From positions 1 to 50,443 of the forward strand of contig JACRNE010000007.1 of assembly GCA_016219345.1 (NCBI GenBank): a stretch of 50,443 nt of DNA, read 5' to 3'. A program made the translations under genes and the position numbers. The notes below the pieces were generated by a model. It saw nothing but the letters and a program-made list of their open reading frames with translations, ran no database searches and had not been told where the DNA came from. Of the stretch, positions 1 to 50,443 are shown one piece after another (within the stretch, counting starts at the first letter, position 1; each line of letters starts with the position of its first letter). Source of the stretch: Candidatus Saccharimonadota bacterium (GTDB taxonomy: Bacteria > Patescibacteriota > Saccharimonadia > Saccharimonadales > 2-12-FULL-41-12).

Positions 1-1
1 T

Positions 2-601
2 CAAAAAGCTTTTGAAAGAGTCTTAGAGCATCATGGCATTTCGCCAAAAAATGTTAATCCTGAAGATATAAGAATCGTAGGAGTAACCGCAAAACAAAAT
101 ATAAAAAACATGAAATCTAAACATAGACTGGAACCTTCTATAGATGAGTTGCTTGATTTAAGAAGCTCGATATATGACAAGCTCCTTGACGAAGGAGTGG
201 AGCCGATGCCAGGACTTCGTGACCTAATCAAATCACTGAAACAAAACGGAATTAAAATCGGCGTAGCCTCTTCAGCTACAAGAGAAAATATTGAGAAAGT
301 ACTAAAAATGATTGGACTAGATAACACCTTCGACATAATAGTATCTGGTGCAGAAGTTAAAAATTCTAAACCAGCACCTGATGTATTTTTAAAAGCTGCC
401 CAAGATTTAGACGTTAACCCATCCAACTGTATAGTTCTCGAGGATGCATACAGCGGTGTTATAGCAGGGAAAGCTGCTGGATCTACTGTTATAGCTATTC
501 CAAACAAGTACACTATTAATGACGATTTTTCAGAGGCCGACCATATATTTAGATCTCTTACCGAGCTAGATTTCGATAAAATCCAAAAATTAATTAAGTA
601 A
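2..601 (+). CDS. HAD-superfamily hydrolase (beta-phosphoglucomutase-like), 5' truncated by window edge
   Basis: Frame open from base 2; motifs VASSATRENI, SKPAPDVFLKAA, VLEDAYSGVIAGKAAG typical of the HAD/PGMB family. Confidence 0.85.
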   Translation, partial: QKAFERVLEHHGISPKNVNPEDIRIVGVTAKQNIKNMKSKHRLEPSIDELLDLRSSIYDKLLDEGVEPMPGLRDLIKSLKQNGIKIGVASSATRENIEKVLKMIGLDNTFDIIVSGAEVKNSKPAPDVFLKAAQDLDVNPSNCIVLEDAYSGVIAGKAAGSTVIAIPNKYTINDDFSEADHIFRSLTELDFDKIQKLIK

Positions 602-629
602 TGCCTCTTCGGTGATACAATTTAGGTAA

Positions 630-1202
630 GTGAAGAATCAAAGTATTGTTGACTGGTTAGATGATTTGGGTTCAAAAGAGCCAACTCCTGGTGGTGGTGC
701 TGTAGCGGGCTTAAACGGTGCTATAGCTGCCGCGCAGCTGAAAATGATCTGTGAATACACAAAAGATGAAGAGATCCAGAGCAAAACTAATGAACTTGGG
801 TTAAAAGTACTAGAATTTTTAGACCTTGCTACCCGGGACTCTGAAAGTTACCTAAAAGTTCGTGAGGCTTACAAAGAAAAGAACGATGAGCTGATTCAAA
901 TTGCACTAATTAATGCTGCTGAAGTAAGCATAGATACTGCAGCGAGATGCGATGATTTGATGGTATTTATTGAGGAAAACTTGAGTAAATTTAACAAAAA
1001 TTTCTTCGCTGATCTAATAGTTGTTATCGCTAATTTAAAAGCAGCTACTAGATCCGCCAAAGCTATGGAAGACGTAAACGCTAAATCAATCACAAATGAA
1101 GCAGCAAAAGGTAGAGTAGAGAATAATTCAGAATATTGCAGCCAAATGCTAAAAAGAGCTGACAAGCTGTTTGAGTCAATAGAAGAGGTCTCAAATGACT
1201 AA
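630..1202 (+). CDS. Formiminotransferase-cyclodeaminase-like / methenyl-THF cyclohydrolase (FchA-like)
   Basis: LGSKEPTPGGGAVAGLNGAIAAA and overall length match the cyclodeaminase domain; overlaps folD. Confidence 0.8.
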   Translation: MKNQSIVDWLDDLGSKEPTPGGGAVAGLNGAIAAAQLKMICEYTKDEEIQSKTNELGLKVLEFLDLATRDSESYLKVREAYKEKNDELIQIALINAAEVSIDTAARCDDLMVFIEENLSKFNKNFFADLIVVIANLKAATRSAKAMEDVNAKSITNEAAKGRVENNSEYCSQMLKRADKLFESIEEVSND

Positions 1203-2037
1203 AATTTTAGACGGGAAGATTGTAGCTGAAAAAATTAACGCAGATTCAGCGATTTTAGTAAAAAAACTAACTGAAAAATCTGTAACACCGAAGCTAGTTA
1301 TAGTTATCGGAACAAATAATAAATCGCTACTTTCCTACGTAAAAGGGCTGTCTAAACAGGCTGAGAAAATCGGTATATTAGCTGAGATTATAGAAGTATC
1401 CGAAACCTCGACCAACAAATACGAAGAAATACTAAATAAATTATCGTCTGACCCGAGCGTCCATGGAATTATTCTACAAACACCACTACCAGACAGTGTG
1501 GATGCGGCTGCCTTAAGCGCGCTAGTGCCGGTAGACAAAGATGTCGATGGAATCAACCCCGCAAGCGCCGGCAGGTTACTCGCTAACGAAAAATCTTTCG
1601 CGCCGGCAACGGCTGAAGCGGTAATTACAATGCTGGACTACTACAATATTGGTTTGAGCGGTAAAAACGTAGCTGTTCTGGGAAGAAGCATGATTGTCGG
1701 TAAGCCTGTTGCCAGCTTATTAATTAACAGAGATGCCACGGCTACTATATGCCATTCTAAAACTCAAAATTTGAGCGAAATCACAAAAAAAGCAGACATA
1801 TTGGTAGTAGCCATAGGCAGAGCGAATTTGGTTAACGCAGATTACGTTTCGCGCGGTCAGGTGATAGTAGACGTGGGCATAAACTTTAACGAAGACGGTA
1901 AGATTGTAGGAGATGTTGATTTCAACAACGTTGAGGCTATGACATCAGCTATATCTCCGGTGCCCGGTGGCGTCGGGCCTGTTACAGCGGCTTTGCTTTT
2001 GAAGCATACTTGTGAGGCAGCCTTAAGTACTTTATAA
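1195..2037 (+). CDS. folD: Bifunctional methylene-THF dehydrogenase/cyclohydrolase
   Basis: VHGIILQTPLP, DKDVDGINP, GRSMIVGKPVA, DVGIN, PVPGGVGPVT motifs. Confidence 0.97.
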   Translation: MTKILDGKIVAEKINADSAILVKKLTEKSVTPKLVIVIGTNNKSLLSYVKGLSKQAEKIGILAEIIEVSETSTNKYEEILNKLSSDPSVHGIILQTPLPDSVDAAALSALVPVDKDVDGINPASAGRLLANEKSFAPATAEAVITMLDYYNIGLSGKNVAVLGRSMIVGKPVASLLINRDATATICHSKTQNLSEITKKADILVVAIGRANLVNADYVSRGQVIVDVGINFNEDGKIVGDVDFNNVEAMTSAISPVPGGVGPVTAALLLKHTCEAALSTL

Positions 2038-2046
2038 TCCAAAGCA

Positions 2047-3528
2047 ATGAGTGGTCCTCAAGATATTTTAATTGGAGACGATAAGCTAACTGAGAAATGC
2101 GCAGTTTTCGGCACCTTCGGGGCCAGTAAAGAAGCAGCGCGTTTGGCTTACTACGGACTCTGGGCGCTTCAGCATAGGGGACAAGAAAGCTCTGGGATTG
2201 CCAGTGCAGATACAAAAAATATTTATGATCATAGTGACTTTGGACTAGTTGCCAACGTCTACAAGGACGAAGACTTATCAGCTCTTCATGGACATATATC
2301 AATAGGGCATAACCGCTATTCGACCTCTGGCGGACGAGATGCTTGCTATAACCAGCCATTTTTAAACAAAGATCGCACATTTGCCTTCGCCCACAACGGC
2401 AACCTACCGGAAACAGTCAAACTAGAAAAGTTCTTAAAAAAGCACAAAGTCGCAACTGAAACACTGAATGATTCCGGCATGATGGCAGCAGCGATTGACG
2501 TACACATGCAGGACGGCTCAACACTTGAAGATGCAGTCATAAAATCTTACCCCCTCTTCCAGGGGGTTTTTTCTGCCCTCGCTATGGGCAAAGACAGGCT
2601 AGTTGCCTTTAGGGATGAGTACGGTATTCGTCCGCTTTCTATCGCTGAACTAGACGGTGGCTATGTAGTTTCATCTGAAACATGTGCTTATGACACAATT
2701 GGCGCTAAATTCATCCGCGAGATCGAACCAGGTGAATTGGTTGTCATAGATGAGAGAGGTATTCAGTCGTATCAGGTAGTGAAGGGCAATCAGAAGCTTG
2801 ATGTGTTTGAGTTTGTATATTTTGCAAGACCGGACAGCACCTTGATGGGTAGAAGTGTTAATAAAGTTCGTGAAAACTTCGGTATTGAGCTAGCAAAAGA
2901 ATATCCAGTTAACGCAGACATCGTTGTTCCTGTGCCTGACTCTTCCGTGCCGGCGGCCCTCGGCTACTCCAGGGAAAGTGGCCTCCGCTTTGAAATGGCG
3001 TTGGTTAAGAATAGATACATAAATAGAACTTTTATTAGACCGACAGAGGAGCTCCGCACCCGTGACCTAACCATGAAATTAAATCCAGTTATCCAAGCAT
3101 TAAAAGGCAAAAGGATTGTTTTAGTTGATGATTCGATTGTGCGCGGCACAACCATGAGAAAAGTCGTTAAGATGCTTCGCGGAGTTGGCGTGAAGGAAAT
3201 TCATCTTATGATTAGCTCGCCACCTGTGAAGTACCCTGATTTTTATGGAATTAATACTCCAAACCAAAATGATTTGATCGCGGCTAAAATGTCGGTGGAA
3301 GAAATACGTGAGCATCTGGGCGCAGACTCGCTTGGATTTTTATCATTTGACGGAATGATTGCGGCTACTGGTCTACCTGCCAGTAAGTTCTCTAGCTCTT
3401 GCTTTAACGGAGTATATCCAGCTCCGATTGGACAGAGGTCAGATGATATCAGTTATGTAGATTCCCGGCCTATGATTACTCCGAACCCAGCAAAAAAAGT
3501 AAAAACAAAATCTAAGGTGCTTGTATAA
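2047..3528 (+). CDS. purF: Amidophosphoribosyltransferase
   Basis: CAVFGTFG N-terminal Ntn Cys, GHNRYSTSG, VLVDDSIVRGTTMRK PRPP loop. Confidence 0.97.
   Translation: MSGPQDILIGDDKLTEKCAVFGTFGASKEAARLAYYGLWALQHRGQESSGIASADTKNIYDHSDFGLVANVYKDEDLSALHGHISIGHNRYSTSGGRDACYNQPFLNKDRTFAFAHNGNLPETVKLEKFLKKHKVATETLNDSGMMAAAIDVHMQDGSTLEDAVIKSYPLFQGVFSALAMGKDRLVAFRDEYGIRPLSIAELDGGYVVSSETCAYDTIGAKFIREIEPGELVVIDERGIQSYQVVKGNQKLDVFEFVYFARPDSTLMGRSVNKVRENFGIELAKEYPVNADIVVPVPDSSVPAALGYSRESGLRFEMALVKNRYINRTFIRPTEELRTRDLTMKLNPVIQALKGKRIVLVDDSIVRGTTMRKVVKMLRGVGVKEIHLMISSPPVKYPDFYGINTPNQNDLIAAKMSVEEIREHLGADSLGFLSFDGMIAATGLPASKFSSSCFNGVYPAPIGQRSDDISYVDSRPMITPNPAKKVKTKSKVLV
2549..2572 (+). terminator. Intrinsic-terminator-like hairpin inside the purF CDS
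   Basis: ACCCCCT-cttcc-AGGGGGT perfect 7-bp stem followed by a T tract. Confidence 0.6.
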
Positions 3529-3532
3529 ATAA

Positions 3533-4228
3533 ATGCACTCACCTAAGGTAGCGATATTAGCCTCCGGTAGCGGAACGACTGCAGAGTCGTTTATTTCTTC
3601 GTGTGTTAATGGTGAAATCACTGCTGATGTGGCTTTGGTTATATCGAACCACAAAGACCCCGGCGTATTTGAAAAGGTCAGAAGGCTCAATGATCAACAT
3701 GGGCTAAACATTGAATGCATACATATAGGCAAAGCCAACTTCCCTGAGAAAGAAGGAGAGAAAGTTAAATATGGCTTTCAAACCGAAGCTGAGGAAGAAA
3801 AAATCCTGCAGGTTCTAAAAGAAAATGACATAGAACTTGTCCTGCTGCTTGGTTATATGAAAAGAGTTGGGCCTAAAATAGTTGACGAGTTCGGCTGGTT
3901 GCCAAATTACGAATCTGTATATAAATCAAGAATGATTAATACTCACCCCGGGCTGCTGCCAGAGACAAAAGGTCTGTACGGCCTTAATGTCCAAAAGCAT
4001 GTTATCTCGAAGGGACTTGCTGTGGCCGGACACTGCCTATTCGCGGTGGATGACGAGTATGACGACGGGCCAGTTATATCAGAACATTCGTTTGAAACAG
4101 ATCCAACAGAGGATGCTGAAGAGCTTTTTGAGCGAGTCAAAGAGTCAGAAAAAAAGTACTTGGCCGAAGACATACAAAATTTTATAGACAAACAGCGGGA
4201 ATATAATAAAATTGGGAATAATGTCTAA
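3533..4228 (+). CDS. purN: Phosphoribosylglycinamide formyltransferase
   Basis: VAILASGSGTTAESFI, VLLLGYMKRVGP, INTHPGLLPETKGLYG, AGHCLFAVDDEYDDGP. Confidence 0.92.
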   Translation: MHSPKVAILASGSGTTAESFISSCVNGEITADVALVISNHKDPGVFEKVRRLNDQHGLNIECIHIGKANFPEKEGEKVKYGFQTEAEEEKILQVLKENDIELVLLLGYMKRVGPKIVDEFGWLPNYESVYKSRMINTHPGLLPETKGLYGLNVQKHVISKGLAVAGHCLFAVDDEYDDGPVISEHSFETDPTEDAEELFERVKESEKKYLAEDIQNFIDKQREYNKIGNNV

Positions 4229-5489
4229 AAGCGTATTGGTCGTTGGTAGTGGTGGGCGTGAACATGCATTGGCTTGGAAATTATCTCAATCTAATGATGT
4301 TTCAAAAGTTTATGTAGCTCCAGGCAATGGCGGAACGACACTAGTGGCTGAGAATGTCGATATCTCATTTACAGATGTAGAGGGGCTTTTAAACTTTGCT
4401 AGAGAAGAACAGATTGATCTAACCGTTATAGGACAGGAGGCAGCTTCTGAAGCCGGCTTGGTAGACGCTTTTAACGATGCCGGCTTATCTATTTTTGGCC
4501 CGACTAAAGCCGCTACGCTAATAGAATCTTCTAAAGTATTTTCTAAGGATTTAATGAGCGAGCAGAATATTCCAACCGCTCAATACAAAACATTTTCAGA
4601 TGCCACCAAGGCTTTTGAGTACATAAAAACCCGAAGTCTGCCTATTGTCATAAAAGCCGATGGCCTAGCCACCGGAAAAGGTGTGATCATCCCTGAAACC
4701 TTGGAGCAAGCCGAAAAAGCCATTCAGGACATTATGATAGATAAAATTTTTGGCGAGGCAGGCGGATCCGTTGTAGTTGAGGACTTCCTAAAAGGTCAGG
4801 AAGTTTCTATGCATGCGCTTACGGATGGCACAAATTCTGTTATTTTTCCGCCTTCTCAAGATCATAAACAGGTATTTGATGGTGATAAAGGTCCAAACAC
4901 TGGCGGGATGGGCGTAATCGCTCCTCTGGACTGGGTTAAGCCCGAGCAAATATCTAAAATCCAAGAAAAAGTTGTATCACCCGCTTTAGAAGGACTCAAG
5001 AAAAAAAATTCACCATTTATAGGCTGTTTGTACCCGGGCTTAATGCTAGACGGCCAAGACGTGAATGTGATCGAATTTAACGCTAGATTCGGCGACCCTG
5101 AAGCAGAAGTTTATATGAGGTTACTAGACTGTGATCTTTATAAAATTTTGAGCGATTGCGCGGCAGGCAATCTAAATCCGGAGTCCGTAAAATGGCGTGA
5201 TGGCTACGCAGCGACCGTTGTGCTGGCTTCACCTGGCTATCCTGGAGATTATCCTAAAGGACTACCTATAACTGGGCTTGAAGAGGCCGAAAAATTGGAC
5301 GATATTGTTGTATTCCACGCTGGGACGGCGCTAAAAGACGGAAATTTCGTTACAGCAGGCGGGCGAGTCCTAAATGTAACCGCCACCGGAGATACGCTGC
5401 AAAACGCACTAGATAAAGCTTACGAAGCCGTTAAATTGATCAACTTTGAGGGCATGCACTACCGAACCGACATCGGCCAACGCGTTTAG
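4212..5489 (+). CDS. purD: Phosphoribosylamine-glycine ligase
   Basis: VLVVGSGGREHALAWKL, KADGLATGKGV, NTGGMGVIAP, NARFGDPEAEV. Confidence 0.97.
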   Translation: MGIMSKSVLVVGSGGREHALAWKLSQSNDVSKVYVAPGNGGTTLVAENVDISFTDVEGLLNFAREEQIDLTVIGQEAASEAGLVDAFNDAGLSIFGPTKAATLIESSKVFSKDLMSEQNIPTAQYKTFSDATKAFEYIKTRSLPIVIKADGLATGKGVIIPETLEQAEKAIQDIMIDKIFGEAGGSVVVEDFLKGQEVSMHALTDGTNSVIFPPSQDHKQVFDGDKGPNTGGMGVIAPLDWVKPEQISKIQEKVVSPALEGLKKKNSPFIGCLYPGLMLDGQDVNVIEFNARFGDPEAEVYMRLLDCDLYKILSDCAAGNLNPESVKWRDGYAATVVLASPGYPGDYPKGLPITGLEEAEKLDDIVVFHAGTALKDGNFVTAGGRVLNVTATGDTLQNALDKAYEAVKLINFEGMHYRTDIGQRV

Positions 5490-5570
5490 TTTATAAATTA
5501 CTAATAATCACTTGTTTATTATTTGTGATTTCTTTGGAAAGGGAGGATCACGGAGCCAAAGGCGTAGTCT

Positions 5571-5609
5571 AAGGAGGGAAAAACCTTATGAAATGGGTTT
5601 GCCCTCCTT
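5571..5609. terminator. Inverted repeat between convergent purD and prs
   Basis: AAGGAGGG...CCCTCCTT with additional inner pairing AACC/GGTT; no clear T tract. Confidence 0.4.
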
Positions 5610-5614
5610 AAGTA

Positions 5615-6643
5615 TTAAGACTGGTTTAGGCCATCGAAGATGGCAGAAACCGAAGTTTCCTCAAAGATTGCCTGAACTGCGTTTGCCAATAAATCAACTA
5701 CAGAAACAACTTCTATATATGGAACTTTTCTACTGCTTTGAGGAAGAGGTAGGGTGTCTGTAACGGCTAAATGGTCAATTGGTGATTTGTCGATTCTATC
5801 GATTGCCGGGTCAGAAAAAATACCGTGTGTAGTAGCGGCAGAAACAGCTTTTGCGCCATTTTGCATCAAAAGCTCAGCCGCAGCACACATAGTTCCTGCG
5901 GTGTCGATCATATCATCGATAATCACACATCTTTTACCTTTAAAATTACCGATTATATCAATTGCTTCAGCTTCGTTTTTCCTAGAACGACGTTTGTGAA
6001 CAATTGCTATGTCGGCGTTCAACCTACTGGCGTAGCGTTCTGTTAGCTTAACTCGTCCAGCATCTGGAGAAACTATAACTAGATCCTCCCCAGCAAATTT
6101 CTTTTTAAGATGTTCTACAATGGCAGGCAAGGCAATCAAATGGTCAAATGGCCCGTCAAAAAATCCTTGGATCTGACCGGCGTGAAGATCCACACAAGCA
6201 ATCCTGTCAGCACCAGCCACTGACAGAAGATCGATGACTAGCTTAGCGCTTATAGGTTCGCGACCTGATGATTTACGGTCTTGTCGAGCGTAACCTAAAA
6301 ACGGGCAAACGGCCGTAATGTGACGTGCCGATGCCCGCTTAGCAGCATCTATAATGATGGCTTGTTCCATAATGGCTTCAGCGACGGTGTCGTGATGAGC
6401 CTGAAAGACAAATACGTCTGCTCCACGAACTGACTCTTCTAAATGGCATTTGATTTCGCCATTAGCAAATTTTTCTATACCGGTGTTTGACAGCTCTACT
6501 CCAAGTTTTTTTGCGACATTTTTTGCCAAGTCCTCATGGTGTGACCCAGAAAAAATTAGTAAACGTTTTTCAATAATTGCCTTCAATGTGTCTGCCCCTT
6601 TGAGTCTTTTTTTATAGCATATCATAAAAAAGAATGTCTTCAT
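5615..6643 (-). CDS. prs: Ribose-phosphate pyrophosphokinase; the true start may be downstream of the ORF start
   Basis: IFSGSHHEDLA, FANGEIKCHLEESVRGADVFV, DLHAGQIQGFFDGPFDHL, CVIIDDMIDTAGTM. Confidence 0.95.
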   Translation of the reverse strand: MKTFFFMICYKKRLKGADTLKAIIEKRLLIFSGSHHEDLAKNVAKKLGVELSNTGIEKFANGEIKCHLEESVRGADVFVFQAHHDTVAEAIMEQAIIIDAAKRASARHITAVCPFLGYARQDRKSSGREPISAKLVIDLLSVAGADRIACVDLHAGQIQGFFDGPFDHLIALPAIVEHLKKKFAGEDLVIVSPDAGRVKLTERYASRLNADIAIVHKRRSRKNEAEAIDIIGNFKGKRCVIIDDMIDTAGTMCAAAELLMQNGAKAVSAATTHGIFSDPAIDRIDKSPIDHLAVTDTLPLPQSSRKVPYIEVVSVVDLLANAVQAIFEETSVSAIFDGLNQS

Positions 6644-6659
6644 GTTAAAATATAGCTAA

Positions 6660-7778
6660 ATGACAGGTTCCGATGAAACAGGACTTACTTATTCTAATTC
6701 CGGGGTAGATTACGGATCTATTGATCCTGCAAAAGTGTCTGCGCAAGACGCAGCTAAAAGCACCTCAAAAAATTTAAATAATTTTGGATTTAGCGAGCTA
6801 GCAGAAAGCCGCGGTGAGTCTGCTTATGTCTGGGATGAAGGTGATAGTTATAAAGCCTTAGTAGTGGAAGGATTAGGTACAAAAAACCTTGTGGCCGATG
6901 CTATGAGAAAAATAACTGGTAAAACTTACTACGACCAGGTAGCTCAAGATACCGTGGCAATGATAGTAAATGACCTAATAGTTGTCGGCGCCTTGCCAAA
7001 TGTGGTGAACGCATACTTTGCTATCGGTGATACCAAATGGATGGAAGACAAAGAAAGATCTTCTGATTTGATTAAAGGCTGGGCTGCAGCATGTCAGTTA
7101 GCTGGCGCAACATGGGGCGGCGGGGAAACTCCGGCGCTTAAAGGAATTATTAACCCAGAGACGATTGATCTAGCTGGTTCAGCGGTTGGCAATATTGCAG
7201 ATAAATCAAACTTGGTCCTCGGTGATAAATTGGCCAGCGGCGATAGAATAGTTCTTGTTGAAAGTAGTGGGATACACGCCAACGGACTGACAATGGCTCG
7301 TAAAATTGCTGATGATCTAAGCGATGGATACGCAACAAAAATATCTGATGGCCGCAGCTACGGCGAGGCTTTATTATCTCCAACACATATATACGTTGAG
7401 CTAGTTAGAAAACTTCAAGATGCAAATATAGAGATCCACTATATGGTTAATGTCACTGGCCACGGCTGGCGCAAATTAATGAGAGCTAACAGAGACGACC
7501 TAGCTTACGTGATAGAGGAAGTCCCTGAATATCCAGCTGAGTTTGATTTTATTAAAGATCAAGCTAAAGCCAACGACGAGGAAATGTATGGCAATTTTAA
7601 TATGGGTGTGGGCTTTGCGGTCTATGTGCCTGAAAAATACGCCGATAAAGTAGTCGAGATTGCGCATTCAGCAAACCTAAAAGCTTGGAACGCTGGAAAA
7701 GTCGTTAAAGGACAAAAATCCGTCACTATAAAACCAATCGACATTGAGTATAAATCTGACACTCTGGGAGTACGTTAG
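6660..7778 (+). CDS. purM: Phosphoribosylformylglycinamidine cyclo-ligase (AIR synthetase)
   Basis: YSNSGVDYGSIDPAK, VAMIVNDLIVVGALP, ESSGIHANGLT, NVTGHGWRKLMR. Confidence 0.9.
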   Translation: MTGSDETGLTYSNSGVDYGSIDPAKVSAQDAAKSTSKNLNNFGFSELAESRGESAYVWDEGDSYKALVVEGLGTKNLVADAMRKITGKTYYDQVAQDTVAMIVNDLIVVGALPNVVNAYFAIGDTKWMEDKERSSDLIKGWAAACQLAGATWGGGETPALKGIINPETIDLAGSAVGNIADKSNLVLGDKLASGDRIVLVESSGIHANGLTMARKIADDLSDGYATKISDGRSYGEALLSPTHIYVELVRKLQDANIEIHYMVNVTGHGWRKLMRANRDDLAYVIEEVPEYPAEFDFIKDQAKANDEEMYGNFNMGVGFAVYVPEKYADKVVEIAHSANLKAWNAGKVVKGQKSVTIKPIDIEYKSDTLGVR

Positions 7779-10700
7779 TGCTGATATTTGGCGAAGTAAA
7801 TGCGCTAGCAAGCTTTAAAAAAGATAGACTGCTAGAAGAGCTTCGTGGCCTAGACGAGAACATTATAGGTGTTTCAGCGGAGTTTATACATTTTATTGAA
7901 AATACGAAACCACTTGATAAAAGTTCTGAAACTAAACTAAAAAAGCTTCTTACCTACGACGAATCATACGAAGAAGATAAAAAAGGCGAGTTCTTTTTAG
8001 TGACACCACGGCCAGGAACTATCTCCCCATGGTCCTCCAAGGCTACTGACATAGCTAGAAGTTCTAATTTAAAAGAAGTTAAGCGCATAGAGCGAGGCAC
8101 AGCGTATTACATTGAGTCAAAGAAGAGTCTAGATAGAGTTAAAATTTCAAAGCTGCTAGCCGACAGAATGACTCAGGTCGTTTTAGACGATATTAAAAAA
8201 GCTGAAGTCTTGTTTAAGTCTGAAAAGCCGAGGACATATGAGCAAATCGATCTAGGTAAAAACGGCTTTGAGCAGTTAGGTAAGATGAACAAGAAGCTAG
8301 GTCTAGCACTATCAGATGACGAGATTGAATACCTAGTAGACGCTTACAAAAAAGCCGGACGTAACCCAACAGACGTAGAGCTAATGATGTTTTCTGTTGT
8401 GAACAGTGAGCATTGCCGTCACAAAATCTTTAATGCTGATTGGTTGATAGATGGAAAACCAGCCGATAAAAGCTTGTTTAAAATGATAAAAAATACCTAT
8501 CAGAAATCCCCTGAGGATGTTTTATCTGCTTACTCTGACAACGCGGCGGTTTTAAAGGGGCCAAAAGTTAAGCAATTTTTCGCAGACCAGAAAACGAAAA
8601 CTTATTCATACAACGACGAAGCCGCAAACATAGTTATAAAAGTAGAGACACATAACCACCCGACGGCAATTGCCCCTTATCCTGGAGCCTCAACTGGCGT
8701 GGGTGGTGAGATCCGCGACGAAGCAGCCACTGGACGTGGTGCTAAATCAAAAATGGGGCTAACTGGCTTTAATGTCTCAAACTTGAACATACCTGGATAC
8801 AACCAGCCATGGGAGAAGTTTTACGGTAAGCCTGACCGGATAGTTTCAGCTCTGGACATAATGATTGAGTCTCCACTGGGCGGCGCAGGCTTTGCCAATG
8901 AATTTGGCAGACCTAATCTAGCTGGTTACTTCAGAACATACGAACAAGAACACGAAGGCGACATCCGAGGTTATCACAAACCTATCATGATCGCCGGAGG
9001 AATGGGCAATGTCTTGGATGATAACGTATCAAAAGGCTCTATAAAGGCGGGCGACAAACTAATAGTTCTAGGTGGTCCAGCAATGTTGATCGGTCTTGGC
9101 GGAGGTTCAGCCTCTAGCATAGAAGCCGGCAAGAGTGATGAAGATCTAGATTTCGCCTCTGTTCAAAGAGACAACGCTGAAATGCAGAGACGAGCTCAAG
9201 AAGTTATAAACAGTTGCTGGAATCAGAAAAAAGATAATCCAATCATCTCGATCCACGATGTTGGTGCAGGAGGGCTTTCTAATGCATTCCCAGAGCTTGT
9301 GCATGACCAAGACTTAGGCGGTGAGTTTGAGCTTAGAGATATACCAAATGCAGAGCCAGGCCTATCGCCATTAGAAATTTGGTGTAATGAAGCGCAGGAA
9401 AGATACGTACTGGCTATCAGCGAAAAAAATTTAGAGAAGTTTAAAAAAATCTGCGAACGAGAAAAGTGCCCATTTGCGGTAATCGGCACAGCAACCAAAG
9501 AAAAGAACTTAGTCCTAAACGATCGACTGTTTAAAAATAAGCCGATAGACATACCTATGAGCTTACTCTTTGGGAATCCGCCTAAGATGACTCGGAAATT
9601 TGAAACAAAAAATCCAAAGTACAAAACCCTGGAAACTAAGGATATAGCCATAAATGAAGCGGTTGAGCGAGTTCTTCGCCTGCCTGCAGTCGCCAGCAAA
9701 AAGTTCTTAATAACAATTGGCGACAGGACAGTTGGTGGCCTAGTGACACGCGATCAAATGGTAGGGCCGTGGCAAGTCCCTGTCAGCGACGTTAGCGTAA
9801 CAGCCGCGTCTTACAATGAGATGCACGGGGAAGCGGTAGCTATAGGCGAAAGATCTCCGATTGCTCTTATAAATTCCCCGGCGTCTGGTCGAATGGCAGT
9901 TGGTGAGGTTATTACAAATATTATCTCAGCTGATATAGAAAAAATTTCTGATATAAAACTATCTGCCAACTGGATGGCCGCAGCAGGTCATAAAAGTGAA
10001 GACAAAAACCTATATGAAACCGTGAAAGCTTTAGGCGAGGATTTTTGCCCTGATCTAGGTATTTGCATCCCAGTTGGGAAAGATTCTTTGAGCATGCGGA
10101 CTTCCTGGGACGAAAAAGGTAAAAACAAGTCCGTAACGGCACCTTTGTCGGTCGTTATTAGTGGGTTTGCCCCGGTAAGTGACACATCAAAAACCTTAAC
10201 GCCAGAGCTTAAGAATGTCTCAAGTGAGTTAATATTAATTGATCTAGGTGAGGGTAAATCACGCCTCGGTGCCTCCGCATTTGCGCAAACTTATTCTCAG
10301 GTCGGTAATGAAGTGCCTGATGCTAACGCTAAATTACTTAAAAAATTCTTTAAAGTGCTAAGCGGTCTTAAAAAAGACGAAAAAATTCTGGCTTACCACG
10401 ACCGCTCAGATGGTGGATTAATTACCACTCTTTTGGAAATGTCTTTTGCTAGTCGCCTAGGACTTGATGTAGATATTTCGGAGATTACTTCTGAGCCTCT
10501 ACAGGCCCTCTTTAATGAAGAGCTGGGAGCGGTCATCCAAGTTAGCGATAAAGAATCGGACAAAATCTTGGAAGTACTTAGAAAAGAACTTGGCGATAAC
10601 GTTTACCGCATTGGAAAAATACGGAAAGATGAGCAGATAGTAATCAGCCGGGATGGCTCCGAAATATATAAAAATACTCGAGCGAAATTAGAATCATACT

Positions 10701-11617
10701 GGGCAGAAACAAGCTATCAAGTCCAAAAACTTCGAGACAACCCAAGGTTAGCTGAACAAGAATTTAAATCTATTTCTGACGATAAAAAAACTAAGATAGT
10801 GTCTAAAATAACTTTTGAAAACCTATCAAAGACTTATAAGACACGTCCCAAGGCAGCCATTCTAAGAGAGCAAGGAGTCAACGGTCAGCTTGAAATGGCA
10901 GCGGCTTTTGACATGGCTGGATTTGAAACAGTCGATGTTCACCTAAACGATCTTGTGACTAACAAATTATCGCTGAAGGATTTTTCTGTTTTGGCAGCGT
11001 GCGGCGGGTTCTCTTATGGTGACGTTCTGGGTGCAGGACAGGGGGTAAACAAGTCAATTTTATTTAATGATAAATTACTAAATCAATTTAAGGATTTCTT
11101 CGAGAGGAAAGACACCTTGACACTCGGCGTGTGTAATGGCTGCCAGATGCTCTCAGGACTAAAGGATCTCATCCCTGGAGCAGAATTCTGGCCTAAGTTT
11201 TCACATAATCTTTCCGGGAGATTTGAAGCTAGGTTAGTAAACTTAAAAATTAATAAAAGTCCTTCAATTTTATTTAAAGGAATGGACGGATCAATTCTAC
11301 CAATACCGGTCGCACACGGTGAAGGAAGGGTGATATTTGACTCTTCTGCTGATGAAAAATATGCACTTGAAAATAATCTTGTCTCCGCACAGTACGTCGA
11401 CGGCGCTGGCAACGCAGCAAATAATTACCCAGCAAATCCTAACGGCTCAAAAAATGGCATGACATCTATGACAAGTCTGGATGGAAGAGCCACTATTTTA
11501 ATGCCTCATCCTGAAAGAGTATTCTTAACAAAACAGCTATCATGGCGTCCTGAAAATTGGGATAAAAATAGCCCATGGCTAAGAATATTTCAGAATGCAC
11601 GAGATTTTATAGGTTAG
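7778..11617 (+). CDS. purL: Phosphoribosylformylglycinamidine synthase, fused PurL-PurQ
   Basis: 1279 aa; [34 protein letters not shown]; C-terminal glutaminase with [13 protein letters not shown] and MPHPERVF. Confidence 0.96.
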   Translation: [1279 protein letters not shown]

Positions 11618-11656
11618 TGCTTGACTGTGCGTTAGCCCGCACCATAAGCTGTTTAT

Positions 11657-12928
11657 ATGGTTTTAACACGTGCCGACAAACTACGAACTAAGATACAAAA
11701 TTTATCTATTGGCAAAAAACAGCCAAAGCTATCTATAAATGACGTCCAACCAGCACTTGATTATATCCAGGCGTACTGGCACAAACTGGAAAGGTATCAT
11801 CCTAAAGATGACGAAAATATAATAGGTTTACCTAATAAATTCTTAGTGCCATCTTTTGAGGAAGGGCATGAGTTTGATTTTAACGAGATGTATTACTGGG
11901 ACAGTTATTTTATGGTCCAAGGTATTCTAGACGATCAGCACAAAGAAATGGTCATTGGAACTTTAGATAATCTTACCTACCTTTTCGAGAGGTTTAATGT
12001 CATTCCAAATGCTTCTAGGCTATATTTGAGCAGTCGCTCACAACCACCATTGCTCACAAGTTTTATCTGGGATGTTTATGAGTCTTACGATCTAGACCAG
12101 AAATGGCTAGACAAGCACATAGACATAGCTAGGAGAGAATATGAGACGGTTTGGCTAGGAACACGCAAACCTAACGCAAGACAGGTCTACAGAGGCTTGA
12201 GCCGCTATTACGACATCAACTACATCCATGATATAGCGGAAACCGAAAGCGGCTGGGATATGACACCTCGTTTTAACAGAAAGGCCTTGGACTATCTACC
12301 TATTGACTTGAATTGCCTTCTTTACAAATACGAACTTGATTTTGCCAGATATTACCAGCTGAAGGATGATTTGAATGCTTCTGCTGAATGGGAGCAAAAA
12401 GCAGAGACACGAAAACAAACCATAAATGATCTTATGTGGAGTAATCTAAGAGGGCTGTTTTTTGACTACAATTATGTCAAGGAGAAGCGGGGAACTGTGA
12501 GTTCGCTAGCTGCTTATTATACGATGTGGGCAGGGTTAGCAAGCGACGAACAGGCAGAAAAACTTGTTAAAGCATTGAGCCGTTTTGAATACGATGGCGG
12601 CCTAGCCACCACGGACCTACAGCCAAATATGTATGTCATCGGCACCCCGATAACTCCAACTCAATGGGCGTATCCAAACGGTTGGGCGCCACTCCATTTT
12701 ATAGTTATCGAAGGCTTAGAGCGCTACGGATATCACAAAGATGCTGAGAGAATAGCTAAAAAATGGCTTCAGACAAACTTAGACTGGTTCAATGAGCATG
12801 GAGTTTTTCTGGAAAAATATAACGTAGTAAATCCAACCAAACCGCCGCAAAAAGGACTTTACCCATCGCAGACAGGATTTGGCTGGACTAACTCTGTGTT
12901 TGCTTATCTAGCTAAGAAGTATTTGTAG
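11657..12928 (+). CDS. Trehalase-like GH37 glycoside hydrolase
   Basis: FNEMYYWDSYFMVQGIL, SRSQPPLLTSFI, ESGWDMTPRF, PTQWAYPNGWAPLHFIVIEGLERYG. Confidence 0.88.
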   Translation: MVLTRADKLRTKIQNLSIGKKQPKLSINDVQPALDYIQAYWHKLERYHPKDDENIIGLPNKFLVPSFEEGHEFDFNEMYYWDSYFMVQGILDDQHKEMVIGTLDNLTYLFERFNVIPNASRLYLSSRSQPPLLTSFIWDVYESYDLDQKWLDKHIDIARREYETVWLGTRKPNARQVYRGLSRYYDINYIHDIAETESGWDMTPRFNRKALDYLPIDLNCLLYKYELDFARYYQLKDDLNASAEWEQKAETRKQTINDLMWSNLRGLFFDYNYVKEKRGTVSSLAAYYTMWAGLASDEQAEKLVKALSRFEYDGGLATTDLQPNMYVIGTPITPTQWAYPNGWAPLHFIVIEGLERYGYHKDAERIAKKWLQTNLDWFNEHGVFLEKYNVVNPTKPPQKGLYPSQTGFGWTNSVFAYLAKKYL

Positions 12929-13483
12929 TTATTTTTCGGCAGGCTTTTTCTTTGACTCGCCTTTATCACTATATAGGCTTTTAACCTGAGCAAGTAGATA
13001 GAAACCAATCAATGCGCCGAGCGCCGCACCAAGCAATGAACCAAAGCCACCACCGTAACGACCATCTACGAAGACCGCGATAACACCGTAAGCTAGGTTG
13101 AATAGAGTAGAGATTAGCAAAATATCCCAACCGCGTTTTTTACTCTTGTCCTTAAGGCCAGGGAAGGCGATTAGTAGAAGAGCTGCACTTACAACAATCG
13201 CTCCGACTGCAACATAATACGTTGGTCCTAGATCGTAAGTTGGCGTATCAACACCGTAAGCACGAGAAATATCGTTCCAGTAATTAACAACTTGGTCTAC
13301 ATAATGACCAGCTCGCCACAAATTCCAGGCTGCTAAAAGCTGCAAAATACCAAAGATCAGTGCTATCCAAGGAAACCACTCTACAAGGCCTTTGCGACCA
13401 TTAGCTGGTATCTGGAAAGGAGCCTTTTTTACTAGATACTCGTCCATTAATTTTTCTATTGATTTAAACATTTTATCCCCCAA
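12929..13483 (-). CDS. Multi-TM membrane protein of unknown function
   Basis: Intact ORF with about four hydrophobic segments and a charged C-terminus. Confidence 0.7.
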   Translation of the reverse strand: MGDKMFKSIEKLMDEYLVKKAPFQIPANGRKGLVEWFPWIALIFGILQLLAAWNLWRAGHYVDQVVNYWNDISRAYGVDTPTYDLGPTYYVAVGAIVVSAALLLIAFPGLKDKSKKRGWDILLISTLFNLAYGVIAVFVDGRYGGGFGSLLGAALGALIGFYLLAQVKSLYSDKGESKKKPAEK

Positions 13484-13575
13484 GGTTTTATATGATTAGT
13501 TTAAGAATACCTCTTTTTTATTATTTTAATCAATACAGCCTGTGGAAAGGTGTGACTTAAGCTACAATTAAATGA

Positions 13576-16500
13576 ATGGGAAGTTACGGCTTAGAATACA
13601 AAAAACTAAACTCCGCTCAGCAAAAAGCTGTAGATACTATTGATGGTCCGCTTTTAGTGATTGCCGGGCCAGGTACGGGTAAAACGCAACTACTAGCAAT
13701 GAGAGTGGCTAATATTCTCAAGTCTACAGATACGGATCAGTATTCCATCCTATGCCTAACATTCACTAATAAAGCAGCCGTGAACATGAAGGATAGAATA
13801 ATTAAGCTCACTGACGGAGGTGGAGCAGGAGTTAATGTAAGAACTTTTCACAGTTTTGCGGCCGAAATTATGAATTTATATCCGGACAGCTTCTGGCAAG
13901 GTGCTGATTTAACGGTTGCTCCAGAATCAGTACAGTTAGACATAATCGAGTCAATTATCTCAGAGCTGCCACTAGATAATCCGCTGGCGCTAAAGTTTGC
14001 TGGCCAATACACACTAGTAAATGATGTTCAAAGCGCGATTAATTTGGTTAAAGAGGCTGGTCTTACCCCTGATGATCTTAAAAAAATAATTAACTCGAAC
14101 ATCGCCTATATAGAGTCAATAAGCCAGGATCTAATAGAAATTTTTTCACCCAGGCTATCCAACAAGAAATTAAAACCACTGTTAAGTCTGGTCGAAAAGC
14201 TACCAGAACAAAAAGAAGAATTTAAATTTCCATTTCTGTCATTTAAGAAAGCGTTGAGCGAAAATCTATCCATAGCGATTGATAAAGATCTTGAAGGCGC
14301 CGGCACTATAAATACCCGCAAAATTAAAAATAAATTAATCCAAAATATTGATGGTAACTTTGGCCCGTTTGAGGAAATTAAGAGAAACAATTGGTGGCTA
14401 AATCTAGCTGAAGTTTATGAATCATATAGAGAGGAAATGCATAAAAGGGGATTTTATGACTACTCTGACATGATTGTGGAGGTGATATCAGAGCTTAGTC
14501 AGAACCCTGATATGCTAGCGGACTTGCAGGAAAGATATTTATACGTTTTGATTGACGAATTTCAAGATACAAATCCCGCCCAACTAGCCTTAGCTAAGCT
14601 AGTCTCTGAGCATTATTCCGATGAAGGTAAGCCGAATATTATGGCTGTCGGCGACGATGATCAATCAATATATAAATTCAACGGTGCTGAACTAAGCAAT
14701 ATGATGAACTTCAAGCGAGAATACCCACAAGGTGAACTAATAGTCTTAACAGATAATTACAGATCATCACAAGCCATTCTTGAGACTTCAGAAACAGTGA
14801 TTAACTTAGCATCAAATAGGTTAGTTGGTAGATTCGAAGGTCTCAATAAAAAATTAACAGCCGCTACAGATGATAGATCTAAATCCATAATTATTGCTGA
14901 AAAGTACTCCTCTAGGGAAGAGCAGCTGTCAGCGGTAGCCCGCAGAGTAAAGGAGGACAAGAAAAAAGGCCTAGAAATAGCTGTCATAGCCAGAAATCAC
15001 GACAGCTTGATTAAGATGGCATCACTTTTGCAGCAGGTGAGTGTACCTGTCCATTATGAACAGCAGTCCAACATTTTGGATCATGAGATGGTTAAGCAGG
15101 TGTATTTAGTAATCAGCCTTTTAGAATCTCTGCAAAACGGCGATAGAAACAACGTTAATGCAACAATTCATAAGGTCATCAGACATCCGCTCTGGGGAAT
15201 TAAGCCAGAAAATCTATGGTCACTGGCAAAGAATAATTTTAACAGTCCAAATTGGCTTGAAAGCATGCTTGGCTCAAATGATGAGACGATTAAAAATTTA
15301 GCCAATTGGTTTTTATGGCTATCAAAAGAATCCTCACGCCAGCCTTTGGCCGTAACTCTTGAATATATCTTGGGCTTACGTGGAAATAAAAAATTCACCT
15401 CTCCTATGAAATCCTACTTTTTAGATGAAAAACAGGATGTGGGAACATACTTTCACGGTATAAGCGCAGTCCAACTGCTACGCTCGCTTGTAAATGATTT
15501 TTCTAAATCTGGCGAGCCTAGCTTATCTGATCTAGTAAGATTTATCGACATAAATATGAATAATCATAAAATCATAGCCGATGAATCACCATTTGTTTCA
15601 GGAAACGATGGAGTGCAGCTCTTAACAGTTCATAAATCTAAGGGACTAGAGTTTGATAGTGTTTATATAGTTGATCTTATAGAAAAAAATTGGCAGCCGC
15701 GCGGTCACTCACGTAAATCACCTCTTAATCTACCGCTGCAGCCAGCCGGTGATGATATAGACGATTACGTGCGGCTCTTGTACGTAGCCATCACAAGAGC
15801 CAGGAGAAAAGTTTATCTAAGTGGTTTTTGCAAAGATCATTCAGGCTCAGACGTAGCTTTATCACCACTGTTTTTAAGTTCATTTGATGTCAAAGATGCC
15901 AAAGAAAATGCACCAGAAAATCTAGTAGGTATTTTGGAAGCACACTTGCATTGGCCTGATCTTTCAAAGGCTGATGAGAAGGAAGTATTAAAGGCTAGGC
16001 TTAAAACTTACAATCTAAGTGTTACGGATCTTATTAACTTTCTTGATCTTGAAAATGCTGGGCCGAAATACTTTAAAGAACATAATCTGCTCAGGCTACC
16101 TGAAGCAAAAAGCCCAAGTCTTTCCCACGGAACCGCTATGCATTCTGCTCTGGAGTATGCCCAAAAATTAACAAACCAAAATAAATTTAATTTAGAAGAA
16201 GTAGTTAATAAATACGAAGGATCATTAAAGAATGAACGTCTCTCTGTAGCTGAGTATCAGAAATTTCTGAAGCATGGTCGCGCTATGCTAAAACAACTTT
16301 TTGAAGTTTATGGATACTCTCTAAGTCCAAACGGCAAGACAGAACAAAAACTAAAAGATATTATCGTAGATGAAGCCAGAATTAGCGGCAAGCTAGACGT
16401 AATAAATTCATACGCAGATGTAGTTGAGGTGGTGGACTACAAGACAGGTAAAGGCGTGCCTAGTATTCACAGCAAGGCGAAAAACCTGGAGGGTAAGATC

Positions 16501-16794
16501 TGGCGGTATAAAACACAACTGGCATTTTACCAGCTGCTTTTAGAAAGCAGTGGTAGATTAAGTAAAAATAAAACCTACATAGGCAAGGTTGTTTTTGTGG
16601 AGACCGATAATAAGAAGTCTTTGACTCAAAGTTACCAGCCAAATAAAGAGGAGTTGGGACAACTTAAAACATTAGTTACTTCTGTCTGGCAAAAAATAAT
16701 AAATCTAGACCTACCTGACACATCAAGATACACAGAAGATCATGAAGGCACCAAATCCTTTATGGCTGACTTGATAAATAACAATATTAACTGA
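13576..16794 (+). CDS. UvrD/PcrA-family helicase with C-terminal PD-(D/E)XK-like domain
   Basis: NSAQQKAVDTIDGPLLVIAGPGTGKT, DEFQDTNPAQ, VGDDDQSIYKFNGA, TVHKSKGLEFD, VAITRARRKVYLSG; C-terminal DVVEVVDYKTGK. Confidence 0.93.
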   Translation: MGSYGLEYKKLNSAQQKAVDTIDGPLLVIAGPGTGKTQLLAMRVANILKSTDTDQYSILCLTFTNKAAVNMKDRIIKLTDGGGAGVNVRTFHSFAAEIMNLYPDSFWQGADLTVAPESVQLDIIESIISELPLDNPLALKFAGQYTLVNDVQSAINLVKEAGLTPDDLKKIINSNIAYIESISQDLIEIFSPRLSNKKLKPLLSLVEKLPEQKEEFKFPFLSFKKALSENLSIAIDKDLEGAGTINTRKIKNKLIQNIDGNFGPFEEIKRNNWWLNLAEVYESYREEMHKRGFYDYSDMIVEVISELSQNPDMLADLQERYLYVLIDEFQDTNPAQLALAKLVSEHYSDEGKPNIMAVGDDDQSIYKFNGAELSNMMNFKREYPQGELIVLTDNYRSSQAILETSETVINLASNRLVGRFEGLNKKLTAATDDRSKSIIIAEKYSSREEQLSAVARRVKEDKKKGLEIAVIARNHDSLIKMASLLQQVSVPVHYEQQSNILDHEMVKQVYLVISLLESLQNGDRNNVNATIHKVIRHPLWGIKPENLWSLAKNNFNSPNWLESMLGSNDETIKNLANWFLWLSKESSRQPLAVTLEYILGLRGNKKFTSPMKSYFLDEKQDVGTYFHGISAVQLLRSLVNDFSKSGEPSLSDLVRFIDINMNNHKIIADESPFVSGNDGVQLLTVHKSKGLEFDSVYIVDLIEKNWQPRGHSRKSPLNLPLQPAGDDIDDYVRLLYVAITRARRKVYLSGFCKDHSGSDVALSPLFLSSFDVKDAKENAPENLVGILEAHLHWPDLSKADEKEVLKARLKTYNLSVTDLINFLDLENAGPKYFKEHNLLRLPEAKSPSLSHGTAMHSALEYAQKLTNQNKFNLEEVVNKYEGSLKNERLSVAEYQKFLKHGRAMLKQLFEVYGYSLSPNGKTEQKLKDIIVDEARISGKLDVINSYADVVEVVDYKTGKGVPSIHSKAKNLEGKIWRYKTQLAFYQLLLESSGRLSKNKTYIGKVVFVETDNKKSLTQSYQPNKEELGQLKTLVTSVWQKIINLDLPDTSRYTEDHEGTKSFMADLINNNIN

Positions 16795-16796
16795 TC

Positions 16797-17849
16797 TTAT
16801 CTAGGACTACGCACACCAAACTTTGGCGATCCATCCAGTAGAACCATACCAGTTGCAATAGTCTGTGCGACACGAATATGCTTATACATGGACTGATGTT
16901 CAGGGTTATCTGAGATTATTTTAGCAATCTCATCATCAAACCAAGAATCGACACTGAATACAGGCATTCTTCCATTGGTTAGAGCATTCTGATGATCTGT
17001 ATGTAGGGTGGTATTTGGGACCATATTCTTTATTAAGCCTACCCCTAGATGTTCGCCTCCACGCTGCTCATAACCCTTAGGATTTATACTACAAACTGTA
17101 TCTACAATCTCAGAAGGTGAAGGGATGTATAAGCCAGCCGCCGTAACGTTAGCACGGGCGCTTTCGGAAACTCGGCTGAATGCGTCATTTGAAAATTCAT
17201 CCTGGCCCATATAGGCCTTCACTAATCCTAAATAGCCTCCTGTCTGGTCAGAATAGGCGTTGCTTAGTGTCCAAAGCTGCTTTTCCAACGACATATTGGC
17301 GCCACATCCGTCCTTGCCAGACTTAGCATCACCATGTGTGCCTGAGGTATATCCTGCTTGTCTTAATATTTCATCGAACTCTTTGATATCTTGCTCGATA
17401 CTACCAGCATATTCGGGCTTAAGAGTCCTTTTCAAAACACTGTAAGCAACAGACATGGATACGCTAGCGCCAAACGCTTGAGGCCCAAGGGCACGCTCGA
17501 ATTTCACCGGATCGTTATCATCATAGCCTTCGTTTTCTCTTTCATCACCACACCTTATTGCCGCACCTTTTGCCGTAGGCACATAAGACATTGACGCAGC
17601 TTCAAAGCCCCTGGCTGCATCATCCACGCTTATCTCACCATTTTCAATACGCGAACTCAGAGAAACGCCACCGGACCACAAAACATCTGGTGTTACCTCA
17701 TTTAGGGCTCCAACTATCACAATTTGCCCCGAATTTTGTGACTGCTCATGAATTGATGTTTTGAGCTCGTCTAGACCGCTCTGTCTTTCCATGCCTACTC
17801 CTATTATATTTGCTGAATTATCCATACCACTACCTTCGAAAGAACGCAT
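16797..17849 (-). CDS. Conserved hypothetical with a carbonic-anhydrase-like Cys/His/Cys motif set
   Basis: CGDER and HGDAKSGKDGCGA motifs; see findings. Confidence 0.6.
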   Translation of the reverse strand: MRSFEGSGMDNSANIIGVGMERQSGLDELKTSIHEQSQNSGQIVIVGALNEVTPDVLWSGGVSLSSRIENGEISVDDAARGFEAASMSYVPTAKGAAIRCGDERENEGYDDNDPVKFERALGPQAFGASVSMSVAYSVLKRTLKPEYAGSIEQDIKEFDEILRQAGYTSGTHGDAKSGKDGCGANMSLEKQLWTLSNAYSDQTGGYLGLVKAYMGQDEFSNDAFSRVSESARANVTAAGLYIPSPSEIVDTVCSINPKGYEQRGGEHLGVGLIKNMVPNTTLHTDHQNALTNGRMPVFSVDSWFDDEIAKIISDNPEHQSMYKHIRVAQTIATGMVLLDGSPKFGVRSPR

Positions 17850-17922
17850 ATGTTCTAAAATATCCTCTTCTAATTTTTTGATTTATTTAACAAACAAGTA
17901 GGTAATATACTCCTAGTTTTAA

Positions 17923-18276
17923 CTAGATGCAAGGGCCTTCATACAGTTGAGGGGAGCTACTTTTTCTAAGCTCTTCCTCAACTTCTAAAAATTCTCTTAT
18001 TATGTCTGTTTTTAGAGGTGTTTTTGACATGGCCCCAATCCTGCCTAGGTTTAAGAGACTTTCTTCTATCTGGTGCATTGAGCTAGGCCTATCGGGTACT
18101 CTTTCTGAAACAACTATCTTACCGTCAACTCTTCCAACGACCGTATCTTCACCAAGCAGCCGGTCTGAATCGTCCTTGCTCAGAACATCGAAGGGCACAA
18201 TCAGCCCATCCACCACTATGGTACCGAACTCGTGAGCTCTATATTGTGGTCTTAGAAAGGGGTCTCGCTCTGCCAT
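17923..18276 (-). CDS. Hypothetical protein
   Basis: 117-aa ORF upstream of the 16797-17849 gene. Confidence 0.5.
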   Translation of the reverse strand: MAERDPFLRPQYRAHEFGTIVVDGLIVPFDVLSKDDSDRLLGEDTVVGRVDGKIVVSERVPDRPSSMHQIEESLLNLGRIGAMSKTPLKTDIIREFLEVEEELRKSSSPQLYEGPCI

Positions 18277-18334
18277 TAATCAGCACTCCATAAAATATCT
18301 AAAAAAACTACTATACTACTTTTACATTATTTGT

Positions 18335-18766
18335 CTAGTATTTTCTTTTGGAGTGTTTTTTTAGGTTGGCTAACTGCAATCTTACAGCCTGGCGGTCCAT
18401 CATAGCTTGTGCCTCTGAGAGCGACACAGCATCTTTAGCCTTAGATATCATTTCCTCGGCGCGCTTTAGAGCTGCTTGAGCTTCCTGTTCACTAACCTCA
18501 AAAGGCGTATCGAGCTCATCCACGAGAACTTGGATGGTGTCATTTAGTATCTCAACTGTTCCGTCATATACGCCATACTGGTCGCGTTGATCGTCTTTGT
18601 CGGCTTTTTTCTTCCTAACGCTCAGTAGGCCTGGAGCAACTTCGCCGAGAAGTGGCGCGTGACCACCATAAACGCCGATAGTACCACCGGTTGTAGGAAC
18701 CATGACCTCATAGACATCTTCGTCTATTTCAGTCCCTGAGAGTGTTATTAGTTTCAGGTGTATCAT
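18335..18766 (-). CDS. atpC: ATP synthase epsilon subunit
   Basis: VMVPTTGGTIGVYGGHAPLLGEVAPGLL; operon position. Confidence 0.95.
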   Translation of the reverse strand: MIHLKLITLSGTEIDEDVYEVMVPTTGGTIGVYGGHAPLLGEVAPGLLSVRKKKADKDDQRDQYGVYDGTVEILNDTIQVLVDELDTPFEVSEQEAQAALKRAEEMISKAKDAVSLSEAQAMMDRQAVRLQLANLKKHSKRKY

Positions 18767-20299
<1,533 letters not shown>

Positions 20300-21169
20300 T
20301 CATGCGGCTACGGCCTCGGCTCCGCCGACTATCTCCGCAATCTCTTGCGTAATCGCTGCCTGGCGAGCTGTGTTAAATTCTAATGTTAAATCATCAATAA
20401 TTTCGGTAGCGTTATCCGTTGCACTCTTCATTGCTACCATTCGTGCAGAATGCTCGCTAGCTAGACTTTCTAAGACTGCCTGCCATAGTTGAGCTTCGAT
20501 TAATCTAGTCACAGCAGGTTCAACTATTGTTTCAATCCCTGGCTCAAAAATAGCTACTTCTAGTTCAGACCAAGTTTTTTCGCCCTCAACTTTTGTAGGT
20601 AGAAGCTCATTTACACGTACTTCCTGCGATATATTAGAGACAAATCCAGTGTAGATGATATTGACTGCATCAATTGATTTGTTTGAATACATCTCAAAGA
20701 TCGAGTGTACAATCGGCCTAATGTCTGAAGGCTTTGGATCCTTAGCAAACATCGGGTAGGCGCTAGCAAGCTCCACACCGTTTAATCGGGCAACAAAGGT
20801 TGAGCCTACGCGGCCGACGGTAACCACTTTGGTCTTTATTTTGGCCTTTCTATCTTCTTCAAGCTGAACCACTAAACGCTTTAGAACACTACTGTTATAG
20901 GCACCTGCTAGCCCTCTATCACTGGTTATAACAATGACTAAACGGCTGTCAATCGGACGTGTTACAAATAATGGATGATTAGCCACATCGCTAACTCCAC
21001 CAATGCGCTTTAATATCTCCTGAGCAGCGCTACGATAGTCTCTGGTGGTAACAGCCTCAGCCTGTGCTCGACGCATCTTTGAAGCAGCTACCAACTCCAT
21101 AGCTTTGGTGATTTGCTTAGTGTTCTTTACAGAACCAATTCGCCTTTTTAACTGCTGCGTTGAACCCAT
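20300..21169 (-). CDS. atpG: ATP synthase gamma subunit
   Basis: LKRRIGSVKNTKQITKAMELVAASKMRRAQ, ITSDRGLAGAYN, NTARQAAITQEIAEIVGGAEA. Confidence 0.97.
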   Translation of the reverse strand: MGSTQQLKRRIGSVKNTKQITKAMELVAASKMRRAQAEAVTTRDYRSAAQEILKRIGGVSDVANHPLFVTRPIDSRLVIVITSDRGLAGAYNSSVLKRLVVQLEEDRKAKIKTKVVTVGRVGSTFVARLNGVELASAYPMFAKDPKPSDIRPIVHSIFEMYSNKSIDAVNIIYTGFVSNISQEVRVNELLPTKVEGEKTWSELEVAIFEPGIETIVEPAVTRLIEAQLWQAVLESLASEHSARMVAMKSATDNATEIIDDLTLEFNTARQAAITQEIAEIVGGAEAVAA

Positions 21170-21170
21170 G

Positions 21171-22709
21171 TTAGGCTTTTGTCTCCTCGTAATCTTTAGA
21201 GATCTTTTTAGCTGCAGCCAGAATAGTCTCTTTCATCTTATCGTCTGGCTTATCGCCTTCATTAAGCTTTTCCATGAGTTTCTTATGGTTACGATTTAGC
21301 TCAGACAATACTGCTTTAGCAGCCTCACGTACATCTTTAACAGCAACCTTATCAAACAATCCTTCTGTAGCGGCTAAAAGTAGGGAAGTTTGTTCCCAGA
21401 CAGAATATGGGGAATATTGAGGCTGTTTTAGAAGTTCAGTTAGTCGCTGTCCGCGCTCTATACGATGCTTTGTGTCGGCATCAAGGTCAGTTGAGAATTG
21501 AGCAAAAGCCGCAAGCTCACGGAACTGGGCTAGGTTAAGCCTTAGACTTCCGGCCACACTCTTAACAGCTTTGGTCTGTGCACTACCACCGACACGCGAT
21601 ACAGATGTACCAACAGCAATAGCTGGTCGAATACCCTGGTAGAACAAGTTTGTTTCTAGGAAGATCTGACCGTCCGTAATAGAAATCACGTTAGTTGGGA
21701 TATAAGCAGAAATATCTCCAGCTTGTGTCTCGATGATAGGTAGGGCAGTCAAGCTTCCAGCACCTTTGGCGTCAGATAATTTAGCTGAGCGCTCAAGCAA
21801 GCGTGAATGTAGATAGAAGACATCGCCAGGGAAAGCCTCACGTCCTGGTGGGCGACGAAGCAACAAACTCATCTGTCTGTAGGCGTTAGCGTGCTTGGAT
21901 AAATCATCATGAATAATCAAGGCATGTTGGCCATTATCACGGAAATATTCACCCATGGCGGTTCCGGCGTATGGGGCTAGATATTGCAAGCTGGCAGGAT
22001 CAGAAGCAGAAGTAGCAACCACAATTGATTGCTCCATCACACCTTCACGCTTAAGCCTCTCAACCAAACGAGCAACCTTGCTGGATTTTTGCCCAACCGC
22101 AACGTAGATGTTAATAACACCAGTGTTTTGGCGATGTTGGTTAATCATAGTATCGATAGCAACAGCAGTCTTTCCAGTTTGACGGTCACCAATAATCAAC
22201 TCACGCTGACCACGACCGATAGGAATCATAGTGTCAATTGCCGCAATACCTGTCATCAAAGGCTCATGAACGCTTTTTCGGTCTAGAACACCTGGGGCTG
22301 GATTTTCAATAGCACCAGTTTTCTTAGCCTTAATAGGTCCCTTAGCGTCAAGTGGGCGGCCAAGCGGGTCGACTACACGTCCAACTAGTTCCGGACCAAC
22401 TGGTACGTCAAGGCTTCGGCCAGTTAGTTTTACTTTAGCGCCAGCCTTAACTAAAAGGTCGCTGTCTAGTAGCACTGCACCAATTTCGTTTTCACTAAGG
22501 TTTAAGGCAAAGGCTGAAATAACTTGGCCTTCAATCCCTTCAATCTCTAAAAGCTCGTTAAAGCCACACTCTTGCAGACCATAAATCCAGGCAATACCAT
22601 CACCAACCTTGGTTACGACTCCTACATCTTTAACCTCAGGCTGATCCTTTAGATTTTCTATTGCCTTTCTGATATCTGCTGACAGTTCTTTTATGCTAAT
22701 TTCACTCAT
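21171..22709 (-). CDS. atpA: ATP synthase alpha subunit
   Basis: [63 protein letters not shown]. Confidence 0.98.
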
Positions 22710-22733
22710 GTTTTACTAACAATCATCCTTTCC

Positions 22734-23135
22734 TTAGGTGGTTAATGCCTTTAATTTATTTAGTCTCGCTCTGATACTTAGATCCAAACTGGAGTCTACA
22801 AAAGACAGGGAAATGCCACCGATAATATCCGGGTCAACTCGGTTATGAATTATGACCTTATGAGCGTTTTTATAACGATCTTTAGCCGTCTTCTCAACAT
22901 ATCTTTCTAAATCTTTATCAAGAGGTCTGGCGGTTACAGCGTTAACTTCAACAATCCCATCTCTTTGCACGCGAATTTTCGTACAATCTCGAAGCAGTGA
23001 GCTAAGTTCAGAAGTTTTACCAACACTTATCAATAGTGCGGCCACTTCCTGACTAATTTTTTCAGCGGACTCACCTTTATCAAGACGTTTGATTATCTCT
23101 TGGGCAAGTTTAGCGCGTGAAAATTTAGGGCTCAT
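22734..23135 (-). CDS. atpH: ATP synthase delta subunit
   Basis: Operon position; C-terminal IIHNRVDPDIIGGISLSFVDSSLDLSIRARL. Confidence 0.88.
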   Translation of the reverse strand: MSPKFSRAKLAQEIIKRLDKGESAEKISQEVAALLISVGKTSELSSLLRDCTKIRVQRDGIVEVNAVTARPLDKDLERYVEKTAKDRYKNAHKVIIHNRVDPDIIGGISLSFVDSSLDLSIRARLNKLKALTT

Positions 23136-23672
23136 TTAAATTCGTCCTTCCAGTGCATCCTTGATCAAAGTAGCGTCTTTTTTAGCATCTAGCTTTTCGC
23201 GAGACACAGCCTCAGTCGCCTTAATTACCAAGTTAACTGTTTCTTCCTCTAATGATCTTCGAGCCTTTTCAGTTTCTTCGTTGATTTTCTTCTTTGCATC
23301 AGCGATCATGCTCTCTACTTTAGCTTGGGTTGCTTCCTCTGCTTCACGTAAAGCAATATCAGCCTGATCTTTGGTCTGATTCATCAGCTCCTGTGCTTCT
23401 GCTCGAGCTTTTTTATGAGCTTCGGCTATTTGCGCCTCAAGCTTTTCACGCTCAGACTTTATCTCGGCTGAAAGCTTCACACCATCTTCTATGGTTTTAC
23501 GTCTTGTCTCAAGCATGTCAACCACTCGGCCAAACACATATTTCTTCAAAATGTAAAAAACCAACAGAAAGGTGATCAGCTGTATTAGGAAAGCCTTAAC
23601 ATCAAAGCCAAGAGCGGCAAAGCCAGATGGCTTAGCTTCTTCTGATGCGATTAATGTTACAAAATTAAACAT
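23136..23672 (-). CDS. atpF: ATP synthase b subunit
   Basis: N-terminal TM helix plus long charged coiled coil; operon position. Confidence 0.92.
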   Translation of the reverse strand: MFNFVTLIASEEAKPSGFAALGFDVKAFLIQLITFLLVFYILKKYVFGRVVDMLETRRKTIEDGVKLSAEIKSEREKLEAQIAEAHKKARAEAQELMNQTKDQADIALREAEEATQAKVESMIADAKKKINEETEKARRSLEEETVNLVIKATEAVSREKLDAKKDATLIKDALEGRI

Positions 23673-23697
23673 ATTTCTTTTTTATCCAATAATCCTC

Positions 23698-23928
23698 TTA
23701 TCCAAGTAGGAAGAAGGCTCCTATCGCAGCAATACCAAAGAACTCTGCCATACCAACAAAGATAAACAATTTCGCCAAGAACTTGTCTGACTCTGGGTTT
23801 CGGCTAACTGCGTTCATATAGGCAGCGCCCATAAGACCTAAAGCGATAGCCGGTCCTAGACCACCAACACCTATAGCGATAGCTTGTCCAATTACATTTG
23901 TATTTACTGTTTCTGCTAAAATATCCAT
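23698..23928 (-). CDS. atpE: ATP synthase c subunit
   Basis: IAIGVGGLGPAIALGLMGAAYMNAVSRNPE...FIFVGMAEFFGI. Confidence 0.95.
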   Translation of the reverse strand: MDILAETVNTNVIGQAIAIGVGGLGPAIALGLMGAAYMNAVSRNPESDKFLAKLFIFVGMAEFFGIAAIGAFFLLG

Positions 23929-23992
23929 TTTTACTCCTTATCTAGCTTACTTATATTTACATACTTAACTTACTCTTAACAACAGTTTTAAT

Positions 23993-24784
23993 TCACGCCT
24001 TTTCCACCTCCTTCGGCTCATCCCCGTGACCCGCCAAAGTAGCGGAGAGGTAGGCAGCACATAAAACTACGAAAATAAAGGCTTGTAGCGCACCAACAAA
24101 AATTTCAAACAGGGTGAAGGGCAGGGCGGCAATCGGCGCTACGAAAGAACCTCCCAGGTAAGTAGCCACAGCTATTAATACTTCCCCGATGGCAATATTA
24201 AGGAAAAGTCGAAGGCCAAGACTAAGCAGCCTGGTAAATTCTGTGAAAATCTCAAAGGCACCAATCACATAGTTAAGCGGGTTTAGGGGGCTCAAAGGGA
24301 AATAGTGCTTAACGTGATGTTTAGGACCTTGCTCTTTTACGGCTAAAACTTGTACCAAAATCATGCCAAATAGCGCCATAGCGAAAGTACTGTTTAGATC
24401 TGCTGTAAATGCTCTGAACAGCGGAGCCTCGCCATATGTAACAGCCGGCCCAACACCTGGAAGCAGTCCGAACCAGTTATTAAACATGATGAAGAAGAAC
24501 AGCGTCGCAAAGATCGGCGCATATTTAATAGCTTTTTTCTTGCTGCCCAGGGTTGACTCAAGCAAACCTACAATCAGTTCTACTCCTGCCTCTAAAAGTC
24601 CTGCTACACCTTTTGTGCCAGCAACTTTCTGTTTTCTAGCTAAAAATGTGAAAAGAAATATCAAAAATGCAGCCACAATCCAGCCGAAAACCATCGAGTT
24701 AGTTATGGGGTAACCCCCGATTTCAAAAAGTGTTTCAGGTCTGATAACTACATGTGGGCCTTCGGCAGCGAATAGACTAATCAT
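23993..24784 (-). CDS. atpB: ATP synthase a subunit
   Basis: FFIMFNNWFGLLPGVG, EFTRLLSLGLRLFLNIAIGEVL, ALQAFIFVVLCAAYLS. Confidence 0.96.
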   Translation of the reverse strand: MISLFAAEGPHVVIRPETLFEIGGYPITNSMVFGWIVAAFLIFLFTFLARKQKVAGTKGVAGLLEAGVELIVGLLESTLGSKKKAIKYAPIFATLFFFIMFNNWFGLLPGVGPAVTYGEAPLFRAFTADLNSTFAMALFGMILVQVLAVKEQGPKHHVKHYFPLSPLNPLNYVIGAFEIFTEFTRLLSLGLRLFLNIAIGEVLIAVATYLGGSFVAPIAALPFTLFEIFVGALQAFIFVVLCAAYLSATLAGHGDEPKEVEKA

Positions 24785-25146
24785 CCCTTATGATCTCCTG
24801 AGATTTTCTGAACAAAAGCCCTTAAAACCAAGATTGATAAAACCAAGCCAACAAAAAATCCGGCTAACGAAAACGCTTGGCCGGAATCTCTTGATGAATC
24901 AATATATATACCAATAAAAAGAGGTAGTAGCATTGCCCCCAGCATTTTCCAAGTCAGCTCAAACAGATAGACAAAAAATGCACGCTTTTTGCCATTAACT
25001 TCATCACTGTCGGTCGTTAAACGATCGGCGGTTTTCATCATTGCTCTTAAAATTATAGCAACCCGAGCGACATCTTTCAAACACTTTAGCTTAAAACATG
25101 TTAGAAAGGTGATTATGTTAAAATATAAACAGTATGAGCACGCCAA
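24781..25146 (-). CDS. AtpI-like / F0F1 assembly membrane protein; real start probably internal at MMKTADR
   Basis: Two TM segments immediately upstream of atpB. Confidence 0.6.
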   Translation of the reverse strand: MACSYCLYFNIITFLTCFKLKCLKDVARVAIILRAMMKTADRLTTDSDEVNGKKRAFFVYLFELTWKMLGAMLLPLFIGIYIDSSRDSGQAFSLAGFFVGLVLSILVLRAFVQKISGDHKG

Positions 25147-25385
25147 ATATCACCATCTACAGCACCCGTACATGCGCTTTTTGCCACGCAGCTAAGAAGT
25201 ATTTAGAGAGCCTAAAGGTAAATTACAGCGAAGTAAAAGTTGACGAAATTCCAGACGGGGCAGAAAAGCTAATTGAAAAATCAGGCCAGCTCGGCGTGCC
25301 TGTTATAGACTTTGACGGGCAAATAATTATCGGTTTTAACCGACCGCAAATAGATCTACTACTCCGCGAAGCCAAACTCATCTAA
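25134..25385 (+). CDS. Glutaredoxin-like protein
   Basis: ITIYSTRTCAFCHAAKKYLESLKV, QLGVPVIDFDGQIIIGFN. Confidence 0.92.
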   Translation: MSTPNITIYSTRTCAFCHAAKKYLESLKVNYSEVKVDEIPDGAEKLIEKSGQLGVPVIDFDGQIIIGFNRPQIDLLLREAKLI

Positions 25386-25469
25386 CCCGCACAATCGCAA
25401 CAGCTAAACTGCTTGTATGCGGAAAATAACAGACTTTTATCTTTGTTAATTTGCCTTTAGACTAAGCCT

Positions 25470-26039
25470 ATGGCTTTTGAGGATTTTGAAACGAAAGAAT
25501 CAGTTGTAATAGTCTACACAGGCGAGGGGAAAGGTAAGACCAGTGCAAGCTTAGGGCTACTTGTGCGTGCACTTGGTAATCGCATGGACGTAGCCTTTAT
25601 CCAATTCATTAAATATTGGGGTGTTAGTGAGCATGTTTTTCTGCATGACATAGGAGACCTATACAAAGACCAGTTGTATTTTTATAAAGGCGGCAAGGGG
25701 TTTTATAACGCCGGAGATCTAAGCCCAAAAGAGATCACGTCAGACCAACACAAAAAAGCTGCAAAAGAGACCTTAGCCGAAGCAGAAAAGGCAGCTTCGT
25801 CGGGCAAATACAATCTTGTAATTTGCGACGAGATCAATAATGCCGTTCATGACGGACTTCTAAGCCAATCAGATTTAGAAAATCTTATTAAGAATAAAGC
25901 TCCCGAAACCAATCTATGCCTAACAGGCCGCAATTTTCCAAAACAGCTACTAGACGAAGTTGATATTGCGACCAATATGACCAAACTAAAACACCATTTC
26001 GATGATAAATTCTTAGCCAACCCCGGCATTGATTTTTAA
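25470..26039 (+). CDS. Cob(I)yrinic acid a,c-diamide adenosyltransferase-like (CobO/BtuR family)
   Basis: VIVYTGEGKGKTSASLGLLVRALG, FIQFIK, YNLVICDEINNAVHDGLL, CLTGRN. Confidence 0.88.
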   Translation: MAFEDFETKESVVIVYTGEGKGKTSASLGLLVRALGNRMDVAFIQFIKYWGVSEHVFLHDIGDLYKDQLYFYKGGKGFYNAGDLSPKEITSDQHKKAAKETLAEAEKAASSGKYNLVICDEINNAVHDGLLSQSDLENLIKNKAPETNLCLTGRNFPKQLLDEVDIATNMTKLKHHFDDKFLANPGIDF

Positions 26040-26103
26040 TTTACTTTTTTGTCAATTTTATGATATATTATGTTTAATTTAACATTAGATAAGGTTATCG
26101 ATT

Positions 26104-26574
26104 TTGACCCATTATAAAAATTTTGGCAGGAGCCTAAAGGCAATACCGGAGTTTGAATTTACGCCCCAAGAAACTGTTGCTAACCGTATGTTCGGCGCCC
26201 GAAGAGATGTTGCCACACCAGATGACTTCAATTTTTTCCATGGACATATACGCGGCTGGAATACAGCAAAAGACATAGGTCAGAACACTCCAAAGACATT
26301 ATTTGAAAAAGTTGCTCGAAGAACATCACTTGATGCACGACTCGTCGTCGTAGCAGCTCGTGTGTGCGCAGCCGAAGGATTGAAGATAGAGCTTGGACCT
26401 GTAGTTGCTCGGGTTGGCATAGAGGGAGTAGAAGTTTCGCCAAAACATTTGGCTCGCGTTGCTATGGTAGATTTTGGCCTAGATCCTTCCGTATCGGAAG
26501 CTGAGAGATTCGAGAGGATGGCTACCATAATTGGAAATGTTGAAGATAAAAGCAAAATATTAGGCAAGAAATAA
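26104..26574 (+). CDS. Hypothetical protein (TTG start)
   Basis: 156-aa ORF with coding-like composition. Confidence 0.5.
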   Translation: MTHYKNFGRSLKAIPEFEFTPQETVANRMFGARRDVATPDDFNFFHGHIRGWNTAKDIGQNTPKTLFEKVARRTSLDARLVVVAARVCAAEGLKIELGPVVARVGIEGVEVSPKHLARVAMVDFGLDPSVSEAERFERMATIIGNVEDKSKILGKK

Positions 26575-26589
26575 TTTTTTTAAATACTT

Positions 26590-27414
26590 ATGAGTTTTGC
26601 AACAGAAGAAAGCTACGCAGAAGAATTAGGCGAATTCCGAGAAGCCGCAGTCGTGGCGGAAATATCACCAGAAATTCTTAAAATGATCGATAATTTTGCC
26701 ACTCCTGATGTGCACGTTAAGGGAAGTACTCTTCTAAATGCCTACTCTAGTGGATGCACTAAATTAGCGAGAAACCCCCTTGAGCCTTTAGCTGAAAGAC
26801 CAATAGAAGGTTACGTTCCAGACAGCAGACTAGGAAGGTACTTGGTCAATTTGATAAACGATTCGGTAGAACGAGATTCTGATGCTGATACTGCCTTTAC
26901 GGTAGAGTGGCCTTCGAAATCACATCTTGTTTGTTCTGAAACAGAAACAAACCTATTAAGTGCGATGGGCCATAGGGGTGGGCTCGTAACCTCCGAAGTC
27001 GGCAAACTTAGCGTGCTTTACTGTACAGATGAGGGCGAGCCAGTTCTTTTTAAAAAAGGAGTTGGAGTATCATCCACAATTTCGTTAAGAGAAATATCAA
27101 TCAATGGAATAGCCTATCCTCCGGGTATGTTATTCAGTCTACACCAGAGAGGACTGCCAAATAGCGTAAATATGGCTCCACACAGGATGGCTGTAAGGCC
27201 GACAAGCCTTATACGTTCCATTGCACCTCTTCGATTGAGTGAATTTGCACTGCCGAAAGAAGAACAAAGTCCGGCCTTCATGCCTGATGATGAACGCATG
27301 ATTATGGATGATGAAGAGAGGGCTGCTGACGTTTCTAGAACCATGCAAATGACAGTAGACGAACTAGCTATACATTTGCCCAAACCCGAAGAGATCGCCG
27401 CAGTTATTAAATAA
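26590..27414 (+). CDS. Hypothetical protein
   Basis: 274-aa ORF upstream of the RSH gene. Confidence 0.6.
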   Translation: MSFATEESYAEELGEFREAAVVAEISPEILKMIDNFATPDVHVKGSTLLNAYSSGCTKLARNPLEPLAERPIEGYVPDSRLGRYLVNLINDSVERDSDADTAFTVEWPSKSHLVCSETETNLLSAMGHRGGLVTSEVGKLSVLYCTDEGEPVLFKKGVGVSSTISLREISINGIAYPPGMLFSLHQRGLPNSVNMAPHRMAVRPTSLIRSIAPLRLSEFALPKEEQSPAFMPDDERMIMDDEERAADVSRTMQMTVDELAIHLPKPEEIAAVIK

Positions 27415-27457
27415 TCCGTATATTGATTTTTAGGCTGTTTTTTGGTATAATATGCCG

Positions 27458-29701
27458 ATGAACGGGTTTAATCCTGAGGCGCCTGGATTTGGTGAAATAA
27501 AAACCGGTCGTCCGCTAAGCGACCATGAGCTTGCCCAAGCTGCGGTGATTGATTTTTTCGGACCCGATAGTAGGTATCCAGGCCACAATAAGCGTATGCT
27601 CCAGATGTTAGAGGAATTTGATTTCGCGACTCCTGGCCTGTGCATGGCTACAGAGCTCCACGATATAGTGGACCACGGATTAGTCAATCCAGATGATGAA
27701 GAGACAAAGCAAAGAGCTCAAACGATAATTGCTGATCTATACGAACAAGTCTCTGACAAACACGAGTTCCTGTATGGGCTCGGTTGCGCAATAAGTACTG
27801 CAAGCTGGGAGAGTGATGTTGCGGAAGTTTATAGAACTGCAGATAGAAGTCAGTTCCCACCGATGGATGATAATAGCTGGACTCATGTCAGAGCTGCCAT
27901 AAAGAAGGATAGCTCCGTAGAAATAGACGAAGCGATTCTGAAGGCTGCTCGAGTAGTCCACCTAGACACAAGTTCTCTGCGAAAAGCCATGACCGATTAC
28001 GATGTTGAAGGACTTCTTCTAAAGTCTGTCGAGCTCCTAGCCAACCTCGAAAGCCCACCACCAAATCCTGATTCTGTGTATAGAGACTGCATTGAGATAC
28101 GTAATTGCTACGGACCAGCTCTAGAGTTATTTGGATTTAATGAGCTTGCCACCAAACTAAACGGAGAAGCGCTGAAGTACTTTTACGACGATCCTGAGGG
28201 CATCGAAAAAACCAACAGACAGATTGAGGTATCGTTGCGGCACCTAGAAGAAATACATGACAAAGTCCCTGAAGTAGTCTCAAACATCATAGAAGAGGTG
28301 GGTGAATATGAGGATATTGAAAATCTTAGGAGTAACATAATCCTCCTTGGGCCACGAGTAAAATCCGAAGGATCAATGAGAAAGAAATTTTCTACGAAAA
28401 AATACAAAGATGAAGACCAGCTTCCAGACGGCATTGGCTATAAAGTGATAATTCTGGATAATTTTCTCGATAAATCCGAAGATGAAATCGGTGAATTAAT
28501 AGAGCGCATAGGCAAAGCACTCCAGGAAAGATTATCGCCGAGTGAAAACAATAATGGTTATGGCATTTTTGCAAGTGACGATAGCAGTACCGAAAATTAC
28601 ATAAGAGATCCTAAACCTTCAGGTTATAAGGCTTTTCATTTTACACCCACATACATGGCAGGTACTAAATCTGTCCCAGTTGAGATACAAGTAGTTTCAT
28701 CGACTCAAGACATCAAACACACCTTCGACAAGGCCAGCTGGGTTCTATACAAAAACGAAGCTGAAGCTAATGAATACGTTATGAGAGATCTGCACGCCAT
28801 CGGCTCAAGAGAAGGGCAATTAAGGAATAAACCGAATAATCAAGAGCTTAGGCCGCAAACCTGGTTTGAGCTTCTAAAATTAATGCCCGAGATGGACACA
28901 CCTATTCATAAAACTTTCGAAGTAGTCGAGATAAACGGATCGAGGATTATGGTAGCTGATGGCATGGGCAAATATGCAAAGCAGCTACTGGGTGAAGCGC
29001 AGGGGCTTGGCGGAGACATAATACTTCCACCAAGTGTTATCTCAGAGAAAGATTTTATGGCAATGATAAGACTTATATCCCCAGAGTTGGCGGAGGACGA
29101 AAGCGTATTAAAAGCACTTGAATTTGTTAAAAACCAAGCTCTTAAGCCAAGAAGGGATGGCATACCAACACCTGAGGGCCATTTACTGCCCGTAGCGCTA
29201 CACGCCGCCATCATGGCCTCCTTATCATCCGTACACTGGGAGTCTAGAGATTCAATTGAATATTTGTCAGATACGGTATTAGTAGCTCTACTGCACGACA
29301 TGGCAGAAGACGTTGAAGGCGATGAAGCCAAACAACAAATGCGAGATTATATAGGTTCAGAGTGTGGTCCTAAAGTGCTCGCAGCCGTAGATGCCCTTAC
29401 CAGTCCTCAAGAAATTGAAAATGAAACTCGAAGACGAAAAGCCTACGCAAGACAATTAGCGAAAAATCCTTTAGCACTTTTAATTAAATTATCAGACCGA
29501 TCTCAGAATCATGTTTCAGACATTGTAAGATTGGCTAGAACCAATCCAGATAAAGATGAGATGGGGAAAATTAAAAAATATTATATTAAAACCATTACCT
29601 ATCTCAATGATAACTTTATGAATAGAGCGAAACAGCCCGAAGAATATGTGCAGGTATATAAAACAGTCATGCGCATGCTTCAATCGGCTTTGAATATATA
29701 G
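27458..29701 (+). CDS. RelA/SpoT homologue with HD-like / synthetase-like / second HD organisation
   Basis: N-terminal ELHDIVDHG and EIRNCYGPALELFGFNELATKLNGEALKYFYDDP; synthetase-like KSEGSMRKKF...GIGYKVIIL...PKPSGYKAFHFTP...VEIQV; C-terminal VALLHDMAEDVEGD...LIKLSDRSQN. Confidence 0.75.
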   Translation: MNGFNPEAPGFGEIKTGRPLSDHELAQAAVIDFFGPDSRYPGHNKRMLQMLEEFDFATPGLCMATELHDIVDHGLVNPDDEETKQRAQTIIADLYEQVSDKHEFLYGLGCAISTASWESDVAEVYRTADRSQFPPMDDNSWTHVRAAIKKDSSVEIDEAILKAARVVHLDTSSLRKAMTDYDVEGLLLKSVELLANLESPPPNPDSVYRDCIEIRNCYGPALELFGFNELATKLNGEALKYFYDDPEGIEKTNRQIEVSLRHLEEIHDKVPEVVSNIIEEVGEYEDIENLRSNIILLGPRVKSEGSMRKKFSTKKYKDEDQLPDGIGYKVIILDNFLDKSEDEIGELIERIGKALQERLSPSENNNGYGIFASDDSSTENYIRDPKPSGYKAFHFTPTYMAGTKSVPVEIQVVSSTQDIKHTFDKASWVLYKNEAEANEYVMRDLHAIGSREGQLRNKPNNQELRPQTWFELLKLMPEMDTPIHKTFEVVEINGSRIMVADGMGKYAKQLLGEAQGLGGDIILPPSVISEKDFMAMIRLISPELAEDESVLKALEFVKNQALKPRRDGIPTPEGHLLPVALHAAIMASLSSVHWESRDSIEYLSDTVLVALLHDMAEDVEGDEAKQQMRDYIGSECGPKVLAAVDALTSPQEIENETRRRKAYARQLAKNPLALLIKLSDRSQNHVSDIVRLARTNPDKDEMGKIKKYYIKTITYLNDNFMNRAKQPEEYVQVYKTVMRMLQSALNI

Positions 29702-29731
29702 ATAGACTGAGTTGATATATAGTATTTGTAG

Positions 29732-30256
29732 ATGTCTGAAAAACCGACCTTATATTTGATGCTTGGTTATCCGGGTGCCGGAAAAACTACTGTGTCGGAT
29801 ATAATCCGTGACTTAACAGGAGCCGTACACCTTAATTCGGACAGATTCAGGCAGCACATGTTCTCAAAACCTTTGGAAATAACCAATGAAGAGCATGAAA
29901 ACATGTATAAACACCTGGATTACATCGCTAGGACGATTTTAGAAAGTGGTAAAAGTGTTATATATGATGCCAATTTAAACAAATATGCTCACCGGCAGGA
30001 AAAATATGATATTGCTGAAAAACTAGGAGCCAACACCAAGTTGATCTGGGTAAAGACTGACCCAGAAACTGCCAGAAAGCGCGCTACTATTGAGGCGAAC
30101 GAAAATCCGGTGAATCGACCTTTTGGCAACATGGAGGCTCAAACTTTCGAAAGACTTATCCAGGAGATAGAATCACCAAGAGAAAATGAGCAAGCGATAG
30201 AAATATCTGGGGAAGAAATCAGCCCAGAAAATGTAGCAAAGGCACTAGGTATATGA
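29732..30256 (+). CDS. P-loop kinase (AAA/zeta-like or polynucleotide kinase-like)
   Basis: LMLGYPGAGKTTVSDII Walker A; VIYDANLNKYAHR. Confidence 0.8.
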   Translation: MSEKPTLYLMLGYPGAGKTTVSDIIRDLTGAVHLNSDRFRQHMFSKPLEITNEEHENMYKHLDYIARTILESGKSVIYDANLNKYAHRQEKYDIAEKLGANTKLIWVKTDPETARKRATIEANENPVNRPFGNMEAQTFERLIQEIESPRENEQAIEISGEEISPENVAKALGI

Positions 30257-30984
30257 AAGTATCGGTAGTAATCCCTAGCTACAACGAAGCAACCTACATC
30301 GGCAGGCTGCTAGAAGATTTATCTCAGCAAGACTTTGATAGTTTTGAAGTTATAGTTTCGGATGCTGAGTCAAAAGATAAAACCTCTGACGTGGTTAAAA
30401 ATTATTCTGACAAACTAGACATAAAATTAGTCAGCTCACCGCCTAAAGGCCCGGCTAATGGACGTAACTTAGGGGCCAAAAATGCCAAAGGTAAATGGCT
30501 ATTATTCCTAGATGCGGACGTTGAGATTGATGATCCTAAATTTATTAAAAAATTAATTGCAAAATCAGACCAAAATAATTGGCAGACAGCCAGCGCAAAG
30601 ATAGATCCAAGTCGTGGCACTCTAAAAGAACGTATAGGCATGAGAGCAAATTACCGCTACATAAAGCTCCTTGCCAGAACTAAGCATCCCGTCGCCCCGG
30701 GTTGGTGCATCCTAACTAAGCGAGAAGTTTTCGAAAAACATTTAGGCTTTAACGAAAAAATCCAGTTTGGTGAAGATTATGACTACGTTACAAGGGTCGG
30801 AGACCATGGCTATGGATTTGTAGAAGATACTTATTATTATGTTGACTTCAGACGCGCTCGTGAAGAAGGCTGGCGCCTAACCGTAAAAGCCATTCTAAAC
30901 GAAGTTTATCGCCATACTCATGGCTATAACTTAGAAAATAATCCATATAAATACGAGTTCGGGAAACACGAAAAGAGAAAATAA
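30253..30984 (+). CDS. Family 2 glycosyltransferase
   Basis: VSVVIPSYNEATYIGRLLEDLSQQ, GPANGRNLGAKNAKGKWLLFLDADV. Confidence 0.9.
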   Translation: MKVSVVIPSYNEATYIGRLLEDLSQQDFDSFEVIVSDAESKDKTSDVVKNYSDKLDIKLVSSPPKGPANGRNLGAKNAKGKWLLFLDADVEIDDPKFIKKLIAKSDQNNWQTASAKIDPSRGTLKERIGMRANYRYIKLLARTKHPVAPGWCILTKREVFEKHLGFNEKIQFGEDYDYVTRVGDHGYGFVEDTYYYVDFRRAREEGWRLTVKAILNEVYRHTHGYNLENNPYKYEFGKHEKRK

Positions 30985-31394
30985 TGTGGCAAGAGTTTCT
31001 CCGTCATAAGCGGATAGTCCAATTTGTCGAATACATGATCGGTGGAGGAGTCTTCTTCTGGAGCGGAATGGCGGTTTTTGCCTTGCTGTATTCGGTAATT
31101 AAGATTGACTGGCTGATTGCTAAGCTAATCGCAGATGCCGTCGGCTGGACTTTATCCTTTTTTATCCAACGCTACTGGGCATTTAATGACCCGCGGCTAA
31201 AACATAAAACACTACAGACAGGCAAACGATACACACTCATTACAGTTGCAAATTTTGCTATTGATTATGCTATTGTTGCCACTATGAAGCACTTTGGTGT
31301 TACTCCGTACCTCGGAATGATTACGGCTTCTATCTTCTTTACTGTCTGGAATTATCTTTGGTACAGATTCTGGGTATTTGACCCTGAGAGCTAA
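30984..31394 (+). CDS. GtrA-like membrane protein
   Basis: VQFVEYMIGGGVFFW...DAVGWTLSFFIQRYWAF...NYLWYRFWVF. Confidence 0.85.
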   Translation: MWQEFLRHKRIVQFVEYMIGGGVFFWSGMAVFALLYSVIKIDWLIAKLIADAVGWTLSFFIQRYWAFNDPRLKHKTLQTGKRYTLITVANFAIDYAIVATMKHFGVTPYLGMITASIFFTVWNYLWYRFWVFDPES

Positions 31395-31404
31395 TTAATA
31401 TCTA

Positions 31405-31560
31405 GCTGTTGTTAGCGAAGCTTTAGCAGCTGGTATGATTTTTTATCTGTTTTCTCGGCTTTTGGTCGTAGCCGTAGCTACGAACCGAAAACGAAAAACT
31501 TATGAAAAGTACCAGATCTGAAGCTTTTAGCCTACAGGTAGATGTTAGTTAGCTCTAACT
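31405..31560. repeat. Long imperfect inverted repeat between convergent genes
   Basis: Centre TCGTAGC-cgta-GCTACGA near 31474; flanking TTTTGG/CCGAAAA, GGTA/TACC, AGCTT arms; adjacent GTTAGTTAGctCTAACTAAC. Confidence 0.6.
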
Positions 31561-32389
31561 AACGAGCGTAGATCTTTTGTCTTTTATTCAGCGCGCCCTG
31601 AATCTGCTTATCTATCATCACAAAAGGTATCAGAATTGTCAGTGATGACCACACAACCGCGAAGAGAACAGTCCGTGGCAGACTGCGATGCCTTCTGAAT
31701 GTTTTTACTGCCCTAAACTGATATTTGATCTGGAACCAAACCGGCTTATGAACCGCTCTGAAAGAAGTTCTTACTTCAATATCATTTCTCAGACTAATTT
31801 TGCCGTATTTTCCTATACAAAACGCCAGGTCGTAATCCTCCCAGACATCAGAGCTTGGTACTAAATCATTCTTAATCTTTCGCCAGGCTTGTTTTCTAAA
31901 AGCACAGTTAGATCCCCACATCATGGTGTGACCAGCTAAATGATAGGCGATTATATAATACTTATTAAGGATGAATTTCCCAGTTTTTTTAAGAGTAAAG
32001 TCATATGGCTTACCACTACCAGTTACCGCCAGGATATCAGGAGAACTCAAAAAAGCCGACAGGAGATTTTCGCACCAATTTTTCGGCAAAATAGTATCGG
32101 CGTCAATCCGGCCAATAATGTCACCTTTGGCAGCTTTAAAGCCTTTGTACTGTGCAAAAGCTTGGTGCTGGCGAGATTCGTGTAGAATTTTAACAAAGGG
32201 ATATCTTTTGGCGATTCTCATGGACGAATCCGTAGAATTATTATCTACGACTATAACCTCCAACGGTTTAACAGATTGCGCAGCTATAGAATCCAGGCAG
32301 GCCGAAAGGTAGTTTTCTTCGTTGTAAACTGGTATGATTATCGAAAGCGTTAATGGTTTTTGAGAATTTTTATTTTTAACCACTAGCAC
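31559..32389 (-). CDS. Family 2 glycosyltransferase
   Basis: LSIIIPVYNEENYLSACLDSIAAQ, VVDNNSTDSS, GRIDADTIL. Confidence 0.9.
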   Translation of the reverse strand: MLVVKNKNSQKPLTLSIIIPVYNEENYLSACLDSIAAQSVKPLEVIVVDNNSTDSSMRIAKRYPFVKILHESRQHQAFAQYKGFKAAKGDIIGRIDADTILPKNWCENLLSAFLSSPDILAVTGSGKPYDFTLKKTGKFILNKYYIIAYHLAGHTMMWGSNCAFRKQAWRKIKNDLVPSSDVWEDYDLAFCIGKYGKISLRNDIEVRTSFRAVHKPVWFQIKYQFRAVKTFRRHRSLPRTVLFAVVWSSLTILIPFVMIDKQIQGALNKRQKIYAR

Positions 32390-32402
32390 TTATTCTAGCA
32401 AA

Positions 32403-33530
32403 ATGGCTAAGCAATCACAAAATAGAAAAAAGGTAGAAAAAACGGATAATATTTTCCGCTATCTACTCCGTTGGAGCGGACTTGAGCTAACCGATAAACG
32501 TTGGTTAAGAAACACACTAATCGGATTGTTGATTTTTGTTATGGTAGGTGTCGGCGCTATGTATGGGATTGCTAAGTGGTATATGGCAAAACATGCCGAT
32601 GAACCGTTAGTTTACGGAGCGACTTTCATTCCCAAGTACGCTAAAAGCTTTGGTTTAGAGCCAAGAGAAGTACTACATGAAGTAATTGATGATTTGGGTA
32701 TAAAACGTCTTAGATTTGTTAGCTATTGGAACGAGCACGAGAGAGTACCAGGTGAATATAACTTTGACGAGCTAGACTGGCAATTTGAAGCTGCGAATCA
32801 ATCAGGCGCGAAAGTAAGCCTTGCGATCGGGTTGCGGCAACCCAGATGGCCGGAATGCCATATGCCAGGCTGGGCCGAGGAAATGCCTAAGGATGAATGG
32901 TCTAAGCATCTAAACGCCTACATAACGAAAGTTGTTGAAAGATATAAAGACAACCCAGCTCTAGAAAGCTACCAGCTGGAAAACGAATATTTCCTATCTG
33001 TTTTTGGCGATTGTCCTGACCATAGTAAGGAGCGTCTGGTAAATGAGTTCAATTTAGTTAAATCCTTGGATCCTTCCAAGCCGCTAATCGTAACAAGGAG
33101 TAACAACGCCGTACCTAGCTGGCCAATCGGCGAACCTCGCTCTGACATAAACGGTGCTTCTATCTACAAACGCGTCTGGGATGCCACTGTCACCAAAAGA
33201 TATTTCGAGTACCCTGTACCAGCCTGGTTCTACGGATTTTTAGCTGGCGGAGCAGAGCTTACAACTAATAGAAATACTTTTATCCATGAATTGCAGACAG
33301 AGGCATGGTTGCCTCCAGGAAAACGCATGAATGATCTAGCTACAATTCCAGAACAAAACAAATCACTCAGCCCCGACCAGTTAAGAAATAGAATGTTGTA
33401 CGCAGAGGCGACCGGCGCAAAAACAATTGATCTATGGGGCGTTGAGTGGTGGTATTGGCGCAAACAAGCTGCCAATGATCCAGGGCTTTGGCAAACAGCC
33501 AAAGAAGTAATAGCTGACTCAAAAAACTAA
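32403..33530 (+). CDS. Membrane-anchored clan GH-A-like glycoside hydrolase
   Basis: N-terminal TM; IKRLRFVSYWNEHERVPGEYNFDELDW, YQLENEYF (acid/base), HELQTEAW (nucleophile-like). Confidence 0.7.
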   Translation: MAKQSQNRKKVEKTDNIFRYLLRWSGLELTDKRWLRNTLIGLLIFVMVGVGAMYGIAKWYMAKHADEPLVYGATFIPKYAKSFGLEPREVLHEVIDDLGIKRLRFVSYWNEHERVPGEYNFDELDWQFEAANQSGAKVSLAIGLRQPRWPECHMPGWAEEMPKDEWSKHLNAYITKVVERYKDNPALESYQLENEYFLSVFGDCPDHSKERLVNEFNLVKSLDPSKPLIVTRSNNAVPSWPIGEPRSDINGASIYKRVWDATVTKRYFEYPVPAWFYGFLAGGAELTTNRNTFIHELQTEAWLPPGKRMNDLATIPEQNKSLSPDQLRNRMLYAEATGAKTIDLWGVEWWYWRKQAANDPGLWQTAKEVIADSKN

Positions 33531-34153
33531 ACTAACGGCACACCAGGATATTTATTAGCGATTTGGCGTGTCGGCACATCAGTTTCTATCGCTACTACGT
33601 CCCTAGGAATAAGCATGACATCACGATTTGGATGACTCCCATTATGTTGTGGGATAACGCCCATAGTCACTAAAGTCTTCTTAGGCCCCTGACGCATAGC
33701 CGAGGCATTTACGCATTGATCTTTATATTCCGCTTGACCAAATAATTTATTGGGTATTATGCCGGCGTGTAACACACCATTGTAATAATATGCCACGGCC
33801 GGCAAAAATCCTTCAGTCGGCATAGGCTTTGTATCTAAATAATGCTCAATAACATGATCAAGCGCAGTCTGAGTTACTCCTAGGACAGTAGCTTTTTTAT
33901 GCGATCTCTTCAATCTACCTGCCTCGTGGTCTGAAGGCATCCAAAACCAACCACTATGCATTGAATTTCCTTCACTATTTGAAATAGGATATTCCGTAAC
34001 GAGGCCGTATTTAGCCCATTGAAAACTCTCCGAGTCAGACCCAGCCACGACCTGTCTTAAGGCACGATAAATAGGAAACCCTTCAAATCTTTGAGAAGTT
34101 TCGGCGGTTTTTATTTCTACAGGAGTAAGATCTTCTTTAAATTCAGCAAACAT
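33527..34153 (-). CDS. Hypothetical protein
   Basis: 208-aa intact ORF. Confidence 0.6.
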   Translation of the reverse strand: MFAEFKEDLTPVEIKTAETSQRFEGFPIYRALRQVVAGSDSESFQWAKYGLVTEYPISNSEGNSMHSGWFWMPSDHEAGRLKRSHKKATVLGVTQTALDHVIEHYLDTKPMPTEGFLPAVAYYYNGVLHAGIIPNKLFGQAEYKDQCVNASAMRQGPKKTLVTMGVIPQHNGSHPNRDVMLIPRDVVAIETDVPTRQIANKYPGVPLV

Positions 34154-34215
34154 ATCTTCTTATTATAGCATATATTGTAAATATTAGCAATATAGCTCAT
34201 ACTATTTAAACAGTT

Positions 34216-34655
34216 ATGGTAAAGAAGAAACCTGAGACTAAAAAAATCACGCGCTCGATGGTGAGATAGTTGCCGGAATTGCACTAAACGGACGTGAGAC
34301 AAAGTCTTTACGGCTTGGTCATGGACATTTGCGTGGAGCTTTTGTGAATGTACGAGGTGGAGAAGTATGGCTAACAAATGCAACAATCACAAGCTCACCT
34401 GGATTTACCATATCTGAATCTGAACAGACAAAAGAGCGTAAACTACTTCTTAAAAAACGTGAGATTGACGCATTAATTGAGGCAAAAAAACAGGGAAGAA
34501 CAATTGTTCCTCTAGAATTATTAACTGGGGGAAGATATATCAAGGTCAAAATAGCGGTCGGCAAAGGCAAGAAACACTATGATAAGCGAGAAACAATAAA
34601 AAAACGCGACCAAGAAAGAGCAAATGACCTTGAGCTAAAACACCGAAGAGGCTAG
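34216..34655 (+). pseudogene. smpB: SsrA-binding protein, apparently frameshifted with loss of the conserved N-terminal motif
   Basis: MVKKKPETKKITR then a frame change to DGEIVAGIALNGRETKSLRLGHGHLRGAFV...RKLLLKKREIDALI...VKIAVGKGKKHYDKRETIKKRD. Confidence 0.85.
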
Positions 34656-34675
34656 AATAGTCTAGTTGGCGTTAA

Positions 34676-34750
34676 TCCCGGGTAGCTCAATGGTGGAGCA
34701 AGAAGCTGTTAACTTCGAGGTTGTCGGTTCGAATCCGACCCCGGGAGCCA
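34676..34750 (+). tRNA. tRNA-Asn(GTT), CCA encoded
   Basis: Acceptor TCCCGGG/CCCGGGA, anticodon loop CTGTTAA, T arm GTCGG-TTCGAAT-CCGAC. Confidence 0.93.
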
Positions 34751-34777
34751 AATTAAGCTATTAATACAAAATTGTCT

Positions 34778-35350
34778 TCATTTTTGTTTGATGGGTTTCT
34801 TGAAGAGGATTATTCCGGTCATTATAGAGTTGGTTAAAATCATAGCTACAGAATGCAGCATAGTTGCTATGTTATAGGATTGTAACGAAAATATGGTAAG
34901 TATATGGCGCAGTACATTAGCGCTGTAAAGTATCGGGGTTTCAGATTCAGGCTTTTTCCAAGTCTTCCGAATAGTAGGCATAAATGCGACAAGGTCTATA
35001 GAAACAGCAATAATAACTGATATTGTGGGGTCTTTTGTTAAGATCCATGGAATAAGTCCTAGCAAACTTACTATTAGGAAAAAATGGTCAATCTTGGCTA
35101 TGTTCTTAAATCCATGACGCAGTGAAAATAATAAAATTGTTATTGAAAAAATTTCAGACGCAAGCGTAGGAAGTGCTCCAATACCAGCGCCCTTAACCAA
35201 CTGACCGAAAAATGTTATTCCTGTAACGATCGACCATACGAGCCAAGTGTAGGGATGTGGTGTAACCCGTTTTTTGTAAGCATCACGCAAATAGGGAATA
35301 TATCCACAAATTGCGATAATTACAGCAACAAGCGCAAATGCTTCTTTCAT
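34778..35350 (-). CDS. PQ-loop/SemiSWEET-like membrane protein
   Basis: ICGYIPYLRDAYKKRVTPHPYTWLVW and multiple TM segments. Confidence 0.5.
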   Translation of the reverse strand: MKEAFALVAVIIAICGYIPYLRDAYKKRVTPHPYTWLVWSIVTGITFFGQLVKGAGIGALPTLASEIFSITILLFSLRHGFKNIAKIDHFFLIVSLLGLIPWILTKDPTISVIIAVSIDLVAFMPTIRKTWKKPESETPILYSANVLRHILTIFSLQSYNIATMLHSVAMILTNSIMTGIILFKKPIKQK

Positions 35351-35386
35351 GCAGCTATTTTAACAGCACCGTGCGCGACAAACTTT

Positions 35387-35929
35387 CTAATCAGTAAGAA
35401 TTTTTGCGTTCGGTATGTCTTTTTTAATTATACTGAGATCATTTTGAGAGACATTTGGATTACCGGGCAAATCGAGAATTTCAAGATTTTTCAATTTTCC
35501 AATTTCTTGAGGTAAACCAGATATATTATTGTAAGCAAAATTAGCTGTCCTCAGCTTACTAAGCTGACCAATTTCAGCTGGAATACCCGTCATTTTATTG
35601 TTAGAGGCAATTAACACTTCTAGATTAGTAAGCTTTCTTATCTCGGCTGGCAAAGCACCAGTTAAATTATTGTCACTTACATTGAAGGTTGTCACTGAAC
35701 CATCATCTAGGATGTCCTTCGGGACTTCACTCAAACCTTGGTTTGAAAGATCAATTGTTTTGCCGCTGCTTTTTGCAGCGCTGGTGGATTGTTCTTTATC
35801 GGCTTGATCAGTAGTAACATCGGCATTTGAACTATTTTGATTCTCCCGGGAAGAGTAATTCTCTTTAAACAAAAAGTAGCCGCTAACGCCTAATGCCACT
35901 ATCAGAACTACGATTACGATATTCTTCAT
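35387..35929 (-). CDS. Membrane-anchored leucine-rich-repeat protein
   Basis: N-terminal TM, then repeats such as LPAEIRKLTNLEVLIASNNKMTGIPAEIGQLSKLRTANFAYNNISGLPQEIGKLKNLEILDLPGNP. Confidence 0.85.
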   Translation of the reverse strand: MKNIVIVVLIVALGVSGYFLFKENYSSRENQNSSNADVTTDQADKEQSTSAAKSSGKTIDLSNQGLSEVPKDILDDGSVTTFNVSDNNLTGALPAEIRKLTNLEVLIASNNKMTGIPAEIGQLSKLRTANFAYNNISGLPQEIGKLKNLEILDLPGNPNVSQNDLSIIKKDIPNAKILTD

Positions 35930-36038
35930 ATCTCTATTTTATCAGCCTGATTAGTTTGCACAAACTACAGTAGCTCCGTCTATTTTCGTAAAACAGGATG
36001 TTTTATTTGATATAATTATTTTGTTGATAAGTCCAGAT

Positions 36039-36046
36039 AATCAAAT
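36039..36046. repeat. Left target site duplication AATCAAAT
   Basis: Exact 8-bp match to 39924-39931, each abutting a terminal inverted repeat. Confidence 0.9.
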
Positions 36047-36112
36047 GGCGACTATCCCCTCAAAGCAAGTAACTTCTTAAAGTCTTAATGGTTATTGTGG
36101 TATAATAGTAAT

Positions 36113-36259
36113 CGCACCAGCTTGAGGTGCATAGTGAATCAAGCAGACTAAATCGGGTGGGAAAACACAGGTGTTTTATCTCAGATTAATCTGCGGATTC
36201 AAATTTTAAGCGGCTTTACAGCCCTATGAGACAAAACACAGTCTTGTAGGGCTTTTTTT
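36113..36259 (+). ncRNA. Candidate structured RNA with its own promoter and terminator
   Basis: TGgTATAAT at 36098-36106; GCACC/GGTGC hairpin; long stem GAATC-aa-GCAGA / TCTGC-g-GATTC with inner AAAACA-cagg-TGTTTT; terminator GCCCTATGAGAC/GTCTTGTAGGGC plus T7. Confidence 0.6.
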
Positions 36260-36306
36260 ATGGGTTGTTTACGACTTATAAATTAAATGTTCTATTAAAA
36301 ACATAA

Positions 36307-36383
36307 GCCAATGTAGCTCAGAGGATAGAGCGCTACTCTAGCGGAGATAGAGGTCGTCGGTTCGAGTCCGACCATTGGCACCA
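36307..36383 (+). tRNA. tRNA-Arg-like gene with aberrant anticodon arm (possible pseudo-tRNA)
   Basis: Perfect acceptor GCCAATG/CATTGGC, D arm GCTC/GAGC, T arm GTCGG-TTCGAGT-CCGAC, encoded CCA; anticodon region CTACTCTAGCGGAGATAG folds only with a bulge or mismatch. Confidence 0.65.
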
Positions 36384-36419
36384 GCATACGTCTGGTAGCC
36401 ACAATTTGGAGAAATGTAA

Positions 36420-36442
36420 AAGCCCTCTTGGGTGAGGGCTTT
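36420..36442 (+). terminator. Hairpin downstream of the tRNA-like gene
   Basis: AAAGCCCTC-ttgggt-GAGGGCTTT. Confidence 0.6.
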
Positions 36443-36567
36443 GCTACTCTAGCGTGTTTTTATCTTAGCACGTGATAGTTAAACTCGTCTACAAGTTTGT
36501 AAGACGTTTATTAAAGATACCCTAAAACATGAGACAAAAGTACAATATTAACTTCTTACAATATTCC

Positions 36568-36596
36568 TTGACAAGCAAGTACTGCTGGAGTATAAT
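36568..36596 (+). promoter_or_regulatory. Consensus sigma70-type promoter of the transposase
   Basis: TTGACA (36568-36573), 17 bp, TATAAT (36591-36596); ATG follows 7 bp later. Confidence 0.85.
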
Positions 36597-36603
36597 TAAG
36601 GAC

Positions 36604-37449
36604 ATGAGATACACATTTAAGGACTTCAAAGAGGAATACCCAGACGATACAGCTTGTCTCAATGCTGTACTAGAAAATCGTTATGGCAATACCTGTCCTC
36701 GTTGTGGGGTAATAGGCGTTAAGTTTCACCCCATCACAGGGCGACAAGGCTTTGTATGTTCTGAGTGTGATAAACATATCTATCCTCTAGCCGGTACTAT
36801 CTTTAGGAAGTCCACTACTAGTCTATGGAGCTGGTTTTACGCTATATACCTATTCTCCGTATCTAAGAATGGTGTATCGGCTAAGGAGCTAGAACGACAT
36901 TTAGGCGTTACTTATAAAACAGCATGGAGAATGGCCAAACAAATCAGGCTTTTAATGGAACAGGACGGGGAGATACTAACTGGTGATGTTGAAGTTGATG
37001 AGACTTACGCACCCTCACGTAAGCACCCACGGGCTTTAGGGCACAGTAAAAAGCAGGTTATCTTTGGTGCTGTTGAGCGTAACGGACGAGTAAATGCAAG
37101 TCATGTTAAAAGTGCAGGTGTTCGGGTACTTATGCCGATAATTGAAAACAACATACAAGCCGAAGCCACTATCTATAGTGATGAAGCCAGAGTTTATAAG
37201 ACCTTGAATAAGCGTGGTTACTCCCACACTACAGTTAATCACTCAAAGCTAGAGTATGTACGAGGAAACGCCCACACAAACACCATAGAGGGGTTCTGGT
37301 CTCAACTAAAGAGAAGTATAGATGGCACTTATCATGCTGTATCACCTAAGTATCTACAGAGTTACATTAACCAATTTGTATTTCAGTATAACTTTAGAGA
37401 TCTGCCTACTTGTCCTGTTCTTTTGGAACGGGCTGCGAAGCTTTCTTAA
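36604..37449 (+). CDS. IS1595/ISXO2-family DDE transposase with N-terminal zinc ribbon
   Basis: CPRCGVIGVKFHPITGRQGFVCSEC, GDVEVDETYAPSRKHPRALG, IYSDEARVYKTL, EYVRGNAHTNTIEGFWSQLKRSIDGTYHAVSPKYLQSYINQFVFQYNFR. Confidence 0.95.
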   Translation: MRYTFKDFKEEYPDDTACLNAVLENRYGNTCPRCGVIGVKFHPITGRQGFVCSECDKHIYPLAGTIFRKSTTSLWSWFYAIYLFSVSKNGVSAKELERHLGVTYKTAWRMAKQIRLLMEQDGEILTGDVEVDETYAPSRKHPRALGHSKKQVIFGAVERNGRVNASHVKSAGVRVLMPIIENNIQAEATIYSDEARVYKTLNKRGYSHTTVNHSKLEYVRGNAHTNTIEGFWSQLKRSIDGTYHAVSPKYLQSYINQFVFQYNFRDLPTCPVLLERAAKLS

Positions 37450-37492
37450 TTAGTCTTTTAAATAGTTTTTTACTCATACTCTTATTATAACT

Positions 37493-37999
37493 CTAATAAG
37501 TGGTCTTCGTCTTGCTGTACACCCTGCCATCAATATAGGTGATCATCAGACTGCCCTTATCCGTTAGTGGACTTCCGTAATCACAGAGTTCCATAGTGCC
37601 AACTCCCGGTGTCTCGCTTGTTGTGCAGCTGTCTGATGTCTTGTTGATGAGTTTCTCTACTTGGGCTTTTGTCTGACCATTCTGTATCTGCTGGTAGTAA
37701 GTATTTGGATCCCATGATGAAACAACAGGAGTATCTACTACAGATGAAACAACAGGTGGGCTGTAGGTTGTCAGGGTGGTGCTTCTTCCCCAGGTTAAAT
37801 ACCAGAATATGGTCTGCAAAATCATAAATAGAATACTAATAGCAATTAAGTGCTCACCTAATTTCTTGTCCAGTCGCTTATCTTTAGCTATGTAGACTAT
37901 TCCAACTATCAATCCTATTATCGGAATAAAGAAAGCTACTATCGTTAGAGCTAGGTAACTCTCGTGCTTGCTAGCCTTTACCTCTGTTTTGTCGGACAT
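37493..37999 (-). CDS. Membrane protein of unknown function (transposon cargo)
   Basis: Two TM segments followed by an extracytoplasmic domain with paired Cys (SDSCTTS, MELCDYG). Confidence 0.65.
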   Translation of the reverse strand: MSDKTEVKASKHESYLALTIVAFFIPIIGLIVGIVYIAKDKRLDKKLGEHLIAISILFMILQTIFWYLTWGRSTTLTTYSPPVVSSVVDTPVVSSWDPNTYYQQIQNGQTKAQVEKLINKTSDSCTTSETPGVGTMELCDYGSPLTDKGSLMITYIDGRVYSKTKTTY

Positions 38000-38031
38000 A
38001 TCATATTCTCCTTTTATTTATTAAGGCGCCC

Positions 38032-38060
38032 AAATAAAAAGGACACCCGTACTAGGTGTC
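38032..38060 (-). terminator. Rho-independent terminator in the leader of the 37493-37999 gene
   Basis: Minus strand GACACC-tagtacg-GGTGTC then C and TTTTTATTT. Confidence 0.7.
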
Positions 38061-38130
38061 TTAAGCCAACAGCAGGTTAAACCTAACTGAATTCGCACGG
38101 AGTGTCCATTCTATGGTTTAACCAATTCAA
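38061..38130 (-). promoter_or_regulatory. Attenuator-like leader upstream of the 37493-37999 gene
   Basis: GGTTAAACC/GGTTTAACC 9-bp stem whose loop contains GGACAC, complementary to GTGTCC of the terminator arm. Confidence 0.45.
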
Positions 38131-38180
38131 ATAAAAAACCGCCGCTGACTTAAGACAGTTTTATGATACGTCGAGCGGGT
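38130..38180 (-). terminator. Terminator of the caspase-like operon
   Basis: Minus strand ACCCGCTCGAC...GTCAGCGGCGGT followed by TTTTTATTT. Confidence 0.65.
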
Positions 38181-38204
38181 AACTAATTCAAGTCCGAGGA
38201 CTTC

Positions 38205-38861
38205 TTATATGGATGCATCTTGTTTGCCTAGGCAGACTTGGTGCTTCATATTAGTAAATACACAAGCAAGCATATCGCTTGCTCCTTCTGGGGCATCACT
38301 GCTCATTAATTCTTTCATCATTTTTTTTGAATACTCTATCGATCGTTTTGTTGCTTCGGCAGCGCTTTTACCTTTAAGGAGCGATACTACCACTTGATTT
38401 GATGGCATCATGACATAATTTGCTATCTTGTCTTCAAGAGGGTGATGTGTTTTCTCAATGTCGTAGCATAGCCAGAATTTTTCAGAATATCCTATATAGG
38501 CCAACACTCCTGCATCGACACAGTCCTGGCCAAGTTGCGCACCAGTACTACACGAACGAGCATACATAATAGTGCCTTTCAAGAAGTGCAAATTTGATGC
38601 ATCTACAAGAGGCTCGTTGTCGTATCCGTAAATAGTAGTTTCAGAACCATGGCCATTAATAACACATAGTTCTGGTTTCATTTTCTTCAAACGTCCATTA
38701 AGTTCTTTCGGAATTGCTTTTTTCGACTCGAGGTCTAAAATGCCATGGCCTCTGTCTGTTGCTTCCTTTAAAAGTTTTGTGGTCCAATAAAAAAGATAGT
38801 TTGTGACTAAGTCATAATCAGGTCTCGTAAATAAAATTGTCTTATTGGAGGAGTGAGCCAT
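38205..38861 (-). CDS. Caspase/CHAT-like cysteine peptidase (candidate)
   Basis: LCVINGHGSET (His-Gly) and IMYARSCSTGAQLG (Cys) motifs at caspase-like spacing; 218 aa. Confidence 0.7.
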   Translation of the reverse strand: MAHSSNKTILFTRPDYDLVTNYLFYWTTKLLKEATDRGHGILDLESKKAIPKELNGRLKKMKPELCVINGHGSETTIYGYDNEPLVDASNLHFLKGTIMYARSCSTGAQLGQDCVDAGVLAYIGYSEKFWLCYDIEKTHHPLEDKIANYVMMPSNQVVVSLLKGKSAAEATKRSIEYSKKMMKELMSSDAPEGASDMLACVFTNMKHQVCLGKQDASI

Positions 38862-39066
38862 TTTTTATTGAACGAAGAAATTCCAATTGCATTTCAACGT
38901 ATTCCTTACCTAAGTCGTCGTCTTCTTCTATGAGTCTTTTAAGTTCAGTGACGGTAAAGCTTCCTTCATTTCCAATAGCAATCCCCATATTTGCAGGCAT
39001 TGTACTTAATCTAGCTAGAATAAGGTTCTTTTCATCCGACGTAACAGACGAGTTTGTATCAATCAT
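38842..39066 (-). CDS. Small protein partner of the caspase-like gene
   Basis: 74-aa ORF overlapping the protease start by 20 bp. Confidence 0.75.
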   Translation of the reverse strand: MIDTNSSVTSDEKNLILARLSTMPANMGIAIGNEGSFTVTELKRLIEEDDDLGKEYVEMQLEFLRSIKNGSLLQ

Positions 39067-39254
39067 TAAATTATCTCCAACTCGGCTAACTTGCCAAGGA
39101 TTTCCTTACCTTTATCTGTATTATTATATACCTCAATATAAGCAGCATGCCAAGTGATAGGACCATCTGGATCAATAACTACAACAATATCGTTACGCAA
39201 GCCCAGAGGTAGACCAGCATAAATCTTATTAAACCTAACTTTTAATTCTTCCAT
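39066..39254 (-). CDS. Small protein, first gene of the caspase-like operon
   Basis: 62-aa ORF whose stop overlaps the next start; minus-strand TATAAA upstream. Confidence 0.75.
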   Translation of the reverse strand: MEELKVRFNKIYAGLPLGLRNDIVVVIDPDGPITWHAAYIEVYNNTDKGKEILGKLAELEII

Positions 39255-39270
39255 GATTTTTGTGTTTTAT

Positions 39271-39303
39271 AATGTTCATAACATTACGCATTCCTGTCGG
39301 AAT
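39271..39303 (-). promoter_or_regulatory. Promoter/operator-like region of the caspase-like operon
   Basis: AATGTT-cat-AACATT (39271-39285) and ATTCC-tgtc-GGAAT (39290-39303) dyads next to the minus-strand -10. Confidence 0.4.
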
Positions 39304-39362
39304 TGTAGCATGTTTTTACAATATTCAAAGCATTGCTATAATCTGCTTCTTTTTCAATAAAA

Positions 39363-39707
39363 CTACAGCTTCTCCCAGTCCAAAAACTCCAAAGCATCGT
39401 CCATCCTTCTGAAGTTTTGGCTTATGGCTCTACTAGTCTTATTCTCAGCCTCAATCCAATATCTATCGTCTCCAGCCTCCATTCCATGATCATAAACTTT
39501 AATCATTACTTTTTCTTTAGTTTCAGGATTTGTTCCCTCGAAAATAGATACCCTACAAACATCTTTAAGGCCGGAATATCGTTTTATGCATGCAATAGCT
39601 TTTGTATCATCTTCTGTCATTCTATCCTTAGAATTGCATATATATCTATACTTGTGAAGAACGGGGGTATAATTATAAGCGGAAGGAGTAAAATAATGTA
39701 TTTTCAA
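39363..39707 (-). CDS. Hypothetical protein (start may be internal, at MTEDD)
   Basis: 114-aa ORF, coding-like C-terminal part. Confidence 0.5.
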   Translation of the reverse strand: MKIHYFTPSAYNYTPVLHKYRYICNSKDRMTEDDTKAIACIKRYSGLKDVCRVSIFEGTNPETKEKVMIKVYDHGMEAGDDRYWIEAENKTSRAISQNFRRMDDALEFLDWEKL

Positions 39708-39884
39708 ATTTTCAAAAATCCATCATTACAACAGCCCTATTGGTGGGTTATCAAGAGTTCGGGAAACCATGAAATAATGTGTCATTCTGAGATGCTGAGT
39801 AGTAAACAAGCCTGCATAAATGCTATAGCCAAAATATGTCGAGAAGCAGGGTCTGCGCTTTACTACGATAGAACTGGTGAGTAA
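39696..39884 (+). CDS. DUF1508/YegP-like small protein
   Basis: GGAAGGA RBS; MYFQIFKNPSLQQPYWWVIKSSGNHEIMCHSEMLSSKQACINAIAKICREAGSALYYDRTGE. Confidence 0.75.
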   Translation: MYFQIFKNPSLQQPYWWVIKSSGNHEIMCHSEMLSSKQACINAIAKICREAGSALYYDRTGE

Positions 39885-39923
39885 GAGCATTATCTGCCTA
39901 CTTGCTCTGAGGGGATAGTCGCC

Positions 39924-39931
39924 AATCAAAT
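39924..39931. repeat. Right target site duplication AATCAAAT
   Basis: Exact match to 36039-36046. Confidence 0.9.
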
Positions 39932-40013
39932 AGCTCTTAGTCTCTTAAGAACAACTATTTCTGGCAAACGCATACAGAAGAGACTCAATATTTACTAAAT
40001 AAGGAGTTGTCTG

Positions 40014-40172
40014 ATGTCAAAAATGACAAAAGAAGAAGAGATGCGCTGGTACGAGCAGTCCAGAAAACACTGGCGTTCGTGGGGTTCATGGTTCAGCTGG
40101 GGTTCTCCTGTTGGGCTAGGCCTCTTTGTGCTTGCTCTCGCAGGTGCAGCCTGGATTATTGCTCAAATCTAG
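40014..40172 (+). CDS. Small single-TM protein (52 aa)
   Basis: AAGGAG RBS; MSKMTKEEEMRWYEQSRKHWRSWGSWFSWGSPVGLGLFVLALAGAAWIIAQI. Confidence 0.65.
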   Translation: MSKMTKEEEMRWYEQSRKHWRSWGSWFSWGSPVGLGLFVLALAGAAWIIAQI

Positions 40173-40219
40173 AGCAATGAATCAAAGAGAAACAAGGCGT
40201 TAGAAATAGCGTCTTGTTT

Positions 40220-40474
40220 TTAATTTACTAATGGTAAATTTTCGACTTGGATTTTGAGAGTTTTGGCTAGGAGTTCTATCTGCTGGAACTTGCAGTATTT
40301 TATTGGTTCGCCGCTGCTGTCATAGATACGATAGTAATGTGTAAAGCTTACTGTCTCACCCTTAAAATTTTTGGCCGCCGTTGGCTCATCAATCCGCTTG
40401 ATCACCCAGCCACTCGGTTGCTGATCCAGGATACGTTTTATCTTCGCGTAGTGATTAAAAGACATTTTAGGCAC
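40220..40474 (-). CDS. Hypothetical protein
   Basis: 84-aa ORF. Confidence 0.5.
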   Translation of the reverse strand: MPKMSFNHYAKIKRILDQQPSGWVIKRIDEPTAAKNFKGETVSFTHYYRIYDSSGEPIKYCKFQQIELLAKTLKIQVENLPLVN

Positions 40475-40531
40475 GATACAGGCTTAGGCGTAGAAATTCA
40501 ATTATCAGGCAGTTTGCTTTACAATAAAATT

Positions 40532-40741
40532 ATGCAAAAAATAGCAACACAAGTATTTATTTACGCATCAATCACTTTTGGCGTCCTTGGAATTTACATG
40601 GTTCTTTCTGACACCGACCCAGACGAGAACGGCACAGGCTTAGACTTAGTTGTAACCAAGTTGTTTATGGCTACTGTTTTTGTAATTTTAACTTCGTTTG
40701 CGCTAAGTGTGGCTGGCAAGTATTTAAACGGCAAATCCTAA
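40532..40741 (+). CDS. Small two-TM membrane protein
   Basis: TACAAT 6 bp upstream of ATG; MQKIATQVFIYASITFGVLGIYMVL... Confidence 0.6.
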   Translation: MQKIATQVFIYASITFGVLGIYMVLSDTDPDENGTGLDLVVTKLFMATVFVILTSFALSVAGKYLNGKS

Positions 40742-41053
40742 TTATTGTGAACTCTTTTGCCTGCTAAGTACCCATTTTTGTGAGGCACTTATTGGTTTGT
40801 CTGTGCGATGGATGCAGCCCATCCAGCAGCAAGGGCGGCGCTTGCCCTGAGTTAACTCTTCAATCGTGCGTTTAACATGTTCGTCTCTGGTTTTTTGCTG
40901 TTTTACAGTCACGGCCCAGCATATCCATTCGTTGCGAGCCAGGGGAGTGATGGCTTCCCAAGCTACCAACGCTTTTGGGCTGGCGATAAGAGCTTTTTTT
41001 AAGTCTGAGGGTAACTTATGTGCTATTCCTTCTGAAATTTCTACTTTTCTCAT
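40742..41053 (-). CDS. YdeI/OmpD-associated-like family protein
   Basis: LKKALIASPKALVAWEAITPLARNEWICWAVTVKQQKTRDEHVKRTIEELTQGKRRPCC. Confidence 0.75.
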   Translation of the reverse strand: MRKVEISEGIAHKLPSDLKKALIASPKALVAWEAITPLARNEWICWAVTVKQQKTRDEHVKRTIEELTQGKRRPCCWMGCIHRTDKPISASQKWVLSRQKSSQ

Positions 41054-41067
41054 ATTCCTATATTATA

Positions 41068-41487
41068 TCAATGACTTTTTTCAACTGAACAGTCTTTGCA
41101 TCCCAGTGTTTTATGTCCGTCCTTATCGATTGCATAACGAACAATAGCCTTGTCTCCAACCTGCACCTCAGTAACGTCCACTGCATACTTACTAGCATTT
41201 GGCACATTCCCAGTAATTGTAATAAACGTTTCTTTATAGTCGATTGTAATAGTAGAGCCGCCATCACAAGTTATCTCTTCTATCGGGGTGATATTCCCGT
41301 TTTTATCCATCTGGCTACCCCCTTCACAATCGGTAAACTTATTCGTGACTATACCCGTGATAGTCTTCGTATTTCTTTGATGCAACTTGCCGCTGATGCC
41401 GCTGATAGGGTTGAGAATAAAGAATACGGCTGCAACAGGGATTATCGTTAGAGAGGCGATTAAATATTTTTTTGTCATTTTTATCAT
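41068..41487 (-). CDS. Secreted/membrane-anchored hypothetical protein
   Basis: N-terminal hydrophobic segment, paired cysteines. Confidence 0.55.
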   Translation of the reverse strand: MIKMTKKYLIASLTIIPVAAVFFILNPISGISGKLHQRNTKTITGIVTNKFTDCEGGSQMDKNGNITPIEEITCDGGSTITIDYKETFITITGNVPNASKYAVDVTEVQVGDKAIVRYAIDKDGHKTLGCKDCSVEKSH

Positions 41488-41621
41488 ATTTTAATCATAT
41501 CATCGTAGATTAGTTAAGCAGTTATTATTCAGCTCTCCCTTTTAGGTATATCCTACAGAAGCCTAGGTGATTTAAAGTGACTCCATTTGTTTTATGAGCA
41601 ATATAAGGGCAAACTATAGGT

Positions 41622-43215
41622 ATGAGGAGAACAAGATACGGAATTTTTAAACTTAGAAATACAAAAAATCGATTGTTTTACTTTGGCGGAGTAATCATAG
41701 CTGCACTTGTTTGTGCTTTTGTCTTGTGGCAAGTAGTCATTACCAGGCCAGTCAAGGTTGACTGGCTCAATCAATCAGATTGGATGCATTTTACTGGAGC
41801 AGAAAAGGTTGAGAATGGAGTTAAAATCAGCCCAACGGGAAGAGTTATAAATCACCGTGATACGTCTACAGCCCAACCCAATCCACCAGTCAACATACGA
41901 GGATCTCATCTAAAAGTGTCTGGTGACTTCCAGATTGATATGGAGTTATCGGGGGCAAATAACGAAGCAACTGTGCAATTTTATGGAAAAGTACCAGTAA
42001 TATATGACGAATGGCGACAGGAGCGCCCCAGCATAAGGCTCATCGTAAAAAACGATGGTTTATATGCGGCGATATGGGATGGTACTTCAGCAACTTCTAT
42101 GGATGAGAGATTCTACGCAATAGATATAAAAAATGAAGCCAGCATTACCCTTGCGCGCAGTAAAGGTAACTTTATCATGAAAGCCGGAGGACGAAACTTA
42201 GGCATTATGCCAGATCACAATATATTCGCTGATAACACTGTGTGGTTTGGGGCGGATGCTAAAAGTGGTACAGAAGGATGGACGCTAACTTCTCTAACAG
42301 CAAAAAGTTCTAAAAAAACGCCTTTGGAGCTTGTAAGCGCTCCTAGTCTCATTGGCAACCGGGATGATCCAAATACTCTTCATAATCTTTCAGTGAAAAA
42401 TTCCAGAAAATTACCTATTGGCGCAGCGGTGTCAATCGGACCCTTGCTTACAGATAACCAGTACAGAAATACCGCACTCAGTCAGTTCAGTATGATAACG
42501 CCTGAGAATAGTTTTAAGCCACAGGTTATACACCCTCGGGAAGATCTTTACCTCTTTAAGGACTCGGATACTTTAGTGGAGGCTGCTGAAAAAAATCAAA
42601 TGATTGTTCATGGCCACTCGCTTGTTATGGGTAAAGCCAATCCCGAATGGATGCAAAAAAGTCCAGAAGAGAAACGCAAACAAATAATGATTGATCATGT
42701 TAGTGCGATCGTAGGTCATTACAAAGGCAGAGTAGCTCAATGGGACGTTGTGAATGAACCATTGTCGGAAGATGATGTGGATTATGAGGGTGGTCTTAAG
42801 GGAATGCGAAAACAAATGTGGTTTGATGCTATGGGCGAGGAATATATTGATATTGCTTTCAGTGGGGTTTGAATCTCATGTTTACCACACTCCTGCAGAT
42901 ACCATTAATGCAGCCCAGCTAAAGCAACACATTCAAATCCTAGCTTCACTGGGAATTGTCTCTAGGATTTCAGAGATAGATGTTCTTGGCGACGATCCAG
43001 CTCTACAAGCAAAACAATACGCTGAAGTTATGCAAGTTTGTCTTAGTGAGCCATCATGCAAATCGTATGGAATATGGGGAATTACAGATCTTTATGGATC
43101 CACAACGCTTTCAGATAGATATCCAGTAATTCTTGGTGATAGCTTGTTATGGGACAGTAACTACAAGCCTAAGCCAGCACTGAAGAGCTTGCAGTCTTTA
43201 CTGGCTCGACCTTAA
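41622..43215 (+). pseudogene. Membrane-anchored GH10-like xylanase, apparently broken by internal deletion and frameshift
   Basis: IVHGHSLVMGKANPEWM, VAQWDVVNEPLSED then frame change to VGFESHVYHTPADT...SEIDVLGDD...SYGIWGITD. Confidence 0.8.
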
Positions 43216-43604
43216 ATAGTCTTATTATTTTTCAATTCTGAGAGGATTTCGTTGATCACTCCTGTAATATCCTCCATGTCGTAGTCACTCTTGATTAAAT
43301 ATCTGGCGGCGCCTTTGCTTATGGCTAGCTCAGCGTCTTCTTTATCCGCCAAGTTAGTTAGCATCACTACGATAAAATCTTTTGTTTCGGGATCTTGCTT
43401 TAACTTATCGAGAGCCTGCAGGCCATTTAAGCGAGGCATCATAATATCAAGCAGAATTAAATCCGGCTTAAATACTTTAGCTTTCTCATAACCCTCCTGG
43501 CCGTCGGCAGCAAGCTCGACAATAAAATCCCCATGCGCAAGAAAACGCTGGTACATTCTAGCCATTAGCTCATCATCTTCAACTAAAAGTATTTTGGCGC
43601 TCAT
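43212..43604 (-). CDS. CheY-like response regulator
   Basis: KILLVEDDELMARMY, DLILLDIMMPRLNG, VVMLTNLA. Confidence 0.95.
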   Translation of the reverse strand: MSAKILLVEDDELMARMYQRFLAHGDFIVELAADGQEGYEKAKVFKPDLILLDIMMPRLNGLQALDKLKQDPETKDFIVVMLTNLADKEDAELAISKGAARYLIKSDYDMEDITGVINEILSELKNNKTI

Positions 43605-43607
43605 TAC

Positions 43608-45170
43608 CTACTTATTATTTTGAGACATTTGCACTTCCGTAGCAATAGGAATTGTGACGCTAAATGTAGATCCTTTACCGACTTCTGATTTCTCGAGGGA
43701 GACATCACCGCCCATATCCCGAGCCATCATCTGTGAAATATACAGACCTAATCCGGTTCCGCGGCTTCTATCCCTAGTTAGAATATTTGACTGGGCTTGC
43801 TGAAATTTTCTGAAGAGTAGGGGCCTGGTCTCCTCGGGAATACCTTCTCCGCTATCCACCACATAGACTTTTATCTGTTTCTCGAGTTTCTCAAAGGAAA
43901 TGCTAATTCCACCCTCAGTAGTAAACTTAATACCGTTACCAACAAGATTGGTTAGGATTTCACGCACCCTGTCTTTGTCTGCGTAAACTTTAGGCAGGAC
44001 TTCAGCAGGAGGACTGATTAAAAGCTGCAGCTTCTTTCTGGAACTTGTAACGTCATACTCCTTAACAACGTTCTGACACAACTCAACAATATCGAAAGCT
44101 TCTCTTTTATATTGTATTTTGCCTTGCTCTAAACGAGACATATCCAAAAAGTCGTTTACGATATCGATTAATCTCACGCTGGCATCATGAATATCAGCAA
44201 TAATCTCTTCTACATCTGGATTATTTAGGTCGTCTTTTATGTATGACTGTATCAAAGATGTATTGCCACGAATGGCGGTTAGAGGTGTTCTAAGCTCGTG
44301 TGAAGCGATCGAGAAGAACTCATCCCGTGAGCGCTCCATAACTTTTTGCTCGGTTATGTCTTCTAGTAAAAGTACTGAACCCAACACTAGGTCCGTAGAC
44401 TTATTTATTATCGGTGTAACGTGAATATTAAGATGTAAAAGCTTATATGAAACGTCGTTTAGAATAATGTTTTGGCGCTCATCCCTTGACCTGTTGAGCT
44501 CTTTTTCTAGGTCTATCTTTTCACTAAGTGCGCTTTTAATAAAATTGAAGTCGATATTGGCTTCGCGCTCAACATTACCGAATGATTGGCCAGCTGGATA
44601 GGATGCTTTTGTTCCGAGAGTTAAGATGTCTTCCGCAGCTTTATTAATTAAAAGAAGTTTATTATCAGGACCGGTCATAATATAGCCGATTGATAGACCA
44701 TCGATAGAAGCTCTCAGCCGGGCCTCTTCGTTCTTAAGCTCCCGCTCAATCATTTTCCTCTCTGTAATATCCTCAACTATCAGGAGCAGTCTAGTTTGCC
44801 CAGGAATGCCTCTATCTTGTATGGGGATGCCTCTGTAGTGCCTTATGGTTTTTTTATTCGCAAGGTGAGAGGCGTATTCCACTTCCGTTTCGAACGCCTG
44901 GCCGGCGATACCCTTAACAAAAAGTTTGTCGAGACCAACGTTTTTATAGCTTTCGAGGTTTAGCGCGTTTAAGCCAATGGCTTTTTCGGGTATATCACCA
45001 GAAAGCTCAGCCATTTTAGGATTAAATGAAGTAATAACCCCATCTTTATCTAGTGTGTATATGCCAAATGGGGAGCTAATAAACACATCCTCATAAAGCA
45101 GGTCAGACAGAGGACTAGATGATTTATCTTTTAAAAGCTTAGCTAGCTTCATATGTTTGGCCAGGATCAA
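43608..45170 (-). CDS. PAS-containing sensor histidine kinase
   Basis: FFSIASHELRTPLTAIRGN (H box), ILTNLVGNGIKFT (N box), DSGEGIPEE, GTGLGLYISQMMAR. Confidence 0.95.
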   Translation of the reverse strand: MILAKHMKLAKLLKDKSSSPLSDLLYEDVFISSPFGIYTLDKDGVITSFNPKMAELSGDIPEKAIGLNALNLESYKNVGLDKLFVKGIAGQAFETEVEYASHLANKKTIRHYRGIPIQDRGIPGQTRLLLIVEDITERKMIERELKNEEARLRASIDGLSIGYIMTGPDNKLLLINKAAEDILTLGTKASYPAGQSFGNVEREANIDFNFIKSALSEKIDLEKELNRSRDERQNIILNDVSYKLLHLNIHVTPIINKSTDLVLGSVLLLEDITEQKVMERSRDEFFSIASHELRTPLTAIRGNTSLIQSYIKDDLNNPDVEEIIADIHDASVRLIDIVNDFLDMSRLEQGKIQYKREAFDIVELCQNVVKEYDVTSSRKKLQLLISPPAEVLPKVYADKDRVREILTNLVGNGIKFTTEGGISISFEKLEKQIKVYVVDSGEGIPEETRPLLFRKFQQAQSNILTRDRSRGTGLGLYISQMMARDMGGDVSLEKSEVGKGSTFSVTIPIATEVQMSQNNK

Positions 45171-45846
45171 GTACGTGCACTTTGGTATTTGAACCTGCTA
45201 GGCTCGTGAAAAGTGAAGTATCAGCCTTGATAGGTGGCCAAGTGTCATAATGGATTGGAATTGTTACATCTGGCTTTAGGAAGTCTACGGCTAAGGCCGC
45301 AGCCTTCTCGTCCATAGTGTAATGCCCACCGATAGGCAAGAGCGCTACATCTATATCACCGAAGAGTTTAGGAATTAATTTCATGTCGCTAAACACGGAA
45401 GTATCACCTGATTGGTAGATAGTTTTTCCGTCGAGCTTTATTACATAGCCAGATGAAATTCCGCCGCCTGTACTGTGAATAGCCGGAGTGATACTAAACG
45501 ATATGCCTTCTTCACTATATGTACCACCAACATTTGCACCTACGGCTGTAATGCCAGCTTTCGTGACATCATCACGCACTGTGATTTCATGTACGGCGAA
45601 TAAGGTGGAGCCATCGCGTTTTGCTATATCGATAGCATCTTGACCAAAATGATCAAAATGATCGTGTGTTGCTAATATGTAGTCCACTTTTGGTATTTCT
45701 TCTATTTTGCGAGCAGCTTGCGGATTGTCGGTGATGTATGGGTCAACCAACACCGTCTTAGATCCTTCTATAAGGACAGCCGCATGTCCTAGTCTAGTAA
45801 TTTTCATAACAGAGCAATCATAATCCTTATGGTATTTACTTGTCAA
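45139..45846 (-). CDS. Metallo-beta-lactamase-fold hydrolase (UPF0173-like)
   Basis: ITRLGHAAVLIEGSKTVLVDPYITDNP, ATHDHFDHFGQDA, LLPIGGHYTMD. Confidence 0.92.
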   Translation of the reverse strand: MTSKYHKDYDCSVMKITRLGHAAVLIEGSKTVLVDPYITDNPQAARKIEEIPKVDYILATHDHFDHFGQDAIDIAKRDGSTLFAVHEITVRDDVTKAGITAVGANVGGTYSEEGISFSITPAIHSTGGGISSGYVIKLDGKTIYQSGDTSVFSDMKLIPKLFGDIDVALLPIGGHYTMDEKAAALAVDFLKPDVTIPIHYDTWPPIKADTSLFTSLAGSNTKVHVLDPGQTYEAS

Positions 45847-45897
45847 TCAGATAAACAATGGTGTTACAATAAATTTGTAAATAACTAGGAGTAAAGT

Positions 45898-46089
45898 ATG
45901 AAAGATTGGAAATATCTACTAATCGGAACAATCATTAGTTGGTGCGTAGGCTTTTTGGGCGCCGACAGAATTTACAAAGGCGAAGTGGGCTTGGGCATAC
46001 TGAAGCTAGTTACATTTGGTGGCCTAGGTATCTGGTGGCTAGTGGATGCTTTAATCTGGACAAACAGCCTTGGTAAGGCAAAGTTCTAG
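45898..46089 (+). CDS. TM2-domain protein
   Basis: FLGADRIYKGEVGLGILKLVTFGGLGIWWLVDALI. Confidence 0.85.
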   Translation: MKDWKYLLIGTIISWCVGFLGADRIYKGEVGLGILKLVTFGGLGIWWLVDALIWTNSLGKAKF

Positions 46090-46498
46090 CAACGAAGTAA
46101 TCCCAAAAGAAAACAGGCTAATATTGCCCTCAGCTAAAGTTGATACTGAAGTAGTAGAAGGCTCTAGCATATCAGTTATAAATAACGGTAATGTCTGGCG
46201 CCGCCCAGCTACTAGCAATAACCCAGAAAGTGGGAACATGGTTATAGTAGGGCACAACTATACTTACCGCGACCCAACACCACCACTTTATGGGTTAAAT
46301 GATTCGAACGTAGGTGATGAGATTAAACTTTACTGGCAAGGCAAAAGTTATAAATATAAAATTGTATCGAAACAAATCGTTAGTCCCTCAGCTGTTGAGA
46401 TAGAAGACCCTACCGAGAAACCAACTTTAACAATTTACACCTGTTATCCATTATTTATTGCTAACCAGCGCCTTGTGGTGCAAGCGGAGCTACAATGA
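46070..46498 (+). CDS. Sortase-like transpeptidase, N-terminal TM apparently missing
   Basis: NMVIVGHNYTY (His), TLTIYTCYPLF (Cys), ANQRLVVQAEL (Arg). Confidence 0.85.
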   Translation: MVRQSSSNEVIPKENRLILPSAKVDTEVVEGSSISVINNGNVWRRPATSNNPESGNMVIVGHNYTYRDPTPPLYGLNDSNVGDEIKLYWQGKSYKYKIVSKQIVSPSAVEIEDPTEKPTLTIYTCYPLFIANQRLVVQAELQ

Positions 46499-46593
46499 AT
46501 GAAACGCTAAGAACAATCCTTTTGCTGATTTTATTGGTCGCTGGGCTGGCTATTGTTATTTACGTCAATGGTCAGAACGTATCTGTAGGCTAA
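46495..46593 (+). CDS. 32-aa single-TM protein, ATGA-overlapping the sortase
   Basis: MNETLRTILLLILLVAGLAIVIYVNGQNVSVG. Confidence 0.6.
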   Translation: MNETLRTILLLILLVAGLAIVIYVNGQNVSVG

Positions 46594-47516
46594 TTAGTTA
46601 AGCGTCTAGGCATTAGAGCAAATCCAGCTATTAGAAGGATTGCGCCAAAGGCTGCTACGAACTGGGTGTTGAATCCAGTATTAGCAAGCGCTGGGCCTGT
46701 CGTAGCAGGCTCGATTGACGGCTTGATCTGTGCGACTTCAGCCTGAGCAATAGGCACTGTCGGCCCGATAGGATCACTGATGTAGCCATTTTCGACTCCG
46801 TCAGAGTCACCAAGGCCACCATCAAAAATTGACCATTCTACAACTGTTCGTAGAAATCCAATTTCTTGGTTAGAGATAGTAATGTATGGGGAATAATCTA
46901 TGTATGTGTCACTAGTTGGGTCGTACTTAAGCGTAGTCCAGTTACTTGTATCCATTACGCGATCAAAAATAAGCTTTAGGTTCGCTGGGATCTGAGTTTC
47001 TACCCAGTCACAGCCTTCTTCAGTTTCTACTTTTGTATATTCAACACAATTGTTATTGCTCCTACCGAATCGACTGAAGGAATCGATCTCAATTACTTGG
47101 CTAGGGCAAGAAAGCTCTACTGAGAACATTCCAAGCGGGAATACTTTACCTTCAGGCTGACTTGGCAAAGTAGCCGGATCAACAGCTTTAAATTCATCAA
47201 TCTTCCATGGTGATGGGCAGATATAATCTCCGTCACAAGCTTCGCCTTCTACTTCAAGTGTGACGAAAGCACCTGGTGACTCAACATCGTTAGGATTAGT
47301 GATTGTAGCCACATCATTCTGATATGCATCGTCTGTGCCGTCGTAGTTGTTATCGCCGGAATTAGGCGTGCTGCTATCTTCCACAACATCTGCAACAGAA
47401 TCATCATCTACATCAGATAGAGCCGATGCTGGTGACGCAAACCCAAATACACCAAAAATTGATGCTAGAACTATTAAATATTTTAACTTTAATAAACTTT
47501 TCATAAAACTCCCCAA
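46590..47516 (-). CDS. Secreted cell-surface protein with LxxTG-type sorting signal
   Basis: Signal peptide; acidic D-rich N-terminus; C-terminal LANTG-TM-RR. Confidence 0.85.
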   Translation of the reverse strand: MGSFMKSLLKLKYLIVLASIFGVFGFASPASALSDVDDDSVADVVEDSSTPNSGDNNYDGTDDAYQNDVATITNPNDVESPGAFVTLEVEGEACDGDYICPSPWKIDEFKAVDPATLPSQPEGKVFPLGMFSVELSCPSQVIEIDSFSRFGRSNNNCVEYTKVETEEGCDWVETQIPANLKLIFDRVMDTSNWTTLKYDPTSDTYIDYSPYITISNQEIGFLRTVVEWSIFDGGLGDSDGVENGYISDPIGPTVPIAQAEVAQIKPSIEPATTGPALANTGFNTQFVAAFGAILLIAGFALMPRRLTN

Positions 47517-47630
47517 ACACGATCTTAAGTGTTACAAATGATACTAACGCATTGATGTAAGCAATGCAAATTTATGATTTAGCATTAGCTTTTTTTGTTT
47601 TTTTCGAGTTATTATGTTATAGTATTATCA

Positions 47631-48116
47631 ATGAGCAAGAAAAATGGTGTTCCGGACAGGAACTTTGAATTCGTTGAGCAGCATAGCTGGCGAAAGGGTG
47701 AAGGAAAAATTGTGCTCGAAACTGGGGCTATAGGTGCGTGTACTGGGATTGCAACCTTCAGCCGAGCAACAAAGACAGGACATTTGTTGCATGAGCCACT
47801 TGTTGAAAGTACTGGTGATCTAGACAATTTCTTTAAATCAGTAGTTGAAAGTGCCGGAGACCCAAAGAAAATCAAAGTATGGGTTAGGGGTGCAGCATTT
47901 GATAGCAACGCGAATGATTATGACTATCATTACAACGAACATGTGGAAGCCGCTAGGCAACTGGTTGAGGAAAAAATAGCAGAGCTTGGCTTGGCCAAGA
48001 AACAGATTGATATAGAGTGGGCAGGGGAAGATGAGTCTATTGACATGTCAATAGACTGCCATAACGGAAAGTTTAGCGAAGAAACGACAACCTACACGGT
48101 AGAAGAAGATTTTTAG
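47631..48116 (+). CDS. Hypothetical protein
   Basis: TGtTATAGT 7 bp upstream of ATG; IVLETGAIGACTGIATFSRATKTGHLLHEP. Confidence 0.65.
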   Translation: MSKKNGVPDRNFEFVEQHSWRKGEGKIVLETGAIGACTGIATFSRATKTGHLLHEPLVESTGDLDNFFKSVVESAGDPKKIKVWVRGAAFDSNANDYDYHYNEHVEAARQLVEEKIAELGLAKKQIDIEWAGEDESIDMSIDCHNGKFSEETTTYTVEEDF

Positions 48117-48129
48117 TACTTATTTAGAC

Positions 48130-48621
48130 CTAGAGTTGAGAGTCTGGCACAACAACGGTTTCAAATAGTCCATCGTGTTCGCCGTGCTCTGGCTTCGTGT
48201 ATTCTGCCAAGCGGATTGACCGTGGCCTAATACAAAAACATTTGTATCCTCCAGCGTCAATCTTTGAAACAGGAGGAATAGAACTTTCACTAGTGGACTT
48301 CGTCACGGATAGTACGTGTCTGAACACTTCGTTAACTCTGCCTGGATCATGAACTTCTTCTGCTTTACCTGATGCTTGAACGGTTGTTTGGGTTTCTTGC
48401 TCATAAACAGATAGCGCAACCTCTGGATTATCTATAATATTCTGATATTTTGTAGTCTTTTCTTTAGTAATGAAATAAATGTTCAGATCCGCATCAACAT
48501 AAAAGTAAATTACGGCTGTCTGTGGACGGTTATCGGCACCGATTGTGGCGAGAACTGCAATCTGATTTTTATTTAAAAAATTTGTAATTTTTGGTTTTTC
48601 TTCTGAAAGTCTAAATGGCAT
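48130..48621 (-). CDS. Pyridoxamine 5'-phosphate oxidase-like FMN-binding protein
   Basis: LNKNQIAVLATIGADNRPQTAVIYFYVDADLNIYFITKEKTTKYQNI. Confidence 0.85.
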   Translation of the reverse strand: MPFRLSEEKPKITNFLNKNQIAVLATIGADNRPQTAVIYFYVDADLNIYFITKEKTTKYQNIIDNPEVALSVYEQETQTTVQASGKAEEVHDPGRVNEVFRHVLSVTKSTSESSIPPVSKIDAGGYKCFCIRPRSIRLAEYTKPEHGEHDGLFETVVVPDSQL

Positions 48622-48712
48622 ATATCAAGAATAGCTAAGATGAGCATGAAAGACAAATTATGCTTCGGTCATTGAAGTAGCTGACCTAAAAAGATATTAT
48701 GCTATTTACGAT

Positions 48713-49393
48713 ATGACTGAAAAAATTAAAATTGGGCTACTAGGCAAGGGAAGGACCGGCAGCAAGGTTATCGAAGTTTATGGTGCGGAAAACATCATAG
48801 CTTTTGATCAAGAAAATCCACCGACTCTAGAAAAACTGAAGCAAGCTGATGTTCTTATATCTTTTCTCCCTGGTGAAGCAATTTTTGAATACATAGATGT
48901 CATAATTGAATCGAAGGTGCCTTTAGCTAGTGGAGGGACTGGATTCGTTTGGCCCAGTGACATAAATGACCGCCTAAAAAAGAATGGCATAACCTGGATT
49001 ACATCGTCTAACTTCGCCATTGGTATGAGCTTAGTTAAGGCCATGGTTGAACAGTTATCGAAAGCTGATGTTTTGTTTGATGAAACGGAATATAAACTGC
49101 ACGAAATTCATCATATATATAAGAAAGATCATCCAAGCGGGACTGGACTAACAATGGAAAAATGGCTTGGTCATAAAGTAAGTTTTTCTCACGAAAGAGA
49201 TGGCGATAATCCTGGCGAGCATAAATTAACCCTCGTCACACCATACGAAGAAATCAGCATTGAGCATAAATCACTGGACCGAAAAATCTTTGCAAACGGA
49301 GCAATTTGGGCTGCTAAACGCCTACTAAGAGGAGATTTAAAGCCTGGCCTCCATGAATTATCAGACCTCACAGCCAAGGAGATTGGACTATGA
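48713..49393 (+). CDS. dapB: 4-hydroxy-tetrahydrodipicolinate reductase
   Basis: IGLLGKGRTGSKVIEV, SSNFAIGMSL, EIHHIYKKDHPSGTGLTM. Confidence 0.9.
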   Translation: MTEKIKIGLLGKGRTGSKVIEVYGAENIIAFDQENPPTLEKLKQADVLISFLPGEAIFEYIDVIIESKVPLASGGTGFVWPSDINDRLKKNGITWITSSNFAIGMSLVKAMVEQLSKADVLFDETEYKLHEIHHIYKKDHPSGTGLTMEKWLGHKVSFSHERDGDNPGEHKLTLVTPYEEISIEHKSLDRKIFANGAIWAAKRLLRGDLKPGLHELSDLTAKEIGL

Positions 49394-50280
49394 GCAAAGA
49401 TATAGATAAATACCAAGTTTGGACGGCAATTGTCACACCAATGAATCAGGACGGCAGCATAGACTACGCCAGTTTTGAAGGCCTCTTAAAAAAACAAAAT
49501 GAAGTTGGCAATGCTATAACAATACTTGGCAGTACCGGTGAAGCATTGAATATTGACCTGAGCGAGCGCAAAGAAATTTTAGATTTTGCAATTAGCCTAA
49601 GTCTAGGAGTCCCTTTGATGGTTGGGGTAGGGGGAATTAATCTAAACGAACAATCGCAGTGGATTGAATACCTAAACAAGCTGAATGCTGATGCCTATTT
49701 GCTTGTGGTGCCACTGTACGCAAAACCTGGTGTATATGGACAGTACGGTTGGTTCAAGCATTTATTAGATTTGGCTAATAAGCCCTGCATGCTTTATAAC
49801 GTACCAGGACGAACTGCTAAAAACCTCGAGATTGAAACTGTGAAAATGCTGGTTGATCATCCAAATTTCTGGGCAGTCAAAGAAGCTAGTGGATCAGAGA
49901 AAGACTTTGCAGCCTACGCTGCTGCTGCGCCCGGAAAGAAAATGATGAGCGGCGATGATTTGCTTTTGCCAGAGTTTGCCAAACTCGGGGCAGAAGGTGT
50001 TGTCTCCGTAGCCAGCAATGTCTGGCCTGAGGCAACCAAAGAATATGCTGCTCAGTGTATAAATGGAACTTTTAAAGATAAGGAAATTTGGGCGGAATCG
50101 ATTGAAGCTCTATTTAGTTCCAGCAATCCTATTCCAGCCAAAGCATTGTTAAAAGAGCAGGGGAAAATTAAATCATCCACTCTTCGTCTGCCTCTGAGCA
50201 TAGAAGACATGGGGGATGTTGAAATAGTTAAGAATGCTGATAAAAAAATTAATGAATGGTTTAACCAACAATCTGATTAA
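49390..50280 (+). CDS. dapA: 4-hydroxy-tetrahydrodipicolinate synthase
   Basis: AIVTPMNQDGSIDY, ILGSTGEALNID, MLYNVPGRTAKNL, AVKEASGSEKDF. Confidence 0.95.
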   Translation: MSKDIDKYQVWTAIVTPMNQDGSIDYASFEGLLKKQNEVGNAITILGSTGEALNIDLSERKEILDFAISLSLGVPLMVGVGGINLNEQSQWIEYLNKLNADAYLLVVPLYAKPGVYGQYGWFKHLLDLANKPCMLYNVPGRTAKNLEIETVKMLVDHPNFWAVKEASGSEKDFAAYAAAAPGKKMMSGDDLLLPEFAKLGAEGVVSVASNVWPEATKEYAAQCINGTFKDKEIWAESIEALFSSSNPIPAKALLKEQGKIKSSTLRLPLSIEDMGDVEIVKNADKKINEWFNQQSD

Positions 50281-50443
50281 GTAAATTAAGCACGTCTTTA
50301 ACCCCAACAAGCTGATAACGTGCACTTGTTTCATCTAAGCCAACTTTTATCGTAAAAGCCCTGTCCGGCAAGAACCTGAACATATCTTCGTCGGTGTAAT
50401 CATCACCTAGACACAGCACAAAATCTGGAGAATTCATTACATA
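50261..50443 (-). CDS. Trehalose-phosphatase C-terminus, truncated by window edge
   Basis: Minus strand VLCLGDDYTDEDMFRFLPDRAFTIKVGLDETSARYQL, stop at 50261. Confidence 0.85.
   Translation of the reverse strand, partial: YVMNSPDFVLCLGDDYTDEDMFRFLPDRAFTIKVGLDETSARYQLVGVKDVLNLLNQIVG

What the first reader, a model, noticed from the sequence alone, without database searches (positions are those of the whole stretch)
36039..39931. Apparently undescribed IS1595-family passenger transposon with clean TIRs and TSD
Seen directly: GGCGACTATCCCCTCAAAGCAAGTA at 36047-36071 is repeated inverted at 39899-39923 with one mismatch, and each end abuts the same 8-bp AATCAAAT. An IS1595/ISXO2-type transposase lies inside. 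8-bp TSDs and passenger genes are established for the IS1595 family. The 3.9-kb payload (structured RNA, tRNA-like gene, membrane protein, protease operon, DUF1508 protein) is not a cargo set I recognise.
Basis: partly seen in the sequence, partly recalled or inferred. Interest (0 to 1): 0.88.

Follow-up and report, generated by a model that had tools for sequence, protein, structure and literature searches.

The report
Transposon carrying a tRNA and its antisense

Summary
There are 25-bp TIRs with one mismatch and a perfect 8-bp TSD. An IS1595 transposase lies inside, and two relatives keep the empty site. Nineteen related elements have exact 8-bp TSDs, and a TIR search finds 31 of 393 Saccharimonadota-class genomes with zero control hits. 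Transposase-less derivatives exist.

The surprise is in the left arm. Fourteen IS elements, plus one locus beside a type I restriction gene, carry the same two-RNA module. A tRNA-like gene is followed by a minus-strand extended -10 promoter (TGCTATAAT-like). From it would run a predicted ~45-nt RNA made of an 11-16-nt antisense to that element's own anticodon arm plus a terminator. The antisense sequence differs in every element (0 of 182 cross-pairs share an 8-mer), yet the match is exact in 14 of 15. Of 66 host tRNAs, one has even a 9-mer recurrence. Two IS elements keep the module after losing the transposase.

The tRNA bodies often look wrong for their anticodons. Seven Ala-type bodies (G3:U70) carry Arg, Asp, Ser or Val anticodons. 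The best reading is a potentially mis-decoding or frameshifting tRNA held down by its antisense RNA, as an RNA-only addiction module. Anatomy is well supported; transcription and toxicity are inferred.

The parts
36039..36046 (.). left target-site duplication AATCAAAT
   Evidence: sequence; empty site in G001 and G004
36047..36071 (+). left terminal inverted repeat
   Evidence: family-wide
36099..36262 (+). -10 box (TATAAT), structured leader and intrinsic terminator (36220-36259) upstream of the tRNA-like gene
   Evidence: fold z-score -4.87; U-run terminator in most modules; promoter by consensus only
36307..36383 (+). tRNA-like gene with encoded CCA, A20 (Arg-type) body and 8-nt anticodon loop CUAGCGGA
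   Evidence: ARAGORN, Rfam RF00005 55 bits, cloverleaf check
36332..36343 (+). copy 1 (GCTACTCTAGCG): 5' anticodon stem plus loop, the antisense target
36412..36455 (-). predicted ~44-nt antisense RNA: 12-nt antisense (rc of copy 2, 36443-36454) then terminator hairpin (36418-36442) and U-run; start site inferred +/- 2 nt
   Evidence: (architecture in 14 of 14 IS modules)
36462..36470 (-). extended -10 promoter TGCTAAGAT of the antisense RNA
   Evidence: consensus TGCTATAAT across modules
36568..36596 (+). transposase promoter TTGACA-17-TATAAT; mRNA predicted nearly leaderless
   Evidence: sequence; conserved in relatives
36604..37449 (+). IS1595-family transposase (281 aa from the conserved MRYT start)
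37406..37477 (-). conserved 23-aa cationic peptide MSKKLFKRLIKKASQPVPKEQDK, antisense to the transposase 3' end, probably leaderless
   Evidence: 16 versions; coordinates
37493..37999 (-). cargo: small predicted membrane protein, 168 aa
   Evidence: no family above cut-off
38205..38861 (-). cargo: possible clan CD cysteine peptidase (INGHGSE / ARSCSTG motifs seen by eye)
   Evidence: no Pfam, NCBIfam, PADLOC or PDB hit; structure model too poor
38842..39066 (-). cargo: 74-aa ORF, unknown
39066..39254 (-). cargo: 62-aa ORF, unknown
39363..39707 (-). cargo: 114-aa ORF (TTG start), unknown
39696..39884 (+). cargo: DUF1508 protein, 62 aa
   Evidence: PF07411 E 2.1e-7
39899..39923 (-). right terminal inverted repeat
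39924..39931 (.). right target-site duplication AATCAAAT

Best explanation
36039-39931 is an insertion of an IS1595-family passenger transposon of Saccharibacteria (Ca. Saccharimonadota). The DDE transposase acts on the TIRs and leaves an 8-bp duplication. Its left arm carries a two-RNA module shared with many relatives: an attenuated plus-strand gene for a tRNA-like RNA, and a convergent minus-strand tiny RNA whose first ~12 nt pair with the tRNA-like's anticodon stem and loop (including positions 34-36 wherever the loop can be numbered). The antisense RNA would block the anticodon or misfold the nascent tRNA-like. Most likely the tRNA-like is harmful when free, by mis-decoding (body and anticodon of different identity) or frameshifting (8-nt loop, as here). 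The antisense RNA is then the antidote, and the pair is an RNA-only addiction module that penalises loss of the element. Shown: the insertion, the tRNA folds, exact antisense matching per element, promoter and terminator placement. Inferred: transcription, charging, toxicity, addiction.
For: Insertion: TIR/TSD and empty sites. Module: 14 IS instances with an exact 11-15-nt repeat, minus-strand extended -10, terminator (MFE -10.5 to -16.6) and predicted duplex -20.6 to -29.8 kcal/mol. All 11 tRNA-likes first found as tRNAs by ARAGORN or cmscan have the repeat. Controls: 1 of 66 host tRNAs has even a 9-mer recurrence; a 610-kb own-genome scan gave three chance hits without a T-loop. Specificities have diverged: 0 of 182 cross-pairs share an 8-mer. 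Acceptor, D and T stems are kept while sequences differ, and G3:U70 with A73 holds in 6 of 6 GGGG-type bodies with anticodons GCG, GUC, GUC, CGA, GCG, GUC; the locus beside HsdR repeats G3:U70. L009, L007b and L223 pair A20 (Arg-type) bodies with anticodon GCU. The module persists without transposase in L007b and L223 and occurs beside an HsdR gene with a 15/16 match.
Against: There is no RNA-seq, charging or toxicity evidence. The window's own tRNA-like has an Arg-type body with an Arg-type anticodon (GCG), so only its 8-nt loop and one stem mismatch are unusual. L063 and L071 have loops that could hardly decode, L071 lacks CCA and L223 ends in TTCA, so decoding may not be the point everywhere. 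L070 and L082 have A20 bodies but anticodons (AUC, AGC) that ArgRS should disfavour. Nearest-host-tRNA scoring of bodies is ambiguous (window nearest Thr, several Ala-types nearest Gly). L005, L008 and L088 carry another RNA instead, so the module is not obligatory.
Confidence: 0.5

Rival explanations
1. The antisense RNA and tRNA-like form a self-limiting control of transposition (like Tn10 RNA-OUT or plasmid copy control): the tRNA-like helps transposase expression or transposition and the antisense dampens it, with divergent specificities acting as incompatibility groups.
For: Adjacent to the divergent transposase promoter in nearly all copies; sequence-specific divergence as in incompatibility systems.
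Against: The 12-mer occurs only twice in the window, in the tRNA-like and its antisense gene, so the transposase mRNA is not a target. Module kept after transposase loss in L007b and L223 and present next to HsdR with no TIR detected. Transposase has its own strong promoter and an uninterrupted frame.
Confidence: 0.2
2. The tRNA-like is a useful passenger tRNA (codon supply or replacement of a host tRNA cleaved by anticodon nucleases), with antisense control to prevent overexpression.
For: Cloverleaf, U33 and a purine at 37 in most loops, CCA in 12 of 14; own 87%-complete genome lacks a detected tRNA-Arg reading CGY.
Against: Bodies do not match anticodons in most copies; extra loop bases and stem mismatches; a normal tRNA-Arg(GCG) exists in a relative; supply tRNAs need no dedicated antisense.
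Confidence: 0.12
3. The two copies are a recombination footprint (attachment-type direct repeat or slippage duplication), not an RNA pair.
For: L010 looks like a deletion between the two copies; tRNA genes are common integration sites.
Against: Second copy always sits between a minus-strand extended -10 and a minus-strand terminator, starting where the RNA should start; only ~100 bp lies between copies; no recombinase; 14 unrelated sequences would need independent duplications at the same tRNA position.
Confidence: 0.06
4. The antisense RNA is the active agent and attacks host tRNAs with similar anticodon arms, the element's tRNA-like being the protective decoy.
For: Some loops share the host anticodon loop sequence (e.g. 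CCTGTCA of L011 and host tRNA-Asp).
Against: Best host match of the window antisense target is 9 of 12 (tRNA-Ala); stems differ, so pairing with host tRNAs is weak.
Confidence: 0.08

Closest known systems
IS1595 family transposons with passenger genes (own knowledge)
   Same: IS1595 transposase and zinc ribbon, TIRs at both ends, 8-bp TSD, passenger genes
   Different: Long non-coding left arm with a tRNA-like/antisense module; conserved antisense peptide ORF at the transposase 3' end; Saccharibacterial cargo
Type I and type VIII toxin-antitoxin systems (hok/sok; RNA-RNA pairs such as SdsR/RyeA; own knowledge)
   Same: Small antisense RNA encoded beside the RNA it would silence; carried by mobile elements; divergent specificities
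   Different: The target is a tRNA-like RNA, not a toxin mRNA; pairing is with the anticodon arm; toxicity untested
CreTA (CRISPR-regulated RNA toxin; PMC8501985, PMC10097628 abstracts)
   Same: RNA toxin acting on translation, in some cases through tRNA; RNA antitoxin with a short guide
   Different: No Cas effector or CRISPR repeat; direct antisense pairing; the candidate toxin is itself a tRNA-like
IS10/Tn10 RNA-IN/RNA-OUT (own knowledge)
   Same: Short antisense RNA in a transposon end region
   Different: Target is not the transposase mRNA; module survives transposase loss
tRNAs carried by phages and plasmids (own knowledge)
   Same: Cloverleaf, encoded CCA, mobile context
   Different: Anticodon and body mismatched in most copies, 8-nt loops in several, dedicated antisense RNA

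Membership tests
IS1595 family | ISXO2/IS1595 DDE transposase domain | tested here: met
   PF12762 6.1e-39, NF033547 6.7e-58 over its cut-off
IS1595 family | N-terminal IS1595 zinc ribbon | tested here: met
   PF12760 30.4 bits, cut-off 25.4
IS1595 family | imperfect TIRs at both ends | tested here: met
   25 bp, 1 mismatch; same ends in relatives
IS1595 family | 8-bp target duplication | tested here: met
   AATCAAAT; 18 related loci with exact 8-bp TSD; empty sites
IS1595 family | listing and subgroup in ISfinder | not testable with these tools
   ISfinder not available
functional tRNA | cloverleaf with acceptor, D, anticodon and T stems | tested here: met
   window: one anticodon-stem mismatch only; RF00005 55 bits
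functional tRNA | 7-nt anticodon loop and matching identity elements | tested here: not met
   window loop is 8 nt (CUAGCGGA); other copies have body/anticodon conflicts
type VIII (RNA-RNA) toxin-antitoxin | small RNA complementary to the putative RNA toxin | tested here: met
   predicted from DNA: 11-15 nt exact in 14 of 14 IS modules, 15/16 in a further locus; transcription itself not tested
type VIII (RNA-RNA) toxin-antitoxin | RNA component toxic alone, neutralised by the partner | not testable with these tools
   needs an expression assay
type I toxin-antitoxin | toxin is a small protein whose mRNA is the antisense target | tested here: not met
   target is a tRNA-like RNA
RNA-OUT type transposition control | antisense RNA complementary to the transposase mRNA | tested here: not met
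   12-mer occurs only in the tRNA-like and its antisense gene in the window
CreTA | CRISPR-like repeats and Cas effector needed | tested here: not met
   no repeat array in the element; no PADLOC hit among the element's proteins

The most novel reading that the evidence does not exclude
A new class of RNA-only addiction module: a mis-decoding or frameshifting tRNA-like toxin kept in check by a ~45-nt antisense RNA against its own anticodon arm, whose pairing sequence diversifies between elements like incompatibility groups, carried by IS1595-type transposons (and at least one restriction locus) of Saccharibacteria.
Probability: 0.4. Interest if true: 0.95.

Novelty: categorically new. Interest (0 to 1): 0.86.

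Why it matters
The transposon alone is a new member of a known kind. The module would be the first case known to me in which a mobile element encodes a tRNA-like RNA together with a dedicated antisense RNA to its anticodon arm. If the tRNA-like is toxic, translation fidelity itself becomes the weapon of an addiction system, in ultrasmall host-dependent bacteria where few such systems are characterised. The pairing rule is simple (12 nt, different in each element), so both function and specificity are directly testable with a handful of constructs.

Tried and rejected
Rfam for the leader RNA: no family beyond tRNA. A chance repeat was rejected by 14 IS instances and controls. Antisense of the window to host tRNAs: best 9 of 12, rejected as main target. 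A second RNA type in L005, L008 and L088 was tested for the same antisense repeat: none found. Cargo protease: no family, no solved relative, AlphaFold model pLDDT 38, unusable. Viral contigs: 6 distant transposase relatives, no module. Plasmids: only a 72-bp match in the tRNA-like region. Upstream attenuator: found by strict scan in 9 of 14 modules (8 within 150 nt) versus 12 of 46 host tRNAs within 150 nt, so only suggestive. Body assignment by nearest host tRNA was ambiguous, so identity elements were used. Nine literature searches found no precedent in the held library.
Full report
OBSERVATION. The ends are as described: GGCGACTATCCCCTCAAAGCAAGTA at 36047-36071 and its inverted copy at 39899-39923 with one mismatch, each abutting AATCAAAT. 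The ORF at 36604-37449 is an IS1595-family transposase. In the own genome (735 kb) the TIR occurs only at these two ends. Joining the two flanks and searching the family gave uninterrupted sites in two relatives, G001 (88% identity) and G004 (77%); the alignment runs straight through the duplication. So this is an insertion, not an ancestral locus.

FAMILY. A genome scan with the transposase returned 51 relatives, the closest in Saccharibacteria (80% identity and down). Eighteen further loci have TIR pairs with exact 8-bp duplications. A degenerate TIR pattern hits 31 of 393 genomes of the class, while the same pattern read backwards hits none. Several TIR pairs enclose no transposase but other genes, such as a 1.34-kb element with an ImmA/IrrE-like ORF (seen by eye) and a 549-bp one, both with identical 8-bp flanks. 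Cargo differs from copy to copy.

THE LEFT ARM. Many elements have a 350-890-bp stretch between left TIR and transposase. In the window it holds a TATAAT box, a strongly folding leader (z -4.87) ending in a terminator, then a tRNA-like gene at 36307-36383. Downstream, 12 nt of the anticodon arm (GCTACTCTAGCG, 36332-36343) recur at 36443-36454. Read on the minus strand, this second copy lies 7 nt after an extended -10 (TGCTAAGAT, 36470-36462) and directly before a hairpin with a U-run. The prediction is a ~44-nt RNA whose 5' end is antisense to the anticodon stem-loop.

RECURRENCE. The same arrangement occurs in 14 IS elements with 14 different sequences: window, L006, L007, L007b, L009, L011, L012, L036, L063, L070, L071, L082, L176, L223 (L071). 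Repeats are 11-15 nt and exact, 83-117 nt apart. Minus-strand promoters read TGCTATAAT-like in nearly all, terminators have MFE -10.5 to -16.6, and duplexes -20.6 to -29.8 kcal/mol. Eleven of these were found as tRNAs by ARAGORN or cmscan, which take no account of the repeat, and all eleven have it. No two elements share even an 8-mer of the repeat (0 of 182 ordered pairs), so the match is maintained within each element while the sequence diverges, as expected for base-pairing RNAs. Controls: 1 of 66 host tRNAs has a 9-mer recurrence in the 200 nt downstream, and a 610-kb scan of the own genome gave three chance repeats, none with a T-loop. L010 looks like a deletion between the two copies.

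WITHOUT TRANSPOSASE, AND OUTSIDE THE TRANSPOSON. L007b and L223 keep an intact repeat, promoter and terminator although their transposase is deleted. A search for GGGG...TAGTTTAAC...CTCCACCA in 305 genomes found only two hits: the known L007 copy and a tRNA-like in G153. The G153 copy has a 15/16-nt copy of its anticodon arm 401 nt downstream, again after a hairpin and with a TGATATATT box on the minus strand. No matching TIR was found nearby, and the upstream gene is a type I restriction HsdR. A device serving only the transposase is thus less likely.

WHAT THE tRNA-LIKES ARE. Acceptor, D and T stems are intact in almost all despite different sequences, and CCA is encoded in 12 of 14 (L071 by eye). 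Two body types occur. One (L006, L007, L011, L012, L036, L176; also G153) begins GGGG and always has the wobble pair G3:U70 with A73, the major identity element for alanine charging by AlaRS, which does not read the anticodon (established knowledge, not tested here). Their anticodons are GCG, GUC, GUC, CGA, GCG, GUC and, in G153, probably GAC: none is alanine. The other type (window, L007b, L009, L070, L082, L223) has G18-G19-A20 as in the host's own tRNA-Arg. Three of these have anticodon GCU, which keeps C35 and U36 for ArgRS but reads serine codons. L007b is closest to the host tRNA-Arg(UCU) of its own genome. The window copy has a GCG anticodon with an extra A in the loop (8 nt), as do L007 and L176 with an extra base; 8-nt loops are the classic form of +1 frameshift tRNAs (own knowledge).

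MECHANISM. Shown: insertion, conserved two-RNA anatomy, diversified exact pairing. Inferred: both RNAs are made; the antisense RNA covers or misfolds the anticodon arm; the free tRNA-like is charged with the wrong amino acid or shifts frame. The double restraint (often a terminator upstream, a good antisense promoter downstream), the mobile context and the persistence without transposase fit an addiction module. L063, L071, L070 and L082, and the Arg/Arg match of the window copy, do not fit simple missense decoding, which is why confidence in function is moderate. On a tree of 38 transposases the left-arm RNA modules (counting the alternative RNA and the deleted copy) need about six gains or losses, so left arms are exchanged or lost.

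NOVELTY. Nine searches of the held library found nothing like it; subscription papers and ISfinder were not searchable. The nearest ideas are RNA-RNA toxin-antitoxin pairs and CreTA, neither, as far as I know, with a tRNA-like partner addressed through its anticodon arm. The novelty rating refers to this module; the transposon itself is a new member of a known kind.

Noticed in passing
window 37406-37477 (-); L005, L006, L007, L008, L009, L185, L193, L213 and others: A conserved 23-27-aa cationic peptide, MSKKLFKRLIKKASQPVPKEQDK, is encoded antisense to the transposase 3' end; 16 versions (some longer), about half with a TATAAT-like box shortly before the ATG (leaderless). It also remains next to a TIR in transposase-less elements, where it may be just a remnant.
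   Followed up: partly
L005, L008, L088 left arms: A different 58-nt structured RNA (10-bp plus 9-bp stems, 9-nt loop, 3' end CUGGCCA) takes the place of the tRNA-like gene; a minus-strand promoter and terminator are present but no matching repeat was found.
   Followed up: partly
L280 3589-4090 (G153:C19): Module-like tRNA plus 15/16-nt antisense copy beside a type I restriction HsdR gene, with a 73-aa ORF between the two RNA genes.
   Followed up: partly
L239, L240, L222, L224, L213, L214: Transposase-less elements or derivatives bounded by the same TIRs carry ImmA/IrrE-like, ATPase-like or small membrane proteins; one is a 122-bp MITE-like pair (gene labels by eye).
   Followed up: partly
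L064 3555-3676: LOOT RNA (RF03000) match just below its cut-off, 45.6 versus 46.4 bits.
   Followed up: no
window 38205-38861 (-): 218-aa ORF with INGHGSE and ARSCSTG motifs resembling a clan CD cysteine peptidase, without any family hit.
   Followed up: partly
window ~36470-36567, between the antisense promoter and the transposase promoter: A stretch with a short inverted repeat (GTCCACNNCTNNTGCGGAC-like) and TATTAAAGATRYC shared with several relatives; possible operator.
   Followed up: no

What the first reader, a model, noticed from the sequence alone, without database searches (positions are those of the whole stretch)
38205..39254. Three-gene caspase-like protease operon carried by the transposon: candidate new defence, addiction or signalling module
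Three minus-strand ORFs overlap end to end (62 aa, 74 aa, 218 aa). The 218-aa protein has a His-Gly motif (INGHGSET) and a Cys motif (ARSCSTG) arranged as in caspase-like/CHAT peptidases. Known bacterial CHAT/caspase-like proteases act in immunity and programmed death. Two small co-encoded partners on a mobile element suggest an effector with sensor or inhibitor, but function is inference.
Basis: partly seen in the sequence, partly recalled or inferred. Interest (0 to 1): 0.78.

Follow-up and report, generated by a model that had tools for sequence, protein, structure and literature searches.

The report
Caspase-like protease trio of ultra-small microbes
A jumping DNA element in a tiny uncultured bacterium carries three linked genes, a caspase-like protein-cutting enzyme plus two small sister proteins, and the same trio turns up in many other ultra-small bacteria and archaea, which points to a so far unnamed self-contained control or immunity module.

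Summary
Three overlapping minus-strand genes (62, 74, 218 aa; 39254-38205) lie inside a 3,877-bp IS1595-family element (36047-39923) with near-perfect 25-bp terminal inverted repeats and an 8-bp target duplication. The trio is a conserved module. One scan of 84,980 species found 38 loci: 36 carry all three genes in the same order, and the other two run into contig ends. Hits are Patescibacteria, DPANN archaea, or bins labelled only bacterium or archaeon, plus one doubtful 'Thaumarchaeota' bin. A profile search of one DPANN phylum hit 25 of 236 genomes. The 218-aa protein is predicted with very high confidence to have a clan CD (caspase/gingipain/CHAT) fold (pLDDT 97; best PDB matches SAVED-CHAT and gingipain R). 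Catalytic His71 and Cys104 are both kept in 67 of 68 alignable distinct sequences. The two small proteins share one predicted alpha-beta-beta-alpha-alpha topology, so they are probably duplicates; no solved structure matched them. No Pfam, NCBIfam or PADLOC family covers the window proteins. Most likely it is a conditional cytosolic protease held and triggered by a pair of small subunits. Use in anti-virus or anti-element suicide is the leading guess but is inference. Addiction or a regulatory role is not excluded.

The parts
36047..39923 (.). IS1595-family (ISXO2-type) transposon carrying the trio, 3,877 bp
   Evidence: 25-bp TIRs with one mismatch plus 8-bp TSD AATCAAAT; transposase PF12762 and PF12760
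36047..36071 (+). left terminal inverted repeat GGCGACTATCCCCTCAAAGCAAGTA
39899..39923 (-). right terminal inverted repeat
36039..36046 (.). target-site duplication AATCAAAT, left copy
39924..39931 (.). target-site duplication AATCAAAT, right copy
36529..37449 (+). transposase, 306 aa, zinc ribbon plus DDE IS1595 domain
   Evidence: Pfam E 6e-39 and 4e-7
39066..39254 (-). ORF1, 62 aa: small partner protein, predicted alpha-beta-beta-alpha-alpha fold, invariant Arg20, Trp35 and Glu41
   Evidence: alignment A12 of 40 relatives; AF2 model of a relative's ORF1-ORF2 chain
38842..39066 (-). ORF2, 74 aa: second small partner, same predicted topology as ORF1
   Evidence: alignment A11 of 38 relatives; AF2 model
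38205..38861 (-). ORF3, 218 aa: caspase-like cysteine protease, His71 in NGHG, Cys104 in RSC
   Evidence: AF2 pLDDT 97, pTM 0.92; Foldseek to SAVED-CHAT, gingipain R, caspase-11, Craspase TPR-CHAT; conservation

Best explanation
A stand-alone, horizontally mobile three-subunit protease module. ORF3 is a cytosolic clan CD cysteine protease (His71/Cys104). ORF1 and ORF2 are paralogous small alpha-beta-beta-alpha-alpha proteins, translated in coupled fashion with it, that bind the protease (or its substrate) as a pair, keep it inactive, and release or direct it on a trigger. The protease then cuts one or more cell proteins. The most likely use is in biological conflict: the cell is shut down or killed when a virus or other invading element is sensed. 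Shown here: gene order, conservation, predicted folds, His/Cys conservation, carriage on a transposon, patchy distribution across Patescibacteria and DPANN. Inferred: complex formation, regulation by ORF1/ORF2, proteolysis, trigger and the conflict role.
For: Linkage: 36 of 38 genome-contig loci have all three genes in order, and the other two end at contig edges. In the same 380 Patescibacteria genomes independent ORF3 and ORF1 searches hit almost the same set, 11 shared. All 19 inspected DPANN loci have ORF1 and ORF2 upstream. Fold: AF2 pLDDT 97 and PDB matches at E 6e-7 (SAVED-CHAT), 8e-6 (gingipain R) and 3e-4 (caspase-11, Craspase TPR-CHAT). Active site: His and Cys both kept in 67 of 68 alignable distinct sequences. 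Pairwise distances of the three proteins correlate (Mantel rho 0.43-0.54, 0 of 2000 permutations), as expected of one unit; shared organism ancestry would give the same. ORF1-ORF2 junctions are often ATGA-type overlaps. Conflict role, circumstantial: patchy presence (8/393 Saccharimonadia-class genomes, 13/380 of the phylum including one marginal hit, 25/236 of a DPANN phylum, up to 3 copies per genome); carried by a transposon here; sits between cas1 and cas4/cas3 in a Nanoarchaeota contig; half of ORF3 remains fused in frame to Vsr beside a C5 methylase in a same-family genome; ORF1 alone on a viral contig; a distant protease plus one small-protein version on a Methanofastidiosa virus. The nearest solved relatives include CRISPR- and CBASS-linked CHAT proteases.
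Against: Most flanking genes are housekeeping (e.g. secA, lepA, ftsZ, uvrB, rplT by eye), and enrichment of defence genes nearby was not tested statistically. No PADLOC model matches. Presence on viral genomes can equally mean cargo or counter-defence. One ORF3 has Tyr for the catalytic His and several copies are broken, so the protease is dispensable. No complex was modelled: the ORF1-ORF2 chain has pTM 0.63 only and no three-way co-fold could be run.
Confidence: 0.5

Rival explanations
1. Addiction module: the protease is a toxin kept in check by ORF1 and/or ORF2, and the trio persists because losing it kills the cell, stabilising the transposon or its chromosomal site.
For: Small co-encoded, translation-coupled partners upstream of the enzyme; mobile, patchy, sometimes multi-copy.
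Against: The best conserved gene is the small ORF1, not the enzyme; ORF1 survives alone in one genome and one viral contig; enzyme halves decay while neighbours persist, which an addiction module should resist; the partners are folded alpha-beta domains, not the usual disordered antitoxin tails.
Confidence: 0.17
2. A regulatory protease for an endogenous pathway (stress, cell cycle, protein quality control), with ORF1/ORF2 as substrate adaptors.
For: Mostly housekeeping neighbours; predicted cytosolic; in one genome ORF1 sits directly beside an SDH-type serine protease gene, and a related gene lies beside a broken trio in another, hinting that ORF1 can serve other proteases.
Against: Present in only 2-11% of genomes of a group and absent from close relatives; transposon-borne here.
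Confidence: 0.2
3. A factor of the episymbiotic lifestyle: a protease delivered to, or acting at the contact with, the larger host cell, since the hits lie in host-dependent ultra-small lineages of both domains.
For: Distribution confined in these searches to Patescibacteria and DPANN, apart from bins labelled only bacterium or archaeon; nothing in plasmids, one distant hit in phages.
Against: No signal peptide or membrane segment evident in ORF1-3; found in a minority of genomes; the scan pattern came from Patescibacteria sequences, so the restriction is only as good as that pattern.
Confidence: 0.08

Closest known systems
SAVED-CHAT (CBASS-type effector, PDB 8tl0) and Craspase TPR-CHAT (type III-E CRISPR, PDB 7y84)
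   Same: Caspase-like alpha/beta fold with His/Cys dyad; best structural matches of ORF3
   Different: No SAVED or TPR domain, no cyclase or CRISPR effector partner; ORF3 is a bare 218-aa protease with two small partner genes; no sequence-level match to any PDB chain
Gingipain R / peptidase C25
   Same: Structural match E 8e-6; 1 of 37 family members matches Pfam Peptidase_C25 at 1.4e-4
   Different: Gingipains are secreted with propeptides (established knowledge); ORF3 is short with no evident secretion signal, and the other 36 members do not match the C25 model
Orthocaspase MaOC1 beside a type II toxin-antitoxin pair in Microcystis (PMC7935541)
   Same: Caspase homologue encoded next to two small genes in a repeat-flanked segment
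   Different: There the partners are a ParE toxin and ParD-like antitoxin; here they are two sister proteins of one predicted fold, with no TA family match
IS1595-family elements with passenger genes ('transporter IS', from own knowledge)
   Same: ISXO2-type transposase, TIRs, 8-bp target duplication, cargo genes
   Different: This cargo is new; the other trio loci inspected lack this TIR, so the element is one local vehicle

Membership tests
Clan CD cysteine peptidases (caspase/gingipain/CHAT fold) | alpha/beta/alpha caspase-type fold | tested here: met
   AF2 pLDDT 97, pTM 0.92; Foldseek PDB top hits are CHAT, gingipain and caspase
Clan CD cysteine peptidases (caspase/gingipain/CHAT fold) | His-Gly after one core strand and Cys after the next, conserved | tested here: met
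   His71 and Cys104 both present in 67 of 68 alignable distinct sequences; they follow strands E65-69 and E98-102
Clan CD cysteine peptidases (caspase/gingipain/CHAT fold) | peptidase activity | not testable with these tools
   needs biochemistry
Peptidase_C14 / metacaspase-orthocaspase, and CHAT, as Pfam families | match to the Pfam model | tested here: not met
   No such family among the matches of P0001 or of 37 relatives
Peptidase C25 (gingipain) | match to Pfam PF01364 | tested here: inconclusive
   1 of 37 members at E 1.4e-4, the window protein none
Known anti-phage defence systems (PADLOC-DB 2.0.0) | HMM match of a component | tested here: not met
   No match of the three window proteins, nor of 37 ORF3 and 40 ORF1 relatives; ORF2 relatives were not scanned
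Toxin-antitoxin system | toxic protein neutralised by its partner | not testable with these tools
   no expression data
IS1595 (ISXO2) insertion sequences | IS1595 DDE transposase, TIRs, 8-bp target duplication | tested here: met

The most novel reading that the evidence does not exclude
An immune or suicide system typical of ultra-small, host-dependent prokaryotes of both domains, in which a minimal caspase-like executioner is controlled by a pair of sister proteins of a previously unseen small fold, exchanged between bacteria and archaea and echoed in their viruses.
Probability: 0.33. Interest if true: 0.88.

Novelty: new variant of a known kind. Interest (0 to 1): 0.72.

Why it matters
Patescibacteria and DPANN are poor in known defence systems; a 2026 survey reports RM and CRISPR-Cas under-represented in DPANN and compact systems enriched, in a pattern mirroring small-genome host-dependent bacteria such as Patescibacteria (PMC12988326). 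A one-kilobase caspase-like module shared by these groups would be a concrete, testable candidate for their immunity or cell-death control. It would also be an unusually small regulated caspase-like unit, with two partner proteins matching no solved structure.

Tried and rejected
Chance ORFs: rejected by conservation. A known Pfam, NCBIfam, PADLOC or PDB-sequence family: none for the window proteins; weak HMMER hits of ORF2 to a designed barrel and to S100 are short and unconvincing. A conserved fourth gene: all-against-all comparison of neighbours found only the trio recurrent. This TIR elsewhere: absent from the other trio loci and single in the genome. Repeated interdomain transfer: the quick tree needed three label changes, but the AU test does not reject all Patescibacteria on one side (p 0.78) nor Saccharimonadia as one clade (p 0.74), so only at least one exchange or a very old origin is supported. 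Sequence homology of ORF1 and ORF2: hhalign gives 13% probability over 17 columns; common origin rests on shared predicted topology and weak cross-hits. Fold search with the ORF1-ORF2 model found nothing at E below 0.001; its two-domain make-up may hide a match. Viral-contig scans for ORF3 found nothing. A search for an empty insertion site through flanking genes in relatives led nowhere.

Full report
What is there. The three ORFs exist exactly as described. ORF1 and ORF2 overlap by one base, ORF2 and ORF3 by twenty. The trio lies inside a 3,877-bp transposon (36047-39923) bounded by 25-bp inverted repeats with one mismatch and flanked by the 8-bp duplication AATCAAAT. The transposase at 36529-37449 is IS1595/ISXO2-type. 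The element also carries a 168-aa membrane-type protein (37493-37999), a 114-aa protein (39363-39707), a short DUF1508 gene (39696-39884) and an odd tRNA (36307-36383). Its terminal repeat occurs once per end in the assembly and nowhere else.

The trio is a conserved module. Searches of Patescibacteria genomes found full trios with the same order and spacing. A scan of one genome for each of 84,980 species with a single ORF1-derived peptide pattern returned 38 loci. They are Patescibacteria or DPANN archaea (Woesearchaeota, Nanoarchaeota, Micrarchaeota, Aenigmatarchaeota, Diapherotrites), bins labelled only bacterium or archaeon, and one bin labelled Thaumarchaeota whose ORF3 falls among Micrarchaeota and may be mis-binned. 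Of the 38, 36 hold all three genes and the other two stop at contig ends. In the same 380 genomes, separate ORF3 and ORF1 searches agree on 11 genomes; the discrepancies are one contig end, one marginal hit and one genome (G505) with ORF1 alone beside an SDH-type protease. A profile search of one DPANN phylum hit 25 of 236 genomes, up to three copies each, and all 19 inspected loci have ORF1 and ORF2. No other neighbour recurs with the trio. Distances of the three proteins correlate. The scan pattern derives from Patescibacteria sequences, so absence elsewhere is not proven; plasmids gave nothing and phages one distant hit.

The enzyme. ORF3 matches no Pfam, NCBIfam, PADLOC or PDB sequence, and of 37 relatives only one touches Peptidase_C25. 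Its AlphaFold model is very confident (pLDDT 97, pTM 0.92), and Foldseek places it with SAVED-CHAT, gingipain R, caspase-11 and Craspase TPR-CHAT. His71 and Cys104 follow core strands and are kept in 67 of 68 alignable distinct sequences; Asp144 is also invariant. One member has Tyr for His, and others are truncated or carry stops, so decay happens.

The small partners. ORF1 is the best conserved of the three. Most ORF1 proteins end exactly at a hydrophobic pair such as Ile-Ile, which may be purely structural or a tail that is recognised. To see both small folds with one job I modelled a relative in which ORF1 and ORF2 are in frame, reading the stop between them as a residue (a modelling device only). 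Each half folds as helix-strand-strand-helix-helix (pLDDT 92), so the two are probably paralogues although sequence profiles alone barely show it. pTM is 0.63, so their mutual arrangement is not established. No solved structure matches at E below 0.001. A Methanofastidiosa virus encodes a distant ORF3 with a C-terminal membrane segment, preceded by a single 66-aa protein that weakly resembles both, perhaps a simpler version of the module.

How it may work. The anatomy (enzyme plus two small, translation-coupled sister subunits) fits a conditional protease. The patchy distribution, mobility, cas-locus insertion in a Nanoarchaeota contig, the Vsr/methylase chimera in a same-family genome and the viral occurrences favour a conflict role over a core function. 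Each is circumstantial, and most neighbours are housekeeping genes. I put about one half on the stated mechanism, with regulatory, addiction and symbiosis readings behind it.

Known or new. The protease belongs by fold to clan CD, but the family, the partner fold and the three-gene layout match nothing in the libraries searched, and literature searches for caspases in Patescibacteria or DPANN found no description. That makes it a new variant of a known kind: caspase-like protease modules of prokaryotes.

Noticed in passing
window 36307-36383: A tRNA gene with CCA lies inside the transposon; ARAGORN gives a 4-base anticodon (agcg) in an 8-nt loop, a +1-frameshift-like design. It passes the Rfam tRNA cut-off at 55 bits, among the lower-scoring of the 30 tRNAs of the assembly.
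   Followed up: partly
window 18767-20148: The ATP synthase beta subunit gene is split into two overlapping frames (259 and 205 aa), suggesting an assembly indel in this MAG or a broken copy.
   Followed up: no
window 41622-43215: A GH10 xylanase is split between two frames, while a homologue in a same-family genome lies in an open frame of 557 aa.
   Followed up: partly
window 1195-11617: A near-complete purine synthesis cluster (folD, purF, purN, purD, prs, purM, purL by eye) in a ~0.73-Mb Patescibacteria genome, where such pathways are often missing.
   Followed up: no
L009 8657-9178: Same-family genome G005: the C-terminal half of ORF3 is fused in frame to a Vsr mismatch endonuclease, directly after a C5 cytosine methylase.
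   Followed up: partly
L060 488-4573: In a Nanoarchaeota contig the trio sits between cas1 and cas4/cas3.
   Followed up: yes
L015 5001-5180: An IMG/VR viral contig encodes an ORF1 relative without ORF2 or ORF3; it could be a decoy or counter-defence protein.
   Followed up: partly
L082 750-2735 and L036 7257-8294: ORF1 without ORF2/ORF3 in G505 lies beside an SDH-type serine protease (PF01972); a related gene lies next to the broken trio of G413.
   Followed up: partly
L004 1480-2124: A Saccharibacteria copy of ORF3 has an in-frame TGA near its start, so it is broken or mis-sequenced.
   Followed up: no
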